In this document: piece after piece, positions 1 through 64,000 of the stretch
Layout of the letters: each line of letters opens with the position of its first letter
Position numbering within the stretch: position 1 is the stretch's first letter
Assembly: GCF_000309385.1 (NCBI RefSeq)
Contig: NZ_JH976538.1
Location: 251,332 to 315,331 of the forward strand
Reading direction: 5' to 3'
Length of the DNA: 64,000 nucleotides
From: Nodosilinea nodulosa PCC 7104
GTDB lineage: Bacteria > Cyanobacteriota > Cyanobacteriia > Phormidesmidales > Phormidesmidaceae
Translations under genes and position numbers: made by a program
Notes under the pieces: model-generated
Database searches by the model: none
What the model was told of the DNA's origin: nothing
What the model saw: the letters and a program-made list of their open reading frames with translations, nothing else

Positions 1-131
1 TGATGCCGCTTCCCAGATGCCTTACGCACATCCGGCAGGTCCGCGAAGGCTTCGAGAATCTCAATTCTCTCAGGCCGTGCCTCAAGGCTAGGTTTCGAGC
101 CAACGGCAGAGGATTGCGAGGGAAGATGCAT
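1..131 (-). CDS. ISAs1-type transposase, N-terminal start only (runs off the left edge)
   Basis: Reading leftward from an ATG at 129-131, 43 codons stay open to the window edge. The stretch ILEAFADLPDVRKASGKRH is the hallmark start of the DDE_Tnp_1-associated domain of ISAs1/H-repeat transposases, whose usual form is LLxxFADLPDPRRxxGxRH. Only the N-terminus is visible, so intactness cannot be judged. It starts about 20 bp beyond the stop of the NACHT gene on the same strand. No terminal repeat could be defined between them. Confidence 0.6.
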   Translation of the reverse strand, partial: MHLPSQSSAVGSKPSLEARPERIEILEAFADLPDVRKASGKRH

Positions 132-151
132 AAGCCTTAGCGAAAAGGTGA

Positions 152-2770
152 TCAGCCTGAAACTCTAGCATCCTCAGCCTTCCTTGAGAATGAAATGGCC
201 CTGGCGTCATTACTTAGGCTAACCAACAAACCAGATATTTCTATTTCCCCTTTTGTGTTGAAAAGCCCATGGGATAACTTTTCCTTAAGAATTTTGAACA
301 ACTCAGGAATAATTGTTTCATTTCCCAACGTTTTTAATACATGTGCAGCGCTTCTGAGAACATCGAGGTTCTCATCTTGAAGGAACTTGAGCAGCTCTGG
401 GATAGCCGTCTCGCTTTTCAGTTCCTCCAGCGCTCTTTCTGCGCCAGAACGGATATGATAATCTTGATCCTTAAAAGCTTTCAATAATCCAGAAATAGCT
501 TCTTCACCACCCAAATTTCCTAACACTTTCACGGCTCTACTGCGAACAGCGGAATCTTCATGCTCATCCAGAATTTTAATCAATCCACGGATAGCTTTTT
601 CACTACCCAGTTCTTGTAGCACTCTTTCCGCTTCCCAGTGCAGTTCCTCATCTTCAAGACCTTTGAGTAATTCAGGAATAGCTGCTTCGGATCTCAGTCT
701 ACCTAGTGCTACTGAAGCACTAAAGCGAACAGAAGAATCTCTATCTTTATTAAGAGTCGAAATCAGTTCAGGAATAGCTGTCTCATCGCCTAACTCACCT
801 AATGCTTGTGCCACCATCTTACGTACATCAGCATTTTTGTCTTGAAGATCTCTAAGCAGATCTTCAGTAAGTACATTGCCGCCTAGGTCTACCACTGCGG
901 CTGCTACACTAAAAGGCTCATTAGGATAAACTTCTTCCAGTGCTTGTCTAAGTTCAGATATAGCTGCCTGACTCCCTAGTTTTGTTAACGCTACTTCTGC
1001 ACTCCTAGATACATGATGATCCTGACTCTTGATTGCTTTACGCAACTCGGGAATTACTTCATCAGTTTGTGTTGCTTCTAGTACTTTTACCTTTAACCAA
1101 TCGGGTAAGGTAAAACCACTTATCAATTCAATTGATTGCTTCTGGAATCTGAGGTTTACCTTTCCTGCCAATTGCGCCCCCAGCATTAAATCCACATCAT
1201 TGATCGCCAGCTTTACCACCCGCAGTGACTGGGCTTCGTCATCCACCAGGGCCAGCATGAGGGCGATCGCTTCTGCCCACTTCAAAAGGTTGAGGTAATC
1301 TCGTTTGAGTCGCTCATTGCTTAGTTCTGGTAACTTGGGCAGTAAGTATTCTGCAGCATAATATTCCTGAATAAGTTGGTGGCGAAATCCTATTTGGTCT
1401 GTAGTGCTTCTTTGCAACAGGTGATACTTGAGCAGGTCGTCTAGAATATCGCGGGTAGGGAATTTCTCATTGGCAAAAATTCTTCCAAGTTCGCGTTCGG
1501 CTTCAGCCCGGTGAATCGCCACGCGAAAATCGACCGGGGTTTCGCCCTGCATCATTAGGGCTGCCAGGGCTTTGAGGGCTTCTTTCCAAAGGCGGCGATC
1601 GCTCAATGGCTTTACATCCCCCTTCAAAACCGCCACTTCATGTTTACGTTGGGCACTTTCTTCATACCCCTTTGCAAATATCCGAAACACCTCCGCCAGA
1701 TTGGTGGGCATTTGCCGACTGGGCGACTGCTGAAACACCTCGCACAACATCCACAACAGCAGCGGGGTTTGGCCAAACTCTCGCAGGCGATCGCTCAACT
1801 GCCGCAGCATCGCCTCCGCCTGGTCGGGCACATAGGCGCGAATGAAATCCTTCATCTGCGGCTCAGTCAGCGGCTGCATCTCCAGCTTCTTCTCTATCCC
1901 CAGGTCGCCCCCCAGCCCCAGATCCCGAGTGGTGAAGATCATCGGCACCTTAGGGTGGTTCCGCCGAAAGGCTGTCAGTTGGGCTCTCGCGCTCTCCGAA
2001 GGCAGTTCATTCAAGCCATCAATCAGCAGCAAAAAACGCCCTTGGCCTAGCAGTGTGGACAGGGTAGAGCTATCCAACGTCATCCCGTGCCGTTGCAGAA
2101 ACCCCTGAATCAGACCCTCAATGGAATCTTGCCAATAGCGCAACTCCACCAATACCGGTATCTTCTCTGACCCCCCTCTCCCAAAAGTGGGAGAGGGGTT
2201 GGGGGTGTAGCGCTCTGCGCTTCTCGAAGAGTGGGCTGCCTCTTCCAAAAGCAGTCGAATCAACGCCGTAGACTTGCCTGAACCAGGGCGACCCACCAGC
2301 AACACATGGTCATCGGCATACTTGCGAATCCCCTCCAGCACCGGCAGCCGTTCAGTTTTCTCCCGTTCCTCCGCTCGCGGGTCAGAGCCAGGGCTATCTG
2401 TTTCTTTGACAACGGTCTTTACCATCAAGCCAAAGTCAAACACGGAGGGCTTTTCGGGCGCGGGTTGCTCAACTCTGCCGACGGCATCCGTCAGGGTGTA
2501 ATACTCCCACCATTTCTCGTAAGTAGCGATGAGCGATCGCAGGTAGGCATCAAACTCGAAATGATTGAGTTCGGTCAGATGCCGCGCGATCGCCTCTACC
2601 CCCGGTCCGATAGAGCTCTCGGCCCAGCCCAGCAGAGCGCTTACCTGGTCGCCGATGGTTGCCGCCGCTCCGGTTCGATTCATTCTGGGCATATTCACCA
2701 CAATCAGCAGCCGCTCGAAGGCGGCGGGCGGCAGGTTGCTGAGGGCATCAAAGAGCTGGGTGCGATTCAC
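152..2770 (-). CDS. NACHT-type STAND NTPase with C-terminal HEAT repeats
   Basis: 872-residue signalling ATPase of the STAND class, expected to act in the cytoplasm as a sensor that oligomerises on ligand binding. Residues ~8-68 form a small helical domain (LLGWAE...GPG) that recurs at the start of the NB-ARC protein at 42685-45102. The P-loop GRPGSGKST lies at ~160-168, Walker B FLLLIDGLNELP at ~246-257 and the NACHT TTRD signature at ~280. From ~590 to 860 there are about eight PBS-lyase-type HEAT repeats (AIPELxxxLxD...VRxxAxxxLxxLG), probably the sensor or protein-binding part. No catalytic effector is fused, so the N-terminal domain probably recruits one. The gene ends next to a transposase and its neighbours are a plasmid-like island, a setting usual for defence ATPases. 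That role is inference. Confidence 0.85.
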   Translation of the reverse strand: MNRTQLFDALSNLPPAAFERLLIVVNMPRMNRTGAAATIGDQVSALLGWAESSIGPGVEAIARHLTELNHFEFDAYLRSLIATYEKWWEYYTLTDAVGRVEQPAPEKPSVFDFGLMVKTVVKETDSPGSDPRAEEREKTERLPVLEGIRKYADDHVLLVGRPGSGKSTALIRLLLEEAAHSSRSAERYTPNPSPTFGRGGSEKIPVLVELRYWQDSIEGLIQGFLQRHGMTLDSSTLSTLLGQGRFLLLIDGLNELPSESARAQLTAFRRNHPKVPMIFTTRDLGLGGDLGIEKKLEMQPLTEPQMKDFIRAYVPDQAEAMLRQLSDRLREFGQTPLLLWMLCEVFQQSPSRQMPTNLAEVFRIFAKGYEESAQRKHEVAVLKGDVKPLSDRRLWKEALKALAALMMQGETPVDFRVAIHRAEAERELGRIFANEKFPTRDILDDLLKYHLLQRSTTDQIGFRHQLIQEYYAAEYLLPKLPELSNERLKRDYLNLLKWAEAIALMLALVDDEAQSLRVVKLAINDVDLMLGAQLAGKVNLRFQKQSIELISGFTLPDWLKVKVLEATQTDEVIPELRKAIKSQDHHVSRSAEVALTKLGSQAAISELRQALEEVYPNEPFSVAAAVVDLGGNVLTEDLLRDLQDKNADVRKMVAQALGELGDETAIPELISTLNKDRDSSVRFSASVALGRLRSEAAIPELLKGLEDEELHWEAERVLQELGSEKAIRGLIKILDEHEDSAVRSRAVKVLGNLGGEEAISGLLKAFKDQDYHIRSGAERALEELKSETAIPELLKFLQDENLDVLRSAAHVLKTLGNETIIPELFKILKEKLSHGLFNTKGEIEISGLLVSLSNDARAISFSRKAEDARVSG
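2173..2198. repeat. Palindromic repeat inside the NACHT coding sequence
   Basis: An 11-bp perfect inverted repeat (CCCCTCTCCCA, loop AAAG, then its complement) lies inside the NACHT gene. With flanking bases it encodes TPNPSPTFGRGG at residues ~189-200, the peptide typical of a dispersed repeat found in many cyanobacteria. It is inserted in frame between the P-loop helix and the next beta strand (IPVLVELRYW), where an extra loop could be tolerated. Confidence 0.75.
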
Positions 2771-3184
2771 GGCGGCAAAGAAAACCTTATCGCTATGATA
2801 CTTCCAAAGAAATTGCCGGTAGCGCCTGTGAGAAGACCGAAACCCGTGTATTTATCCCAACTAGAGGAGATAGAGATCCTGTGGCCCGGTGACGTGCGGA
2901 TGCTGGCAGAATTTGTCCTCCGGGCTCATGATGCCCGAGATCAGCAAGCCAGCTTGCACAACCCTGGGACGAGGACGCGATCACGCACTACGCTTCATGG
3001 TCTTGCAGGTCAGTTTGCCCACCTAACCTGGCTTCCCAAGGAACGAATTGAAACCATTTTCGTGGCTCACGGCTTTAACTTAGGGTCAGTCGTCGAATTT
3101 GATTGAAGACCCAAGTGCCATTCTGTAGTCTGGCAAGGACAATGATGATTTTCGCCCTGGTCAGCTAGGCTCCGCGAACGGTGG
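2771..3184. other. Intergenic stretch, no gene called with confidence
   Basis: About 414 bp upstream of the NACHT gene. A plus-strand frame is open from an ATG at 2795 to a TGA near 3106 (about 103 codons), but it shows no family motif and no ribosome site, and its 5' extension is only the antisense of the NACHT gene. The NACHT promoter should lie here. No clear -10/-35 pair was identified. Confidence 0.4.
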
Positions 3185-3334
3185 TTACGCTTCCATGCCA
3201 TCCATCGGCCTAAAAAACGACGCCAACCCCTCAACCGCCAAAACAACCACCTCCTCGATCGCCTCAGGGTTCAGCGCATCCCTGATCGCAGCAGCAGCAG
3301 CTGCGGTCTCAAACTCGCAGATTTTTCCGCCCAC
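3185..3334 (-). CDS. Possible small protein downstream of the IS-disrupted gene
   Basis: A frame of ~49 codons from GTG (3332-3334) to TAA (3185-3187) reads ICEFETAAAAAAIRDALNPE and then EEVVVLAVEGLASFF, which looks protein-like. It lies in the same frame as, and directly after, the stop of the interrupted gene at 3374, so it may also be the remains of a longer C-terminus. A good GGAGG lies upstream but is better spaced for an ATG in another frame that stops after 22 codons. Function unknown. Confidence 0.3.
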   Translation of the reverse strand: MGGKICEFETAAAAAAIRDALNPEAIEEVVVLAVEGLASFFRPMDGMEA

Positions 3335-3632
3335 GCCATAGCCTGCCTCCGCTTCTAGAACGTCGATTGGGGATTAGATTTCAGCCCCCTTCATAGCCTG
3401 CCCACGGAGTCTTCCTGGGCTTACTGGTGAAAGGTCTCGCTGTAGCTCTTGCCGAATCAGCGTGAACCGCTGCACATCTGCCTGCGTCAGCCAAGACTCA
3501 ATTTCGTAAAACGTCTGCCCACCCTGCCTATGCGATCGCAACGTAAGAATCGTCTCCGGCAAATGGTGGGCATCGCCCCTAAACTCGATATTCAGATCGC
3601 GCCCCCGCTCCACAATCGTGTAGAACTGCTTA

Positions 3633-4543
3633 GAGGGTGTTTGAAAAGTCGGTCCGTGGGTAAAAAAGCTCACTCCGTGTAAGTTGCAGATAGAAGTCAG
3701 CAATGCCGGAGTGAGACGATGAGTAAAGACTACCCCAGCAATTTAACCCGTGCCCAATACGAGCTGCTGAGTGACTTGCTGCCTGAGGCCAAACCAGGCG
3801 GACGACCCCGCAGCGTGGATCTGTGGGAGCTGCTCAATGCCATGATGTATCTCCTGGTAGAAGGGTGCCGTTGGCGGGCCTTGCCGGGAGACTTTCCGCC
3901 ATGGCAGACGGTGTACACCTACTTCCGGAACTGGCGCAAGGACGGCACCTGGATCATCATTCATGACCACTTGCGCGAGTGGACTCGGATTGAGCAAGAC
4001 CGACACCCTCAACCGTCAGAAGCCGTCATCGATAGTCAGAGCGTGAAAAGCGCGGCCATGGTGCATGAGGCCGTTGGCTATGATGCGGGCAAAAAGATTA
4101 AAGGACGTAAACGGTTTCTGGGCGTCGATACCTTCGGCTTGGTGCTGCGGGTGCTGGTCACCGCCGCCAGTGTGCCGGAGCGTGAGGGGGGTAAGCAACT
4201 CCTCAAGCGCGTCAAAGCGATGGGGCCTGCCATCTCGAGACTGACCATTATTTGGGCGGATGGGGGCTTTGATGGCCCTGCTTTCATGATGTGGGTGATG
4301 GATACCTGTCGTTGGATTCTCCAAGTCGTGCTGCGACCTCAACAAACTAAAGGGTTCGTGCTGCTCAAGAAACGCTGGGTGGTGGAGCGTACCCTCGGTT
4401 GGCTGATGGGGTGCCGACGTTTGGTGCGAGATTATGAACTGCTACCCGAAACCTCAGAGACCCTCATCTACCTGGCCATGATCCGTATTATGGTCAGGCG
4501 GTTGGCATAATTTTTGACCCCTCAGATCTTTTAAAACGTCCTC
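3633..4543 (+). mobile_element. IS5-family insertion sequence (IS1031-like group), complete
   Basis: A 911-bp element bounded by imperfect inverted repeats: GAGGGTGTTTGAAAAG on the left, and GAGGACGTTTTAAAAG read inward from the right, 13 of 16 matching. It is flanked by a 3-bp direct duplication TTA (3630-3632 and 4544-4546), as expected for IS1031-type members. It carries one transposase gene. The well-preserved ends and intact ORF suggest recent insertion. Confidence 0.88.
3719..4510 (+). CDS. IS5-family DDE transposase
   Basis: 263 residues, full length for the IS1031-like group. The N-terminal DUF4096-type domain is seen as YELLSDLLPEAKPGGRPRS and CRWRALPGDFPPWQTVYTYF. The catalytic acids fit AVIDSQSVKS (first Asp), IWADGGFDG (second Asp) and RWVVERTLGWL (Glu), followed by the conserved RRLVRDYE. 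It catalyses cut-and-paste movement of the surrounding element. The frame is uninterrupted, so it is probably functional. Confidence 0.93.
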   Translation: MSKDYPSNLTRAQYELLSDLLPEAKPGGRPRSVDLWELLNAMMYLLVEGCRWRALPGDFPPWQTVYTYFRNWRKDGTWIIIHDHLREWTRIEQDRHPQPSEAVIDSQSVKSAAMVHEAVGYDAGKKIKGRKRFLGVDTFGLVLRVLVTAASVPEREGGKQLLKRVKAMGPAISRLTIIWADGGFDGPAFMMWVMDTCRWILQVVLRPQQTKGFVLLKKRWVVERTLGWLMGCRRLVRDYELLPETSETLIYLAMIRIMVRRLA

Positions 4544-4673
4544 TTACCCTCAAACACCCGCTGCCCCCGAGGTTGGTCGCGGCAAAATCGCTCCAGGAGC
4601 AGCACCGCCGTCCCCGCGATCTGCTCCTGGGTCTGGCGGTCAACGGGGATAGGTGTTCTGGGGCGCAGCGGGT

Positions 4674-5162
4674 TCACGTCAAGTCATTGATGAAAGGATT
4701 CAGCCCCGCCATGATGGCGGCATCGTCGCCCAAGAACTCCCGCAGTGGCTGATCCACCGGCCCTGGGTCGGGCAGGGTTTTGATGGGTACTGTTGGGGTG
4801 GATGCCGTGGAGCTATTGGCCGATGGTAGATGTCGTGGGTATGGCTTACCCAGTGAGAGCGCTGTCTTGGGTAGCGTTATCGAATCGTCGAAGGCTTCCA
4901 TTTCTGGGAGAAACCGCTCCTTGATTTCTAGAATCTGATTCGTCAACTGCTGAATTGATCGCACAGCCTGCCGCCGAATTTCATCTTTGGGGGCTTGAAC
5001 CGCTGCCATGGCAAACGGCCCATAGCAGCCATTCAGCGCTGATCGCATACGGGCGTGGAGGTCGTGGCGCGATTTTCCTCGGCAGTAACCGATAACCGCC
5101 ATATCTAGCTCATCTCGGCTGGAGTACTGAATCCGAGCTTTCATTTCTGGCTTTTGAGTCAT
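4674..5162 (-). CDS. Second gene of the ParM operon, candidate ParR-like adaptor
   Basis: 162-residue protein encoded 45 bp downstream of the actin-like gene on the same strand. The N-terminal ~70 residues are basic and helical (MKARIQYSSRDELDMAVIGY, then CRGKSRHDLHARMRSALNGCYG), followed by helices and a Ser/Thr/Pro-rich linker. In type II partition operons the gene after parM encodes the centromere-binding adaptor ParR, and position, size and an N-terminal DNA-binding-like region fit that role. No ParR signature was recognised by eye, so the assignment rests on context. Its TGA overlaps the GTG of the next, IS-broken gene. Confidence 0.6.
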   Translation of the reverse strand: MTQKPEMKARIQYSSRDELDMAVIGYCRGKSRHDLHARMRSALNGCYGPFAMAAVQAPKDEIRRQAVRSIQQLTNQILEIKERFLPEMEAFDDSITLPKTALSLGKPYPRHLPSANSSTASTPTVPIKTLPDPGPVDQPLREFLGDDAAIMAGLNPFINDLT

Positions 5163-5207
5163 TACTTCTGAGTCCTTACCTTGGGTCTGTCCGAGTTGAC
5201 TACAGCG

Positions 5208-6341
5208 CTATTGCGCCTGGGTTGGCTTGGCGCTGTACATAAACGTTTTGAACAACCCATAGACATCGGCCCAGCGGACGCTGGTGATCAAGTCGGGTTC
5301 AGCCGTGCCATCCTGGCCTCGCAGCACATCGGTCATCTCCTGTCGCAGGGCCTCGGCCCAGGTGATCTGCTGAGCAAGACCTCGCTGGTCAAAAAATTGC
5401 TCTAGCTCTGGCCGAATGAAATAGGCCGCACCCCCGCCGACAATCACATCCACCTCAGCCGAGGGCAGCCACTCAACCAGAAACTGATTCACCCGATCCA
5501 GATAAAACTCACGGGCATAGCTACAGGCTCTGGTCAGATCGAGAGCTTCCTTACGGCCTGGGACGTGAAAGGTGGGGTGCCCTTGCAAAACCGCTTCCAG
5601 CAGAGCCGGGTCGTCGGGGGCGACACCGGGTAATTCGGTGGCACACTGCTTCAGGTATTCCACGAACCCTGGCCCCTGGGAGGTGCTGTTGGTTTCCTGA
5701 GGCGTGCTGCCCTTCTCGAAGGTGAGAATGGAGAGATTGCGGTGGCCAAACATCAGGACGACAACGGTGGAGTCGCGAATCCCCACCCCGGCCCTGGCCA
5801 GCTGCAACCCCTTGGCCAAGTAAAGCCCGGCCCCCTCTGGCTGCATCTCGATGCGCTCTAGCTGCCCAAACAGAGACCGACCTCGAAAGCTGAAGTCTGA
5901 AATGGCTCCCAGAATCTGGGCTTTCAGCTCCTTGCGGTCTTGCCAGTATTCCTCCAATGGCAGCAGCAGGCCCAGTTGAGCAGTGAACTCACATCCTGAG
6001 CTATCGGTGTCCTGAGCGGCCAGAGTTTTCTCGGCAATGACGCCGAGGGTGGCGAGGATTTTGTAGACGGCGCGATCGCGTTTCGGTAGGGCCAGACCTG
6101 AGTCACCTTTTTGGGCGATCGCCAACGCCCCAATGACATAGGCACTATTGCCCACCATCACATAGGCACTGTCCTCGGGTTCTTGGCTAGTCAGCCCGCC
6201 CAACATCAGCCGATCAAGGCGAGCGGGGTTCAACCGAGCCACCTGGGGGTCAAGGTGCAGCAGGTAGGGCTGGCCCTGCCAGTAGAGGCACTTGGTGGCA
6301 GAGCTGCCCATGTCGATGTAGGTCTGGATGATCTGGGTCAT
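5208..6341 (-). CDS. ParM/StbA-like plasmid-segregation actin
   Basis: 377 residues, in the size range of plasmid actins. Nucleotide-binding signatures appear in order: phosphate-1 IDMGSSATKCLYW near the N-terminus, phosphate-2-like VVVLMFGHRNLSILTFEKG in the middle and an adenosine motif VIVGGGAAYFI near residue 310. Such proteins form ATP-dependent filaments that push plasmid copies apart through an adaptor bound to a centromere. The adjoining candidate adaptor and the phased 11-bp repeats upstream support this. It is unlike chromosomal MreB in sequence and context. The start ATG is the first in frame and lies ~100 bp from the nearest repeat. Confidence 0.85.
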   Translation of the reverse strand: MTQIIQTYIDMGSSATKCLYWQGQPYLLHLDPQVARLNPARLDRLMLGGLTSQEPEDSAYVMVGNSAYVIGALAIAQKGDSGLALPKRDRAVYKILATLGVIAEKTLAAQDTDSSGCEFTAQLGLLLPLEEYWQDRKELKAQILGAISDFSFRGRSLFGQLERIEMQPEGAGLYLAKGLQLARAGVGIRDSTVVVLMFGHRNLSILTFEKGSTPQETNSTSQGPGFVEYLKQCATELPGVAPDDPALLEAVLQGHPTFHVPGRKEALDLTRACSYAREFYLDRVNQFLVEWLPSAEVDVIVGGGAAYFIRPELEQFFDQRGLAQQITWAEALRQEMTDVLRGQDGTAEPDLITSVRWADVYGLFKTFMYSAKPTQAQ

Positions 6342-6443
6342 AGTTTGAATGCCAATGACAGCGTTTAATCAACATCGTGAAGACGTAAGAATGTCTTCAA
6401 GTTTTCTGATCGATATCTGTATTCTGAGTCGTCGGTTTTATTC

Positions 6444-6618
6444 ACGACTTAATAACGACTGAATTGTTATCTTCAGCAAAATCCATCATCGTTTTGATGA
6501 CTGGTGAATTTCATTCACGACTTATTCACGACTTGATAACGACTTGTCTGTCCAGAATCCAAGGCAAGCCTGGAATCACCCAGTCATTCACGACTTGATA
6601 ACGACTTAATCACGACTT
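6444..6618. repeat. parC-like centromere: eight ACGACTT repeats in 11-bp phase
   Basis: The core ACGACTT (mostly within TTCACGACTT or GATAACGACTT) begins at 6444, 6455 (ACGACTG), 6517, 6528, 6539, 6590, 6601 and 6612. Within each cluster (2, 3 and 3 copies) the spacing is exactly 11 bp, one helical turn, so all copies face one side of the DNA. In plasmid R1 the ParR-binding parC site also consists of 11-bp direct repeats by the parM promoter. The repeats lie between the ParM-like gene (leftward) and the mobilisation genes (rightward), so they may also act as operator. The remaining DNA up to 6911 is AT-rich and shows no other gene. Confidence 0.8.
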
Positions 6619-6911
6619 GCTGGTTGAGAGATTTCTATGAGAGACGAAAATTAATCATTTTAGTGATGAATAAAAACAAAGTTTGCAGCTCGATAGGCTG
6701 AGCAGAACTGACATTTTCTGTGAGCTAAAACAGAGATTGTTACCCCTTGTCTTCTCCCCAGGGAATGCCCCGGCAAAAGCCTGATGGGCTGGCCTGGGGG
6801 CTACGCCACTCCACTGCGTTTCGTAGCTCCGCGTTTCACACACCACGCCCAGCCCTGGGCCAGGGGGTTGCTGAAACCCAGCAATATCAGGGGTTCCAGG
6901 TATGGGGGCCA

Positions 6912-7274
6912 ATGGCCGGTCATTTACGAATCACTGACGAATTCACGGAAAAGCTCATGGGTAAAGGATTTAGCGTCTCGCTGCCCCTTGAAGAGGCGGC
7001 GATCGTCGAGAAAGAGGCCAATCGGTTGGGCCTACCCGCCGCCAGCATCATTCGCCTGATGATGCGCGATGGTCAGCAGCGCCGCGAACTGGAACGGCAG
7101 GTAGATGACCTGAAGGCCCGGATGGAGCTGCTGCAAGTGCAATTTCAGGGGCTCCAGATTTTGCTGGAGACCATTGCCCTGGAGCAGGCCAATGCTCGGG
7201 GGCCGCAGGCGCTGGAAAATCGCAAGGCGCTAATTCAAGAAATCCGCAAGCGCCAGGGTTTGGTAGAGGGCTAG
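6912..7274 (+). CDS. Coiled-coil accessory protein upstream of the relaxase
   Basis: 120 residues from the ATG at 6912; the frame is open further upstream but that part looks random. The N-terminus reads FSVSLPLEEAAIVEKEANRL then GLPAASIIRLMMRDG, resembling a ribbon-helix-helix or similar short DNA-binding fold. It is followed by a coiled coil (RRELERQVDDLKARMELLQV). The relaxase start lies 10 bp after its stop. Small RHH proteins encoded directly before relaxases commonly help nick oriT (TraY/MobC-type role); that is inference from position and fold. Whether 6912 or the ATG at 6957 is the true start is not settled. Confidence 0.65.
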   Translation: MAGHLRITDEFTEKLMGKGFSVSLPLEEAAIVEKEANRLGLPAASIIRLMMRDGQQRRELERQVDDLKARMELLQVQFQGLQILLETIALEQANARGPQALENRKALIQEIRKRQGLVEG

Positions 7275-7284
7275 AAGGTCAGCC

Positions 7285-9975
7285 ATGCTCAGCCTGACGG
7301 TGATCAGCGCCAACCAGGGCGAAACCTACTACACCGCCGAGAACTACTACACCAACGAAGAGAACCAGGCTCACTCTGGTTGGTGGGGATCGGGGGCCAA
7401 GAGCCTGGGGCTAGCAGGTCAGGTGCAAGGAGACGACTTCAAAAATCTGCGCCATGGCTCTCATCCTCAGGGGCACCAGACCCTATCGGGTCGAAAGATT
7501 GACCCGGAGCGTCATCGGGCTGGGCTGGATTTAACCTTTAGTGCCCCAAAAAGCATCAGCCTGGCGGCCCTGGTCGGGGGGAATGAAGCGATAGAGCAAG
7601 CCCATCGCATTGCTGTTACTCGTACCCTGGCCATCATCGAGGAGCGCTATGCCCAAACGCGGGTGCGGACGCCGGAGGGACGGCAGGCAGTCGGCACCGG
7701 CAACCTAATCGTCGCCCAGTTCCACCACGACACCTCCCGCGAGAAGGATCCGCAGCTGCACACCCATTGCGTCGTGATCAATGCCACGCAACTGGCCAAT
7801 GGCCGCTGGCAATCGCTCCACAACGACATCCTCTTCAAGCAGCAAAAGCTGTTGGGGATGATTTACCAAAACGAGTTGGCAGTGGAGGTGCAGCGCCTGG
7901 GCTATGGCATTGAGCCGAGGGCGAATGGTCAGTTTGAACTCCGGGGGTATCAAGCAGAAGACCTCCAGACCTTCTCCAAACGGCGGGAGCAGATTCTGGC
8001 GGCGGTGGAGGAGAACGCCACAGCCCAGGAGCGAGAGCTGGCCACCCTGATGACCCGTGCTCCAAAGGGCAAGGAAATTCCTCGGGAAGAGCTGCGCACC
8101 TACTGGCAGCAGCAGGCCCAGGTGCTGAAGCTGGAGCACCCTCACCCCCAGCCGATAGATTGGCAGAGCCAGCCAAAGCGGGGCACTCAAGCCGGGCTGA
8201 CCCACTGCGCTGAGCGGGAGGCGGTGTTCCAGCGCGAGCAGGTGGAGCGGTTTGCCCTGGAGAACCATCTTGGGCAGCAGCTCTTTGATGACGTACAGCA
8301 GACCTTGGACACCGATCCGGAGGTGATTCACACCCATGACCAGCGGCTGACCACTCAGACGGCGGTTCTGCGAGAGCTGGAAACCATTCGCACAGTGTTG
8401 GAGGGGCGGGGAGATGTGGGGAGTATTGCCACCCCAGCCCTAGTGGAAGCACATCTGCGCGATCAGGGGTTGACCGAGGGCCAGGTGCAGGGGGTGATGT
8501 TGGCGGCCACCACCCGCGATCGCTTCATCGCTTGGCAGGGGGTGGCCGGGGCGGGGAAGAGCTATGCCCTGAACCAGTTTCGCCAGATTGCGGAGTCCAA
8601 GGGCTACACCGTCCGGGGCTTTGCCCCCAGTGCGGAGGCGGCGAAGTCGTTGGGCGACTCGGCCCAGATTCAGCCGGTGGAAACGGTGGCGGCGTTGCTG
8701 TGTGCTCAACCGGTGGAACCCAACCTGGCTCAGCCCGAAGTCTGGGTCGTAGATGAAGCGGGGCTCTTGAGTGCGAAGGATGCACTGGCCCTGGTGACCA
8801 AAGCCCAAGAGCAGCAGGCCCGAGTGATTTTGGTAGGAGACACCCGGCAGCTGTCGGCGGTGGAGGCGGGGAACCCGTTCAAGAGTTTGCAGCAGGCGGG
8901 GATGGCGACGGCCTACCTCACTCAGTCGTTGAGGCAGAAGAACCAGCAGATTAAGGCGGGGGTAGACCTGATTGCCGCTGGGGAAATCGCTGCTGGGGTG
9001 CGGCAGTTGAAGTCGTACATTCAGCAGGTGAGAAGTCAGGAGGCGAGGGCAGCGGCGATCGCCCGCGACTATCTCGCCCTAGCCCCAGAGGAGCGCCAGA
9101 AAACGCTGCTGCTGGCGGGCACCAACCAGGAGCGGCTGGCGATCACCCAGCTGGTGCGCGATGGTCTGAAAGCAGACGGCACCCTAGGGCAGAGTCTGAC
9201 GGTAAAGCGGCTGAAGGCGAGGGATTTGACGGAAACCCAGGCGAGCTATGCCCACCATTTTCAGCCGGGGAATGTGCTGATTCCCCAGACCAGCTACAAG
9301 CGGCTGGGGTTGGAGAAGGGGCAGCGCTACGAGGTGCTGGCGACGGATAGCCACAGCAATGGGCTGATGCTGCGAGGGCAAGCCGGGGCGGCATTGCAGG
9401 TGGATCCAGCCCAGATCCGGCGGAAGTCGGTCTATGAGGTGGAGGGGATGGAGATTGCGGTGGGCGATCGTCTGCGGTGGACGCGCAATGACCATGCCCT
9501 GGGGCGACGGAATGGCCAGGAGTTTGAGGTGGTGGGCTTGGAGGAGGGGCAGGTGATGATTCGCTGGGGGCGCGGAGAGGTGGGGTGTTTCGAGGGTTCG
9601 GAGTTGGCGCATCTGGATTATGCGCTGGTCAGTACGACCTATGCGGCCCAGGGCAAGTCGGCGGAGCGAGTGATTGGGGCGTTGGATCGTTATGTGGGGC
9701 GGGAGAGCTTTTATGTGGCGGTGAGCCGGGTGAAGCACGACCTGAAGCTTTACGCCTATGAGGATCTGGATGCTTTGGTCGAGCGAGCGAGAAGATCTAG
9801 GGCCAAGGAAAACCCCAGTGAAGCTGGATGTAGCCCCTTTGGCCCGAACCAGTCCCCCTTACAAAATCTCAATAGTGATAGGGGTTTTTGGGGGCTTGCC
9901 GCTCAAACTAACTTTACTCTAACAAGAAGCCCCTCAAGAGGTGCTGAGAGAAACCAAGACAATCTAGAGCGGTAG
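7285..9975 (+). CDS. MobF-family relaxase-helicase (TrwC/TraA type)
   Basis: 896-residue conjugation protein that nicks and unwinds plasmid DNA. The N-terminal relaxase domain has candidate catalytic tyrosines in GETYYTAENYY, the metal-binding histidines QFHH (147-148) and QLHTH (159, 161), and FSAPKSISLA. The C-terminal half is a RecD-like helicase with the P-loop GVAGAGKS (Lys425), Walker B WVVDEAG and the late motif YAAQGKSAERVI. An AAGG lies just upstream of the ATG. After helicase motif VI the last ~55 residues are low-complexity (CSPFGPNQSPLQNLNSDRGF) and probably not native. No coupling protein or type IV secretion genes are in the window, so the island is at most mobilisable. Confidence 0.93.
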   Translation: MLSLTVISANQGETYYTAENYYTNEENQAHSGWWGSGAKSLGLAGQVQGDDFKNLRHGSHPQGHQTLSGRKIDPERHRAGLDLTFSAPKSISLAALVGGNEAIEQAHRIAVTRTLAIIEERYAQTRVRTPEGRQAVGTGNLIVAQFHHDTSREKDPQLHTHCVVINATQLANGRWQSLHNDILFKQQKLLGMIYQNELAVEVQRLGYGIEPRANGQFELRGYQAEDLQTFSKRREQILAAVEENATAQERELATLMTRAPKGKEIPREELRTYWQQQAQVLKLEHPHPQPIDWQSQPKRGTQAGLTHCAEREAVFQREQVERFALENHLGQQLFDDVQQTLDTDPEVIHTHDQRLTTQTAVLRELETIRTVLEGRGDVGSIATPALVEAHLRDQGLTEGQVQGVMLAATTRDRFIAWQGVAGAGKSYALNQFRQIAESKGYTVRGFAPSAEAAKSLGDSAQIQPVETVAALLCAQPVEPNLAQPEVWVVDEAGLLSAKDALALVTKAQEQQARVILVGDTRQLSAVEAGNPFKSLQQAGMATAYLTQSLRQKNQQIKAGVDLIAAGEIAAGVRQLKSYIQQVRSQEARAAAIARDYLALAPEERQKTLLLAGTNQERLAITQLVRDGLKADGTLGQSLTVKRLKARDLTETQASYAHHFQPGNVLIPQTSYKRLGLEKGQRYEVLATDSHSNGLMLRGQAGAALQVDPAQIRRKSVYEVEGMEIAVGDRLRWTRNDHALGRRNGQEFEVVGLEEGQVMIRWGRGEVGCFEGSELAHLDYALVSTTYAAQGKSAERVIGALDRYVGRESFYVAVSRVKHDLKLYAYEDLDALVERARRSRAKENPSEAGCSPFGPNQSPLQNLNSDRGFWGLAAQTNFTLTRSPSRGAERNQDNLER

Positions 9976-10142
9976 TTTATAAAGCCCTCCAGATAAGGGT
10001 TCTGTCAATCATAAATGTTCTTGTAACCATGGATCCTGCTACAGTTGCTTGCCTGAGGACCCATCTGGTAATAAGGCTCGTGCCCGGAGCAAATAAGCGG
10101 CAAGTCTGAGATAATCGCACCAGACGCTCGCCAGGATGCCCC

Positions 10143-10496
10143 ATGACTGATATCCAGAAGTTTGTGGTCAAAGATGACGACGGTGAAGAATACGAGTTCT
10201 ATATTGAGCCGGGTGAGCTTGCCAATGTAGAACCTGATGGAGATGAAGGGTATCGAGACATCAGCTTACCCACCATCGACATGAAAAAAGTTCACAGCAC
10301 CATCCGGGGCTATGCCAAATACGCTATCGGGGCGTTTGTGAACTTTAGCCTGGCAGAAATTGAGGAGATGAACCTGGAGTTCAATCTAAAGATTGCGGGC
10401 AAAGCGGGAATGCCCATCTTGGCCGAAGGGTCGGCTGAGGGAGCGTTTAAGATTCAGGTCAAATGCAAGTTCCCCGCTGCAGAATCTAAAGAGTAA
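10143..10496 (+). CDS. Trypco1 (CU044_2847-type) conflict-associated protein
   Basis: 117 residues. The C-terminal half, EMNLEFNLKIAGKAG followed by AEGSAEGAFKIQVKCKF, matches the Trypco1 fold, whose typical form is EVEFGIKLSAEAG...AxxxANFKVTL. This domain is known to co-occur with trypsin- or caspase-type peptidases and STAND ATPases in bacterial conflict systems, probably as an adaptor. Here it is the first gene of a three-gene set, 78 bp before the caspase-TIR gene. No enzymatic motif is present. Confidence 0.8.
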   Translation: MTDIQKFVVKDDDGEEYEFYIEPGELANVEPDGDEGYRDISLPTIDMKKVHSTIRGYAKYAIGAFVNFSLAEIEEMNLEFNLKIAGKAGMPILAEGSAEGAFKIQVKCKFPAAESKE

Positions 10497-10574
10497 CCTG
10501 CTGATACAGCCTCCTGAGCGTAATGAGGCTACTATCAGCTGAAGGAATTACCTAGCAGTTGCACCAGCAGGGCT

Positions 10575-12887
10575 ATGGCAAAGTACGCGCTCGTCATCGG
10601 TCTAGACCGATACGACCACTTCGGCAACTTAAAAAGTGCGGCCAAGGATGCAGAGGCAGTTGCCCGGCTGCTAGAGCAACATCAGTATAGAGTGACGCGA
10701 TTGCCCAGGACGCTGGTCGGAGAAAATCAGTGGGCGTTAACCCCTGATAAATCCCTCAGTCACACTGAACTTGGCAATGAACTGAAATCCTTCTTTCGAG
10801 AGCGAGCTAAGAACCAGGAGGCTATTCTCTACTTCGCCGGACATGGCTTCCGTGTGTCTGACGCGCTGACTGGAGAAGAGAGCGGATATCTAGCTACCTC
10901 TAACGCGAGCAAAGATGGGCAGAACGCAATTCCCTTTGCTTCGTTGAATAAGTTGATGGGTCAAGCGGAGCTGAGCAGTTTGGTCGTGATGATGGACTGC
11001 TGCTACGCCGGCTCTTTGTTGGAAGAGCAGCGGAGCCTTTTGCAACCTACTCAAACAATCCTCAGCCATAAGCAAAATTCCTGTCTAATTGCGGCCTGCC
11101 GAGATTTTGAACGAGCGCGGGAGGGAAAAGAACATGGCATTTTTACCACAGCCATTTTGAAAGGCTTATCTGCCGAGAATGCGGTGCAGGAGACGGTCAC
11201 GAGTAATGACCTGTTTGGCTTTGTAGAGCGGGAACTGAGAACGAGTGGGCAGGAGGTGATTCATGCGGGCATGGGTGGGGCGATCACCTTGGTTCACTAC
11301 CCTCGGCCATCAACCCTACCTGTTGAGCCATCAACCACATCTGCACGAGTCTTCATTAGCTATCGCAGTCAACCGCCCGATAGTGACCTAGCTGAAAAGT
11401 TTTACAGAGTGCTTAAGGCAGAGGGTCATGAGGTATTCATGGCTGCGGAGAGTATCCGGTTGGGGGATAACTGGTCGCAGCGCATTGACCGAGAGCTAGA
11501 GCAGTGCGATTACTTTTTACTTTTGCTGTCGCCTAAGTCAGCGACGAGCGAGATGGTGACGGAGGAAGTCCGGCGAGCGAAGGAACTGCGGGATAATCGC
11601 GACTCTGGAAAGCCGAGAATCCTGCCCGTTCGAGTGGATTTTCCGCTGTCCTCTCCGCTGAACTATGACTTGCGAGGCTATCTCAACCGGATTCAGCAGC
11701 GGGAGTGGAAGTCTGACGAAGATACGGCTCAGATTTTGCAGGAAATTTTGGCAATTTTGGGCAATCGCAACACTCCCTTTCAGGAACCCGCAGCTTCAGA
11801 GACTATTACAGAGCCTCTGACCGAACAACCGAATGCTCCGCCATCGCCTGTGGCTCCGCCAGAGCTACCAGGTGGACAAGTGGACTTAACCTCTCTCTAT
11901 TACTTAGAACGGCCACCGATAGAAAAGAATTGCTATGAAACAGTGCTGAAGCCAGGAGCGTTAATCCGGATCAAGGCTCCGCGTCAGATGGGGAAGACAT
12001 CTTTGATGTCCCGGATTTTGCGCCATGCGGAGGAGAGCGATTACCTAACTGTACCTCTCAGCTTCCAATTAGCGGATGCTGCTATCTTTTCAGATTTAGA
12101 CAAATTTCTACGATGGTTTTGCGCCAGCGTGGGGCGGCGATTACGGTTGCCCAATAAGCTCAATGACTACTGGGACGAGATTTTTGGCAGTAAGGATAAC
12201 TGTACGGCGTATCTGGAAGAGTATTTGCTGCCGGAAATTTCTAAGCCTCTGGTGTTGGGATTGGATGAAGTAGACATGGTGTTTGAGCATCCCAACATTG
12301 CAGCTGATTTTATGGGGTTGTTACGGGCGTGGCATGAATCGGCTAAAACAAATGCTTTATGGAAGAAGCTGCGGCTCGTGGTGGTTCATTCTACCGAAGT
12401 CTACATTCCGATGAATATTAACCAGTCACCGTTTAACGTGGGTTTACCGATTGAGCTGTCAGAATTTCTGCCGGAGCAGGTTTTGAATTTGGCCCATAGG
12501 CACGGACTGAATTGGGATGAGGAAGCGGTCACCCGACTAATGAAAATGGTGGGGGGACATCCTTATTTAGTGCGAGTGGCATTATATCAGGTGGCGCGAG
12601 AGGAAACGACGTTGGATAAATTGCTCACTATCGCGCCAACAGAGGCTGGGCCGTATGGCGACCACTTGCGTCGCCATTGGTGGAATTTGGAGCAGCGGGT
12701 GGAGATGGCTGAGGCCGCTAGACGAGTGGTGGCTTCGGCTGGCCCTGTTCGGTTGGAACCGATTCAGGCATTTCAGCTGCACAGCATGGGGATTGTGCAT
12801 TTGCAGGGCAATGAGGTCATTCCCCGGTGTGATTTGTATCGAAGATATTTTTCTGACCGACTCAATGTAGGGAGAGCCAACTCATGA
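10575..12887 (+). CDS. Caspase-like peptidase / TIR / AAA_35 ATPase fusion
   Basis: 770 residues with three modules. Residues 1-235 are a peptidase C14 (caspase/metacaspase-like) domain: [10 protein letters not shown] at the start, His90 in YFAGHGFR and Cys143 in MMDCCYAGS form the expected dyad. Residues ~257-392 are a TIR domain ([42 protein letters not shown]) with Glu331 at the NADase position, although the usual Trp before it is Met327. Residues ~430-760 are an AAA_35-type ATPase (Walker A PRQMGKTS ~469-476, Walker B LGLDEVD ~561-567). This suggests a protein that can cleave targets and deplete NAD when its ATPase module is triggered. The stop overlaps the next ATG (ATGA), so both are co-translated. 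Confidence 0.9.
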
Positions 12888-15800
12888 GCTATGACTATCA
12901 GGTTGGGGGCAGTCTACCTGCTGATGCACCAAGCTATGTAAAGCGACAAGCGGATGATGAGCTGTACGAAAAGCTTAAAGCTGGGGAGTTTTGCTATGTG
13001 CTGAATTCCCGCCAGATGGGGAAATCTAGCCTGCGGGTGCAAGTGATGCAGCGCCTAGAAGCGGAGGGAGTATCCTGTACGGCGATTGACCTGACACAGA
13101 TTGGGGGAGATGAAAACGTCACGGCTGATCAATGGTATGCCGGTTTCGTCCGCAAGCTTTGGAATAGTTTTGACTTGACGACTCAAGTCAACTTCCGTCA
13201 ATGGTGGCGTGAGCGGGATGAAATCTCTTCAGTACAGCGATTGGGCGAATTTGTTGAAACATTTCTACTGGAAGAGCTCTCTCAGCCCGTCGCTATCTTC
13301 ATTGATGAAGTTGATACCGTTCAGAGCTTATCCTTTTCCCTTGATGATTTCTTTACTCTGATTCGTGACTTTTATAATCAACGAGCTGATAAACCTGCTT
13401 ATCAACGGTTGACCTTTTGTTTCCTTGGCGTAGCTACTCCATCTGATCTGATTCGAGATAAAACCCGTACACCTTTCAATATTGGTCACGGCATTTCTCT
13501 CCGTGGCTTTCAACTTGATGAGGCAGAACCACTCATCGGAGGTCTAGAAGGAATCGCTGAGAATCCTGAAGCTGTTCTACAGGTAATTCTTAGCTGGACG
13601 AACGGACAACCGTTTCTAACCCAGAAGCTCTGCCGATTAGCTCAAATGCTGGACAGGATTCCTGATGGTGAGGAAGAAACAGCAATCTCACAGCTAGTGC
13701 AAGTTCGCATTATTGATAACTGGGAAGCGCAAGATGTACCAGAGCATTTGAGAACCATACGAGATCGTCTCTTTCGTGATGAGATGACTGTAGGAGAGCG
13801 ATTGGGTCTATATCAGCAGATTTTGTCTGGGGAAACAGTTCTGGCAAGCAGCCGTCCCGAGCAGATTGAACTGCGCCTCTCAGGCATCGTAATTGAACAT
13901 AGTCGTACCTTACATCCTCACAACCGCATCTACGAAACAATTTTCTCCACAGCTTGGGTAACTGCGGCTTTAGCACGCCAGCGTCCTTACGCAGCGGATA
14001 TTTATGCATGGTTGCAGAGCAAACCACGATCAGATGCTTACTTGCTGCAAGGAGCAAAGCTAGAGGCAGCATTGGAATGGGCTGAGGCGCGAAGCCTTAG
14101 CAAGCAAGACTATCAGTATTTGGTGGAGAGCCAGAAGCTAGGGCTGCGGCAGGAACTCGAATATAGCCAAGCAGCTGTGGTTCAGGTGAATGAACAGCTA
14201 GCAGAGCGAAATCAGGCATTAGAACGCATTAATCAGCAGTTAGAAACAGCTCGACAGGAATTGAGACGGGTACGGCGACTTTTCCGCTGGGTAATTGGAG
14301 TGGGCCTTAGCCTATTGAGTGTATTAGCTTTCGGGGCCTGGAGAGCAGTAGATTTACAAGCGAAGGCTGTCGAGGCAAGGGATCAGGCAATTGAAGAGAA
14401 AAAGGATGCTGTAGCTGATCTTCAGGAAACGGCACTAGAAAATGTAGAGTTAGAAGATGAGAACAATGATCTAGAAAACAACAACCAAACGTTAACGAAA
14501 GAAAATACTACTCTCGAAGTAGTGGTAACAGAAGCCCAGCAAACCCTAAACCATACTCAAGGAAATTTAAAAGAAACGCAATTAGCATTAGGGCTAACAG
14601 AAACAACTTTACAAAGTACAAAGCAAGAGGTTGAGCTTGCCAGGGAAGAGTCGGAGGAGCAACGCGATAGAGCTAATAAGGAGCAAGCTAGAGCTAACCA
14701 GCAACGGCGGAACTTGGAAGATGTCTTTCCAGTAACTGAAGCAGTGTTCAAATTTGCCAATGAGGAAACGCGCGATGATGCCCTTTCGCAGCTTTCCAAG
14801 ATTTTGGATGAGAATCCTGAAAATTCGGCTGTATGGATTGTACGAGGAGAATTTCTGAATCAGATTGGAAGGCATGAAGAAGCCCTAGAACATTTTGAGC
14901 GAGTTACGTCTGAACTAGACCCAGATAACTTTTTAGCTCATTTTGGAAGAGGCAATGCTTTAGCAGCTCTAGGAAGGGTAGAAGAGGCAATCCAAGCTTA
15001 TGACTATACTATTGAACTCAACAAAGAATACTATCAGGCATGGACGAACAAAGGCAATGTCTTGTTGGGGGCTAATAAAATTGATGAATCTCTTGTGTCC
15101 TACGCTAAAGCATTGGAAATCAGTCCAGATTATTCACCTGCGTTAGAGGCCCTCAAAAGTGCTTTTGAAAATCTTCTTACAGCGAGTGAAGAAGGATTTT
15201 CTCTTTCTATCATTTCCACATTTGATATTGCCGCCATTAGTGGAGGAATGAGCAGGAGTCAGAATCTGCGACCATCTAGTGGCACTGATATCTTTGATGA
15301 AAAAATTAATCCGCTAGTTCTTGATATTACAGAGCAAATACTCAAAACAAATCCAAATGATAAAGATTTTCTAGTCTATAGAGGTTTAGCCCTACTACAA
15401 ATAGGAGAGGTAGAGGATGGGCTTGCGCATTTTAGAGCCGCAGTGGCACTGAGTCCCGATGAAGTTAATCCCTATGCTTATATTGGCCAAGCACTTGCGC
15501 AGTATACGCTCGGTCATCCGCAAGAAGCAACTTCATCTATTGAACTAGCTTTCTCTATTGATCAAAATACCCATAGAGTTATCACTCTAAACCCTGATCA
15601 ATTTTATTCTTTAGCTTATTTTACAAGAGGCTTAATCAAGTCATCTTTAAATAACTTTGAAGAAGCAATTAGCGATTTTGATCAAGCAGAGACTCTTGCT
15701 ATTAATGATGCCAGTACTTATGCTTATGTCCTGACTTGTCGAGCAGTTATTTATATTCAGTTAGGCAAATATTCAGAAGCAATTCCTGATCTTGAACAGG

Positions 15801-17764
15801 TAGTTGCCTTAAGCGCAGATGATCCAAAGGCGACTGCACAAGCGTATGTGCTACGAGGCTTCATACATACTGAATCCGGCCAGTATGAAGAGGCAATTTC
15901 AGCATTTGACCAAGCAATTACCACTGCCCCTGAAAATATCGATGTCGCTCCTTACGCTTATCTTGGTCGTGGGAGCGCTTTGAGTGGATTGGGTCGGTAT
16001 GAAGAAGCCATCTCAGAGTATGATCGGGCAGTCAATCTCAAACCCAATTACTCCCTTGCTTATCTCAATCGAGGAACGGTTCTACAAACCCTGGGTCGGC
16101 TGTCAGAAGCCCTTGAAGCATTTGATCGCTCCATTCAGATCAATCAAGATTGGGGTGCTGTCAATATCAGCAGTGCCTATAACTATCGAGCAGCTATTTA
16201 TATTCAGTTAGGCAAATATTCAGAAGCAATTTCTGATCTTGAACAGGTGATTGCCTTAAGCTCTGATGATCCAAATACAACTGCACAAGCGTATGTGCTG
16301 CGAGGTTTCATACATATTGAATCTGGTCAGCCTGAAGAGGCAGTTTCAGCCTTTGATCAAGCAATTGCCATCGCTCCTGACAATGCCGATGTTATTCCTC
16401 AAGCCTATATCGGTCGGGGAAATGCTCTAGGTGGACTAGGTCGGTTTGAAGAAGCAATTTTAGAGTTTGATCAAGCAATCAATCTCAACTCCAATTATTC
16501 CCTTGCTTATCACAATCGAGGAGAGGCTTTGCAAAAATTGGGCCGACTACAAGAAGCCCTTGAAGCATTTGATCGTTCTATTCAGGGCAACCAAGATTGG
16601 GGCGCTCTCAACATTGCAAGTGCTTATAACTATCGAGCAGTTATTTATATTCAGTTAGGCAAATATTCAGAAGCAATTTCTGATCTTGAACAGGTGATTG
16701 CCTTAAGCTCTGATGATCCAAATACAACTGCACAAGCGTATGTGCTGCGAGGTTTCATACATATTGAATCTGGTCAGCCTGAAGAGGCAGTTTCAGCCTT
16801 TGATCAAGCAATTGCCATCGCTCCTGACAATGCCGATGTTATTCCTCAAGCCTATATCGGTCGGGGAAATGCTCTAGGTGGACTAGGTCGGTTTGAAGAA
16901 GCAATTTCAGAGTTTGATCAAGCAATCAATCTCAACTCCAATTATTCCCTTGCTTATCACAATCGAGGAGAGGCTTTGCAAAAACTGGGCCGACTACCAG
17001 AAGCCCTTGAAGCATTTAATCGCTCTATTGAGGTCAATCAAGATTGGGGTGCTCTTAACATTGTCAGCGCCTATAGCTATCGAGCAGTGATTTATATGCA
17101 GCTAGGTCAGTACTCAGAAGCAAGTTCTGAGATTGATCAGGCGATTGCTTTAAGTTCAGGTGATCCAAATGCGACTGCACAAGCGTATGTGCTGCGAGGC
17201 TTCATACATATTGAATCTGGTCAGCCTGAAGAGGCAGGTTTAGCATTTGATCAAGCAATTGCCATCGCTCCTGAAAACGTTGATGTCATTTCTCAAGCTT
17301 ACGTTGGTCGTGGGAACGCTCTAAGTAGATCGGGTCTGTTTGAAGGAGCAATTTCAGAGTATAACCAGGCAATCGACCTCGACCCCAATTATTCTGGTGC
17401 TTATTATCGGCGAGGAGAGGCTTATAGCAAACTTAGTGATTGGGAGGCCGCGTCTGAAAACTTTACTCAAGCTATTCAAACTAATCGAAATTGGGGAAGC
17501 ATTAATCTTGAGATGGCATATACTCAGCGCGGAGACGTCTATGTTGAATTGGGTCAGTTCCAGAAAGCAATCTCTGATTATTCTCAAACAATAGTGCTCA
17601 ATCCTGAGAATCCTTTGGCTTATGGTAATCGTGGTCGAGCCTATCGACTCATCAGTCGTTTTGAAGACGCCGTTACAGATCTCACCTATGCTTTAGACCT
17701 GGCCCCTAATACGGCTTGGATGCAAGAAGAGCTGGAAAAAGCACGCCAAAGAATTAGTGATTAG
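12884..17764 (+). CDS. AAA_35 ATPase with transmembrane helix, coiled coil and TPR array
   Basis: 1626 residues. The N-terminal AAA_35 domain (Gly46-Lys47-Ser48 in SRQMGKSS, Walker B FIDEVDTV at ~139-146) resembles the C-terminal module of the preceding protein. A coiled coil (~395-455) precedes one transmembrane helix at ~469-488 ([18 protein letters not shown]). A long coiled coil (~490-610) and then some twenty TPR motifs run to the C-terminus. Residues ~952-1548 are four tandem 149-residue units. It is translationally coupled to the caspase-TIR protein. A reasonable reading is a membrane-anchored partner or sensor holding the effector, with the TPR array as recognition surface; this is inference. 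Confidence 0.88.
15740..17527 (+). repeat. Four tandem 447-bp units in the TPR coding region
   Basis: The phrase CGAGCAG recurs at 15740, 16187, 16634 and 17081, exactly 447 bp (149 codons) apart, and the phase continues to 17528. Units 2 and 3 are almost identical over long runs (for example from GGCAAATATTCAGAAGCAAT onward), while units 1 and 4 are more diverged. This pattern fits recent unit duplication or gene conversion in the sensor part of the gene. Confidence 0.9.
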
Positions 17765-17940
17765 TTAACTCTCCGAAGTCCAATTTTGGCTACGATATAC
17801 GCCTGAAGTCATGCTCTCAGCTCATTTTTATATTTCAGCCAAACTATTGATATTCTGGGAATCATCAGTATGGATAATAGAAGAAACCCACCCTTTTAGC
17901 TCTGTCGAATGGAATGGGTGAAGCAGCCTCAGGGCTTAGG

Positions 17941-18417
17941 TTAGGAGGACCACACAATATAGCGGGAGGTATGCCGCCTGCCGCTGCTATGGGTGCGCTC
18001 GGCATATGTCTGTTGTAAAAGCGGGTATTGGCTCAGCCAATCAACGATCCGCTGATCGCAGGCCTGCTGCGACTCAAACTGCTTCACATCCACATCGACC
18101 CAAACAATATTGTGCCAGCCGCCTAGAGTGCCAATGCCGTTGTCAGGGTGCGCAAACCAGGTTTGAAGCTCAGCCTGAGTCGGCAACCGATTCTGATACT
18201 GGGTGTGCCGGATCAGGTGAGGAATCCCGCTGCAATCCACATAGCTGGGGTTCTTGCCGGTGAAGGCGGGCACCAGAGCCCCGTCTTTGTCGCGCTTCAG
18301 GCTGCCATCGCGGTTTCGGGCCGGGTAGCGCGTCGGATCTTGGGCTGGGGCAACGGGTAGCGGCGGCAGCCCCTGCTCCCGGAGCCGGTCAAACGTGGTG
18401 CGAAGGGCTGGGTTCAT
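17941..18417 (-). CDS. Truncated primase-polymerase (Prim-Pol) domain protein
   Basis: 158 residues from an ATG that overlaps the preceding gene by 29 bp. It resembles the N-terminal part of bifunctional DNA primase/polymerase proteins of plasmids: GLPPLPVAP at the start, AELQTWFAHPDNGIGTLGGW, and IVWVDVDVK carrying the metal-binding DxD. The next expected motif, roughly TPSGGRHxYF, appears as THSSGRRH and the protein ends 9 residues later. The rest of the domain and any helicase part are missing. The truncation point abuts the conflict cassette, suggesting that insertion removed the remainder. Probably inactive. Confidence 0.6.
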   Translation of the reverse strand: MNPALRTTFDRLREQGLPPLPVAPAQDPTRYPARNRDGSLKRDKDGALVPAFTGKNPSYVDCSGIPHLIRHTQYQNRLPTQAELQTWFAHPDNGIGTLGGWHNIVWVDVDVKQFESQQACDQRIVDWLSQYPLLQQTYAERTHSSGRRHTSRYIVWSS

Positions 18418-18691
18418 CGGCTTGACCCGCTGGGGTTTGAAAGATCCATTCCATGGGGTGGGTAGCGCCGGTGACCAACTCCAGACGGTTGACCGTGAGC
18501 TGCTGATTTACCAGGGCATAGACCAGTACCCCATCCCAAAACATCTCCAGGCGATCGGGGGCGCGTTCCGCCGTCCATTCCACATCGAGCTGCATTTCGT
18601 TGCCCTCCACATGCACGGCCTTTTGCCCATCGCACAAAATCACGATGGACTGGGGGCGATAGTCAGCGGGTAAGGGGGTCAGAGTCATCAT
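18389..18691 (-). CDS. Small hypothetical protein of the plasmid-like island
   Basis: 100 residues with no family recognised. The sequence (IVILCDGQKAVHVEGNEMQL, then APDRLEMFWDGVLVYALVNQ) predicts mainly beta strands. Its ATG overlaps the stop of the preceding gene by 4 bp (18688-18691), so the pair is co-translated. It probably belonged to the replication or helicase operon of the island. Confidence 0.65.
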   Translation of the reverse strand: MMTLTPLPADYRPQSIVILCDGQKAVHVEGNEMQLDVEWTAERAPDRLEMFWDGVLVYALVNQQLTVNRLELVTGATHPMEWIFQTPAGQADEPSPSHHV

Positions 18692-19284
18692 CGTTCAAGT
18701 CCTGCTGAGGTCGAGGTGGGAACACGGTCTGATTCTAGGCGCTGCACAAACCGCTGAAACCGCTGACAGTCTTCAGCTGTTACCACCGTGCGCTGAATTT
18801 TCCCCTGGGCGATTTCCAAAATGGTCTGGGGTTGAGGCGTCACCCGGCGGACGGTCAGTCGGTCAGCGGTCTGCTTTAGTTCATAGACTTTGCCGCGAAA
18901 CTGGGTATGGGGGCCTCGGGTCTGCCCGATCACCGACAAGATTTTTTGGGAAGCCTGGGCCACGTATTCTCCCCGCTGCTGCAACGCCTGATATTGGGCT
19001 AGATCTTGAGCCATCTCTTGCTGTAGGTTTGGCGCGAGGCCAAAACCGTTGCCATTGGCCTGTTTGGCTGAAAGGCCCAACTGCTTGATCTCTTCTAGGT
19101 GCAGTGGGTCGTGGCCTAAATCGCGGGCAGCGCGGTACCAGTCGCGTATGGTTTCTAATGCTGAGCGCGGCAACGGTTCGGGCGCAATCTCCAGCGCTGC
19201 ATCATCTGCTGCCGCTTGCCTCTGATGGGCTATTGCTGAAACCGTAGGGGTTGGTAATGGTTGTGTCGGAGGATCTACATTCAC
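18688..19284 (-). CDS. Hypothetical protein of the plasmid-like island
   Basis: 198 residues, not recognised. The first ~40 residues are Pro/Ala-rich and probably disordered. The middle is helical (ALETIRDWYRAARDLGHDPL, then LQQEMAQDLAQYQALQQRGE). The C-terminal third looks like beta strands (FRGKVYELKQTADRLTVRRV). It starts 26 bp after the helicase-like fragment and its stop overlaps the next start. Confidence 0.65.
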   Translation of the reverse strand: MNVDPPTQPLPTPTVSAIAHQRQAAADDAALEIAPEPLPRSALETIRDWYRAARDLGHDPLHLEEIKQLGLSAKQANGNGFGLAPNLQQEMAQDLAQYQALQQRGEYVAQASQKILSVIGQTRGPHTQFRGKVYELKQTADRLTVRRVTPQPQTILEIAQGKIQRTVVTAEDCQRFQRFVQRLESDRVPTSTSAGLER

Positions 19285-19310
19285 CTCTGATAGCGCAGTT
19301 GGTTGAGCTT

Positions 19311-21487
19311 CTACCGCCGATCCAGTCCAGGCTGGATCGGCGGTAGAAGCTCCCTATGTCCATTTTGATGCGCCCCGGTGAACTGGTCGAGGTCAAACAG
19401 GTTTTGTATCTGAAATTCAGGCTCCTTAGACGCTGGTGCTGGGATCTGGGATCGGGGAATCGGCTCAACAGGAGCTTGGGCTGGTTCTTCAATGGCTGTT
19501 GGTTCGTACGGATGATGGGGGTGGATGGCGATCGCCCCCTCCCCCTCCGCAATCACCACCTCCCCATGCTGGGCCAACCTGTCCAAATACTTGTGCAGAC
19601 TCCCCACCGGAAACCCCGCTACTCGTACCCGCCCAAGTTCCTTCACCCCAGACTCCGTGCTGGTGCCAATCATCTCCAGGTGCTCCATCAAGGGCCGAGC
19701 GCCCTCGAAAAACGCCTCATAGAACCGCTGATCCGGCGACTTCACCAGCACGATCGCGTCGGGGTACTGTTCTTTCACTTCCAAGTATTGCCGCATATCA
19801 CTCGGCATCTGCGATCGCTCATCCTCCGATTCCTGGGGGGTCACCATCTCCACTTCGGGTGCTGCCTGGGCCTGAAGCTGGACATGAGCAGCTTCAGCGA
19901 ACCCCTGCTGCACAATGTTTTTGGAAAAAATCTGGGCAAAAGCGCGGTCTGGCAGCCGCGACTCTCCACCCCGCAGACTCTGCACCGCCGTCTCCTTAAA
20001 CTCAATCCGCCCCTCGCCCTGCACCCGAAATACCATCTCCGAGTCGATGAACATATCGCTGTTCTGGGTCAGGTAGTGGGTCAAATACAGCTCATCGCCC
20101 TGCCGCTCCACCACCAGGGGAATGAACGGCTCATTCTCGATTCGGAGGTGAAAGTCTTGAGACGTCATTACGTCCTGCTCAATCCCCGCATTCCTCAAAA
20201 ACCGCAGAATCCGCTTTTCGAGCTGGCCCATCGGGGGCTGGTTGGGTACGGGTGGAGACACCGGAGTTTCGACCGCAGGCCTTTCTACTGTTGGCTCTGG
20301 CCTGGGTTGATTTGCATGCGCAACTGGCTGAGAAACAACCGGGGGTTTCACTACTTCCACCTCCACCTTCTCCAAGGTTGGCAGCGACACCCCCATCAAC
20401 TGTCGCGCTACTTCCTTAAACTCAAACGCCGCCAGCTTATAGTTCCGCTGGTGCATCACCACCCCCAGCACCCGCTCCAGCCGTTCTGGGGGGATGACCA
20501 CCTCCATGCGGTCAGCGACCGAATAAAAATCCGACCCCGCTGCCGCAATTAGTTCCTCATCCAAGTAGTACCGTCCACCCGACTCCTTCAATTTCGGCGC
20601 TTGTAGAATGAACCCCTCCCCCGCCTGCTGGGGCTTCAGCAGCAACAGCTCATCCAGCGTCTTCACCGTCCCCTGCCGGTTGGTCAAATCTGTCAGGAAC
20701 CGAAACACCTGCTGCGGCTCCTTGAAGGCCACCGGTTCCTTAGTCAGCTCCGACTCAATATCAAAGCCTTTGGGCATGATTAGCCCCTGGCACACTTCGC
20801 CCCGATAGTCGGTGTAATTCACCAGCTTGCCGTTGGAGTACTTCTCAAACGCCTTGATCAGGTTGCCGGTAAAGATCTGCCGGTTGATTCGCCCTGCCTC
20901 CTGCTGCATGTCGAACAGGGAATACACGCTATTGCCAAACCAGTCTTCGGTCTGAACTGTGGCATCGATCGCCCCTGCTCGCCCCGTGTTGAACTTCGAC
21001 AACGGCACCGTAATCTGTCGTGCTGAGTCTGCCACCAGAATCCTGAGCTTCCAACGGTTTGGTGCTGCCGGACTGCCGGATCGCTTTTTGGCATCGGCCC
21101 CAGCGACCACCCCATAGAGAATGGTCTTGCTGGCAGGCGTCACGAGTCGCAGTGGTGTTCCTGGGACGAACTGTTCTAACACCGTAGAGACATGTATGAG
21201 CTGCTGTTCGATGCGATCACTTAGCTTTTCAATCGCTTTACTGTCTTGCTTTTGGGCGATCGCCGCCTGCCGGTAGCGGTTTGTCTGCGCTTCCAACTCG
21301 GTAATTGTCGTCGCCACCTGTTGCCTGGCCAGCACAGACAGGGCATCTGGGGCGTGCGCATCCACCGCTGATACTTCAGCCAACCCCACCGACTCACGAA
21401 CTGCATTAATCGCCTGAAGCTGGGTCAGCGGCTTGCTCTCACTCTTAGCCTCCACCAACTCCAGATACACTGGCCCCGTGAACTCAC
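19311..21487 (-). pseudogene. C-terminal part of a large helicase-like (strawberry-notch type) protein
   Basis: About 720 residues remain open, called from a GTG at 21468-21470. The segment FTGNLIKAFEKYSNGKLVNY followed by VCQGLIMPKGFDIE resembles the region after the helicase core in large plasmid and phage strawberry-notch/DarB-like proteins; I am moderately sure. Upstream Walker motifs are absent. Without the IS at 21490-22433 the frame continues at least 20 codons to the right (GSTGTSEFTGPVYLEL spans the junction), so the GTG is not the native start. After that a duplicated small-ORF cassette begins, so the ATPase half is gone. Residues ~370-560 are Pro/Glu-rich linkers. Confidence 0.55.
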
Positions 21488-21489
21488 TA

Positions 21490-22433
21490 GGGCGTGTTTT
21501 AAAACTAAGCCCACATCATGATGGAGGCTAGAGTTAGCATGGCCAGGTAGTTTTCAGCCTTTTTCTCATAGCGAGTTGCGATGCGGCGGTACTGCTTCAA
21601 GTGATTGAAACACCGCTCAACTTGATTGCGCTGGCGGTATAGCGCCTTGTCAAAGGTACCGCGTCGCCGTTCATTGCGTTTGCGAGGAATGGTCACCCGA
21701 ATTCCCCGCCGTCGCAAATAGCGACGAATGGAGCCACTGCTGTAAGCTTTATCCCCACTGACCCGCTTGGGACGTAAGCGCGGTCGTCCCCCGTGAGGGC
21801 GTTTCACCGCGCCTTGCTCCATCAATGGTTCAAACACGACCGCCTCATGACGCTCACCGACGGTCAGCAGAAAGGTCATCGGTAAGCCGTTTCCCTCGCA
21901 GCGCAGATGTAGTTTGGTGCTAAAGCCCCCTTGGGACCGTCCTAAGGCCTCTCGGATTTGCACCTGTTGAACCGCAGAGAGGTCCGAATCGGGCTCTAGG
22001 TCCCCCTTTTTGCCCCAGCGGCATGCTGGTGGGCACGGATGACACTGCCATCGACAAAATGAATATCCCAATTGAGCTTGCCCTCGGCATCGGCCTTCGC
22101 TTGGAGGCCTGTGAGCACCTGTTGCCATAGGCCAATCTTGCGCCAGTGATAAAACCGCCCGGCAACGGTTGACCAAGCCCCATAGCGCTCCGGCAAGTCT
22201 CGCCATGGCGCACCCGTGCGCAAAATCCACAGGATGCCATTGATGATCAGGCGATGGTCTTTGGCTGGGCAGCCCGTGGGAGGTTTTTGCGGTGGCAGCA
22301 GGGGTTCAATCTGGTTCCATTGGTTTTCGCTCATTTCACCCCGACGAGGGGCGGGTTGAGGTGGAAGAATCATCGCAGTTCAAGAGTTTATTCGTACTAC
22401 TTCCATTCTGCCAAAGAGTTTTAAAACACGCCC
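21490..22433 (-). mobile_element. IS5-family insertion sequence, IS427-like group, complete
   Basis: A 944-bp element with perfect terminal inverted repeats GGGCGTGTTTTAAAACT at both ends, flanked by a TA duplication (21488-21489 and 22434-22435), as expected for IS427-type elements. Two overlapping transposase frames are joined by a slippery run. It sits inside the helicase-like gene. Confidence 0.88.
21505..22373 (-). CDS. IS427-type transposase made by programmed -1 frameshift
   Basis: orfA (21996-22373, 125 residues) starts MILPPQPAPRRGEMSENQW and carries the DUF4096-type domain and the first acidic site IHFVDGSVIRAHQH. orfB (21505-22230 open frame) carries SGDKAYSSGSIR (second Asp) and NQVERCFNHLKQYRRIATRY (Glu). 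At 22006-22012 the minus strand reads CAAAAAG before a run of G; slipping back one base changes AKRGT-stop into AKKGDLEP and gives a fusion of about 289 residues. Both frames are intact, so the enzyme is probably active. Confidence 0.85.
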
Positions 22434-22492
22434 TAGTTCCCGTAGAGCCAAAGATTCCTGAATCCTTAAAGATCCAGGAATCTAATTCACCA

Positions 22493-22777
22493 CTAACCCA
22501 GCTGCCGATACCGTAGCAGGTAGCTAAACACCTCCCCCTGCTCCGGGGTAATCAAAATTCCCGACTCCGGTATCGTAAACTGGCGGCTCCACTCCCGCTG
22601 CTCGGTATACCTCAGCAAATGCAGGTGGTTGATCGCCCCTCGCACCCCTTCCGGCGACCCAATCACCAGATGGCGCAACCGCTCTCGCCCCGGCTGACTC
22701 TCCGAATTTGCAAGCAACAGCGGGTTCGTCGCCTCGCCCCAACGGGCAAGCGCTACTAAATATGGCAAACACAACAT
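22493..22777 (-). CDS. Cyanobacterial small protein of the IGSPEGVRGAI family, copy 1
   Basis: 94 residues from ATG 22775-22777, chosen because a GGAGG lies 8 nt upstream; a TTG 15 bp further up overlaps that site. The conserved part is RERLRHLVIGSPEGVRGAIN, then LHLLRY, EWS and TPEQGEVFSYLLRYRQL. It is shared almost residue for residue with the copy at 41934-42215, while residues ~3-18 are unrelated. Similar short proteins are, as I recall, common in cyanobacteria and uncharacterised. No membrane segment or enzyme motif is seen. The upstream structured leader is conserved with the gene, so the two form one unit. Confidence 0.7.
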   Translation of the reverse strand: MLCLPYLVALARWGEATNPLLLANSESQPGRERLRHLVIGSPEGVRGAINHLHLLRYTEQREWSRQFTIPESGILITPEQGEVFSYLLRYRQLG

Positions 22778-23040
22778 TAGGGTTTCCTCCAAAGAAACGG
22801 ATGGGTAGGAAACCCAAAATTTGGCCGCTCCCAGACATAAGCGTATCGGAGCGGCCAGAGTAACATAATACTCAGCCTCCGAGACAGCCGTGTACTGCCG
22901 AAGGGGTCAGCCGCTGGTTGGTGTTGGTAGCACCTTCCAGTGGCGTTCGACCAAATTTTGGGAACCGAGCTACACGCAGGCAGCTCTAAATCAGAAATTT
23001 AGCCCATTGCGATCGCCTAAGCAAGTCAAAATTGCTACAA
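22778..23040 (-). promoter_or_regulatory. Conserved structured leader of the small-protein cassette, copy 1
   Basis: About 260 bp conserved with 42216-42481. In RNA (minus-strand) order: a conserved block (CGCCACTGGAAGGTG, CCAGCGGCTGACCCCTTCG), a 9-bp hairpin (GGCCGCTCC with GGAGCGGCC; 22823-22831 and 22848-22856), then a 9-bp hairpin (GGGTTTCCT with AGGAAACCC; 22780-22788 and 22807-22815) whose 3' arm contains part of the GGAGG ribosome site. Pairing is kept in copy 2 by paired changes. No known riboswitch class was matched. Confidence 0.7.
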
Positions 23041-23083
23041 AGCGCATCTCCGTCTTGAACCTTAACAATGCAGAGAGCCAAGC

Positions 23084-23165
23084 CGTAGGTTGGGTTAGCG
23101 CTAGCGTAACCCAACAAAACCGTTACTGGCGTTGGGTTACGCTTCGCTCAACGCCAACATACATG
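23084..23165. repeat. Dispersed repeat of the GTTGGGTTACGC type
   Basis: GGTTGGGTTAGCG, GCGTAACCCAAC and CGTTGGGTTACGC alternate in both directions and can fold back on themselves. This is a common intergenic repeat type in cyanobacteria. It lies between the leader of cassette copy 1 and the DUF2488 gene. The rest of the gap (23041-23228) shows no gene. Confidence 0.7.
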
Positions 23166-23228
23166 TGAACCTTTGTCAGTCAATCAGCTTCTCGGGAGTG
23201 ATGCGGCTATTAAGGCGTTTGATCAGGG

Positions 23229-23561
23229 TTAGGATGCAACCGCATCTAAAGAGGCCAGCGGGTCAGGAATCGTCTCAGAGGGGGCCTCAAACTCCCCGGT
23301 GCCCACGTACTCAAACCGCAGCTTGACCCAGGTAATAAACTGTTTGCTCGTCGACACCAGAGCTACCGAGGGCTGAGGGCAGCTGGCCTTGACATTGGCC
23401 AACTCCGGCGCGTCTAAAAAGGCTGGAGCTTTGACCAACCAAAAATCCACCGCCTGCTCCTGCTCCTGGTAGTAGCGGCGGCGTTCCTTGAGCACTTCTT
23501 CTAGGGGCTCTTCTTCGAGCAGAAATTTTTGGCTGGCGACGGCGTAGTAGTAGGTGGTCAT
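23229..23561 (-). CDS. MgPME-cyclase complex family protein (DUF2488)
   Basis: 110 residues from the ATG at 23559-23561, preceded by AAGGAGA; an upstream extension in frame is Pro/Ser repeat-derived and rejected. The sequence (MTTYYYAVASQKFLLEEEPL, ERRRYYQEQEQAVDFWLV) matches a family restricted to cyanobacteria and plastids. That family is linked by name to the Mg-protoporphyrin monomethylester cyclase step of chlorophyll synthesis; its biochemical role is unclear. It is not in an obvious operon. Confidence 0.85.
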   Translation of the reverse strand: MTTYYYAVASQKFLLEEEPLEEVLKERRRYYQEQEQAVDFWLVKAPAFLDAPELANVKASCPQPSVALVSTSKQFITWVKLRFEYVGTGEFEAPSETIPDPLASLDAVAS

Positions 23562-23599
23562 GGGGGGAATCTCCTTGGGTGTAAAAAGATGGGGAAGGT

Positions 23600-23660
23600 G
23601 GGGGAGTGATGGAGTGGGGGAGTGATGGAGTGGAGGAGTGATGGAGTAGGAGAGTGATGG
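23600..23660. repeat. 16-bp tandem repeat, about 3.8 copies
   Basis: The unit GGGGGAGTGATGGAGT runs 23600-23615, 23616-23631, 23632-23647 (one change) and partly to 23660. It lies between the DUF2488 start and the pdxJ stop. It resembles the GTGATGGAGT hairpin between the two efflux genes near 56350. Confidence 0.85.
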
Positions 23661-23697
23661 CCCAACACTCAATTACTCCATCACCCCATCACCCAGC

Positions 23698-24408
23698 TCA
23701 AATCAGCGCCTTCATCTCACGGACGGCGCGCTCTAGGCCCACCAAAACGGCGCGGCTGATGATGCTGTGGCCGATGTTGAGTTCTTCCATTCCGGCAATG
23801 CGGGCGACCGGAGTGGTGTTCCAGTAGGTGAGGCCGTGCCCAGCATTGACTCGCAGACCCAGCCCCAGGGCCTGGGCCGTGCCCTGGGCGAGAATGTCGA
23901 GTTCGATGGCGCGATCGCCCTCCGATTTGGCCTCGGCGTAGGGGCCAGTGTGCAGCTCAATGAACCGGGCGCTGACCTGGGCAGAGGCCTCAATTTGGTC
24001 AGTCGTGGCATCGATAAACAGGCTGACCGGAATGCCTGCCCCCTGGAGGGTGTTGACCACCGACTTCATTCGATCGAGTTGACCAGCTACATCCAGTCCG
24101 CCCTCGGTGGTGACCTCTTCGCGCCGCTCGGGTACCAGGGTGACATAGTCGGGCTGGATATCGAGGGCGATCGCCACCATTTCGTCGGTGGCGGCCATCT
24201 CCAAGTTCAGGTGGGTGCGCACGGTCTGCCGCAGCAGGCGCACATCCCGGTCTTGCATGTGGCGGCGGTCTTCGCGCAGGTGCACGGTAATGCCATCGGC
24301 CCCGGCTAGCTCGGCCAGCACCGCCGCTGCTACCGGGTCGGGTTCTACGGTGCGGCGGGCCTGGCGCAGGGTGGCAATGTGGTCAATGTTGACTCCCAGA
24401 GTAGGCAA
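23698..24408 (-). CDS. pdxJ: Pyridoxine 5'-phosphate synthase
   Basis: 236 residues, the normal length. PdxJ condenses 3-amino-2-oxopropyl phosphate with 1-deoxyxylulose 5-phosphate in de novo vitamin B6 synthesis. Signature segments are present: [15 protein letters not shown] at the N-terminus, [58 protein letters not shown] and VNAGHGL. It is a TIM-barrel protein of the cytoplasm. It lies downstream of the exopolysaccharide genes on the same strand with a 75-bp gap, so the link may be only positional. Confidence 0.97.
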
Positions 24409-24483
24409 GCGATCGCTCCCAAACGACGACAGAATCTACGGCCTTCGATCCTATCCTATGGACCTGCCCTATGGCTCAGCCGC

Positions 24484-26658
24484 CTAAAAGTCGATGGAGC
24501 GAATCAGCGGCGGTGGAGCTGGCGCGGGGGCAGGCTCGGAGGGGCTGGGCGTTGCGGTACTGTCAGCGGCGTTGACGATCGCCCCCAGCACCGGCAGGTC
24601 CTCGTTTTCCAGGAGCTGCTCCAGCAGGGCCTCGAGCACTGCCTTATCGGTGATGCCGGGGCGGGTAATCAGCAGCAGGCCGTCGCTGGCCGCCCCCAGC
24701 AGCAGCGCGTCATTGCTGCGGGCCAGGGGTGGCGCGTCGATTAGCACTAGGTCAAAGCGGGCGCGGGCATCGACCAAAAACTGCCCCATCTCGCTCGATT
24801 CTAATATGGCCGCCGGGTGGGGCTGGGGGCCGGGGCTGGGGGCCAGGTAGAGGTTTTCGACCCAGGGGGCCAGCTGAATTGGCGACTGCTGGCGACCGGC
24901 ATAGTAGTGCAGCGGTTCAGCCATGGCCGCCGGGTCGAGTTTTACCCCCAGCCGATCGCCACAGGAGGGCTGGCGCAGGTCGGCCTCGATCACCAGGGTG
25001 CGGCGACCAGCCCGAGCGGCGGCAATGCCAAGGTTAAAGGCGCTGGTGGTTTTGCCCTCGCCGCCTCGACTGCTGACCACCAGCACCACCCGAGGGGCGA
25101 CTCCGGCCTCAGACAGACTGCCCACCCGCCGCAGGCTGCTGCGCAGACGCTCATAGATCTCCAGGTCTGGGGTCTGGGGCTGGTAGAGCATCGGCCAACC
25201 CTGAACCGAGGTGGCGGCCAGGGTTGGCACCTGCCCCAGCAGCGGCACATCCTGGTCAGTCAAAATACCCTCAATATCTTCGGCGGTGCGGGCGGTGCTG
25301 TCGAGCAGATCGAGCAGAAAGACGACGGCCCCGGCGGCGACGATTCCCAGCAGTGCGCCCACCGCCACCACCAGGATGGGGTTGGGCGGGGTCTCGGCCT
25401 GGATGGTGACGGTGGGCGGCTGGGCCACCGTCAGGCTGCTGACGGTTTCGGCCTCGGCGGCCTGGGCATCGATGCGCTTGGCCTGAATTTGGTCGTAGAG
25501 GGCCTGGTTGAGGGCGACCTGCTGGGCCAGGCGATCGCGCTCCAGCTGCTTGTTGGGCAGGCTTGAATACTGCTGTCTGAGCTGGCCGTCGGCCTGGTTA
25601 AGCGCCTGCTGCTGGCTGATGAGAGCGGCCCGCTGGGCGCTGAGGGAGACCAGCTGGTTGGCCAGGGCCGCCCGGGCCGGGTCGAGGGTGCTGTTTTGGC
25701 GCACCTCGCTGACGCTGGGCAGGGCCGCCAGACCTTGGCCACCCACCACCTCCTGGGCTCGTTCCGTTAGCAAAGCGTTGTAGGCGGCCAGGTTTTGGCG
25801 CAGCTCCTGCATGGTGGGGTGAGACTCCCGCAGGGTGGGCGACAGCAGCTTGAGCTGGGTCTCGGCCTCTAGAATCTGCGATCGCAGCTGGGCAATGATC
25901 GGGTCGGCGCTCAGGGCCGAAGCCGTCAACGCCTGCCCCGGCGACAGCCCCAGCTGCTGCTCCAGGCTTTGAATCTGTGAGTCTAGCCCGGCCAGGGCAA
26001 TCTGGTTTTGGCGCTGCTGCTGCTGCCCCCCGGAGATCGCCCCCAGCAGACTGCCATCGAGGGCGGCCTGAATGGCGGGGCCCTGGGTGCGATCGTAGGC
26101 CTCTAGGGCCTGCTCAGCGGTGCGCAGGTCGCCCTCCACCGCAGGCAGGCGCTCGTCTAGGGCGGTGATGATAGCCCGCAGTCGCGCCCGGTTAGTCACC
26201 CGGCTCAGTTCCACCATGGCCTCAAACATGAGGTTGAGGGTGAGCTGGGTCTGCTCCTCGCTGGGGCCGCGAAAGACCACCGTGACCCGCTGCACCTGGG
26301 GTTGCTCGCCCTCAACCCCCTCCAGCTTGATCGTGGTGCGATCGCGAATGGCCTCCGGCTCCATCGGCATGCCGCGCCGGGCCAGCTCCTGAGACACCTG
26401 CTGAAGCAGCACATCGGCCAGCAAAAACTGCTCTGAGATAATCCCCTGGCCCCGCTGCTGCACCTCCGTCCCGGTCGTGGTCAGGGCAACCACTGGCGCA
26501 TTTTGCACCAGCACCCCCTCCGCTCGATACTTGGGCGGGGTCGGGGGCTGCATCGCGACCACAGCCGAAATGCCCAAAATACCCAAAAACGTGGCCAGGC
26601 TAGGCCACTTGTAGCGGTCTAGGGCCAGCAGATAGCGCTTTATAACAGGAGAAACCAT
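24484..26658 (-). CDS. Wzc-like polysaccharide co-polymerase with BY-kinase-type ATPase
   Basis: 724 residues. A Wzz-type domain has one membrane helix near residue 30 and a second at ~440 (PILVVAVGALLGIVAAGAVV), with a long coiled-coil periplasmic part between. The C-terminal ATPase domain has Walker A VSSRGGEGKTTSAFNLG, Walker A' VIEADLRQPS and Walker B DLVLIDAPPL. Such proteins control export and chain length of capsular or extracellular polysaccharide. The C-terminal tail after the ATPase is Pro/Ala/Ser-rich and holds no tyrosine cluster, unlike classical BY-kinases, so autophosphorylation is doubtful. The Wza-like exporter gene lies 11 bp upstream. Confidence 0.88.
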   Translation of the reverse strand: MVSPVIKRYLLALDRYKWPSLATFLGILGISAVVAMQPPTPPKYRAEGVLVQNAPVVALTTTGTEVQQRGQGIISEQFLLADVLLQQVSQELARRGMPMEPEAIRDRTTIKLEGVEGEQPQVQRVTVVFRGPSEEQTQLTLNLMFEAMVELSRVTNRARLRAIITALDERLPAVEGDLRTAEQALEAYDRTQGPAIQAALDGSLLGAISGGQQQQRQNQIALAGLDSQIQSLEQQLGLSPGQALTASALSADPIIAQLRSQILEAETQLKLLSPTLRESHPTMQELRQNLAAYNALLTERAQEVVGGQGLAALPSVSEVRQNSTLDPARAALANQLVSLSAQRAALISQQQALNQADGQLRQQYSSLPNKQLERDRLAQQVALNQALYDQIQAKRIDAQAAEAETVSSLTVAQPPTVTIQAETPPNPILVVAVGALLGIVAAGAVVFLLDLLDSTARTAEDIEGILTDQDVPLLGQVPTLAATSVQGWPMLYQPQTPDLEIYERLRSSLRRVGSLSEAGVAPRVVLVVSSRGGEGKTTSAFNLGIAAARAGRRTLVIEADLRQPSCGDRLGVKLDPAAMAEPLHYYAGRQQSPIQLAPWVENLYLAPSPGPQPHPAAILESSEMGQFLVDARARFDLVLIDAPPLARSNDALLLGAASDGLLLITRPGITDKAVLEALLEQLLENEDLPVLGAIVNAADSTATPSPSEPAPAPAPPPLIRSIDF

Positions 26659-26669
26659 CGCCGTTTTCC

Positions 26670-27809
26670 CTAGGGCCTAAATAACGATTCCGCCGAATTG
26701 GTCAGAGAATCAAAAAAGAGCAAAAAGCCCAGCACGTCGCGAAAGGGCTGGGTAAAGGTGTTGAGCGCATAGCTCACCCGCGCCATCAGGTTACGATCGA
26801 CCACCAAAATATCGTTCTCCTGGAGCGGAACATTCTGGCTCAGGTCGCCGTTTACCGCCGCCGTCGCGTCCACCATAAGCGTATCGGCAGATCCGGTTTC
26901 CGGATTAAAGCGCAGCACGGCAATGCGGTGGTAGGCGGCCACATCGGGGTTCACCCCGGCCACCGCCAGGGCGTCTAAGAAGCGGCTGCCGTTGGGCAGG
27001 TTGATCGCCCCAAAGCGGGCCTCTCCCCCCCGCGCCCCGGCGGCCCGGTTCAGCACCCGCACGGTAATTTCGGGCCGCGCCAGGGTTGAGGTGGCGACCA
27101 GATCGCGATCGTAGCTGCCCACATCCTCCGGAGTCAGGCGCGGCACGGTAATCACGTCGCCATCCTGCAGCTGCACCTGGGGAATGGGGTCTCCCTGCAC
27201 CAGCGGCGTAAACAGATCCACCGTTTGCGACAGCCGCGATCCGTCCTTTAGGGACCGATCGACCTGAACCATGCGCAGGTCCGCCAGGGTGGTTGACCCC
27301 CCTGCCGTCAGCAGCGCCACGGACAGCTGCGGAGCCTGTAGCGGATACAGCCCAGGGCGCGGCACCTCTCCCACCACAGTTACCTCCACCGGGCGTTGGG
27401 CCGTCAAGATCAGCGACACATCGGGGTTGACCACGTACTGGTTGTAGAGGCTGAAAAGCCTGTCGCGGGCCTGATCGAGGGTGAGCCCCGCCAGGTTGGC
27501 CGTACCCGCCAGGGGCACCACCACATTGCCCTGAATATCCAGGGTGGCCGGAAAGCTCAGATCTGGAAACCGCTGCACTCCAACAAAAATGCTGTCGCCT
27601 GGCCCCAGGCGGTAGGCGTCGAAATCACCCGTTGGCGCAGGCGACAGGGGTCTTAAGGGCAAATCCGGTGGGCTGGTCGGCTTCAGGGGTACCGGGGTTT
27701 GAGCCAGCGTCGGCAGGGCCACCCATACAACCCAAACAGCCCCCAAGCCACTCCACAAACCGAGCTTGCCCGCCGCTGCTGCCCGCCCAACTAAACCACT
27801 CAAGACCAT
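26670..27809 (-). CDS. Wza-like polysaccharide export outer-membrane protein (SLBB domains)
   Basis: About 380 residues from the ATG at 27807-27809, which begins a good signal peptide (GLGAVWVVWVALPTLAQ); a start 14 codons upstream is also open. The poly-export domain follows (YRLGPGDSIFVGVQRFPDLS, GNVVVPLAGTANLAGLTLDQ), then SLBB-type segments (VTVVGEVPRPGLYPL, LQDGDVITVPRL). It should form the outer-membrane channel for polysaccharide working with the Wzc-like protein encoded directly downstream. No lipobox cysteine was seen, although many Wza proteins are lipoproteins. Confidence 0.87.
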   Translation of the reverse strand: MVLSGLVGRAAAAGKLGLWSGLGAVWVVWVALPTLAQTPVPLKPTSPPDLPLRPLSPAPTGDFDAYRLGPGDSIFVGVQRFPDLSFPATLDIQGNVVVPLAGTANLAGLTLDQARDRLFSLYNQYVVNPDVSLILTAQRPVEVTVVGEVPRPGLYPLQAPQLSVALLTAGGSTTLADLRMVQVDRSLKDGSRLSQTVDLFTPLVQGDPIPQVQLQDGDVITVPRLTPEDVGSYDRDLVATSTLARPEITVRVLNRAAGARGGEARFGAINLPNGSRFLDALAVAGVNPDVAAYHRIAVLRFNPETGSADTLMVDATAAVNGDLSQNVPLQENDILVVDRNLMARVSYALNTFTQPFRDVLGFLLFFDSLTNSAESLFRP

Positions 27810-28056
27810 AGCCTCAACAGAAGAAGCCTCTTCCAGGGATGACTCCCCCATATTGCCCCATATTTCTGGCGATACGACGCCTGAAAATGCCGTGGTGGAT
27901 TAAAACTGGGTAGATTTGCCCTAGGCAGCGGCGCCGCGATCGCCCAGCCGCAGCTCAGCACCCCCGCTCCCTGGGGCAATCCCTATGCCGTCAGGGCGGC
28001 TAACCGCCTTGAGGCCCTGCGCTGATGCCCAGGTTAGATTTGAGGTCAGGCTGGCG

Positions 28057-28506
28057 CTAAAACGGGATGTCGTCATAGCTGGGGGCGGGTTCGGCGGTGG
28101 CGCTGGGGGCGGACCGAGGGGTTGCCGGGCGAGAGGCCGCCGGGCTGGGAGTTGCCGCTGGGGCGGCCACCGCTGCCGGCGGAGCCATGGGCATCGTGTT
28201 CAGATCGCCGACGCTGTAGATGCGCTGCACGGTCATTTCCACCTGCTTTTCTTTGTAGCCCTCGGGGCGCTCGACCACATTCATGGCCAGGCGACCCTCC
28301 AGCAGCACCCGCTGCCCGGCCTGGTACTGGGCCTGAATGTCCTGGGCCAGGTTGCCCCAGCCCACCACCTTCATCTGGGAGGAGGGATCGCCCTCCTTTA
28401 GCCCTGGAAACTGCACTACAAACTCGGCGACGGGAGTTTGGTTGTCGGAGGTGTAGCGCAGCTGGGGTGCCTGCACGATTTCGGCCATCATCAGGCAGTT
28501 GTTCAT
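28057..28506 (-). CDS. ssb: Single-stranded DNA-binding protein
   Basis: 149 residues from the ATG at 28504-28506; the upstream extension is antisense-like. The OB-fold core is seen as MNNCLMMAEIVQAPQLRYTS, FVVQFPG, MKVVGWGNLAQDIQAQYQAG and VLLEGRLAMN. A Pro/Ala-rich disordered linker follows and the protein ends in the acidic tip YDDIPF, used by SSB to recruit repair and replication proteins. The ATG overlaps the TGA of the guanylyltransferase/mutase gene (ATGA), so the two are translationally coupled, an unexpected partnership. Confidence 0.9.
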   Translation of the reverse strand: MNNCLMMAEIVQAPQLRYTSDNQTPVAEFVVQFPGLKEGDPSSQMKVVGWGNLAQDIQAQYQAGQRVLLEGRLAMNVVERPEGYKEKQVEMTVQRIYSVGDLNTMPMAPPAAVAAPAATPSPAASRPATPRSAPSATAEPAPSYDDIPF

Positions 28507-31034
28507 AGCGGCATAGGCTCCTTGATGCCCTGTTCTTTGTCGATGAAAGTTTGGACGTGATCTTGGTACTTGACCATGGTGCCGTCGAGCCATTCGCGGC
28601 TCTCGCTGTTGCCGTAGATGTGCACCAGGGGTTCGCCCGCGTCGGGCAGCACCAGCACCCAGTCGTCGGGGTTGTCGCCTAAAATTTTAACCCCATCGAT
28701 GAGTTCCAGGCGCTCGGGCGGATTTTCTTCGACCAGGTAGCGCATTAAAGCCCCCTTGACGGTCCAGGGGCAGCGCAGGGTCTGCATGCGGTAGGCCATG
28801 CGGGGCAGCTCTGACCAGATTTGGCCGAGCGATCGCTGCTGCAAACTCAGGATTTCAATCAGCTTGGCAATGCAGAACATGGCGTCGAAGCCGGGGTGCA
28901 GCTCAGGGAAGATAAAGCCCATTTCGCCGCTGCCGCCCAGCACCACGTTGGGGTTGGTCTGGCAGGCTTCCATCAGGGCGGTGGGGTTGGCCTTGGTGCG
29001 AATCACCTGACCGTCGTGGCGGCGGGCAATGTGCTCAATCACGCCGGAGGTGTGCACGGGCACCACAATCGTGCCCCGGGGGTGGGTGGTCAGCATCATG
29101 TGGGCCATCAGGGCGGTGAGCACTTCGCCGCGAATGCGGGTGCCCACCTCGTCGACGAGAATCAGCTGCTCGCCGTTGGCCGACACCTGGGCCCCAAAGG
29201 TAGCCCGCAGCGACTGCACCACCTGACCCAGCTGGCCCAGCATCATCTCGCGCTCGTCGTTGGAGAGGGCGACCTGGCGCAGGCTGGCGTTGAGCACCAC
29301 GGCATCGCAGTCAAACTTGCCGAGAATCTGCGGCAGCACCGCCCCCGACACCGCGTACAGATAGTCGATGACCACCTTGGCCTGGCTGTTGATCACCGCC
29401 TCCACGTTGAGGTGCTTTTCAAAGGCGGTGGTGTAGGTCGAGACCACGCCCGTGGGGTAGGTGACGGTGCCGATCTCGTGGATGGGCGATCGCCTGAGGT
29501 CTTCTTTGAAGTAGGCCCCCTCGATTTTCTTCTCCTTGCCCTTGGGAATATCGATGCCGTGCTCGTCAAAAAACTCGATCAGAATGTAGTCGGGGCGATC
29601 GGGGTGCAGACGCACGTGAATGCCCCCGGCCACCCCCATTTCGGCCAGCACGCTGCGGGCCACCGGAATCGCCGTGGCCTCCAGGTTTTGAATGTTGATG
29701 CCCACCGACATCAGGCCGGCAATCAGCGATCGCGACACCATGCGCGAAATGCTGCGCTGATCCCGCGATACGGTGACGTGGGAGCCGGGCTTGAGGGTTG
29801 ACCCGTAGGCCGCCCCCAGCTTGACGGCAAACTCGGGGGTGATGTCGATATTGGCCAGCCCGGCGACCCCCCGCTGGCCAAAGAGATTGCGCTGAGCAGT
29901 ATTGCCCCAGATAAGGTTAATGTTCAACGTTGCACCTGACTCGATTTGCTTACTCGGCCAGACCCGCACGCCGGGGCTAATTTGCGCCTCTTCGCCCACC
30001 GTTGAAAGCGGGCCAATCACCGCCCCCTCCAGCACGTGGGAACGGCGGTCAACCCGCGCCCCCCGAGCGATGGAGCAGGCCCGCAGGTGCACCTCATCGC
30101 CGACAATAGCGCCGTTCCAAATGATCGGGCGCTTCAGGTCGGCATCGCAGCCGATGGTGACATTGTCACCGATGACCGTGCCCGCCTCGAGCACCGTTCG
30201 GGCGCCAATGCGGCAGTTGTTGCCAATCATCACCGGCGGATGGATCTGAACCGTTGGATCTATCTGGGTATTGTCACCGATCCAAACATCTGGCGATGTC
30301 TCTGGGTACGCATAATCGACCACAACTTTGCGGTGCAGGGCATCGTACTGGGCCTCGCGGTAGGCCTCCAGGTGGCCGACATCGCACCAGTAGCCGTCGG
30401 CGACATAGCCAAACATCGGCTCGCCCTTCTCCAGCAGCAGCGGGAACAGGTCTTTGGAAAAGTCAGACTCTTCGTTAGTGGGCAGGTAGTCGAGCACCTC
30501 AGGCTCAAGAATGTAGGTGCCGGTATTGACGGTGTCTGAAAAAATTTCGCTGGTGGAGGGCTTTTCTAAAAACCGCTTAATGCGCCCCTCATCGTCGGTA
30601 ATCACCACGCCAAACTCGATCGGGTTGGGCACCCGCGTGAGCACCAGCGTGGCCTTTGACCCCTTTTGCTTGTGGTACTCGATGGCGGCTTTGAGATCGA
30701 AGTCGGTGACGCTGTCGCCGCTGATCACCAAAAAAGTTTCGGTCAGCAGATCGGAAATATTTTTGACGCAGCCAGCGGTGCCCAGGGGCTGGTCTTCTTC
30801 GACGGCGTAGGTCATCTGGATGCCAAAGTCGCGCCCGTCGCTAAAGTAGTTGCGCATGACATCAGGCAGATAAAAGAGGGTAGCAATCACCTCGGTAATG
30901 CCGTTGCGCTTGAGCAGGTTAACAATATGTTCGGCAATGGGGCGATTGAGAATCGGCACCATTGGCTTGGGCAAGTCACAGGTCAGTGGCCGTAGACGAG
31001 TTCCTGAACCACCAGCCATAAGTACTGCACGCAT
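28503..31034 (-). CDS. Mannose-1-phosphate guanylyltransferase / phosphomannomutase-like fusion
   Basis: 843 residues. Residues 1-235 are a nucleotidyltransferase (VLMAGGSGTRLRPLTCDLPK, VISGDSVTDFD, LGTAGCVKN). Residues ~250-370 are left-handed beta-helix hexapeptide repeats (IGDNTQIDPTVQIHPPVMIG). The remainder is an alpha-D-phosphohexomutase. Such fusions are common in cyanobacteria and supply activated sugars, probably GDP-mannose, for cell-surface glycans. In the mutase part, the place of the phosphoserine motif TASHNP reads RLHPDR in GGIHVRLHPDRPDY, so the catalytic serine is missing and mutase activity is unlikely. The start is the first ATG and follows GGAG. Confidence 0.88.
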   Translation of the reverse strand: MRAVLMAGGSGTRLRPLTCDLPKPMVPILNRPIAEHIVNLLKRNGITEVIATLFYLPDVMRNYFSDGRDFGIQMTYAVEEDQPLGTAGCVKNISDLLTETFLVISGDSVTDFDLKAAIEYHKQKGSKATLVLTRVPNPIEFGVVITDDEGRIKRFLEKPSTSEIFSDTVNTGTYILEPEVLDYLPTNEESDFSKDLFPLLLEKGEPMFGYVADGYWCDVGHLEAYREAQYDALHRKVVVDYAYPETSPDVWIGDNTQIDPTVQIHPPVMIGNNCRIGARTVLEAGTVIGDNVTIGCDADLKRPIIWNGAIVGDEVHLRACSIARGARVDRRSHVLEGAVIGPLSTVGEEAQISPGVRVWPSKQIESGATLNINLIWGNTAQRNLFGQRGVAGLANIDITPEFAVKLGAAYGSTLKPGSHVTVSRDQRSISRMVSRSLIAGLMSVGINIQNLEATAIPVARSVLAEMGVAGGIHVRLHPDRPDYILIEFFDEHGIDIPKGKEKKIEGAYFKEDLRRSPIHEIGTVTYPTGVVSTYTTAFEKHLNVEAVINSQAKVVIDYLYAVSGAVLPQILGKFDCDAVVLNASLRQVALSNDEREMMLGQLGQVVQSLRATFGAQVSANGEQLILVDEVGTRIRGEVLTALMAHMMLTTHPRGTIVVPVHTSGVIEHIARRHDGQVIRTKANPTALMEACQTNPNVVLGGSGEMGFIFPELHPGFDAMFCIAKLIEILSLQQRSLGQIWSELPRMAYRMQTLRCPWTVKGALMRYLVEENPPERLELIDGVKILGDNPDDWVLVLPDAGEPLVHIYGNSESREWLDGTMVKYQDHVQTFIDKEQGIKEPMPL

Positions 31035-31107
31035 ATCGTCTCCTTCCTGCTTCTAAACATTTCTCGATGGGGTTTCCACTTGACAGCGGAACCATGAGCT
31101 CTATACC

Positions 31108-31198
31108 GATAGATTAGTCTATCTAGAGGGATATCTATAACCTTATCCCGGCCCTAACCTGCCCGAGGATAGATTAGGGTAAATACACCTAATCTATC
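31108..31198. promoter_or_regulatory. Triple GATAGATTAG motif upstream of the guanylyltransferase gene
   Basis: GATAGA-TTAG-TCTATC at 31108-31123 is a short hairpin. GATAGATTAGG at 31168-31178 and its exact complement at 31188-31198 form an 11-bp inverted repeat with a 9-nt spacer. All share GATAGATTAG. They sit in the 321-bp gap between two divergent genes (start 31034 leftward, 31356 rightward), where an operator is plausible. No T-run follows, so a terminator is less likely. The rest of the gap shows no gene. Confidence 0.5.
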
Positions 31199-31355
31199 TC
31201 TATCCCAGGTGGGATCTGTTTTGCGCTGCTGTGCGCTTGCCTTCTCCGCCGTCCTTTGGGGCAAAGCTAGGGAATATAGCGACAATCAAAGGCAACCGGG
31301 GGCAACGTTGGTATTGTAGAAGCATAGGCGACCCGGGTAGGAAGGAGCAGTGACT

Positions 31356-31538
31356 ATGGGTACATTGATTGCGCTTTTGTTGGCCGGTATCTATGGCGGT
31401 GGGGCCTTCAAGTTTTGGACGGGGTTTAACCGCACGAACTTTAGCGAGGGCAAGGTGAAGTTCACCCTGCTGTGGCCAGTGTTTTTGGCCTTAAATAAGT
31501 CCTATCGCGAAAACTTTAGCCGGGCCCTGAAGGGATGA
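31356..31538 (+). CDS. Conserved small membrane protein
   Basis: 60 residues from the ATG at 31356, with AGGAG 8 nt upstream; a GTG two codons earlier is too close to that site. The N-terminal half is one hydrophobic helix (LIALLLAGIYGGGAFKFW), followed by FNRTNFSEGKVKFTLLWPVF and a basic tail ending SYRENFSRALKG. It resembles a short conserved cyanobacterial protein with no known function. Its stop overlaps the start of the methyltransferase gene by 4 bp. Confidence 0.75.
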   Translation: MGTLIALLLAGIYGGGAFKFWTGFNRTNFSEGKVKFTLLWPVFLALNKSYRENFSRALKG

Positions 31539-32263
31539 AAGGCGCAGGGATGAAAAGCGAAGGGCCGGGCCGCTTGCCCGCTGACCCCTCCCCCTGGGGT
31601 GCCCAGTTGCAGGCCGTGGCCCGGCGCTACGACCATGAGTTTGGCGGCAAAGCCTTCGATCTGCCGCCTGAGGTCGAGGAGATGGCGGTGTTCCAGGACT
31701 GGATTGCGGGCACCCTGACGACCCGGATTTCGACGCCTTTTTGGGAGGCGGTGAAGCCCCGCAAGCGCGATCGCTGCCTCGATATTGGCTGCGGCATCAG
31801 CTTTTTAATCTATCCCTGGCGCGAGTGGGAGGCCCTGTTCCACGGCCACGAGATTAGCTCAGTGGCCTGCCAGGCGCTGACCTCCCGCGGCCCCCAGCTC
31901 AACTCCAAGCTGTTTAAGGGGGTGACCCAGGCCCCGGCCCACCGCCTGGAGTACGAGCCCCACAGCTTCGATATGGCGATCGCCACCGGAGTGAGCTGCT
32001 ATTACCCCGCCGACTACTGGGCTACGGTACTCCAGCAGGTCAAAAAAATCCTCAAGCCCGGCGGCTGGTTTCTCTTCGATGCGATCAATTCCGAGGCCGA
32101 ACTGGCCGAACCCTGGGCGATTTTAGAAACCTATCTGGGGGCCGAGGTGCATCTGGAAGACCTCGATCGCTGGCCCGCCCTGGTGAAAGCCGAAGGCGCG
32201 CGGGTTGTCTCCAGTCGTGACTACGAGCTGTTTCGCCTGTTTAAGGTGAAGTGGGATGTTTGA
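31535..32263 (+). CDS. Class I SAM-dependent methyltransferase
   Basis: 242 residues. Motif I is DRCLDIGCGISFLIYPW (~85-101), and a later segment DMAIATGVSCYYPADYW fits motif IV. LKPGGWFLFDAINSE fits motif V-VI of class I methyltransferases. The substrate cannot be told. It is translationally coupled (ATGA) to the small membrane protein gene. A 16-bp G-rich tandem repeat follows its stop directly. Confidence 0.85.
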   Translation: MKGAGMKSEGPGRLPADPSPWGAQLQAVARRYDHEFGGKAFDLPPEVEEMAVFQDWIAGTLTTRISTPFWEAVKPRKRDRCLDIGCGISFLIYPWREWEALFHGHEISSVACQALTSRGPQLNSKLFKGVTQAPAHRLEYEPHSFDMAIATGVSCYYPADYWATVLQQVKKILKPGGWFLFDAINSEAELAEPWAILETYLGAEVHLEDLDRWPALVKAEGARVVSSRDYELFRLFKVKWDV

Positions 32264-32264
32264 A

Positions 32265-32312
32265 GAGGGTGCGGGGGTGCGAGGGTGCGGGGGTGCGAGG
32301 GTGCGGGGGTGC
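32265..32312. repeat. 16-bp tandem repeat, three perfect copies
   Basis: GAGGGTGCGGGGGTGC is repeated exactly at 32265, 32281 and 32297, followed by a G-run. It begins just after the methyltransferase stop. Downstream to 32450 lies pyrimidine-rich DNA (CCCCACCCTCCCCATC type) with no gene. Confidence 0.92.
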
Positions 32313-32455
32313 GGGGGGAAGAACTGGCCTTATTTAACGCGCTAACCATCTATATTGTCTTCCCCACCCTCCCCATCTTCCCTATCCTCCCCGCCCCATC
32401 TTCCCCATCCCATTTGCGGTACCATTGGCAACGTCCCTGGGCCAGGAGGTGAATT

Positions 32456-33238
32456 TTGCGAGTTGGCTGGAAATTCTCAAAATTATTGCTGGTGCTAGCG
32501 CTAATTGCCCTGGGCGGCTGTAATCGAAGCGCTGCTCCAGATACCTCTCCTGAAGCCTCTACTCCGGGGGTAACCAGCGGCGTAGAAAGTACCCCCACCG
32601 CCGGGGCTGACGCCGCCCCAGCCGAGGCTGTGGATGATGGCGATTTTCGCTCGACGCCCATTGTCCCCACCCGCACCGCCTATCTGAAGACCCAGGCTGA
32701 GGGAGCGCGGGTTAACCTGCGATCGCAGCCTACGACCCAGGCCGGGGCCCGGGGCTACGGCCTGGGCGGCGACCAGATCACCCTGCTGCGCCTGGCCGAA
32801 GGGGAGGGGGGCTTTAGCTGGTACTACGTCAAATTTGCCCAGTCGGGAGCCGAGGGCTGGGTGCGCGGCGACTTTATCGACACCACCGGGCAGGCCGCGA
32901 ACCCGACCCCGGAGACAGCCCCTGGCACCAACCCAGAGATCAGCACCGGCCCCTGCGGCGAGAGCAACCGCCCCGCGGCCTTCTTTGAGACCAAGTCCTT
33001 TACAATTCACCTGTGCCAGACCCCCAAGGGGCTGAGCTACATTGGCATTAACAAAGCCAGCAATGAGACCCTGACCACCGACGATGTGCACGAAGACCAG
33101 GGCACCTACATTGCCATCAACGGCAACTACCAGTACCACATCAACGACAAAACCCTGGCCGTCTACCAGGTCACTAGCGGCAGCTACACGCAGATTGAAT
33201 CAGAGGATGTTGTCCGCCACGTGCGCTTCTCGAACTGA
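32456..33238 (+). CDS. Secreted lipoprotein with an SH3-like domain
   Basis: 260 residues from a TTG at 32456; AGGAGG ends 6 nt before it, and no ATG offers the complete signal peptide. The signal peptide and lipobox are LLLVLALIALGGC with Cys near residue 21. A Pro/Ala/Thr-rich stretch leads to a bacterial SH3 domain (ARVNLRSQPTTQAGARGYGL, then WYYVKFAQSGAEGWVRGDFI). The C-terminal ~90 residues (SFTIHLCQTPKGLSYIGIN) form a second beta-rich domain. Probably envelope-anchored; substrate unknown. Confidence 0.8.
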   Translation: MRVGWKFSKLLLVLALIALGGCNRSAAPDTSPEASTPGVTSGVESTPTAGADAAPAEAVDDGDFRSTPIVPTRTAYLKTQAEGARVNLRSQPTTQAGARGYGLGGDQITLLRLAEGEGGFSWYYVKFAQSGAEGWVRGDFIDTTGQAANPTPETAPGTNPEISTGPCGESNRPAAFFETKSFTIHLCQTPKGLSYIGINKASNETLTTDDVHEDQGTYIAINGNYQYHINDKTLAVYQVTSGSYTQIESEDVVRHVRFSN

Positions 33239-33247
33239 CGCAAGCCT

Positions 33248-35143
33248 CTACCCCGGCGGAATTTCATCGCGTGCGGGCTCTCTGCTCGGCGGCGACACAT
33301 CCACTGGCTCCACGCTGGTGGGGCTTTCGGTGGTGTAGGGATCGGCGGGCGATGCGGGAACGGCTGGAGCCGGGCTGGAGCTGGCCGCCGGAGCCGCGCT
33401 GGGAGTCCCTACGGGGGCTACAGGCTGGGCCATCTCGGTGTGCACGGTGGTCGTCATGCGGCGAATGAGCTCGCTGGCGCGGCCGTCGTTGTCGGGCCGC
33501 TGCACCAGCAATGCCAGGGCATAGCGCTTGCCGTTGGGCACGTCTATTAAGGCGACGTCGCCCAGCATGGTGCCAATATCGCCGGTTTTGTGGGCTGTTA
33601 TGGACCCATCAGTGATGCCCGAGGGGATTAGGCTAGCGTTTTCGGTGCGCTGCATGATGCTGAACATGCGATCGCGCGATCGCGGCGTCAGCAGGCCACC
33701 CTGGTCAATCAGCGCCATCAGCAGGGCCAGATCTTTAGCACTGGTGGTGTTGGTACCATCTAGATCCGGCAGGGGGTTGCGCAGCAGCGTCTGCTCTAGC
33801 CCCCAGCTGGCGAAGGTTTGGTTGAGCGCCTCCATGCCCCCCAGGGCAGCAATCATCATGTTGGCGGCGGTGTTGTCGCTCGACACAATCATGTGGGTCG
33901 CCACCTCCAGGGCGGTGTATTGAGTACCCACGGCATCGCTGTGCATGGTGCCCGAACCCCCTGCCACGTCCTCTTCCCGCAGCACCATGGCCTGGTTGAG
34001 GTCCATGGTGCCCGCGTCAACCTGCTGCAAAAAGGCCACCAAAATTGGCATTTTGATGGTGCTGGCGGCGGCGATCGGCTCGCCGCCGCCCAGATCGACG
34101 TACTGGCCCGAATCGAGATCGACGGCAAAGGCCAGGGGGGTAAGGCCGGGGGTGAGGGTGGCCAGGTTCTCCAGCTCACCCTTGAGGTGGGTGAACTCGC
34201 TGGCCAATCGCAGGCTGGCAATGGTGGTAGCGGCGCCGCCCTGCACCAGCGGCCCCGAAGCTTTAAGGGCGGCAGTCTCTCGGGCGGGCGGGGCCACCTC
34301 ATTGCCGGGCGAGGCCACATTGCTGGGGCTGAGCACCGACAGGAGTGTGCCCGCGATCGCCGCTACCCCGACGCCTAAAATAACCAGCCGAATCAGGTAG
34401 AGCAGGGGCAGGGGCGGATTGGCCAACCGCCGCCGCGCCGTTGCCGCCCGCGATCGCCGGGGAGGGCCCTCCGGCAGCGGGCCAGACTCAACGCCGGGTT
34501 CTGGCACTAGCCCGCGGGCGGCCTGAGCGGCGGCGGGCGAAGCTCCTCCTCGACCAGTCTGCGAGGCTTCCCCTCGACCAGTCTGCGACCACCGTCGCTG
34601 CCCCGTCCGCAGGGGGGTGACGTTGGGGGGCAGCGCCCCGGCAGGCGACCCGCTCCGGCCCAGGGGAGCGGCGCCAGCACCGGGGTTGAGGGTGCTGGGG
34701 TGAATGCTGTGGGGGTGCATTTGCAGCGGCGGTGTTCCCGGCTGGGGCGGGCGCGGCGAAACGGGCGCACTCTGCTGTACCCGTACCTCTGGCCGGGTGG
34801 GAGCGGGCGATCGCTGGGGCTGGGCGGCGGCGCCACGGTTGACCGGCGGCAGTGAGGCATTGCCTCGCGTCGGGGGGCGCCCCTCTGGCTCGGACTCAGC
34901 GGGGGCAACGCCAAAGTCAGGGGTGAGCTGCTGGTGCTGCCGCCACTGATTGCGTCGTCGCGCCACCGGGGAGGGCCGCTGAAACCCATCGCTGCCCCAG
35001 GTGCTACTGGCTTCGCCGGGGAGCTGTAGCCCGCCCCGACCGCCCTCGGGCGCAGGGGGAGCGGGCTCACTCCAGGGTGAGCTAGCCTCGGGGCGACCCG
35101 AAGCCGCCGAAAATGGATTGCGAGAATCGTCGTACTGTGCCAT
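33248..35143 (-). CDS. Class A beta-lactamase-like serine hydrolase, membrane-anchored
   Basis: 631 residues, twice the usual size. Residues 1-240 are Pro/Gly/Ser-rich and disordered. One membrane helix lies at ~246-270 (LIRLVILGVGVAAIAGTLL). The catalytic domain has SxxK as STIK (Ser361, Lys364), SDN (422-424) and KTG (519-521). A Glu-rich stretch before SDN (LREEDVAGGSGTM) may replace the usual omega-loop Glu. The family contains true penicillinases and related cyanobacterial hydrolases; resistance cannot be claimed. The long cytoplasmic N-tail is unusual and suggests attachment to another envelope protein. Confidence 0.82.
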   Translation of the reverse strand: MAQYDDSRNPFSAASGRPEASSPWSEPAPPAPEGGRGGLQLPGEASSTWGSDGFQRPSPVARRRNQWRQHQQLTPDFGVAPAESEPEGRPPTRGNASLPPVNRGAAAQPQRSPAPTRPEVRVQQSAPVSPRPPQPGTPPLQMHPHSIHPSTLNPGAGAAPLGRSGSPAGALPPNVTPLRTGQRRWSQTGRGEASQTGRGGASPAAAQAARGLVPEPGVESGPLPEGPPRRSRAATARRRLANPPLPLLYLIRLVILGVGVAAIAGTLLSVLSPSNVASPGNEVAPPARETAALKASGPLVQGGAATTIASLRLASEFTHLKGELENLATLTPGLTPLAFAVDLDSGQYVDLGGGEPIAAASTIKMPILVAFLQQVDAGTMDLNQAMVLREEDVAGGSGTMHSDAVGTQYTALEVATHMIVSSDNTAANMMIAALGGMEALNQTFASWGLEQTLLRNPLPDLDGTNTTSAKDLALLMALIDQGGLLTPRSRDRMFSIMQRTENASLIPSGITDGSITAHKTGDIGTMLGDVALIDVPNGKRYALALLVQRPDNDGRASELIRRMTTTVHTEMAQPVAPVGTPSAAPAASSSPAPAVPASPADPYTTESPTSVEPVDVSPPSREPARDEIPPG

Positions 35144-35200
35144 CTGACTTACTCACGCCGTGTGTGCCGTTATCTGCCCGCCGTAGATAGGGCCTAGTCT

Positions 35201-35980
35201 CTACTGAGGACTCTCTCTATCTATGGCCCAGTTCACCTGCCTTAGAACGCCCCTAAGCATAGCCAACTCCTGGCTATCTGGCCCAGATCTATGCAGCAAC
35301 CGCCGCAGTTTTGCCATCCGGCTGGCAGCGGTATGGGGGTAAAGATAACCGATTTTCAGCAAAACGATTTCCAAATCTTGATAAAACCCCTCAATCTGCT
35401 CCAGCGGTGCAGAATGCCCTGCGCCCGTGGCCGCCGCTCGGGCTGGGAAGGCGGCCTCCAGCGCCTCTGCCAGGGCGTAGCGGTGCAGCAGGTAGCTGCA
35501 CACCGCCACCGCCTGGGCCAGATTGAGCGAGGGATAGCGATCGCCGGCCGGAATCCGCACCCAGCGCTGGGCGTAGACTAGCTCCTCGTTGCTGAGGCCC
35601 CGGTCTTCGGGGCCAAAGATCAGGGCGGCGGCAAAGCTCTCGGCGGGGTCTGGCGGCAGCAGCCAGGGCAGCGCCACCTCGGGCAGATCCAGGGGCTGAT
35701 CCTGGCGGTGCAGCCGACCCGTGGTGGCGATCGCCCGCTCACAGCCCATTAGCGCCGCAGGTAAATCAGTCACCACCTGCGCCGCCGCCAGCACGTCAGC
35801 GCCGTGCACCGCCATCCGCTGGGCCTCCTCTGCCGCCCGATCGCACTGGGGATTGACCAGCACCAGCTGGCGCAGGCCCATATTTTTCATAATCCGCGCC
35901 GTGGCCCCCACGTTCAGCGGCCCCGCCGGTTCAACCAGGACAATGCGGATTTGATCGAGCTGCCAGAGGCCCATGGGCAA
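35201..35980 (-). CDS. trmJ: TrmJ/TrmH-type RNA 2'-O-methyltransferase (SPOUT)
   Basis: 259 residues. The N-terminus IRIVLVEPAGPLNVGATARI, then MKNMGLRQLVLVNP is motif 1 of SPOUT methylases of the TrmJ group. The knot motifs are ALIFGPEDRGLSNEEL and IPAGDRYPSLNLAQAVAVCS. TrmJ methylates the ribose at position 32 of several tRNAs; a related rRNA target cannot be excluded. The C-terminal helical extension (~170-259) fits TrmJ length. The start is the first ATG in frame; a second one two codons later is equally possible. Confidence 0.82.
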   Translation of the reverse strand: MPMGLWQLDQIRIVLVEPAGPLNVGATARIMKNMGLRQLVLVNPQCDRAAEEAQRMAVHGADVLAAAQVVTDLPAALMGCERAIATTGRLHRQDQPLDLPEVALPWLLPPDPAESFAAALIFGPEDRGLSNEELVYAQRWVRIPAGDRYPSLNLAQAVAVCSYLLHRYALAEALEAAFPARAAATGAGHSAPLEQIEGFYQDLEIVLLKIGYLYPHTAASRMAKLRRLLHRSGPDSQELAMLRGVLRQVNWAIDRESPQ

Positions 35981-36165
35981 AACGTTTTTAGGGGCGGCGG
36001 TTCCCTATGGTAGCGGGTGCGGGGCAAGCCGGCGAGATCACGGAAAACTCAACCTTTCTGGGGTAAATCTCAAGCAACCTGTAAAGCTCTCGCTGCGATC
36101 TCTTCAGCGCGGCCTGGTCTGCCCGATGATGGGTAGTTGACGTTAGCCCCTCAGGTCGCTCCCCC

Positions 36166-36738
36166 ATGGTCCATAAGATTCTGGTTCTGGCTATGTTTCT
36201 GCTGTGGCAGCCCTGGCTAGCGCTGCGAGATAGGGTCGCCCCGGCCCGGTCGCCGTCTCCGGCCCAGGGGGTCTTTGTAAAGGGCATTAACTTTGGCGGT
36301 GGGGCGGTGGTGGTGGGGGGCAATCGCTGGCAGTCCTATGCAGAAGCGCTGGACACAGGGCTATCGACCCCAGGGGCACAGACGGCCACCACCCAGAAAA
36401 TCCCCCGCCCCTACGCCAGTCGGGGAACGCGCGCCATGCTCAACAGCGTTATTTTTAAGGCCCAAACCCTCGATATTGAGCAGCCCCTGCCCAACGGCAG
36501 CTACGACATTTACCTGTGGGTGATGGAAAACTACCAGAGCCACTGGCACAGCTTAAATCTGTCCGTGGAGGGCAAACCTGTGGCTGAGGGCATTGGCTAT
36601 CTGCCCCAGGGGGCCTGGCGGCGCTATGGTCCCTATCCCATCGTGGTTGACAATGGCTACCTACGCCTCGCCCTGACCACCCACAGCCCCAATGTCGATG
36701 CCCACCTCATGGGCCTGAGCATTTTTAAGCCCGACTAG
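36166..36738 (+). CDS. Secreted protein with a malectin-like carbohydrate-binding domain
   Basis: 190 residues with an N-terminal signal sequence (ILVLAMFLLWQPWLALRDRV). The mature part opens KGINFGGGAVVVGGNRWQSY, the typical start of malectin-type domains, followed by beta strands (YDIYLWVMENYQSHWHSLNL) and VDNGYLRLALTTHSPNVDAH. It probably binds a sugar polymer outside the cytoplasm. It stands alone between two leftward genes. Confidence 0.7.
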   Translation: MVHKILVLAMFLLWQPWLALRDRVAPARSPSPAQGVFVKGINFGGGAVVVGGNRWQSYAEALDTGLSTPGAQTATTQKIPRPYASRGTRAMLNSVIFKAQTLDIEQPLPNGSYDIYLWVMENYQSHWHSLNLSVEGKPVAEGIGYLPQGAWRRYGPYPIVVDNGYLRLALTTHSPNVDAHLMGLSIFKPD

Positions 36739-36902
36739 TACTCTGAGGCGGAAGTTCAGGGACTATTTCTGCAAGCCAGGGAGCCAGGCGCGCCAAAACG
36801 TTGGATATATCCAGCTTTCCAGCACTAGGCAGCGTGCGGCGGCGCACGGCTGGCGCGAGTGCCACGGGATGCTAAGCCTGGGCTAAGGGCCGACCGATGG
36901 GC

Positions 36903-37616
36903 CTACAGCGGGTCGTCCTCAAAGCGGTAGCCAACGCCGGTCACGGTTTTAACAAAGGTCGGCTGCGACGAGTCGGGTTCGACCTTTTTGCGCAGGCGGG
37001 CGATGTGGGTGTCGACCACGCGCTCGTCGCCAAAGAAGTCTTCGCCCCAGAGCTTTTCGATCAGGTGCTGGCGGCTCCACACCCGGCCCGGATAGCTCAT
37101 AAAGGTGGCCAGCAGGTCAAACTCCAGCGGGGTTAAGTCGAGCAGTTCTGCCTCGCTGGGGGTGGTCTGGCGGTGGGCCGTGCGCTGGTCGAGGTCGAGG
37201 CTAAAGTGGGCGGTGCGATAGGCCTGGCTGGGAGCCTCCTGGCTGTGGCGCAGGCTGCGGCGCAGCAGAGCCCGCACCCGCGCCACCAGCTCGCGGGGGC
37301 TAAAGGGTTTGACCAGGTAGTCATCGGCCCCGGTGGAGAGGCCAATGATGCGATCGATCTCTTCGCCCCGGGCCGTGAGCATGAGAATGTAAGGGTCTTT
37401 GGCCCCTGGTCCCTGGCGAATGCGGGTGCACACCTCAAGGCCATCGAGCCTGGGCAGCATGACGTCGAGGATAATCAGATCGGGCTGGAGGGTCTGCTGA
37501 TAGCGCAGGGCCGTTTCGCCGTCTTCGCAGACTTCGCAGGTAAAGCCTTCTTTTTCTAAATAAAGCCGAATTAGTCGGGCAATTTCGGCCTCGTCTTCCA
37601 CAATTAAAATCAGCAC
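36903..37616 (-). CDS. OmpR/PhoB-family response regulator
   Basis: 237 residues from a GTG at 37614-37616. Receiver domain: acidic pocket VEDE at 6-9, phosphorylated Asp51 in IILDVMLP, Thr81 and Lys103 (LVKPF). C-terminal winged helix: LTPLEFDLLATFMSYPGRVW, then VVDTHIARLRKKVEPD and VTGVGYRF. It should act as a DNA-binding transcription regulator when phosphorylated. No histidine kinase is adjacent, so it is an orphan here. Confidence 0.93.
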   Translation of the reverse strand: MLILIVEDEAEIARLIRLYLEKEGFTCEVCEDGETALRYQQTLQPDLIILDVMLPRLDGLEVCTRIRQGPGAKDPYILMLTARGEEIDRIIGLSTGADDYLVKPFSPRELVARVRALLRRSLRHSQEAPSQAYRTAHFSLDLDQRTAHRQTTPSEAELLDLTPLEFDLLATFMSYPGRVWSRQHLIEKLWGEDFFGDERVVDTHIARLRKKVEPDSSQPTFVKTVTGVGYRFEDDPL

Positions 37617-37820
37617 CGCGACCTGTCACCCCCAAATCACGCCAAGATATCTTGTTTCAGAATATCAACCTTGCACTAGCATACTCACAAGGCATTCCCC
37701 GCCCTGGCCGGTTTACCCCCAGCGGTTAGGCGGAGAGCCGCTGAGAACCTTCTGGGTCGTTACGCTAGGCCGTTTGCGCTTTGGAGCACTACAGTTTGGG
37801 GCAATATTCAACGGTACTCT

Positions 37821-39815
37821 ATGACCTCACTATCGTCGCCGACCACTACGGGCTTTGAGCCTCTCCAGCAGGCCTTTGCTAGCTATCTCCAGGAGACCAA
37901 TCTCTATCCTGGGCTAACCCATGTGGAATGTTCGGAGCGAGGTGGACGGCTCTTGCTGCTGGCCGAGCACTCGGCGCCTGAGGTCGGCCAGCCCAAGGAT
38001 TTGCTCAAGGAGCTGGAGTCAGCGTTTCGAGATCTGGTGCCTACGGTAGGGTTGCCCGATGCGGCCTGGGCCGCTGCAGAGATGCTCTCCGCCCGTATTT
38101 ATCTGAAGCTCAAGGCGGCGGCCCAGCCCTACGCCATTCACACCTTCACCTGGCAGCCCGAGGATGCCATCCAGGTGGTCTTTCCCAGTGAGTCTGGGAC
38201 TGCCGCTGGCGTTATCGAGGCGGCTGCCCCTGAGGCCCTCGATACCTCAGGGGCAGCAGATCCTCCGCCAGCCCCACTAGCAGAGCAGGCAGCTCCCAAT
38301 TCTGCCGCTGACTCCGCCCCGGTTGCCCCCGCCCTGGCCGATGCGGGAGATCCTGCCCCCTCCGCCAATAGGGCTAGTGATGGGGCTAGCCCTGGGCCTA
38401 CTACAGGGCTGGCGTTTAACGACGCTGCCCTGGCGCTTCCTGATGCGGCGGTGCAGGCGCCGGAGGGTGGGGGAAACTGGGGCCAGCGCTGGACCGATCG
38501 GGGGCTGCGATCGCTCCGCTACTACTGGAGCTATGGCCTGGCAGCGCTGATTTTGGTCGGCAGCGGGGCCTTTGCCTATGCCCTCTCGCGGCCCTGCGTG
38601 GTGGGCCGCTGCGATCGCATCGATCACGCTGCTGAATTCTCCGATGAAGCCCAGGCCACCCTTGCCAACAGCCCCAACGGCGAAGACTTAGCCGCTGCCC
38701 AGCTAGATCTTCAGAATGCGATTGACCTGCTCACTCCGGTACCCACCTGGTCGTCTCACTACGAAGCCGCTCAGGCTGACCTGCGGCAATACCAGGAGAG
38801 TATTACCTCCCTCAATGCCGTCATTCAGGGCCAGGCCATTGCCACCGAGGCCGCCAACCTAAGCCAAAACCCGCCCCACCCGGTCGAGGTTTGGGTCAAC
38901 GTGCACCTGCTCTGGCAGCAGGCCATCGACTGGCTGGCCAGCATTCCCGCCGACAGCCCCGCCTACGACTACAGCCAGAAAAAGCTGCACGAGTATCGGG
39001 CCAACTACAGCGCCATTGGCCACCGGATTGTGGCCGAAGAAGAAGCCGAGGCCAACTTTAACACCGCCATTCAAACCGGCAAGCTGGCCCAGCAGCGCAT
39101 GGAAAGCGCCAACTCCCTGGCGGGCTGGCAGCTGGCCACCAAAGAGTGGCAGGCGGCGATCAAAGGGCTGTCGCTCATTCCCCAGGGCACCATGGCCTAC
39201 GGTGAGGCCCAGGCCCAGCTCAATGACTACCGCCAGCAGCTCAACCAGGTGGCCAACCGGGCCACTCTCGAAGAGGCGGGCGCGCGCAACTACCACCTGG
39301 CGGTGCAGGCTGCCCGCTCTGCCGCCGCTTTTGAGGCCCAGGGCCAGTGGACAATGGCCCTGGCGCAGTGGCAGAAAGCCGTAGCCAGCGCCGAGCAAAT
39401 TCCCAGCAGCACCATTTTGGCGGAGGAAGGTGGGGTGCTGCTTGAGACCTACCAGCCTGCCCTGGCCAATGCCCAGAACCACCTGCGCACTGCCGTGGCC
39501 CTGCAAACCCTGACGACCAAGCTGGCTCAGCTGTGCGAGGGTTCTGCCACCCCCTGCACCGTGCGGGAAGACCCCAGCCAGATTCAGGTAATTCTTTCTA
39601 GCCAGTACGCCGAGCCGCTGCGCCAGGCCATTACCCCCCCCGCCGCCGACGGCACCTTTGCCTTTACCAACCAGCTCAGTCCCAGCGTCCAGCAGCTAAT
39701 TGATCAAATTATCAGCACCAGTCATCAGATCGATCGCCAGGTGGCGGTGTACGATTCCCACGGCGGGTTTGTGGCCCGCTACCGGCCCGATTTGGGGGGG
39801 TTCATCAAAAATTAG
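37821..39815 (+). CDS. Large single-pass membrane protein of unknown function
   Basis: 664 residues, family not recognised by name. Residues 1-115 form a folded cytoplasmic domain (FEPLQQAFASYLQETNLYPG). A Pro/Ala-rich linker leads to one membrane helix at ~238-256 (YGLAALILVGSGAFAYALSR). The rest is helical, TPR-like and rich in Ala/Gln (NLSQNPPHPVEVWVNVHLLW, WTMALAQWQKAVASAEQIPS). The C-terminus (IISTSHQIDRQVAVYDSHGG) may be a small separate domain. It converges on the FMN reductase gene with only 13 bp between stops. Confidence 0.75.
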   Translation: MTSLSSPTTTGFEPLQQAFASYLQETNLYPGLTHVECSERGGRLLLLAEHSAPEVGQPKDLLKELESAFRDLVPTVGLPDAAWAAAEMLSARIYLKLKAAAQPYAIHTFTWQPEDAIQVVFPSESGTAAGVIEAAAPEALDTSGAADPPPAPLAEQAAPNSAADSAPVAPALADAGDPAPSANRASDGASPGPTTGLAFNDAALALPDAAVQAPEGGGNWGQRWTDRGLRSLRYYWSYGLAALILVGSGAFAYALSRPCVVGRCDRIDHAAEFSDEAQATLANSPNGEDLAAAQLDLQNAIDLLTPVPTWSSHYEAAQADLRQYQESITSLNAVIQGQAIATEAANLSQNPPHPVEVWVNVHLLWQQAIDWLASIPADSPAYDYSQKKLHEYRANYSAIGHRIVAEEEAEANFNTAIQTGKLAQQRMESANSLAGWQLATKEWQAAIKGLSLIPQGTMAYGEAQAQLNDYRQQLNQVANRATLEEAGARNYHLAVQAARSAAAFEAQGQWTMALAQWQKAVASAEQIPSSTILAEEGGVLLETYQPALANAQNHLRTAVALQTLTTKLAQLCEGSATPCTVREDPSQIQVILSSQYAEPLRQAITPPAADGTFAFTNQLSPSVQQLIDQIISTSHQIDRQVAVYDSHGGFVARYRPDLGGFIKN

Positions 39816-39828
39816 GCGACTCCCACGG

Positions 39829-40398
39829 TTACGCCCTGGGGCTAGACCTGGGCGGCAGCTGACCAATGGCGGCAGCAAACGCAGCGATCGCGGCTTTCAC
39901 CTGCCCCGAGATCTCCGGGTCAGCCGCGATCGCTGCTGCGTCGAGTTGTCTGCCCAGCAGAGCCACCGCAATCGAGGCTTCGGGCACAAGTTGCCCGGCC
40001 ATGGTGGTCACAACCTCGATCAGCGAAGCCTGGGCATGGACGGCGCGGGGCGAGGCATTGAACAGCGCGATCGGCTTGCCCACAAACTCTTCGCCGCTGA
40101 CTAACCAATCCAGCATATTTTTCAAGCTGCCCGGTACGCCGTGGGCGTATTCTGGACTCGAAATCAGCAGGCCATCGGACCAGGCCATCTGCCGCCGCAG
40201 ATCGCTCACCGCTGGGGGGTCTGCGGGTTCCAGGTCGGGGTTGAAGTGGGGTAAGTTGCCGAGGCCAGAATAGAGTCTAATGTCAATATTTGGGGGAGAT
40301 AGTGCGATCGCGGCCTGAAGCAGGGCAGTATTCGACGAGACCCGGCGCAGGCTCCCCGATACGGCCAGGATGCGGATGATTTGAGCAGTGCTTTCCAT
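39829..40398 (-). CDS. NAD(P)H-dependent FMN reductase
   Basis: 189 residues of the flavodoxin-like FMN_red family. The FMN phosphate loop is ILAVSGSLRRVSSNTALLQA. SSPEYAHGVPGSLKNMLDWL is the family's isoalloxazine-binding segment and KPIALFNASPRAVHAQ the next loop. It transfers electrons from NAD(P)H to FMN, quinones or related acceptors in the cytoplasm. It is divergent from the cysteine desulfurase-like gene; the 230-bp gap between them holds no other gene. Confidence 0.9.
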   Translation of the reverse strand: MESTAQIIRILAVSGSLRRVSSNTALLQAAIALSPPNIDIRLYSGLGNLPHFNPDLEPADPPAVSDLRRQMAWSDGLLISSPEYAHGVPGSLKNMLDWLVSGEEFVGKPIALFNASPRAVHAQASLIEVVTTMAGQLVPEASIAVALLGRQLDAAAIAADPEISGQVKAAIAAFAAAIGQLPPRSSPRA

Positions 40399-40628
40399 AG
40401 CGGCCTCTTTAACTCGGATTTAGTATGGCCTATGGTCTAGCCCCGGCGGCGAGGATTCATCCCAGACTAGTGTCAATCGCGAGGGAGCAGGGGAGCTAGG
40501 GAGCCAAGCGAGCTGGAATAGTTGACATAGTTCAGCCTTCGAGTACTAGGGGCCATTTGCGATATCTCGCCGCCAGGAGAAAATCCCCTAGACTGTTACT
40601 TGCTCCTTTAGCCCATGCCACGTTCCCT

Positions 40629-41864
40629 ATGTTGACCCAGTCCCCGACCCTACAGCTTGATTTTGTGCGCCAGCACTTTCCGTCGCTGGCGGGCGACTGG
40701 GTCTTTTTCGACAACGCGGGCGGCTCTCAAATTCTCAAGCCCGTGGTCGATCGCATCACCGACTTTCTCTACGAGTCGAACGTGCAGCTGGGGGCTTCCT
40801 ACGCGGTGTCGCAGCGGGCGACGGAGCGGGTGGCGGCGGGAGCTAAGGCCATGGCCAAATTCATCAATGCCGCCGACCCGGACGAAGTGGTGCTTGGCCC
40901 CAGCACCTCGGCGCTGCTGCGAATGCTGGCCCAGTGCTTTCGCCCCACCCTAGAGCCGGGGGATGAAATTGTCGTCACCAACGCCGACCACGAGGCCAAC
41001 ATTAGCCCCTGGACAGAGCTGGAGCGCGAGGGCATTGTGGTCAAAACCTGGCGGGTGAACCCCACCACCTTTGAGCTGGAGCTGGCCGATCTGGAGGCGC
41101 TGCTGACGCCGCGCACTCGCCTGGTGGCGGTGACCCACGCGTCGAACGTGCTGGGCAGCATTAATCCGGTGCGGGCGATCGCCGATCTGGTCCACGCCCA
41201 CGAGGCGCTGCTGTGCGTCGATGGCGTCGCCTTTGCCCCCCACCGCCGGGTGGATGTGCAGGCGCTGGATGTCGATTTTTACACCTTTAGTCTTTACAAG
41301 GTGTACGGCCCCCACCAGGCGCTGCTCTACGGCAAAAAAGAGCTGCTGCTGGCTCTGCCGGGGTACAACCACTACTTCATTGACGACGCGGCAATCCCCT
41401 ACAAGTTTCAGCCCGGCGGCAGCAGCTACGAGCTGAGCTACAGCCTCACGGCCATCCCCGAGTATTTTGAGGCGCTGGCCCAGCACCACGGCCACGACAG
41501 CGGTGCAGACCCGATCGATCGCGCCTTTGAGCTGATTCAGGCGCACGAGGGGGAACTGAATCAGCGGCTGCTGGCGTTTTTGCACGGTCGGCCAAGGGTG
41601 AAAATTATTGGCCGCGATACGGCTGACCCCGCCAAGCGAGTGTCGACCATTTCGTTTGTGGTAAAAGGGATGAGTAGCGACCAAATTCCGCCCCACCTGG
41701 ATGCTCACAAGATTGGCATTCGCTACGGACATTTCTACGCGCTGCGGCTGATCGAAGATTTGGGGCTACTGCCGAACCAGGGCGTGGTGCGGGTCAGCAT
41801 GGTGCACTACAACACGATCGAGGAATGCGATCGCTTGATTGAGCGGCTAGCGGAGATTTTGTAG
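40629..41864 (+). CDS. Cysteine desulfurase-like PLP enzyme (class V aminotransferase)
   Basis: 411 residues from the ATG at 40629. FVRQHFPSLAGDWVFFDNAG opens the fold and VVLGPSTSALLRMLA continues it. TNADHEANISPW carries the histidine that stacks on PLP, CVDGVAFAPH the Asp/His pair and FSLYKVYGPHQALLYG the PLP lysine (Lys224). It belongs to the cysteine desulfurase-like subfamily near SufS. A catalytic cysteine loop is not obvious, so desulfurase activity should not be assumed. No other suf or isc gene is adjacent. Confidence 0.85.
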   Translation: MLTQSPTLQLDFVRQHFPSLAGDWVFFDNAGGSQILKPVVDRITDFLYESNVQLGASYAVSQRATERVAAGAKAMAKFINAADPDEVVLGPSTSALLRMLAQCFRPTLEPGDEIVVTNADHEANISPWTELEREGIVVKTWRVNPTTFELELADLEALLTPRTRLVAVTHASNVLGSINPVRAIADLVHAHEALLCVDGVAFAPHRRVDVQALDVDFYTFSLYKVYGPHQALLYGKKELLLALPGYNHYFIDDAAIPYKFQPGGSSYELSYSLTAIPEYFEALAQHHGHDSGADPIDRAFELIQAHEGELNQRLLAFLHGRPRVKIIGRDTADPAKRVSTISFVVKGMSSDQIPPHLDAHKIGIRYGHFYALRLIEDLGLLPNQGVVRVSMVHYNTIEECDRLIERLAEIL

Positions 41865-41933
41865 TAGCCGGACACCGCTTCCTAAGTGAGATCGTGAACG
41901 GATGAGCACAGCAAAGCGTGCCTATCCTGCGGG

Positions 41934-42215
41934 TCAAAGTTGCCGATAGCGGAGCAGGTAGCTAAACACTTCCCCCTGCGCTGGGGTAATCAAAATTCCC
42001 GACGCTGGGATGGTTACCAACCAGCTCCACTCGTGCTGTTCGGCGTAGCGGAGCAGATGCAGGTGGTTAATAGCCCCTCGCACGCCTTCGGGCGAGCCAA
42101 TCACCAGATGGCGCAATCGCTCCCGCTCCGGTTGGGTGTCGGGAGTTTCGAGGCATAGTGGGTTTAGGTACCGGGTGCTTTCAAAGCACCCGGTACCTGA
42201 GAGATAAGACAACAT
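41934..42215 (-). CDS. Cyanobacterial small protein of the IGSPEGVRGAI family, copy 2
   Basis: 93 residues from ATG 42213-42215, with GGAGG 7 nt upstream. The C-terminal ~65 residues (RERLRHLVIGSPEGVRGAIN, LHLLRYAEQHEWS, SGILITPAQGEVFSYLLRYR) match copy 1 at 22493-22777, with only a handful of changes. Residues 3-18 differ completely because a 33-bp palindromic repeat lies there and encodes SGTGCFESTRY. Function unknown. It follows the cysteine desulfurase-like gene tail to tail. Confidence 0.7.
   Translation of the reverse strand: MLSYLSGTGCFESTRYLNPLCLETPDTQPERERLRHLVIGSPEGVRGAINHLHLLRYAEQHEWSWLVTIPASGILITPAQGEVFSYLLRYRQL
42166..42198. repeat. Perfect 16-bp inverted repeat inside small-protein copy 2
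   Basis: AGGTACCGGGTGCTTT (42166-42181), one C, then its exact complement (42183-42198). It lies within the N-terminal codons of the small protein, in frame and without a stop. The transcript would form a 16-bp stem just after the start codon. Confidence 0.95.
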
Positions 42216-42481
42216 TGGGCTTCCTCCAATAGATACGGATGGGTAGGTAAGCCCAAAAATTTAGCCGCCCCAGACGTTGTGCAGTTCGGGGCGGCCTGGG
42301 CAATAATAGCCCTAGCCTCCGCGACAGCTACTACCTGTCGAAGGGGTCAGCCGCTGGTTGGTGGTACCAACACCTTCCAGTGGCGTTTGACTAAATTTTG
42401 GGGAAACACAGCTGCACGCACACAGCCATTCAGCAAAAATACCCCATCTGTACGCCGAGCGCAAGTTAAAAATGCTACAGG
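42216..42481 (-). promoter_or_regulatory. Conserved structured leader of the small-protein cassette, copy 2
   Basis: Homologous to 22778-23040. The upstream hairpin is GCCGCCCC with GGGGCGGC (42264-42271 and 42288-42295). The start-proximal hairpin is GGGCTT plus CCT (42217-42225) with AGG, a bulged T and AAGCCC (42245-42254). The GGAGG ribosome site (complement of 42223-42227) is again half inside the stem. CGCCACTGGAAGGTG and CCAGCGGCTGACCCCTTCG are identical in both copies. Strong conservation of non-coding DNA indicates function at RNA level. Confidence 0.7.
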
Positions 42482-42586
42482 CTTGAGGGCATTTTATCCG
42501 GCGATGACATCACTCAGAGAATGGGTAGCACCCGTGGATTGCACGCCGTCATTTCCGTTAGGCAATGCAGATCCATGCCTCCTTAG

Positions 42587-42684
42587 GGGCGAATGGCATT
42601 CGCCCAATGCAAGGTATACGCCTCACCCCAGCACTTAACCCCCATTGGTTGCCCACAACGGGTCTGGGCAAACGGTGTTTGCCC
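42587..42684. repeat. Two dispersed palindromes between the cassette and the NB-ARC gene
   Basis: GGGCGAATG-G-CATTCGCCC at 42587-42605 and GGGCAAAC-GGT-GTTTGCCC at 42666-42684. Both belong to the GGGCRAAnG...CCC type of short palindromes widespread between cyanobacterial genes. The second begins 1 bp beyond the NB-ARC stop codon and could end its transcript, although no T-run follows. The rest of 42482-42684 shows no gene. Confidence 0.8.
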
Positions 42685-45102
42685 CTACAAGGCGCAAAAT
42701 CCTTGCCTTTGCTGCAGAACTTCTAAATTTTGCTGAACAGCCCTAGTATTTGGATGCTCGTCGCCCAACAGCCGTTTGGACATCGCCAGAGCCGCTTGGT
42801 AGAGGGGTTCAGCCTCGCTGTAGCGGCCTTGACTGTCGTAGAGCCCCGCCAGACTGTTGAGGCTACTAGCCACATTTGGATGCTCGTTGCCCAGCAGCCG
42901 TTTGCGCATAGCCAGAGCTGCTTGATAGAGGGGTTCGGCCTCGCTGTAGCGGCCTTGATTTTTGTGGAGCGTCGCTAGATTGTTGAGGCTACTAGCCACA
43001 CTTGGATGCTCGTTGCCCAGCAGCCGTTTTTGCATAGCCAGAGCCGCTTGATAGAGGGGTTCGGCCTCGCTATAGCGCCTTTGACTTTTGTAAAGCCCCG
43101 CTAGACTGTCGAGGCTACTAGCCACATTTGGATGCTCGTTGCCCAGCAGCCGTTTGCGCATAGCCAGAGCCGCTTGGTAGAGAGGTTTGGCCTCGCTATA
43201 GCGCCTTTGACTTTTGTAAAGCCCCGCTAGATTATTGAGGCTTTCAGCCACATCGGGATGCTCATCACCCAATAGGCGTTTGCGCATCACTAAAGCTTTT
43301 TGGTAAAGGGGTTCGGCCTCGCTGTAGCGGCCTTGATTGTCGTAAAGCACCGCCAAATTGTTAAGGCTTTCAGCCACATTTGGATGTTCATCGCCCAACA
43401 GGCGTTTACGCATCACTAGGGCTTCTTGGTAAAGGGGTTTGGCCTTGCTGTAGCGGCCTTGATTGTCGTAAAGCACCGCCAAATTGTTAAGGCTTTCAGC
43501 CACATTTGGATGCTCGTCACCCAAGAGCCATTTTCTCATCGCCAGTGCTGCTTGGTAGAGAGGTTCGGCCTCGCTGTAGCGACCACGATCATTGAGATAA
43601 AAGGCAATATTATTAAGCAGGCGTCCAGTTGATTCAGTTTCAATTGCAAAGTGCTGTTGCCAACCTACTAAAGCTAAGGCATGGGGCAGCAGGCGATCGC
43701 ACACCAACCAATTCGCAAACTCAGGCTTTGGAAATACCCCATTCATCGCCTCCAGCAGTTGCCGCACCAGGCTTTCCTGCGCCGCTTCATCCAGCCCATC
43801 GCGAATCACCTCCTGCACCAGCCGATGCACGCTAAAGGTTTGCTCCTGCACATCGCGCACCACCAGCGAAAACCGCCCCGCTTCTCGCAGCAGCGCCATA
43901 TACTCCAGCGGCTCGACCAGGGCACTCTGCAACGGCTCCTCAAACGCCGCTGCACCGTCTTTAAACACCTCTTCCGGAATGCCATCCGGGGCCAAAAACG
44001 CACACAGGTTCAGCAACGCCGCCACCGCCGGTAGTCGCTGGCTCGCCACCGGCACCGCCAGCCCAAACGTGATCGTCACCGAAGGGTGGTCGAGGGCGTT
44101 GTCTCCCCGCTGGGCCAATAGCTGCGGCCCAGCCGTTTCGTAAAGTCGCAAATATTCCTTCAGGCTAGAGGGCGTCTCTAAAATGTAGGCCCCCGCCTGG
44201 TCTAGGGCCAGCGGCAGCCCATCCATCTGCGCGCACAGCGCCAGCGCCAAAGCCTGATCGGCCTCTGTTGCTTCTTCCCAGGTGCCTTCTTTGCCCACCC
44301 GGCCACTGCGCCGCAGCAAAAACAGCGCCCCTTCCTGGAGCGGCATTTTTAATACTGGAACGCACACCGCCAGTGGTCGCGTCTCTGAGGCACGAGTGGT
44401 CAGCAAAATGTGGCCCTGGTTGCCCAGCGCCAGCCAGTCTCGCACCAGCTCCAGGTGGTCGGCATTGTCGAGTACCAGCAGCCAGCCAGCGTTTTGGCTC
44501 AACCAGCCCTTCACCGCCTGCACCACCACGGCCTGGTCGGCCTCCTGGCTCGGCTTTAGCCCCAGGTCTTGGGCCAGGGCCGTCAGCCCCGACGTTAGCT
44601 CATCCTGCGTTTCGGCCCGCACCCACAGCACGTTACTGTAGTGCCCTAGGTAGCGATGGGCATACTCCGCCGCTGTCTGCGTTTTGCCCACGCCGCCCAG
44701 GCCGCTCAGGGCTGCCGTTTCCCCTGCTGCCATCGCCTGGTGAATCTGCCCTAGCACGGCCTCTCGCCCGGTAAAGAACGGATTTCGACGCGGAGCCAAA
44801 AACAAGGGGCCATTGTTCGGGCTGTTCGATGCAACTGGGTTGGGTTCTCTCAGAATCAGGCTGAGAACCTCTTGCACCACCGCCAGCCCTGGGCCGCCCG
44901 TACCCTCTGCCCACTGCAACAAAATAGAGGTGCGATTTCCCTGGGCGGCAATGTCAGGGGGAATAATCCCTGGCGGCGGATTTAGGCTAAAGGCCAGCTC
45001 TCCAAACTGCGTCCCTGGCAACCCGTTCAGCGTGCGAATGAGTTTGAGCCGCTGAATGGCCGATAGCTTGGGCGGGTTAGAGGGTGCTTCACCAGAGGTC
45101 AT
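42685..45102 (-). CDS. NB-ARC STAND ATPase with kinesin-light-chain-type TPR repeats
   Basis: 805 residues. Residues ~20-84 are a small helical domain (LPGTQFGELAFSL, SILLQWAEGTGGPGL) shared with the NACHT protein at 152-2770. NB-ARC: P-loop ALSGLGGVGKTQ (~131-142), Walker B WLLVLDNAD (~207-215), HILLTTRAS (~231-239) and the winged-helix part with QLMDGLPLALDQAGAYI-like sequence. From ~500 to 790 there are seven 42-residue TPRs (RYSEAEPLYQAALAMRKRLL, then GNEHPNVASSLNNLA). Such proteins are used as sensors in bacterial conflict and signalling; no effector domain is fused. The repeats are near-identical in DNA, so their number may vary between strains. Confidence 0.9.
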   Translation of the reverse strand: MTSGEAPSNPPKLSAIQRLKLIRTLNGLPGTQFGELAFSLNPPPGIIPPDIAAQGNRTSILLQWAEGTGGPGLAVVQEVLSLILREPNPVASNSPNNGPLFLAPRRNPFFTGREAVLGQIHQAMAAGETAALSGLGGVGKTQTAAEYAHRYLGHYSNVLWVRAETQDELTSGLTALAQDLGLKPSQEADQAVVVQAVKGWLSQNAGWLLVLDNADHLELVRDWLALGNQGHILLTTRASETRPLAVCVPVLKMPLQEGALFLLRRSGRVGKEGTWEEATEADQALALALCAQMDGLPLALDQAGAYILETPSSLKEYLRLYETAGPQLLAQRGDNALDHPSVTITFGLAVPVASQRLPAVAALLNLCAFLAPDGIPEEVFKDGAAAFEEPLQSALVEPLEYMALLREAGRFSLVVRDVQEQTFSVHRLVQEVIRDGLDEAAQESLVRQLLEAMNGVFPKPEFANWLVCDRLLPHALALVGWQQHFAIETESTGRLLNNIAFYLNDRGRYSEAEPLYQAALAMRKWLLGDEHPNVAESLNNLAVLYDNQGRYSKAKPLYQEALVMRKRLLGDEHPNVAESLNNLAVLYDNQGRYSEAEPLYQKALVMRKRLLGDEHPDVAESLNNLAGLYKSQRRYSEAKPLYQAALAMRKRLLGNEHPNVASSLDSLAGLYKSQRRYSEAEPLYQAALAMQKRLLGNEHPSVASSLNNLATLHKNQGRYSEAEPLYQAALAMRKRLLGNEHPNVASSLNSLAGLYDSQGRYSEAEPLYQAALAMSKRLLGDEHPNTRAVQQNLEVLQQRQGFCAL

Positions 45103-45202
45103 AGAGTCGCCGTAGAGCCTGCCCCAAAGATAACTCCATTAATTTGTAGAGACCAAATTAGCCTGGTTGCTAACGCACCGCAGATTAACGCTTGCTGCGC
45201 CC

Positions 45203-45267
45203 AGAAACCGGGTTTCTGCGGTTTTAGCCAAGGTTTATTTGCTACCCTCGCAAGAAACCCGGTTTCT
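45203..45267. repeat. Two AGAAACC-GGTTTCT palindromes
   Basis: AGAAACCGGGTTTCT (45203-45217) and AGAAACCCGGTTTCT (45253-45267), 50 bp apart in the gap between the NB-ARC gene and the toxin-antitoxin pair. This is a widely dispersed cyanobacterial repeat. The remainder of the 239-bp gap shows no gene. Confidence 0.85.
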
Positions 45268-45341
45268 TTTTCCTATAATCCTTGCAACGCCAGGCAAGCG
45301 GCACTCGGTAAAATTAGATTATTACGCCCTTTGGTGATTCT

Positions 45342-45605
45342 ATGGCCCAGACCAAAGTTGTAAGCATTACGCGCGATCGCCAGTTTGCCTTTCCGCCAGA
45401 GATTCTCGCCACCCTTAATCCCGGCGACGAATACCTGGTGTGGCAAACCGAAGATACCATTCTGCTTAAAAAAATTGCTCAACCTATTTCCTTAGATACC
45501 CTGCTTGAGCGCGTCGAAGCCCTTGGCCCTGACCCCGATCAGCCATCAGAGGCCGAAATTTGCCAGATCGTTAAAGACATCAGGCATGAGCGAGCTAAAT
45601 CGTAG
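45342..45605 (+). CDS. AbrB/SpoVT-like antitoxin
   Basis: 87 residues. The N-terminal ~45 residues (VVSITRDRQFAFPPEILATL, NPGDEYLVWQTEDTILLKKI) form the swapped-hairpin DNA-binding fold of AbrB/MazE-type antitoxins. The acidic helical C-terminus (LERVEALGPDPDQPSEAEIC) would wrap the toxin. It overlaps the PIN toxin gene by 20 bp. It probably neutralises the toxin and represses its own operon. Confidence 0.82.
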   Translation: MAQTKVVSITRDRQFAFPPEILATLNPGDEYLVWQTEDTILLKKIAQPISLDTLLERVEALGPDPDQPSEAEICQIVKDIRHERAKS

Positions 45606-46029
45606 AGTCGTGCTCGACACAAACCTTTGGATTTCTGCCCTGCTGTTTGGCGGCCTACCCGCCCAATTAATCAAACTGGCTCAGGATGGTCATGTCGAAA
45701 TCTACACGTCCCAAGATCTTTTAGCCGAACTAGCAGATGTCTTAGGCTATCCGAAGTTTCAATCTCGGCTAAAGCGACTTAGCAGCACTTCAGAGGCTTT
45801 GCTCATCAACGTCACCCGGTTAGCCACCATTTGCGAAAGTCCACCGCCACTTGCAGTCCCAGAATTGCGCGACCAAGACGACATGATTGTTTTACAGGCG
45901 GCTGTCGCTGCCCAGGCGATCGCTATTGTCTCTGGAGATGATGACCTACTTGCGTTAGAACAGATCGGAGAAATTTCAATCTTGACGGTTAGAGCGTTTT
46001 TGTTCCGCTATTTTCCTGACTCTAGCTAA
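45586..46029 (+). CDS. PIN-domain toxin
   Basis: 147 residues from the ATG at 45586, within the antitoxin gene's end; an ORF start further upstream lies in antitoxin sequence. It fits the PIN-family toxin group: VVLDTNLWISALLFGGLPAQ (first Asp), LLAELADVLGYPKFQSRLKR (Glu), LRDQDDMIVLQAAVAAQA (Asp pair) and IVSGDDDLLAL (last Asp). All four acidic metal ligands appear present, so RNase activity is plausible. Translation is linked to the antitoxin by overlap. Confidence 0.85.
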   Translation: MSELNRRVVLDTNLWISALLFGGLPAQLIKLAQDGHVEIYTSQDLLAELADVLGYPKFQSRLKRLSSTSEALLINVTRLATICESPPPLAVPELRDQDDMIVLQAAVAAQAIAIVSGDDDLLALEQIGEISILTVRAFLFRYFPDSS

Positions 46030-46071
46030 GTAGCCTTATCAGCCAATCCTATGCCTGCAAGTTAGATACTG

Positions 46072-46233
46072 TTATTTCTCCAGGCTCCCGACGAACCACT
46101 GCATGGCTTCGCCGGGGGCTAGCTCCAGTTCGCAGGCGGTGTCGCGCAGGTGTTGGGCCTGCTCGGTCACAGTGCCAAAGCGCTGGAGGTCACGGGGCAG
46201 GTCTTGCTGGCGATCGCGCAGCAGAGGCGGAAG
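46072..46233 (-). pseudogene. C-terminal gene remnant
   Basis: An open stretch between stops reads LLRDRQQDLPRDLQRFGTVT, then EQAQHLRDTACELELAPGEA and MQWFVGSLEK before TAA. It has a protein-like composition and codon use but no start codon, so it is probably the tail of a decayed gene. Family not identified. The rest of the gap to 46395 shows no gene. Confidence 0.45.
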
Positions 46234-46395
46234 TTAGGCAGTGTATTGCGGCTTAGAAAGATTAAAGGTTAACTGAGCTTTTACAACTTGAAGACTCTAA
46301 GCCGCGAATGCATCCTACGACTAAGATGCTGTGTAACGATTATTGATCAGGGCTTCTGCCGTACTGTATTCAAGTCAGATCTCCTATAGCTAATA

Positions 46396-46821
46396 TCAAG
46401 CTTTTTTTGGAATTTGAATTAAGCCTGCGGTTATCAGAAGCTGGCGTTCTTGGATACGATCGCGCCGATTCAACCTCAGCAGTCGAGCCGTAACACTGCC
46501 GACCGAGGTTAGTCCAACAATAATAGCTCCATCTTGAATATTAAAGTGGTCGCTCCATTGATCCTGGCGCGGATGATAAAGCCTAACGATTTCTTGGGAA
46601 GTAGGATCGACGGAGGCAATATCGCTGCCTTTATACTTGTTGCAGAGCGTACAAGAAAAAGCCAAATTCTCTTCTGCGGTTTTCCCGCCGTGCTTTTCAG
46701 CAATGATGTGATCAATTTCATAGGGAGCCAAAGCTAAAGCTTCTGGGACTAAACAATATTCACAACATCCGTTTGCCCTGGCGTAAACCGCTTGCCTTAG
46801 CGCTACAGGAATATAGGCCAT
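46396..46821 (-). CDS. HNH endonuclease
   Basis: 141 residues. Two zinc-binding pairs (CEYC and CTLC) frame the nuclease motif YEIDHIIAEKHGGKTAEENL, then AFSCTLCNKYKGSD, as in small McrA-like HNH enzymes that cut DNA. The C-terminal ~60 residues (YHPRQDQWSDHFNIQDGAII) are typical of a common bacterial subgroup. Its ATG overlaps the stop of the preceding gene by one base, so the two form an operon. Confidence 0.87.
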   Translation of the reverse strand: MAYIPVALRQAVYARANGCCEYCLVPEALALAPYEIDHIIAEKHGGKTAEENLAFSCTLCNKYKGSDIASVDPTSQEIVRLYHPRQDQWSDHFNIQDGAIIVGLTSVGSVTARLLRLNRRDRIQERQLLITAGLIQIPKKA

Positions 46822-47213
46822 CAGACTTGACTAGATTGAAGCTTAATATAGGCTTTAGCCTTGGCCATTCGCACAATATGTTCAAGATATTCATAGCTTT
46901 GCCAAAGCCGTTCTTCATCCGCATCTAAACCATTAGAGCGGTTCTTTTCTAAAAGCTCACTGATTTGCGTCTGGAGTTCAGGAGTAGGGCGTAAAGCCAA
47001 AATCTCATCCGGCGTCGGAAGTTCAGCTAAAAACTCCAAAATATCAGCAATGCCCGAAAAACCTTCTCCAGGGCTGGCATTCAGCTCTCGCAGGCCCAGC
47101 TTTAGAATTTCAGGCAACTTATTTTGAACAGCACCCAGCTGAAACGCCAAGTCGTCAGGTAAATCAAGGGTAATTTGCATAGAAGGAGGCCTGAGCGATA
47201 TGGTCTCGATCAT
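46821..47213 (-). CDS. Small protein encoded with the HNH nuclease
   Basis: Up to 130 residues; an internal ATG at 47178-47180 gives MQITLDLPDDLAFQLG and is equally possible. The N-terminus with LPDDLAFQL, then LPEILKLGLRELNA, resembles the short beta-helix-helix start of antitoxin-like proteins. The rest is helical (ADEERLWQSYEYLEHIVRMA). Paired in an operon with an HNH nuclease gene, it may be its regulator or immunity partner, which is inference. Confidence 0.7.
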   Translation of the reverse strand: MIETISLRPPSMQITLDLPDDLAFQLGAVQNKLPEILKLGLRELNASPGEGFSGIADILEFLAELPTPDEILALRPTPELQTQISELLEKNRSNGLDADEERLWQSYEYLEHIVRMAKAKAYIKLQSSQV

Positions 47214-47316
47214 AAACCTTTAGCTAAGCGTTAAACCCTCCGTAAATCGAGTCTCAGCTCAACGCTCATGCCTTTCGCTGTGCCCGACAAGATTCAAGGG
47301 TTATCGATAAAGCCTG

Positions 47317-47589
47317 CTAAGCCTGCCCATTTATTACCAGCCACACATAGGCCAACACGCCCAGTGCCGCTACGCCCGCTAGCGCCTCGCCCTGCTGACT
47401 GACAAAGGTTTGGGCGATCGCCCAACTATCTCTCAACAGCTGCCGTCGGGTTTGGCCCAGCTCTGCCATCAGCGCTTTAACCCTGGCATCCACCTCTTTA
47501 GCGGTGAGTTCGTTGCGGCGGTAGGCGGCTTCGACCTCATCCAGCTTGCGCCAGTAGTCTCGGGTTGCGCCAATCAAATCGGGAAGCAT
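47317..47589 (-). CDS. Small membrane-anchored protein
   Basis: 90 residues: a charged helical part (RDYWRKLDEVEAAYRRNELT) and one C-terminal membrane helix (ALAGVAALGVLAYVWLVI, ~68-87). Family not recognised. It stands alone between the HNH operon and the DUF433 gene. Confidence 0.6.
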   Translation of the reverse strand: MLPDLIGATRDYWRKLDEVEAAYRRNELTAKEVDARVKALMAELGQTRRQLLRDSWAIAQTFVSQQGEALAGVAALGVLAYVWLVINGQA

Positions 47590-47671
47590 TTGTTAACTTT
47601 CATAACTGTGTTATTGACAGTCTAGCGCTTATCCGATCTTGAGGTATCTATAGCAGGGAACAGCGTGAGGC

Positions 47672-48106
47672 CTAGGGCTTTGCCGACTCGATCGCCTTTT
47701 CGGGAGCTTTTTCAAGGGCTTTTTCGGGCGGGTTCTCCGGCAGGGTTTTGGGCAAATGCTCCGGGGCAGCGCCGTTGACCTCGTGGCTGTGGGCGTTGTA
47801 AAACACCAGGGCTGCATCTACCTGAGCCTTTGAAAGACCGTACTCTTCAGCGATTTGCTCTGCCGACCATTCCCACTCGATCGCGGCCATCACAACGGTT
47901 CTGACATGGATGCTGGTGCCGTGAATGACGGGTACCCAGCTGTTTTCGGCATCGGAGCGAAAGGCGATGTCTGGAAAGGCGGGATCAGGTTCCATGAGGG
48001 CGCAGTGGGTCTCTTTTTGCAGCGAGTCTAGAACCGCCTGCACGAGTTGCCAGCGAGCCTCAACGGAAAGTTGAAGGGCCTGATCCTGTAGTTCCTGGAG
48101 GGTCAT
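47672..48106 (-). CDS. DUF433-domain protein (antitoxin-like)
   Basis: 144 residues from the ATG at 48104-48106; an earlier in-frame ATG gives ten more residues. The DUF433 core is VIHGTSIHVRTVVMAAIEWE then WSAEQIAEEYGLSKAQVDAA, a winged-helix fold found in VapB45-like antitoxins. Ahead of it is a helix typical of antitoxin starts (LSVEARWQLVQAVLDSLQ). The Pro/Glu/Lys-rich tail (PENPPEKALEKAPEKAIES) is disordered. No PIN toxin partner lies next to it. Confidence 0.78.
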   Translation of the reverse strand: MTLQELQDQALQLSVEARWQLVQAVLDSLQKETHCALMEPDPAFPDIAFRSDAENSWVPVIHGTSIHVRTVVMAAIEWEWSAEQIAEEYGLSKAQVDAALVFYNAHSHEVNGAAPEHLPKTLPENPPEKALEKAPEKAIESAKP

Positions 48107-48267
48107 AAACTTGATCGATAGGTGGGGATTGAACACCTCTATTAAACTGCAAATGCTGGGCTGAGTCTCGGGCAGGCAAGGATCCAGGGGCGGCTAGTTT
48201 ATGCTGGTATTGGTACCTCTACCCACGGGGGAGGTTTGCTTCAGCCCATTTCTCCAGTCATTGCGCT

Positions 48268-49482
48268 ATGTTTGCCACCACTGCTCCGCCGCTGCCCGTC
48301 AACCGCGATCGCATTCGCCCGGCGATTCAAGCGCTGCAAGAGCAGCTAGTCACCTGGCGGCGCAGCCTGCACCAAAAACCCGAGCTGGGGTTTAAAGAAT
48401 GGCTGACCGCCGACTTTATCTGCGATCGCCTCACCGAGTGGGGCATTGAGCATCGGCGCAACATTGCCAAAACCGGCGTGGCAGCGGTAATTGAGGGCAC
48501 GCGATCGGGTCCGGTGCTGGGCATTCGCGCCGATATGGATGCCCTGCCGATTCAAGAGGAAAACCAGGTGCCCTACTGCTCGCAGCACGACGGGCTGATG
48601 CACGCCTGCGGCCACGATGGTCACGTGGCGATCGCCCTCGGCACCGCCTACTACCTAGCCCACCACCGCGACAGCTTTGCGGGCACCGTCAAAATCATCT
48701 TCCAGCCCGCTGAAGAAGGGCCGGGGGGCGCCAAGCCCATGATCGAGGCCGGGGTGCTCACCAACCCCGACGTAGACGCCATGGTTGGCCTCCACCTGTG
48801 GAACAATCTGCCCCTGGGCACGGTGGGTGTTCGCAGCGGCCCGCTAATGGCGGCCACAGAGTCGTTTAGCTGCACGGTGCAGGGCAAGGGGGGCCACGGG
48901 GCGCTGCCCCACCAAACGGTTGACTCCATTGTGGTGGGGGCACAGATTGTCAACGCCCTGCAAACGATCGTGGCGCGCAATATCGACCCCACCAAGGCGG
49001 CAGTGGTAACGGTGGGTCAGTTCCACGCGGGCAGAACCCACAACGTGATCGCCGATACGGCGGACTTTAGCGGCACCGTACGCTACTTTGACCCCGTCTA
49101 CGCCGACTATTTTGCCCCCCGCCTGGAGCAAATCATTGCGGGCATTTGCCAGAGCCACGGCGCCAGCTACACCTTTCGCTACGACGCCTGGTATCCGCCG
49201 GTAGTCAATGATGCGGGGATGGCGGATTTGGTGCGATCGGTGGCCCTGGCGGTGGTGGAAACCCCCGCCGGCGTGGTGCCCGACTGCCACACCATGGGCG
49301 GCGAAGACATGGCCTTCTTTTTGCAGGCCGTGCCGGGGTGCTATTTCTTTCTGGGCTCCGCCAATGCCGACAAGGCCCTGGCCTACCCCCACCACCACCC
49401 CCGCTTTGACTTCGACGAAACCGCCCTGGGGCTTGGGGTCGAGATGTTTGTGCGCTGCGTGGAGGCGTACTTCGGGGCGTAG
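48268..49482 (+). CDS. M20-family amidohydrolase
   Basis: 404 residues, full length for the hippurate/IAA-amino-acid hydrolase group. VTWRRSLHQKPELGFKEW opens the fold. GIRADMDALPIQEEN and MHACGHDGH (Cys114 and His116 bind metal) are followed by FQPAEEGPGGAKPMIEAGV and VTVGQFHAGRTHNVIAD. DCHTMGGEDMAFF is the last metal-binding segment. It hydrolyses N-acyl amino acids; the natural substrate is not predictable. No neighbouring gene suggests an operon. Confidence 0.93.
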   Translation: MFATTAPPLPVNRDRIRPAIQALQEQLVTWRRSLHQKPELGFKEWLTADFICDRLTEWGIEHRRNIAKTGVAAVIEGTRSGPVLGIRADMDALPIQEENQVPYCSQHDGLMHACGHDGHVAIALGTAYYLAHHRDSFAGTVKIIFQPAEEGPGGAKPMIEAGVLTNPDVDAMVGLHLWNNLPLGTVGVRSGPLMAATESFSCTVQGKGGHGALPHQTVDSIVVGAQIVNALQTIVARNIDPTKAAVVTVGQFHAGRTHNVIADTADFSGTVRYFDPVYADYFAPRLEQIIAGICQSHGASYTFRYDAWYPPVVNDAGMADLVRSVALAVVETPAGVVPDCHTMGGEDMAFFLQAVPGCYFFLGSANADKALAYPHHHPRFDFDETALGLGVEMFVRCVEAYFGA

Positions 49483-49586
49483 GAAAGTGAAGTAGTACGG
49501 AATGGCCAAGGTTAACTTCTTTGAGCGGGGAAGTGCGCTGCCAGCAGAGTTGCTATGCTTGGCGGTTAAGTAGAGAGGATTGCAGC

Positions 49587-50198
49587 ATGGGGCAGACAAT
49601 GCGGTGGTTTCGGGTCTGGCTGCTGGGGGCGATCGCCCTGGTGGTGAGCCTTCTGTTGACCCAGGGCATACCTGGGAAAGCAGCGGTTGGCAGTGGAGGG
49701 GCGATCGCGCCGCTGGCCCAGGGCAATGCTCCCCCGCCCGCCTTGGCCCCGGCCCTGCCCATGGTCAGCGGCAGCTTTGAAGACCCTCAGGGCCGGTTTC
49801 AAGTTGGGATCATAGATGGTTACAGCGTTAGCTCAGTCGGCGGCAATCCTCTGTTTCAGGCTGCCGACGGCAGCCTGGCCTACACCGTGGCGGTGGCGCC
49901 CCTGCTGGCCGCCAGCACGCCGGAAGCCGCGATGGTCGCGGCGGCTGAGCGCACCTTTGGAGACGGAGAAGGGTTTGTGGCCGGAGATGTGCAGCCGATC
50001 CCCGGCGGCGGCATCAGGGTTAACTGGACCGGACGCCTGAGCCAGGGGGCAGCGCCACCTCAGCCGATTACCGGCAAAATTTTTGCCCGCCAGCACGGGG
50101 CGGAGGTCTTTCTGCTGCTGGTAGCAGCCACCAGTGCCGGTGAGGCCCAGGTTTCCGATGCCATTATTGCCCTGGGTAGTACCCTGATCGTGCCGTAG
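49587..50198 (+). CDS. Secreted protein of unknown function
   Basis: 203 residues from the ATG at 49587 (GAGG 9 nt upstream). Signal sequence VWLLGAIALVVSLLLTQG, then an Ala/Pro-rich stretch, then a domain of about 130 residues (GSFEDPQGRFQVGIIDGYSV, ADGSLAYTVAVAPLLAASTP). No family recognised; the pattern resembles cyanobacterial secreted proteins of unknown role. It is first in a rightward row of envelope genes. Confidence 0.65.
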   Translation: MGQTMRWFRVWLLGAIALVVSLLLTQGIPGKAAVGSGGAIAPLAQGNAPPPALAPALPMVSGSFEDPQGRFQVGIIDGYSVSSVGGNPLFQAADGSLAYTVAVAPLLAASTPEAAMVAAAERTFGDGEGFVAGDVQPIPGGGIRVNWTGRLSQGAAPPQPITGKIFARQHGAEVFLLLVAATSAGEAQVSDAIIALGSTLIVP

Positions 50199-50242
50199 GC
50201 TACAGTAGCGCTATAGAGATATTCATCGATATTTGCTGAGCT

Positions 50243-50890
50243 ATGGGCATGCGCCGATCGACCTTTTGGAGCCAGCCCCAGACCTATCTGCTGCTGGGAG
50301 GTACGGCTCTGGGCTACGGCCTGTTCCTAGCCCTGGTGGGGCCAAAGCCGGTGGCGGGTTTGGCCGGAGCTGGGGTCGCTGCGGCGATGGTGGGCAGCTG
50401 GGCCGTGGGCTGTCGCCCAACTGAATTTGAGGCCAGCGGCAGCGACCTGCTCGATGCCCAAACCTTTGCGCTCCAGCTGGGTACCCTGGGGCAGCGGGTG
50501 CCGACCAAGGCCCAAAAAACCTGGCGGCAGGTCGAGGCCTGGGCGACAGAATCTCAGCAGTTTGCGGCTCGCATTTACGGTCGCGATCCGCTGCTCCAGG
50601 TCGAACTGCTCGAAGCGATGCACACCGTGCTTGACCTCTCGGGCCAGGTCGCCGACGGCCTGGCGGTGATCGACCAGATCGAAACCCCCGCCTATCGGCA
50701 AATGGCCCAGCAGCGGCTAGAGGCCAGCAGCGATCGCCTCCAGACCACCCACGCTCAGCTCCAGCAGCTGCAAGACCAGACCGCCCTCTCCAGCCTGGAC
50801 AACGCTGGCGACAGCACCCTGCCCCAGCGCCTGCAAACCCTGGTGGAGGCCAACAAAACCATCCTCCAAACCAACCAGGACTCTCCCTAA
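50243..50890 (+). CDS. Membrane protein with a helical cytoplasmic domain
   Basis: 215 residues with two membrane helices near the N-terminus (TYLLLGGTALGYGLFLALVG and VAGLAGAGVAAAMVGSWAVG). A helical domain follows (WRQVEAWATESQQFAARIYG, QQRLEASSDRLQTTHAQLQQ). Function unknown. It precedes the VWA protein gene by 119 bp of C-rich repeat DNA and may be co-transcribed. Confidence 0.65.
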   Translation: MGMRRSTFWSQPQTYLLLGGTALGYGLFLALVGPKPVAGLAGAGVAAAMVGSWAVGCRPTEFEASGSDLLDAQTFALQLGTLGQRVPTKAQKTWRQVEAWATESQQFAARIYGRDPLLQVELLEAMHTVLDLSGQVADGLAVIDQIETPAYRQMAQQRLEASSDRLQTTHAQLQQLQDQTALSSLDNAGDSTLPQRLQTLVEANKTILQTNQDSP

Positions 50891-51009
50891 CCCTCCCCCA
50901 CTTCCCCCACTTCCCCACCCCTCACGCTCCTACGCCCCCACGCTCCTACTCCCCCGCCCCCACGCTCCTACGCCCCCACTCCCCACCTCCCCCCACTCCC
51001 CTTCCCACC
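50891..51009. repeat. C-rich repeat between two envelope genes
   Basis: Pyrimidine-rich DNA built of irregular ACGCTCCTACGCCCCC and CTCCCCCACTTCCCC units. No coding potential. Similar low-complexity tracts occur at 32320-32420. Confidence 0.8.
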
Positions 51010-52755
51010 ATGCGCCGCTTTCCCCTCTTCCTCTTCCTCGCCGCTCTCTGCGCCGTGCTGTTGTGGAACTGCACCCCAAGCGATCGCGTTGCCTCGGTCG
51101 ATTCGGCTGAGAGTGCGCGGCAGGCCCTGGAGCAGTCGGTGCTGCCCAAAATCAGCGTGGGAGAAGCCATTGTTTCTGACGAGGTGGCCAGCCGCTACAC
51201 CACCGACCAGATCGAAGATCCGCTGCCCGATGTCAACTCGTTTCCCCTCTATGGTGCCCAGCCTGGCGGGGGCGCTCAGCCCGGCGGGGCCTACATCGAA
51301 ATCTACAGTTCCTCCGAAAAAGCCAACGCCGATCGCCAGAACGAGCGCTGGCTGGTGGAAGTGGCCGAAGCCTTTAACCAGCGCCAGGAAACCCTGCCCT
51401 CTGGGGAGGTGATTCAGGTGGGAGTGCGCCAGGTGGCCTCGGGCACCGCCGCTCGTCTGCTGGCGGCAGGGGCGGCGCAGCCCGCGGGCTACAGCCCCTC
51501 CAACGATCTCTGGGTGGCCATGGTGCAGAGCCAGGGAGTCAAGACGGTACCGGTGGCCGATCGCCTGGTGCCCAACACCGCTGGCTGGGTGCTGCCCAAA
51601 TCGGTCTACGACAGCCTGGCCGAGAATGGCACCGTCAGCTTTGACGGACTGCTAAATGCGATCGCCTCGGGCCAGATCACCGTCGCCTACCCCAACCCCT
51701 ACAGCAGCTCCACCGCGCTCAACTTGCTCTATACCCTCTACTGGCGGGCGGCGGGGCACCAGCAAAACGGCGGCCAGCTCACCGTGGCCGAGCTGCAAAC
51801 CCCCCAGGTCAACTCGGTATTTGACCAGTTTCAGCAGCAGGTGCTCATCACCACCCCCACCACCCTCGATCTGCAAGAGCTGTTTCTGCGCGACCAGAGC
51901 AAGCTCCAGGCGTTTCCGCTGGAGTACCAAAACTACCTGGCCCTGCGCCAGGTGCCCGGCTTTAGCGACACCGAGTTTGTGCCCTTTGGCGTGCCCCACA
52001 ACAACCCCCTGGTCGGCTTTAGCTGGAATACCCCCCAGCAGCAGGCCGCCCTGAAACAGTTCGCCACCTTTGCCAAGTCCGCCGAAATGCAAACCCTGGC
52101 CCAGCAGCAGGGCTTTATCGAAACCGACTACCTGAAATCTGGGCAAAAGCCCCCCTTTCCCAATGGCGAAACCCTGCTGGCCGCCCAGTCCAACTGGAAG
52201 CTGCGCAAAGACGGGGGCCGCACGGTCTATATGGCGCTGGTAATCGACACCAGCGGCTCCATGGAAGGGGAGCGGCTCCAGGCGCTCAAGGATGGCCTGC
52301 GGGTGGCCGCCGGGCAGATTAACTCCGGCAACTACGTCAGCATCGTCACCTTTGCCGATACGCCAACCCGCCGCCTGCCCCTAGCTCCCTTTGATAAGCT
52401 TCAGTACCAGAAATTTTTGGCCACCGTCGATGGGCTCCAGGCCGACGGCGCCACGGCCATGTACGACGGCATGATGGTGGGTTTGGCCGACCTGCTGGCC
52501 AAGGCCGAAACCGACCCCAACGGGCGCTTTTACCTGCTGCTGCTCACCGACGGCGAAGTGAATCGCGGCTACACCCTCGATGCAATTAAAGATATTTTGA
52601 GCTACAGCGATGTGCGCTTTTACCCCATCGCCTACGGCGAGGTAGACCAGGGAGAGTTGCAGGCGATCGCATCCCTGCGCGAGTCCACCGTGCAGCAGGG
52701 CACCCCCGCCAACGTGCAAACCCTGTTCAAAGACCTGTTCCAGGTTAATCTATAG
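51010..52755 (+). CDS. Solute-binding and von Willebrand A domain lipoprotein-like protein
   Basis: 581 residues. The N-terminal signal (FLFLAALCAVLLWNC) ends in a possible lipobox cysteine at residue 21. Residues ~75-395 resemble a type 2 periplasmic solute-binding domain (AYIEIYSSSEKANADRQNER, AYPNPYSSSTALNLLYTLYW, PVADRLVPNTAGWVL). Residues ~405-575 are a VWA domain with the MIDAS motif DTSGS (Asp413) and LLTDGEVNRGY. Proteins with this pairing are linked to binding or gating at the cell surface; the ligand is unknown. A membrane protein gene follows 21 bp downstream. Confidence 0.85.
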   Translation: MRRFPLFLFLAALCAVLLWNCTPSDRVASVDSAESARQALEQSVLPKISVGEAIVSDEVASRYTTDQIEDPLPDVNSFPLYGAQPGGGAQPGGAYIEIYSSSEKANADRQNERWLVEVAEAFNQRQETLPSGEVIQVGVRQVASGTAARLLAAGAAQPAGYSPSNDLWVAMVQSQGVKTVPVADRLVPNTAGWVLPKSVYDSLAENGTVSFDGLLNAIASGQITVAYPNPYSSSTALNLLYTLYWRAAGHQQNGGQLTVAELQTPQVNSVFDQFQQQVLITTPTTLDLQELFLRDQSKLQAFPLEYQNYLALRQVPGFSDTEFVPFGVPHNNPLVGFSWNTPQQQAALKQFATFAKSAEMQTLAQQQGFIETDYLKSGQKPPFPNGETLLAAQSNWKLRKDGGRTVYMALVIDTSGSMEGERLQALKDGLRVAAGQINSGNYVSIVTFADTPTRRLPLAPFDKLQYQKFLATVDGLQADGATAMYDGMMVGLADLLAKAETDPNGRFYLLLLTDGEVNRGYTLDAIKDILSYSDVRFYPIAYGEVDQGELQAIASLRESTVQQGTPANVQTLFKDLFQVNL

Positions 52756-52776
52756 GTCGTTTGGCCCCCAAGCCCC

Positions 52777-53151
52777 ATGCGTAAACCCAACCAACGACTC
52801 ATTCTCACCCTGGGCCTGGGCTGGGCCGCCTTTGCCGCCCTGGGCCTGGGGCTGCGCCAACTTTTAGCTGGCCCCTCGGTGACGGTAATCATCGATCGCA
52901 GCTACTGCGCCCCGGCCCAGTGGCAGCAGCTAGCCAACCAGTACGCCGACCTCTACGCCCAGCAAGAACAGCAAGAAATTACCATTGCCCAGGTCGTTTA
53001 CGTCAGCGACCTGGGCCAAGAGATCGCCAAAGCGGTGCCATCCCCCGAGGCCGTGCAGGCGCTGAGCACCTACGGTCGCTCCAGCCCCACGCAGATACAG
53101 CAGGCCACTGCAAACTATCCCGATGCCACCCTGCTCACCTGTAGTAACTGA
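52777..53151 (+). CDS. Small membrane-anchored protein following the VWA gene
   Basis: 124 residues: one N-terminal membrane helix (LILTLGLGWAAFAALGLGLR) and an outside domain (VTVIIDRSYCAPAQWQQLAN, ITIAQVVYVSDLGQEIAKAV). No family recognised. The 21-bp gap to the VWA gene suggests one transcript and a shared role. An IS630-type transposase tail begins directly after the stop. Confidence 0.65.
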   Translation: MRKPNQRLILTLGLGWAAFAALGLGLRQLLAGPSVTVIIDRSYCAPAQWQQLANQYADLYAQQEQQEITIAQVVYVSDLGQEIAKAVPSPEAVQALSTYGRSSPTQIQQATANYPDATLLTCSN

Positions 53152-53322
53152 GCTGTTGAAGCCGCTGGCTGTCAGGTTGTTTACCTCCCACCCTATTTCC
53201 CCGACCTCAACCGCATTGAACAATGCTGGGTTTGGTTGAAGAGCAGGGTTCGCAAACACCTCCCCTATGCCGACGGCTTACGAGCCACTATCGAAGGCGT
53301 GCTCAAGCCAGCCGCGTCCTAA
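53152..53322 (+). pseudogene. IS630-family transposase, C-terminal fragment
   Basis: From 53152 the reading AVEAAGCQVVYLPPYFPDLN, then RIEQCWVWLKSRVRKHL ends in TAA at 53320-53322. YLPPYxPDLNxIE..W..LK is the last catalytic block (with the Glu) of IS630/Tc1-type transposases. The N-terminal two thirds are absent. A degenerate DNA remnant directly after the membrane protein gene. Confidence 0.85.
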
Positions 53323-53531
53323 CCCAGTTGACGACAGCTATAATCGTGCATTAACCGGCGTCAGCTAACGGCGCTAGGGGGAGTGGGATTGGGGAATTTT
53401 CCATGGCCAATCTATGGGGATAGTAATCCCATAGATTGGCCATTGGGGCGGAGATTATCTGGCCCATGTCTGCCCCTTAAGTTTCAAAGGTTTCAGGCCC
53501 CAAAGATTCTAGGCTCTAGGGATTTTAGGCT

Positions 53532-54233
53532 ATGGCTAAACCGCGACGGCATTCAGAGCGCCACTACGCCGACCGCATTGGCTGGCTGCGGGCGGCTGTG
53601 CTGGGGGCCAACGATGGCATTGTTTCCACCGCCAGCCTGGTGGTGGGAGTGGCGGCGGCCCATACCGCCACCAGCGGCGTGCTGGTGGCGGGCATCTCAG
53701 GGCTGGTGGCGGGGGCCATGTCCATGGCGGCGGGGGAGTACGTATCGGTGAGTTCCCAGGCTGATACCGAGCGGGCCGATCTGGAGCGCGAGCGGCGTGA
53801 GCTGGCTCAGGATGCCGGAGCGGAGTCTGAGGAGTTGGCGGCCATCTATGTGGGCCGAGGGCTAGAACCCGCCCTGGCCCAGCAGGTGGCTCGCCAGCTC
53901 ATGGCCCACGATGCCCTGTCGGCCCACGCCCGCGACGAGCTGGGGCTGTCGGATATACACCAGGCCCGGCCCGGACAGGCGGCGCTGGCCTCGGCGGCGA
54001 CCTTTGCGATCGGGGCGGCGCTGCCGCTAATTTTGGTGGTGCTGAGTCCTGGAGCGCTGCTTATTCCGGTGGTGGCGGGCGGCTCGCTGGTGTTTTTGGC
54101 TCTGCTGGGAGGGTTGGCGGCCCGCACTGGTGGGGCCAGGGTGGCGGTGGGCGTGGCCCGGGTAACGCTGCTGGGGGCGCTGGCCATGGCCATTACCATT
54201 GCTGTGGGCACTCTGTTTGGTCCGGTGGCCTAG
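53532..54233 (+). CDS. VIT1/CCC1-family metal transporter
   Basis: 233 residues. The first membrane segment ADRIGWLRAAVLGANDGIVS, then TASLVVGVAAA is the family signature. GAMSMAAGEYVSVSSQADTE contains the conserved MAAGEY motif. A cytoplasmic Glu-rich helical region (ERADLERERRELAQDAGAES) binds metal in relatives, and three membrane helices follow to the C-terminus. It probably moves Fe2+ or Mn2+ out of the cytoplasm. It stands alone, followed by a short terminator-like hairpin. Confidence 0.9.
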   Translation: MAKPRRHSERHYADRIGWLRAAVLGANDGIVSTASLVVGVAAAHTATSGVLVAGISGLVAGAMSMAAGEYVSVSSQADTERADLERERRELAQDAGAESEELAAIYVGRGLEPALAQQVARQLMAHDALSAHARDELGLSDIHQARPGQAALASAATFAIGAALPLILVVLSPGALLIPVVAGGSLVFLALLGGLAARTGGARVAVGVARVTLLGALAMAITIAVGTLFGPVA

Positions 54234-54240
54234 AAAATTT

Positions 54241-54265
54241 CCTCCTTTGGGGAGGGCCGTTTTTT
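54241..54265 (+). terminator. Terminator-like hairpin after the transporter gene
   Basis: CCTCC and GGAGG pair around a short loop at 54241-54255, followed after five bases by TTTTTT (54260-54265). The stem is short, so strength is uncertain. Confidence 0.5.
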
Positions 54266-54284
54266 AAAAAGCTTTGTACACTAA

Positions 54285-54315
54285 CTATTAGTACTCAAGA
54301 CTATTTAGTGCTCAA
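54285..54315. promoter_or_regulatory. Direct repeat upstream of the MarR gene, probable operator
   Basis: CTATTAGTACTCAA (54285-54298) and CTATTTAGTGCTCAA (54301-54315) repeat with 16-bp phase, ending 13 bp before the MarR start. MarR-family repressors usually bind such repeats next to their own promoter, so autoregulation is likely. Confidence 0.6.
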
Positions 54316-54328
54316 AGCAAGCAATACT

Positions 54329-54823
54329 ATGGCAACCTCCACCCGGGTTGATAGCGTATCTATTCCGTCGGTTTCTGAGCTGCCCCACTGGCAAGAAGTG
54401 CGGGCTCCCCACGGGCTAGGGTACCGGATTCGTCTGATGGCGCAGCTGATGAGTCGGCTGTTTCAGGAGAAACTCGACCCCTACGACCTGACCCCATTCC
54501 ACTGGGTGGTGCTGTGCTGCCTCTGGGAGCAGGACGGCCAGGCCACCTCCCACATTTGCGAAAAGCTGAAGCAGGTGGGCGGCACCCTGACTGGGGTTAT
54601 CGATCGCATGGAGGAGCGCAACCTGGTGCGGCGCGAGCGCGACCCCCACGATCGCCGCATCTGGCGGATCTGGCTGACCGAAACGGGTCGAGAGCTGGAG
54701 ACCGTTCTGCCCCCCCTGGCCCTGGAGGTGCGAGAGGTAGCCTTTGCGGGCATTACCGAAGCGGAGCAAAAGCTGGTGTCGGATGTGGTCGATCGCGCGA
54801 TCGCAAACCTGGCCCACCCCTAG
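54329..54823 (+). CDS. MarR-family transcriptional regulator
   Basis: 164 residues from the ATG at 54329; a GTG seven codons earlier lies within the putative operator. The winged-helix pattern is clear: FHWVVLCCLWEQDGQATSHI, then LKQVGGTLTGVIDRMEERNL, then VRRERDPHDRRIWRIWLTET, the DRR beta-wing. It should respond to a small molecule and repress the efflux genes encoded next. The downstream membrane-fusion gene starts 121 bp later. Confidence 0.92.
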   Translation: MATSTRVDSVSIPSVSELPHWQEVRAPHGLGYRIRLMAQLMSRLFQEKLDPYDLTPFHWVVLCCLWEQDGQATSHICEKLKQVGGTLTGVIDRMEERNLVRRERDPHDRRIWRIWLTETGRELETVLPPLALEVREVAFAGITEAEQKLVSDVVDRAIANLAHP

Positions 54824-54944
54824 TACATATAACGCTAAGGCGAGGCTCCGCCACCAAGGTATCTAAAGCCCCGACCCTCATGCCCCTAAATACTACGCAC
54901 TCTAATCATCTCTACCCTTAGTTATAGATAACCAGACAGCAACC

Positions 54945-56324
54945 ATGGCTCCCCAAGACATCACCACCGACCATCGCCAGAACGGCCAGCGGGGCAACGG
55001 CCCGGCTACGCTGCCCCCAGTGGAATCTCCGCCGGTAGAATCTTCCCCGGTGGAATCTCCGCCAGAAACCGCAACGCCAACGGAGGCCAAATCGACCAAG
55101 TCACTGAAGCGCCGCTGGCCGCTGCTGGTGCTGGCCGGGGCGGGACTTATTGCCGGGGGCATCTTCGGCGGTCGCTGGTGGGCCTACGCCTCCACCCACG
55201 AAGAGACCGACAATGCCCAGCTTCAGGGGCATGTTTACCAGATCAGCAGCCGGGTGGCGGGCACCGTCGAGCAGATTGCGGTGGACGACAACCAGCGGGT
55301 GGAAGCTGGCGACCTGCTGGTGCAGCTCGACCCCCACGACTACCAGGTGAAGGTGCAGCAGGCCCAGGCGGCCCTGAATGCGGCCCAAAAGCAGGCCCAG
55401 GCGGCCCAGTCCTCCATTGCCCAGGCCGATACCAGCGCCCAGGCTGATGTCACCAGTGCCCAGGGCGGAATCACGGGCGCAGCGGCGGCGATCGCCGATG
55501 CCCAGGCGGCCCTGGAGGCGGCCCGGGCCGGGGTCCCCGTGGCCCAGGCCGGCGTGACCCAGGCCGAAGCCACCCTGCAAAAAGCCGCCACCGACTACCA
55601 GCGCTACCAGTCGCTCTACGCCCAGGGGGCCGTCTCCGCCCAGGATCGCGACGGGGCCAGACAGGCCTACGAAGTGGCTCAGGCCCAGCGCCAGTCGGCC
55701 CAGGAGCAGGTGCGCCAGGCCCAGGCAAAGGTGACCCAGGCCCAGGAAGGCGTGGCCAAAGCCCGGGCCCAGCTACAGACCAGCCGGGGTGCCCTGCAGC
55801 AGGCCCAGGCCAGCGGCGTGCAAACGACGGTCAACCGCAGCCAGTTTGAAGCGGCCCAGGCCCAGATCGCCGAGGCCGAAGCCAACCTCAAGCAGGCCCA
55901 GCTTCAGCTCAGCTACACCGCCATTCAGGCCCCGGCGGCGGGGGTGATTGGCAACAAAACCGTGGAGAAAGGGCAGCAGGTGCAGCCCGGCCAGCCTCTG
56001 ATGGCCGTGGTGGGTAATGACCTGTGGGTCGACGCCAATTTCAAAGAAACCCAGATTTCCGACATGCGCCCCGGCGAACCCGTTGAAATCACCGTCGATG
56101 CCCTGCCCAGCCACACCTTCACTGGCCATGTGGAAAGCCTTTCGCCCGCTTCAGGGGCTCAGTTTGCCCTGCTGCCGCCCGACAACGCCACCGGCAACTT
56201 CACCAAGGTAGTGCAGCGGGTGCCGGTGAAAATTAGTATCGACCCCGCCAGCGTGAGTGGATTTGAGGGCTGGCTGGCACCGGGGCTGTCGGCGACGGTG
56301 AGCGTGGAGACGGAGGGGGAGTAG
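54945..56324 (+). CDS. EmrA-type membrane fusion protein
   Basis: 459 residues. A disordered N-terminus has VESPPVESSPVESPPE repeats. A membrane helix lies at ~52-72 (LLVLAGAGLIAGGIFGGRWW). The biotinyl-lipoyl part is ETDNAQLQGHVYQISSRVAG followed by DNQRVEAGDLLVQLDPHDYQ, then long coiled-coil arms (QAALNAAQKQAQAAQSSIAQ) and the second lipoyl half IQAPAAGVIGNKTVEKGQQV. It links an MFS pump to the outer membrane for drug or lipophilic-compound export. It is paired with the EmrB-type gene 75 bp downstream. Confidence 0.93.
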   Translation: MAPQDITTDHRQNGQRGNGPATLPPVESPPVESSPVESPPETATPTEAKSTKSLKRRWPLLVLAGAGLIAGGIFGGRWWAYASTHEETDNAQLQGHVYQISSRVAGTVEQIAVDDNQRVEAGDLLVQLDPHDYQVKVQQAQAALNAAQKQAQAAQSSIAQADTSAQADVTSAQGGITGAAAAIADAQAALEAARAGVPVAQAGVTQAEATLQKAATDYQRYQSLYAQGAVSAQDRDGARQAYEVAQAQRQSAQEQVRQAQAKVTQAQEGVAKARAQLQTSRGALQQAQASGVQTTVNRSQFEAAQAQIAEAEANLKQAQLQLSYTAIQAPAAGVIGNKTVEKGQQVQPGQPLMAVVGNDLWVDANFKETQISDMRPGEPVEITVDALPSHTFTGHVESLSPASGAQFALLPPDNATGNFTKVVQRVPVKISIDPASVSGFEGWLAPGLSATVSVETEGE

Positions 56325-56333
56325 GGGTGGGGA

Positions 56334-56365
56334 GTGATGGAGTTATGACGCCATAACTCCATCAC
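56334..56365. repeat. 14-bp hairpin between the two efflux genes
   Basis: GTGATGGAGTTATG (56334-56347) and CATAACTCCATCAC (56352-56365) are exact complements around a 4-nt loop. No T-run follows. It may protect or attenuate the transcript between the fusion-protein and pump genes, or be a dispersed repeat (compare GTGATGGAGT at 23605-23647). Confidence 0.85.
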
Positions 56366-56399
56366 CCTCATCACCTCACCATCATCAGGAAGCAAAACC

Positions 56400-57992
56400 A
56401 TGGCCTCAGCAACTTCTAAATCGTCGCGTTCCCGCAACCGCTCCATGCCCGCTGGCTGGCTGAAGTGGGCGATCGCCCTGACCGCCTCCCTGGGGGCCAT
56501 GCTGGAGGTGATCGACACCAGCATTGTCAACGTGGCGCTGACCGATATTCAGGCCAGCGTGGGTGCGACAATTAGCGAGATTGGCTGGGTGATTACCGGG
56601 TACGCGATCGCCAATGTGATCATCATTCCGCTCACCGCCTGGCTGGGGGATGCCTTTGGCAAGAAGCGCTACTTTGTGTTTTCGCTGGCGGGGTTTGTGG
56701 GGGCCTCGGTGCTGTGCGGGCTGGCGGGCAGTCTGCCGGCGCTGGTGGCGTCGCGGGTGCTCCAGGGGCTGCTGGGCGGCGGGCTGCTGGCCAAAGCCCA
56801 GTCGATCTTGTTTGAGACCTTTCCGCCCGAAGAGCAGGGGGTAGCCCAGGCAGTATTTGGGGTGGGGGTGATTGCCGGACCTGCGATCGGCCCCACCCTG
56901 GGCGGCTACCTCACCGATACCCTGGGCTGGCGCTGGATTTTCTTTATCAACGTGCCGGTGGGCGTGGTTGCGGTGCTGATGGCGCTGATTTTCTTGCCCG
57001 CCGACGAGCTGCACCCCGATCGCCCCATTCCCAAGGTCGACTGGTGGGGAATTGGGCTGCTGGCAATTACCCTGGGCAGCCTGCAAACCTTTCTGGAAGA
57101 GGGCGAGCGCGACGGCTGGTTTGAGTCGAGTTTGATCACCACCCTCGCCATCACCGCTAGCGTGGGGCTGCTGCTGTTCATCTGGCGAGAGCTGAAGGTG
57201 GCCGAGCCAGCGGTGGATCTGCGGGTGCTGCGCCATCGCTCCCTGGCGGCGGGCAGCGTTTACTCGATAGTGCTGGGCATGGGACTGTACGGCACGCTGT
57301 TCGTGATTCCCATCTACGCTCAGTCGGTGCTGCACTTTACCGCTATGCAGACCGGCCTGCTAATTATGCCGGGGGCGCTGGCCTCGGCGGTGACCATGGT
57401 GGTGATGGGCAAGGTATCCGGCAAGATCGACGCGCGGGTGCTGATTGCCGGAGGCAGTGTCTTCATTGCGATCGTGATGTTTAGCCTGGCCGACATCAAC
57501 CCCAACACCGGGGAAGAGGCCCTATTCTGGCCCATGCTGGGGCGTGGCATCAGCGTGGTGATGATGTTTTTGCCCCTCAGTCTGGCCACCCTGGGGCCGC
57601 TGCCCAAGGGCGATATCGCCGCCGGGTCGGGCTTCTATAACCTGACCCGGCAGCTGGGGGGCAGCATCGGCATTGGGGTGCTGGCCACGATATTGGACCG
57701 CCGCCAGACCTTTCACCGGGCGGTGCTGTCGGAACATATTACGGCCTACGACCCGCAGACCCAGGAGCGGCTCAATACTCTGATGGGGGCGATGCAAAAC
57801 CGCGGCGGCGTCGATGCCACCACCGCCCACCAGCAGGCCCTGGCCCTGCTGAGTCAAACCCTCGACACCCAGGCTATGCTGCTGGCCTTTGAGGATTTGT
57901 TCTGGGTGGTGGGCATTGTCTTTTTGGTGACCATACCGCTGCTGCTGCTGCTCGGCAAGGGCAATCGCAAGGTGCCCACGGCGGGGCACTAG
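56400..57992 (+). CDS. EmrB/QacA-type MFS drug transporter (DHA2, 14 membrane helices)
   Basis: 530 residues. The DHA2 signature is LGAMLEVIDTSIVNVALTDI in helix 1, then GWVITGYAIANVIIIPLTAW with LGDAFGKKRYF as motif A. The antiporter motif C is seen in AVFGVGVIAGPAIGPTLGGY. The long final parts (DLFWVVGIVFLVTIPLLLLL) complete fourteen helices. It should expel hydrophobic compounds by proton exchange through the EmrA-like partner encoded just upstream. The first ATG is used; a second near residue 16 is possible. Confidence 0.94.
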   Translation: MASATSKSSRSRNRSMPAGWLKWAIALTASLGAMLEVIDTSIVNVALTDIQASVGATISEIGWVITGYAIANVIIIPLTAWLGDAFGKKRYFVFSLAGFVGASVLCGLAGSLPALVASRVLQGLLGGGLLAKAQSILFETFPPEEQGVAQAVFGVGVIAGPAIGPTLGGYLTDTLGWRWIFFINVPVGVVAVLMALIFLPADELHPDRPIPKVDWWGIGLLAITLGSLQTFLEEGERDGWFESSLITTLAITASVGLLLFIWRELKVAEPAVDLRVLRHRSLAAGSVYSIVLGMGLYGTLFVIPIYAQSVLHFTAMQTGLLIMPGALASAVTMVVMGKVSGKIDARVLIAGGSVFIAIVMFSLADINPNTGEEALFWPMLGRGISVVMMFLPLSLATLGPLPKGDIAAGSGFYNLTRQLGGSIGIGVLATILDRRQTFHRAVLSEHITAYDPQTQERLNTLMGAMQNRGGVDATTAHQQALALLSQTLDTQAMLLAFEDLFWVVGIVFLVTIPLLLLLGKGNRKVPTAGH

Positions 57993-58079
57993 GTCAACCT
58001 GGGGAGGTGTTAGCACAGGGGCTGCGGCTCCTCTTGACTCGAAGCGGGACGGACGGCATGGCTTAACCGGGCAGCATAC

Positions 58080-58682
58080 CTACGGGTTCACCGCTTGAAT
58101 CTGCCAGGGAGCGTCGGCCTGGCGGGTGTAGAGGGTGCGGTTTTGGGGGCTGCCGCGCAGCTCCAGGTGATCAACCTGGTGGGGGGTGAGCAGCACCAGG
58201 CAAAATGCAGCCGGGGGTATGTCGCCAATGGCCTGGGGTGAAAAGTCGGCCTCAGGGGCACGGGGCCGGGCGGGGTGGGGCCAGTAAAACTGCTGGCGGG
58301 AGCTGTCGGAGAGAGATTCCCAGGCCTGCTGGCGGGCTTCGCCCAGCGCCGCATCGGCGCCCACCACCTGAATGGGACCACCCAGGCGAAACTGCTCGCG
58401 GGTGTGGGTGAAGTACCAGCAGGCTTCGGCCCAGGGGTGAGTGGCGATATCGGTGACCTTGGCGCTGCGCTGGTCGGTGACAACCGTGAGCGTGTTGGTG
58501 TCGGGCAGCCAGCCACGAAACACCACGGTGCGGTTGGTGGGTCGCCCCTCGGCGGTGACGGTGGCGAGCTGAAAATAGCGGCTGTAGGGGCGGCTGCGGT
58601 TGCGGTGCAGGGCCCGGGCCAGAGGGCTGCGCCAGGGTGCCAGAGTCGAGGTTGTTAACAGGGATGGATCAGAATCAGACAT
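58080..58682 (-). CDS. Pyridoxamine 5'-phosphate oxidase-like flavoprotein (Alr4036 type)
   Basis: 200 residues from the ATG at 58680-58682; upstream codons overlap the divergent exchanger gene. WRSPLARALHRNRSRPYSRY and FQLATVTAEGRPTNRTVVFR are the FMN-binding split-barrel start. AKVTDIATHPWAEACWYFTH and REQFRLGGPIQVVG follow. LELRGSPQNRTLYTRQADAP closes the dimer site. It belongs to the Alr4036 subfamily found in cyanobacteria and plants. Genuine PNP oxidase activity is possible but unproven. Confidence 0.85.
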   Translation of the reverse strand: MSDSDPSLLTTSTLAPWRSPLARALHRNRSRPYSRYFQLATVTAEGRPTNRTVVFRGWLPDTNTLTVVTDQRSAKVTDIATHPWAEACWYFTHTREQFRLGGPIQVVGADAALGEARQQAWESLSDSSRQQFYWPHPARPRAPEADFSPQAIGDIPPAAFCLVLLTPHQVDHLELRGSPQNRTLYTRQADAPWQIQAVNP

Positions 58683-58762
58683 ACTAAAGAGATTGACCTT
58701 GTGCTGGGTAAGTCCTGTCTTAACCCAGTTCATCAGAGTGTTTACCGAGAGAGCTTGCAAGT

Positions 58763-59893
58763 ATGCCCGTTGCCATCCTATCGCTAGTTGCCGGTGGAGC
58801 ACTGTTGCTGGTGGGCGCTGAAGCATTGGTGCGGGGCGCATCAAGGCTAGCCGCACTGCTGGGCATTTCGCCCCTCATTATTGGCCTCACCATTGTGGCC
58901 TACGGCACCAGCGCCCCGGAGATGGCGGTGAGTGTGCAGTCTAGCTTGGCAGGCCAGGGGGATATTGCCCTGGGCAACGTAATCGGCAGCAATATTTTCA
59001 ATGTGCTGGTGATTTTAGGTCTGTCGTCTTTGGTGGCGCCGTTGCCTGTGGCGCAGCAGCTTGTGCGCCTGGACGTACCAATCATGGTGGGCATTTCGGG
59101 GCTGCTGCTGCTGTTTTCCCTCGATCGCCTGTTGCAGCCCAGCGACGGCATTATTTTGCTGATTGGTGGGGTGGTTTACACGCTGTTTTTGATCTACCAG
59201 AGCCGCCGCGAAACCAATGTCAATGTGCAGTCGGAGTATGACCGTGAGTACGGCTCTGTCCCCATCGGCCGCTGGACCTGGATCATCAACCTGGCCTATA
59301 TCGCCCTCGGCCTGGTGACGCTGGTAGGGGGGTCACGGCTGTTTGTGCTGGGGGCCGTGAGCATTGCTGAGGCGTTGGGGGTCAGCCAGCTGGTGATCGG
59401 CTTGACCATTGTGGCTGCGGGCACCTCTCTACCCGAGCTGGCGACCTCGGCAGTAGCCACGCTGCGCGGAGAAGGGGACATTGCCGTGGGGAATGTGATC
59501 GGCAGCAACATTTTTAATATTTTGACGGTGCTAGGCGTAACGGCTTTGACCTCTGGGCCTGGGATTGTCATTCCTGAATCGGTACTGCACTTTGACCTGC
59601 CGGTAATGCTGGCGGTGGCCCTGGCCTGCCTGCCTATTTTTCTAACCGGCAACGTGATTTCTCGCTGGGAGGGGCTGCTGTTTGGCGGCTACTACATGGC
59701 CTATATCACCTACCTGATTTTGCGAGCGGCAGACCACGATCGGCTGGGTCTGTTTAGTCAGGTCATGCTCATGTTTGTGATTCCGCTGACGGTGATTACG
59801 CTGGTGGTTGTCATGTTTCGGCCAGGGACAAAAAACCAGCAGGCAACAGCCGAGCACGAAAAACCGCTGCCGAGTGACACGCACTCCCGGTAG
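58763..59893 (+). CDS. Ca2+/Na+ (or H+) exchanger, YrbG/CaCA family
   Basis: 376 residues with ten or eleven membrane helices. Both halves carry the alpha repeat: GLTIVAYGTSAPEMAVSVQS with GNVIGSNIFNVLVILG, and GLTIVAAGTSLPELATSAVA with GNVIGSNIFNILTVLG. These contain the acidic ion-binding residues. It exports Ca2+ in exchange for Na+ or H+ across the plasma membrane. Divergent from the flavoprotein gene; the 80-bp gap must hold both promoters. Confidence 0.93.
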   Translation: MPVAILSLVAGGALLLVGAEALVRGASRLAALLGISPLIIGLTIVAYGTSAPEMAVSVQSSLAGQGDIALGNVIGSNIFNVLVILGLSSLVAPLPVAQQLVRLDVPIMVGISGLLLLFSLDRLLQPSDGIILLIGGVVYTLFLIYQSRRETNVNVQSEYDREYGSVPIGRWTWIINLAYIALGLVTLVGGSRLFVLGAVSIAEALGVSQLVIGLTIVAAGTSLPELATSAVATLRGEGDIAVGNVIGSNIFNILTVLGVTALTSGPGIVIPESVLHFDLPVMLAVALACLPIFLTGNVISRWEGLLFGGYYMAYITYLILRAADHDRLGLFSQVMLMFVIPLTVITLVVVMFRPGTKNQQATAEHEKPLPSDTHSR

Positions 59894-59923
59894 GATGGGT
59901 AGCACCATTGTTGATTTGTACCC

Positions 59924-61513
59924 ATGGCCATAGCGGTTGATTTTGGCACCAGCAATACCGTCATTGCCCGCTGGAATCCTGTATCTGATAGCCCTGAAAC
60001 AATTGCTTTGCCTGGGCTGAGCCTGGCCCTGGGCACGCTGCCCCCCCTGGTGCCCAGCCTGGTATACGTAGAGCGTCCCCAGGCCGATGGGGTAGTGGTG
60101 GGCCAGGCGGTGCGCGATCGCGGCCTCGACCTGCCCACCGATCCGCGCTTTTTCGCCAACATCAAGCGGGGCATCGGCACGCCGCTGCAGGGGTTTTTGC
60201 CGGATCTCGACGGCCAGGGGCTCTCCTTTGAGCAGCTGGGGGAATGGTTTCTGCGATCGCTCCTGACCCAGGCGCGCACCGCCGCCGGTGAAGACGACAG
60301 CCTGGTGCTGACGGTGCCGGTGGACAGCTTTGAAACCTACCGCCTGTGGCTGGGGGATGTGGCCGCCTCGCTGGATTTCAAAGAGGTGCGGCTGCTCGAT
60401 GAGCCCACCGCCGCCGCCCTGGGCTACGGGCTGACCGGGGAGCAAACCCTGCTGGTGCTAGATTTTGGCGGCGGCACGCTGGACTGGTCTTTGGTGCGGC
60501 TGGTGGCCCCGGCGCAAAAGCAGCCGGTGGGCTTTTTGCTCAAGTGGCGCGGCCAGGGGGACACCCAGACCAGCGCCCAAAAGCCCGAGGTGGCGAGGGT
60601 GCTGGCCAAGGCCGGCGAAAACCTGGGCGGAGCCGACATCGACCAGTGGCTGGTGGAGCACTTTGCGGCCCAGGGCATCTCCGGCGGGGCGGTGGTGCAG
60701 CGGCTGGCGGAGCGGCTGAAGATTGCCCTCTCGGATCAAACCGAGGCGGCGGAAGCCTATTTTGACGACGAAACCTTTGACACCTACGACCTGGCCCTGA
60801 GCCGCGAGCAGTTTGAGCAGATTTTGGCCCAGAACCAGTTCTTTGAGCGCCTGGAGAAGGGGCTGGCCCAGGTGCTCCAGCAGGGGCAGCGCCAGGGGCT
60901 AGACCAGGGGGCGATCGACGCGGTGCTGCTGGTGGGGGGTACGGCGCAGATTCCGGCGGTGCAGCGGTGGGTGACCGAGCGGTTTGGGGCTGACAAGGTG
61001 AGGTGCGATCGCCCCTTTGAGGCCGTTGCCCAGGGCGCGCTGCAGATAGCCCAGGGCCTGGCGGTCGAAGACTTTCTCTACCACAGCTACGGCATTCGCT
61101 ACTGGGACCGCCGCCACAACCGCCACGGCTGGCACCCGATTTTGCCCCAGGGGCAGCCCTACCCCATGGCTGCGCCAGTGGAGCTAACCCTCGGTGCCTC
61201 GGTGGAAAAGCAGCCCAGCATCGAGCTGGTGATCGGCGAGCTGGGGGCGGCCAGCACCCAAACCGAGGTCTACTTCGAAAATGGCCGCCTGGTCACCCGC
61301 CAGCTGGGCGGTGACACCGCCTCGGTGCAGCCATTGAACGATCGCGAGGGGGCGCGCACCATTGCCCAGCTGAATCCGCCGGGGTTTCCGGGCAGCGATC
61401 GCGTGCGGGTGCTGTTTCGGGTCGATCGCGATCGGCTGCTGCGCATTACGGTGGAAGACATTCTCACCGGAGAGACGCTGCTGGATAATGCAGCCGTGGT
61501 GCGGCTGAGCTGA
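59924..61513 (+). CDS. Hsp70-family (DnaK-like) ATPase domain protein
   Basis: 529 residues. The actin-like fold is seen in MAIAVDFGTSNTVIARW, then LLDEPTAAALGYGL and LLVLDFGGGTLDWSLVRL, and VLLVGGTAQIPAVQRWV for adenosine binding. After ~380 residues a shortened substrate-binding-like region follows. It lacks the EEVD-like or lid end of true DnaK and is 100 residues shorter, so it is a divergent Hsp70 homologue typical of cyanobacteria. Starts 30 bp after the exchanger gene. Confidence 0.9.
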   Translation: MAIAVDFGTSNTVIARWNPVSDSPETIALPGLSLALGTLPPLVPSLVYVERPQADGVVVGQAVRDRGLDLPTDPRFFANIKRGIGTPLQGFLPDLDGQGLSFEQLGEWFLRSLLTQARTAAGEDDSLVLTVPVDSFETYRLWLGDVAASLDFKEVRLLDEPTAAALGYGLTGEQTLLVLDFGGGTLDWSLVRLVAPAQKQPVGFLLKWRGQGDTQTSAQKPEVARVLAKAGENLGGADIDQWLVEHFAAQGISGGAVVQRLAERLKIALSDQTEAAEAYFDDETFDTYDLALSREQFEQILAQNQFFERLEKGLAQVLQQGQRQGLDQGAIDAVLLVGGTAQIPAVQRWVTERFGADKVRCDRPFEAVAQGALQIAQGLAVEDFLYHSYGIRYWDRRHNRHGWHPILPQGQPYPMAAPVELTLGASVEKQPSIELVIGELGAASTQTEVYFENGRLVTRQLGGDTASVQPLNDREGARTIAQLNPPGFPGSDRVRVLFRVDRDRLLRITVEDILTGETLLDNAAVVRLS

Positions 61514-61755
61514 GGCGGCCTTCTGCCAACGATTTTCCCTGGGCCAGCGGGGCGGCTGGCGCTAGCGGCTCGCTGGGGGGCAGACTAGGGGAACCGCTCT
61601 GCGATCGCACCCCAGCCCAAAGCCTGACTGCCTCCCCGCCTCTGGCCCGGCAGGCCCTTTGCCCGGGCGGATGCCCGGTTTGCATGCCGGTTTTTTGGAA
61701 TTTGGCTTTGATATTACTATTCAGTGGTGACTGGGTGCGGTAAAGTGGTCTATTA

Positions 61756-61772
61756 TTGAGAATAGGTCTCAA
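61756..61772. promoter_or_regulatory. Fur-box-like palindrome before feoA
   Basis: TTGAGA-ATAGG-TCTCAA is a perfect 6-bp inverted repeat, 6 bp before the feoA start. In the 7-1-7 Fur layout the two halves are TGAGAAT and GGTCTCA, with 5 of 7 bases complementary. Iron-dependent repression of feoAB would fit. The rest of 61514-61755 shows no gene. Confidence 0.45.
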
Positions 61773-61778
61773 CACAGC

Positions 61779-62048
61779 ATGTCCCAATTGAGTCACCCTA
61801 TGCTTACCCATCCTTGTCTTGTCGATCTCAAACCTGGCCAGTCTGCCACCATTGCGGCGCTGCCCTTCGACCTTGGTTTGCAGCACCGCTTTGGGGCGCT
61901 GGGGCTGCGCTGTGGGCAGGAGGTTCACGTGCTGCGCCACGGGCTGCTGAAAGGCCCGCTCCACGTGCGGGTGGGCATGACTGAGGTGATGATGCGCCAC
62001 TGCGATGCCCGCCAGATCGCCATCAGCACCACCGGTCAGGCGGCGTGA
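61779..62048 (+). CDS. feoA: Ferrous iron transport protein A
   Basis: 89 residues. The SH3-like FeoA domain is recognisable (LVDLKPGQSATIAALPFDLG, then RFGALGLRCGQEVHVLRHGL and GPLHVRVGMTEVMMRHCDAR). FeoA supports Fe2+ uptake by FeoB. Neither this start nor the ATG at 61800 has a clear ribosome site. The stop overlaps the feoB start (sequence GTGA), so both are translated together. Confidence 0.9.
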   Translation: MSQLSHPMLTHPCLVDLKPGQSATIAALPFDLGLQHRFGALGLRCGQEVHVLRHGLLKGPLHVRVGMTEVMMRHCDARQIAISTTGQAA

Positions 62049-63838
62049 GACGAATTGCCGTACTGGGAATGCCCAACACGGGCAAATCGACGTTTTATAA
62101 CCGCCTAACCGGCTCTAAGGCCCACATTGGCAACTGGCCAGGAATTACCGTCGATCTGATGATGGCGACGGTTAAGCTGGCGGACGAAGAGGTTGAGGTC
62201 GTCGATCTGCCGGGCATTTATGACCTGCGCGGATTCTCCGAGGACGAGGCGGTGGTGCGCCGCTTTCTGGAGTAGGCTCCGCTGGACTTAGTTTTAATCA
62301 TTCTCAATACCACCCAGATCGATCGACAGCTGATTTTGCCCCTCCAGGTCAAGCATTTGGGGCTGCCTGCGGTGCTGCTGCTCAACATGGCCGATGAGGC
62401 CCAGCGGTTTGGGGTCAAGGTGGAGCCCGATTTGCTCTCCCAGCGCCTGGGTCTGCCGGTGCAGCCGATCAGCGCCAAGTACGGCAGTGGGTATGCAGGG
62501 GCGATCGCCACCATCACCGCCGCGCTCCAGCAGAATCGCCCGCTGGTACCGGTGACGGGGCTAGACGACCACCTGCTCAGCGATACCGAGCTGGCCACCG
62601 AGCTGGCGAGCGCCCTTGACGGCACCGTCCAGATGCCCCTGAGGCTGTCAGATCGCTGGACCACGCGGCTCGATCGCATTCTGCTGCATCCGGTGCTGGG
62701 CATGCCGATTTTCTTTGCCGCCATGTACCTGGTGTTTCAGGCCATCTATGCCCTGGGCACCCCGCTCCAGGGGTGGTTGGGCGATGCCCTGGCCTGGTTT
62801 AGAAGCATTGCCCTAGAACCCATTACCGCGCCCCTGCCCCCGTTTCTTCAGGGCTTTTTGCTCGACGGTCTGTACCAGGGCATCGGCACCGTGGCGGCGT
62901 TTTTGCCCGTCATTTTCCTGTTCTTTCTGTTTATGGCGATCGTGGAGGACAGCGGCTACCTGTCGCGATCGGCCTTTTTGATGGACGGCCTGATGGAGCT
63001 CCTGGGGCTGGACGGACGCTCCTTTGTGATGGCGCTGATGGGGTTTGGCTGCAACGTCCCGGCGATTTTGGGCACGCGGGTGATGCGATCGCCCGGCCTG
63101 CGCATGCTGTCGATGCTGATCATCCCCTTTTCGCTGTGCTCGGCCCGGCTCAACGTGTTTATGTTTATGTCCACGGCGCTGTTTACCGCGAGCCAGGCGC
63201 CCAGGGTAATCTTTAGCCTGTACCTGCTCAGCTTTGGGGCGGCGCTGCTGACGGCTGCCCTGTTTAAGGGCAAGTTTCCCAGTCACGAGCCGCTGGTGCT
63301 AGAGCTGCCCCCCTACCGATTTCCGACCCTGGGCCAAATGTTCAACCGCGCCTGGTGCGAGGTCAAGCATTTTTGGTTTTGGTCGCGGCGCTTCATTATT
63401 TTTGGCGTGATTGCCATCTGGCTGCTGAACAACCTGCCCACCAACGTGCCTCCGGCCAGCGCCCAAACCCTTTCGGGGATGCTGGGGCAGGCGATGCAGC
63501 CCCTGTTTGCCCCCCTGGGCATCAACCCACAGCTGACCGTAGCGCTGTTTTTTGGCTTTATCGCCAAGGAAGTGGTGCTGGGGGGGCTGGCCGTTATCTA
63601 CGGCACCGCCCAGGAAGGCGATTTGGCTACCGCCCTCGCCCAGCAGCTCGACTGGGTGCAGGCCTACAGCTTTATGCTGTTTACGCTGCTGTACGTGCCC
63701 TGCCTGTCGACGGTGGCGGTGCTCAAGAGCGAGTCTAAAAACCTGAAGTTTGTGCTGCTGGCGGTGGGCTGGTCCCTCGGCCTGGCCTGGCTGGCCAGCT
63801 TGGTTTTCTACCAGGGGGCGCGGCTGCTGGGCTTTTAA
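62045..63838 (+). pseudogene. feoB: Ferrous iron transporter B with an in-frame TAG at codon 77
   Basis: From GTG at 62045 one frame encodes a full FeoB of about 597 residues except for TAG at 62273-62275. Before it: G1 GMPNTGKST, G2 GNWPGITVD and G3 VVDLPGIYDL. After it: APLDLVLIILNTTQIDRQL, G4 LLNMADEAQRFG and the whole membrane part with both Gate motifs (GFGCNVPAILGTRVM and LFFGFIAKEVVLGGLAVIYG). Homologues usually have Gln at this place (RFLEQ), so CAG to TAG is the simplest explanation. The remainder has no other defect, pointing to a very recent mutation, a sequence error or suppression. Confidence 0.9.
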
Positions 63839-63903
63839 CGCCTGCGGCTGTGGTTGACGGCACCCCGCGCCGACCAATCCAGATCAATTCAAATCAATCC
63901 AGA

Positions 63904-64000
63904 TTAATACTGCACCGCTGACGGCAGCGGATTTTGCGGCGGGTCAACGGCCTGCTCCAGCGATCGCCGCTCCCAGTTGCCCTCGCCATCGAACAGCAGC
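63904..64000 (-). CDS. Possible C-terminal end of a gene entering from the right
   Basis: The minus strand is open from the window edge to TAA at 63904-63906 and reads LLFDGEGNWERRSLEQAVDP, then PQNPLPSAVQY. Composition is protein-like (HIP1 site, Pro-rich tail) but too short to identify. It would be convergent with feoB. Confidence 0.4.
   Translation of the reverse strand, partial: LLFDGEGNWERRSLEQAVDPPQNPLPSAVQY

Follow-up and report, generated by a model that had tools for sequence, protein, structure and literature searches.

Why does the same block of DNA occur twice within a short stretch of the Nodosilinea nodulosa PCC 7104 genome, and what does the block do? We analysed a window of 64,000 nucleotides (the whole stretch of DNA under study). 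The initial annotation had claimed duplicated blocks at 22493-23040 and 41934-42481, and we found the block at both places, on the minus strand in each case.

Two copies in the window

The pairwise alignment of the two copies showed the identical leader blocks that had been claimed, and the similarity stops at the stop codons of the ORFs. Two paired changes between the copies had also been pointed out. Both are real: CTCC/GGAG versus CCCC/GGGG is located in hairpin 3, and TTT/AAA versus CTT/AAG in the hairpin that bears the Shine-Dalgarno (SD) sequence (Table 1). The N-terminal codons differ as described, and at least part of the cause is an in-frame palindrome in copy 2. Since the same genome contains 31 homologues of the small protein and 24 leaders, the pair in the window is far from a chance occurrence.

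Table 1. Features of the two copies, with positions in the window
Feature	Position	Strand	Evidence
Copy 1, small ORF, 94 aa, family-1 protein (RHLVIGSPEGVRGAINHLHLL...)	22493..22777	-	covarying leader and hidden SD directly upstream
Copy 1, SD hairpin GGGTTTCC/GGAAACCC, SD GGAGG at 22786-22790	22780..22815	-	
Copy 1, RNA leader core	22813..22962	-	covariance model R1, 147.5 bits
Copy 1, closing helix P0, 5' strand CCCAAAATTTG	22952..22962	-	11 consecutive pairs; P0 covariation
Copy 1, closing helix P0, 3' strand CAAATTTTGGG	22813..22823	-	
Copy 1, hairpin 1, hypervariable loop flanked by GGTG and CACC	22910..22944	-	
Copy 1, hairpin 2, hypervariable loop; adjoins conserved unpaired CTGACCCC/CTAACCCC	22876..22904	-	
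Copy 1, hairpin 3 GGCCGCTCC/GGAGCGGCC	22823..22856	-	
Copy 1, small hairpin GAGCT...AGCTC on the 5' side of P0	22967..22986	-	read from sequence
Copy 2, small ORF, 93 aa	41934..42215	-	
Copy 2, SD-bearing hairpin	42217..42254	-	
Copy 2, RNA leader core	42253..42402	-	covariance model R1, 144.5 bits
Copy 2, P0 5' strand CCCAAAA	42396..42402	-	7 consecutive pairs with UUUUGGG
Copy 2, hairpin 1	42350..42384	-	
Copy 2, hairpin 2	42316..42344	-	
Copy 2, hairpin 3	42263..42296	-	
Copy 2, perfect palindrome, 16+1+16 nt, in frame in N-terminal codons	42166..42198	-	

Hairpins comparable to the small 5' hairpin upstream of P0 were recognised by eye in two other cassette types. The palindrome of copy 2 is an inserted element and does not belong to the conserved cassette. 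We found perfect 33-nt palindromes (16+1+16) of differing sequence, in frame at the same N-terminal site, in the window (42166-42198) and at two other loci (L007, 1730-1762; L010, 1470-1502). Rickettsia palindromic elements are likewise in-frame palindromic inserts; unlike them, the palindromes here are a local feature of cyanobacterial type-A copies.

Elsewhere in the window (10575-17761), a caspase (C14)-TIR-AAA_35 protein adjoins a 1626-aa AAA_35-TPR protein, and this layout is reminiscent of bacterial immune-type genes.

A conserved leader RNA class outside Rfam

The leader core, about 150 nt long, consists of three hairpins closed by the long-range helix P0, and it contains nearly fixed unpaired stretches, for example CTAACCCC between hairpins 1 and 2. 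Both leaders folded better than their dinucleotide shuffles, with z values of -6.1 (copy 1) and -2.7 (copy 2). For the covariance model R1, we used 23 leaders, which belong to three sequence types.

In a MAFFT alignment of 23 leaders, 16/35 pairs showed changes on both sides, with a covariation score of 0.294 (0.169 shuffled, at most 0.111 slid). This alignment is free of the bias towards its own structure that a model-fitted alignment carries; model-aligned, 100 leaders showed changes on both sides in 29/35 pairs and a score of 0.389 (0.159 shuffled, at most 0.071 slid). The observed score was reached by none of 500 shuffles, which bears out the claim of an RNA structure under selection.

We compared Rfam covariance models with leaders of several types, and no leader match was found at E values up to 1. 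At E up to 5, the only match (to nuoG) falls inside the ORF and was set aside as chance. At one locus (L058, 1825-1896, genome G029), Rfam gave a symR-like match below threshold (41.7 bits, E 7e-5) that overlaps the leader on the opposite strand; we judged it a chance match of a hairpin. The motif is not obviously described in the main texts of Weinberg 2010 and of the 26-genome and 50-genome ncRNA papers. The leader represents a class of conserved cis-acting RNAs that Rfam does not contain. With a covarying leader, no Rfam match and the same protein family behind the leader, the proposal of a new cis-regulated small protein family has held up well.

Among the nearest known systems are Downstream-peptide RNA and glnA RNA. 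Downstream-peptide RNAs are cyanobacterial elements found upstream of short ORFs (17-100 aa) without any known family (PMC2864571). The RNA found here resembles Downstream-peptide RNA (RF01704) and glnA RNA in being a cyanobacterial 5' leader, but differs from them in its lack of an Rfam match, in its three hairpins with a long-range closing helix, and in its association with one paralogous protein family of up to dozens of copies per genome. Downstream-peptide RNA and glnA RNA were later shown to be glutamine riboswitches.

A survey of the genus (28 genomes) gave 0 to about 30 copies per genome. R1 matches were present in 35/59 relatives, and in 71/291 genomes (41/130 genera) of the class, the cyanobacteria; with at most 10 candidates scored per genome, the copy numbers of the class survey are lower bounds. 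Genome G058, from another family, has 15 leader matches; its copies are scattered, and most of those inspected are nearly identical. Carriers found by a protein search include Leptolyngbya sp. PCC 7375, Adonisia turfae and L. cf. ectocarpi LEGE 11479, the last with more than 30 loci by this search. An R1 match was found in 66/82 loci scanned, 80 of which came from the protein search.

Shine-Dalgarno hairpin and closing helix

In 158/159 leaders, a predicted hairpin beside the start codon has the SD in its stem. The complementarity of the P0 arms reached a median of -23.3 kcal/mol, against a mean of -10.9 (sd 3.3) kcal/mol for shuffled arms. In both window copies, one GGG (22813-22815 in copy 1) closes the P0 3' strand and opens the 5' arm of the SD hairpin. 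Because the P0 3' strand runs into this arm, the two structures are predicted to compete and could not both form fully. Three strands are arranged in this way in all three types, though their sequences are unrelated: type A has GGG/CCC, type B CAGAAC / GTTCTG / CAGAAC, and type C CCCCG / CGGGG / CCCC.

The SD-hairpin state was predicted to lie below the P0 state by 6.6 kcal/mol in copy 1 and by 5.5 kcal/mol in copy 2, and in folds of the window copies with P0 enforced, the SD was still partly paired. Outward extension of P0 beyond the model in a fixed register gave 5.61 pairs, slightly above the 5.15 expected by chance, and was clear in some types (CGTTCT, 7.5; GTTCTG, 6.9). The sharing of at least 3 nt by P0 and the SD arm, considered as proof of a switch, was uninformative (84% for shuffled arms).

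The predicted competition between P0 and the SD hairpin suggests that the leader most likely acts as a translational, riboswitch-like switch that is off by default. Judging from the modelled structures, we consider it probable that the leader controls translation in cis, in the manner of a riboswitch, and stands before a multiplied small-protein gene. The block would be one copy of a much-repeated transcription unit, in which a small-protein gene follows a structured 5' leader. Without a trigger, the SD hairpin would win and translation would be off. Binding of a trigger (metabolite, ion or protein) to the conserved core would stabilise the core together with P0; the SD hairpin would then open, and the small protein would be made. 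The term riboswitch-like refers to the mechanism and makes no claim to riboswitch identity, and the ligand is a putative one.

In its predicted anatomy, the leader is similar to orphan translational riboswitch candidates, which also combine a covarying 5' leader, a conserved core and a competing hairpin that hides the SD. Unlike those candidates, it has two hairpin loops that are hypervariable between copies in one genome, and the protein that it would regulate has no known function. To our knowledge, more than 20 switches of one class on one paralogous family per genome would be unusual among known riboswitches.

Mobility, partner genes and hypervariable loops

The block had also been suggested to be a small mobile or immunity unit. 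In its general form, this would be a non-autonomous cassette, mobile or selfish and akin to a MITE or a toxin-antitoxin unit, whose leader serves its own spread or addiction. Copy number varies from none to about 30 within one genus, and the near-identical copies of G058 are scattered as such a cassette would be. At the copy 2 site, 19/19 other genus genomes with the neighbouring aminotransferase gene were without the cassette (two of these loci are short). In addition, two leaderless homologues on Nostocales plasmids have a small gene upstream on the other strand, ParG-like or ribbon-helix-helix-like as judged by annotation and by eye.

However, no terminal repeats, no target duplication and no transposase of its own were seen for the cassette, and the joined flanks of 11 copies revealed no spanning empty site in the 28 genus genomes. 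The upstream flank of one copy is conserved in many genomes, which suggests an orthologous, inherited copy and speaks against mobility. As had been stated, neither copy contains a transposase within the block. A transposase of the IS4/5 family, split into DUF4096 and DDE parts (window 21505-22373), begins 120 bp beyond the copy 1 stop; no shared transposase was suggested among the other copies inspected. Weighing the variable copy number and the absence at the copy 2 site against the missing empty site, repeats and transposase, we regard the mobile unit as unlikely. The immunity unit was not sustained either: the small-protein cassette has no PADLOC or PHROGs match and no relatives in phage and viral contigs. 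The many copies per genome and the structured RNA upstream of a small protein gene recall type III toxin-antitoxin systems (ToxIN). Unlike the tandem antitoxin repeats of ToxIN, the cassettes inspected by eye have a single leader per gene, and PADLOC gave no match.

Outside genome G054, the same protein family was found behind the leader in 98/100 loci, mostly 25-60 nt from the end of the R1 model; one exception is cut by a contig end, and the other has an ORF remnant about 1.5 kb off. In distant families, 23/28 loci had the leader followed by the same protein family (exceptions include one locus at a contig end, two that have no ORF, one whose leader precedes a long unrelated ORF, and one with a weak model match), as did 20/20 further distant loci; here too the distance was mostly 25-60 nt. 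In G054, 18/25 RNA copies precede a different small-protein family (about 125 aa, ...FEQWAQVLFVHRKDRGGQFISYR...; loci L117, L126, L130, L134, L138 and L181-L192), mostly 90-400 nt upstream of it and without the same SD arrangement. This second family has 47 copies, 18 of them preceded by the RNA, and no significant match in Pfam. The RNA is therefore a module able to change its partner.

The initial annotation had called for a covariance search, asking whether the RNA always precedes the protein family. It nearly always does, but G054 and a few single loci differ. Absence of covariation, a match to a known Rfam family, and leaders without the ORF had been named as observations that would speak against the proposal. 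Covariation is significant and no Rfam match was found, but leaders without the ORF do occur in G054 and at a few single loci.

Several single loci are recorded here in their own right. At L190 (G054), a small ORF of yet another, third kind (MTRSVYTFGMLPVGATFYYLGHAALKLAHGEG...) lies behind the RNA match and has no match in Pfam. L120, L236 and L246 have the RNA without a small ORF, and two of the three come from genomes of family f11. A terminator-like hairpin lies behind the RNA of L236, which suggests a stand-alone RNA or a lost gene. At L233 (G177), the ORF about 206 nt behind the leader resembles an EgtB-type enzyme, judged by sequence only; the seven other leader copies of G177 precede the usual small protein. 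In the genome of the window (L085, C1, about 2423828-2425776), about 1.5 kb of other sequence lies between the leader and the rest of the ORF, which would fit the entry of an insertion sequence into the N-terminal codons.

The small protein itself gave no profile match in Pfam, NCBIfam, PHROGs or PADLOC. Its AlphaFold model (pLDDT 77) has a variable N-terminus and a strand-helix-strand core, and the fold search returned no significant structural neighbour (best Foldseek E 0.11, best Z 4.5), a negative that is no evidence against a known fold. A second structure prediction, which rested on 7 sequences, added nothing, and short, weak matches to designed proteins in a PDB sequence search were rejected. 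Six intact homologues without a leader, those inspected in the genome of the window (L012, L013, L017, L074, L075 and L082), each adjoin a divergent HTH_3/XRE gene. Because leaderless copies adjoin an XRE-type regulator gene instead, the small protein is probably wanted only under a specific condition. We infer that leader and XRE regulator are replaceable means of tight control over a conditional protein.

Ribosomal proteins bind their own leaders and control their own translation, and the small protein could act in the same manner on its leader. The almost complete linkage between the RNA and the protein family in different cyanobacterial families would fit such feedback, as would the predicted core, whose size and type are as in nucleic-acid-binding folds, although the matches are weak (Z at most 4.5). 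But an unrelated family stands behind the same RNA in most G054 copies, leaderless paralogues use XRE regulators, and loops 1 and 2 vary freely between copies whose proteins remain similar. We therefore find feedback distinctly unlikely. A transcription attenuator, in which hairpin 3 and a U-rich stretch form an intrinsic terminator and P0 sequesters the U-run, is very unlikely. Hairpin 3 is GC-rich, and in types A and B the sequence behind it is AAGTTTTTGGG / GGGTTTTCGCG. However, the U-runs are short and interrupted, hairpin 3 was not among the terminators listed by a scan of copy 1, and translation is the level to which the conserved SD hairpin points.

The loops of hairpins 1 and 2 raise the further question of whether each copy is addressed separately. 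In G058, loops 1 and 2 differ between copies at 0.61-0.62 of sites, compared with 0.166 of fourfold ORF sites, and type-B copies of the genome of the window show the same trend (0.525/0.426 vs 0.301). An exact reverse complement was present for 18/55 distinct loop-1 sequences, against 9.7 expected with ends kept (p about 0.007). Given this expectation, the signal is only modest; a first test by shuffling (18 vs 0.39) had been too lenient and was discarded. The reverse-complement forms are compatible with inversion between inverted-repeat stems.

This variability and the reverse complements would suit an RNA-addressed control, in which loops 1 and 2 serve as a copy-specific address, read in trans by an antisense or kissing RNA, while the core is no more than the scaffold. 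However, complementary loop pairs were not enriched within genomes (0.21% within vs 0.54% between genomes), so a network of complementary loops within genomes is unsupported. Kissing of loops 1 and 2 in one molecule was also rejected, since the two are not complementary (2.67 vs 2.73). Mutation of hairpin loops and inversion at replication could give the pattern without any function, and we hold such addressing to be very improbable. Diversifying selection or a mutation hotspot may have caused the hypervariability. The most far-reaching proposal, a multi-copy, RNA-gated system specific to cyanobacteria in which each copy is individually addressed by its loops and answers its own trans RNA or phage-derived signal, while the protein is a conditional effector (stress, immunity, competition) controlled mostly by RNA and elsewhere by XRE repressors, appears highly improbable.

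Taken together, the RNA class is present in about a quarter of the sampled cyanobacterial genomes, with unusually high copy number. If the translational switch is real, this would be a cis-regulatory RNA class absent from Rfam and sitting nearly always on one uncharacterised small-protein family, so that the sensed signal and the role of the protein would be directly testable. The hypervariable loops in otherwise near-identical copies pose a separate evolutionary question, and a real switch would also provide a natural library of dozens of related switches within single genomes.
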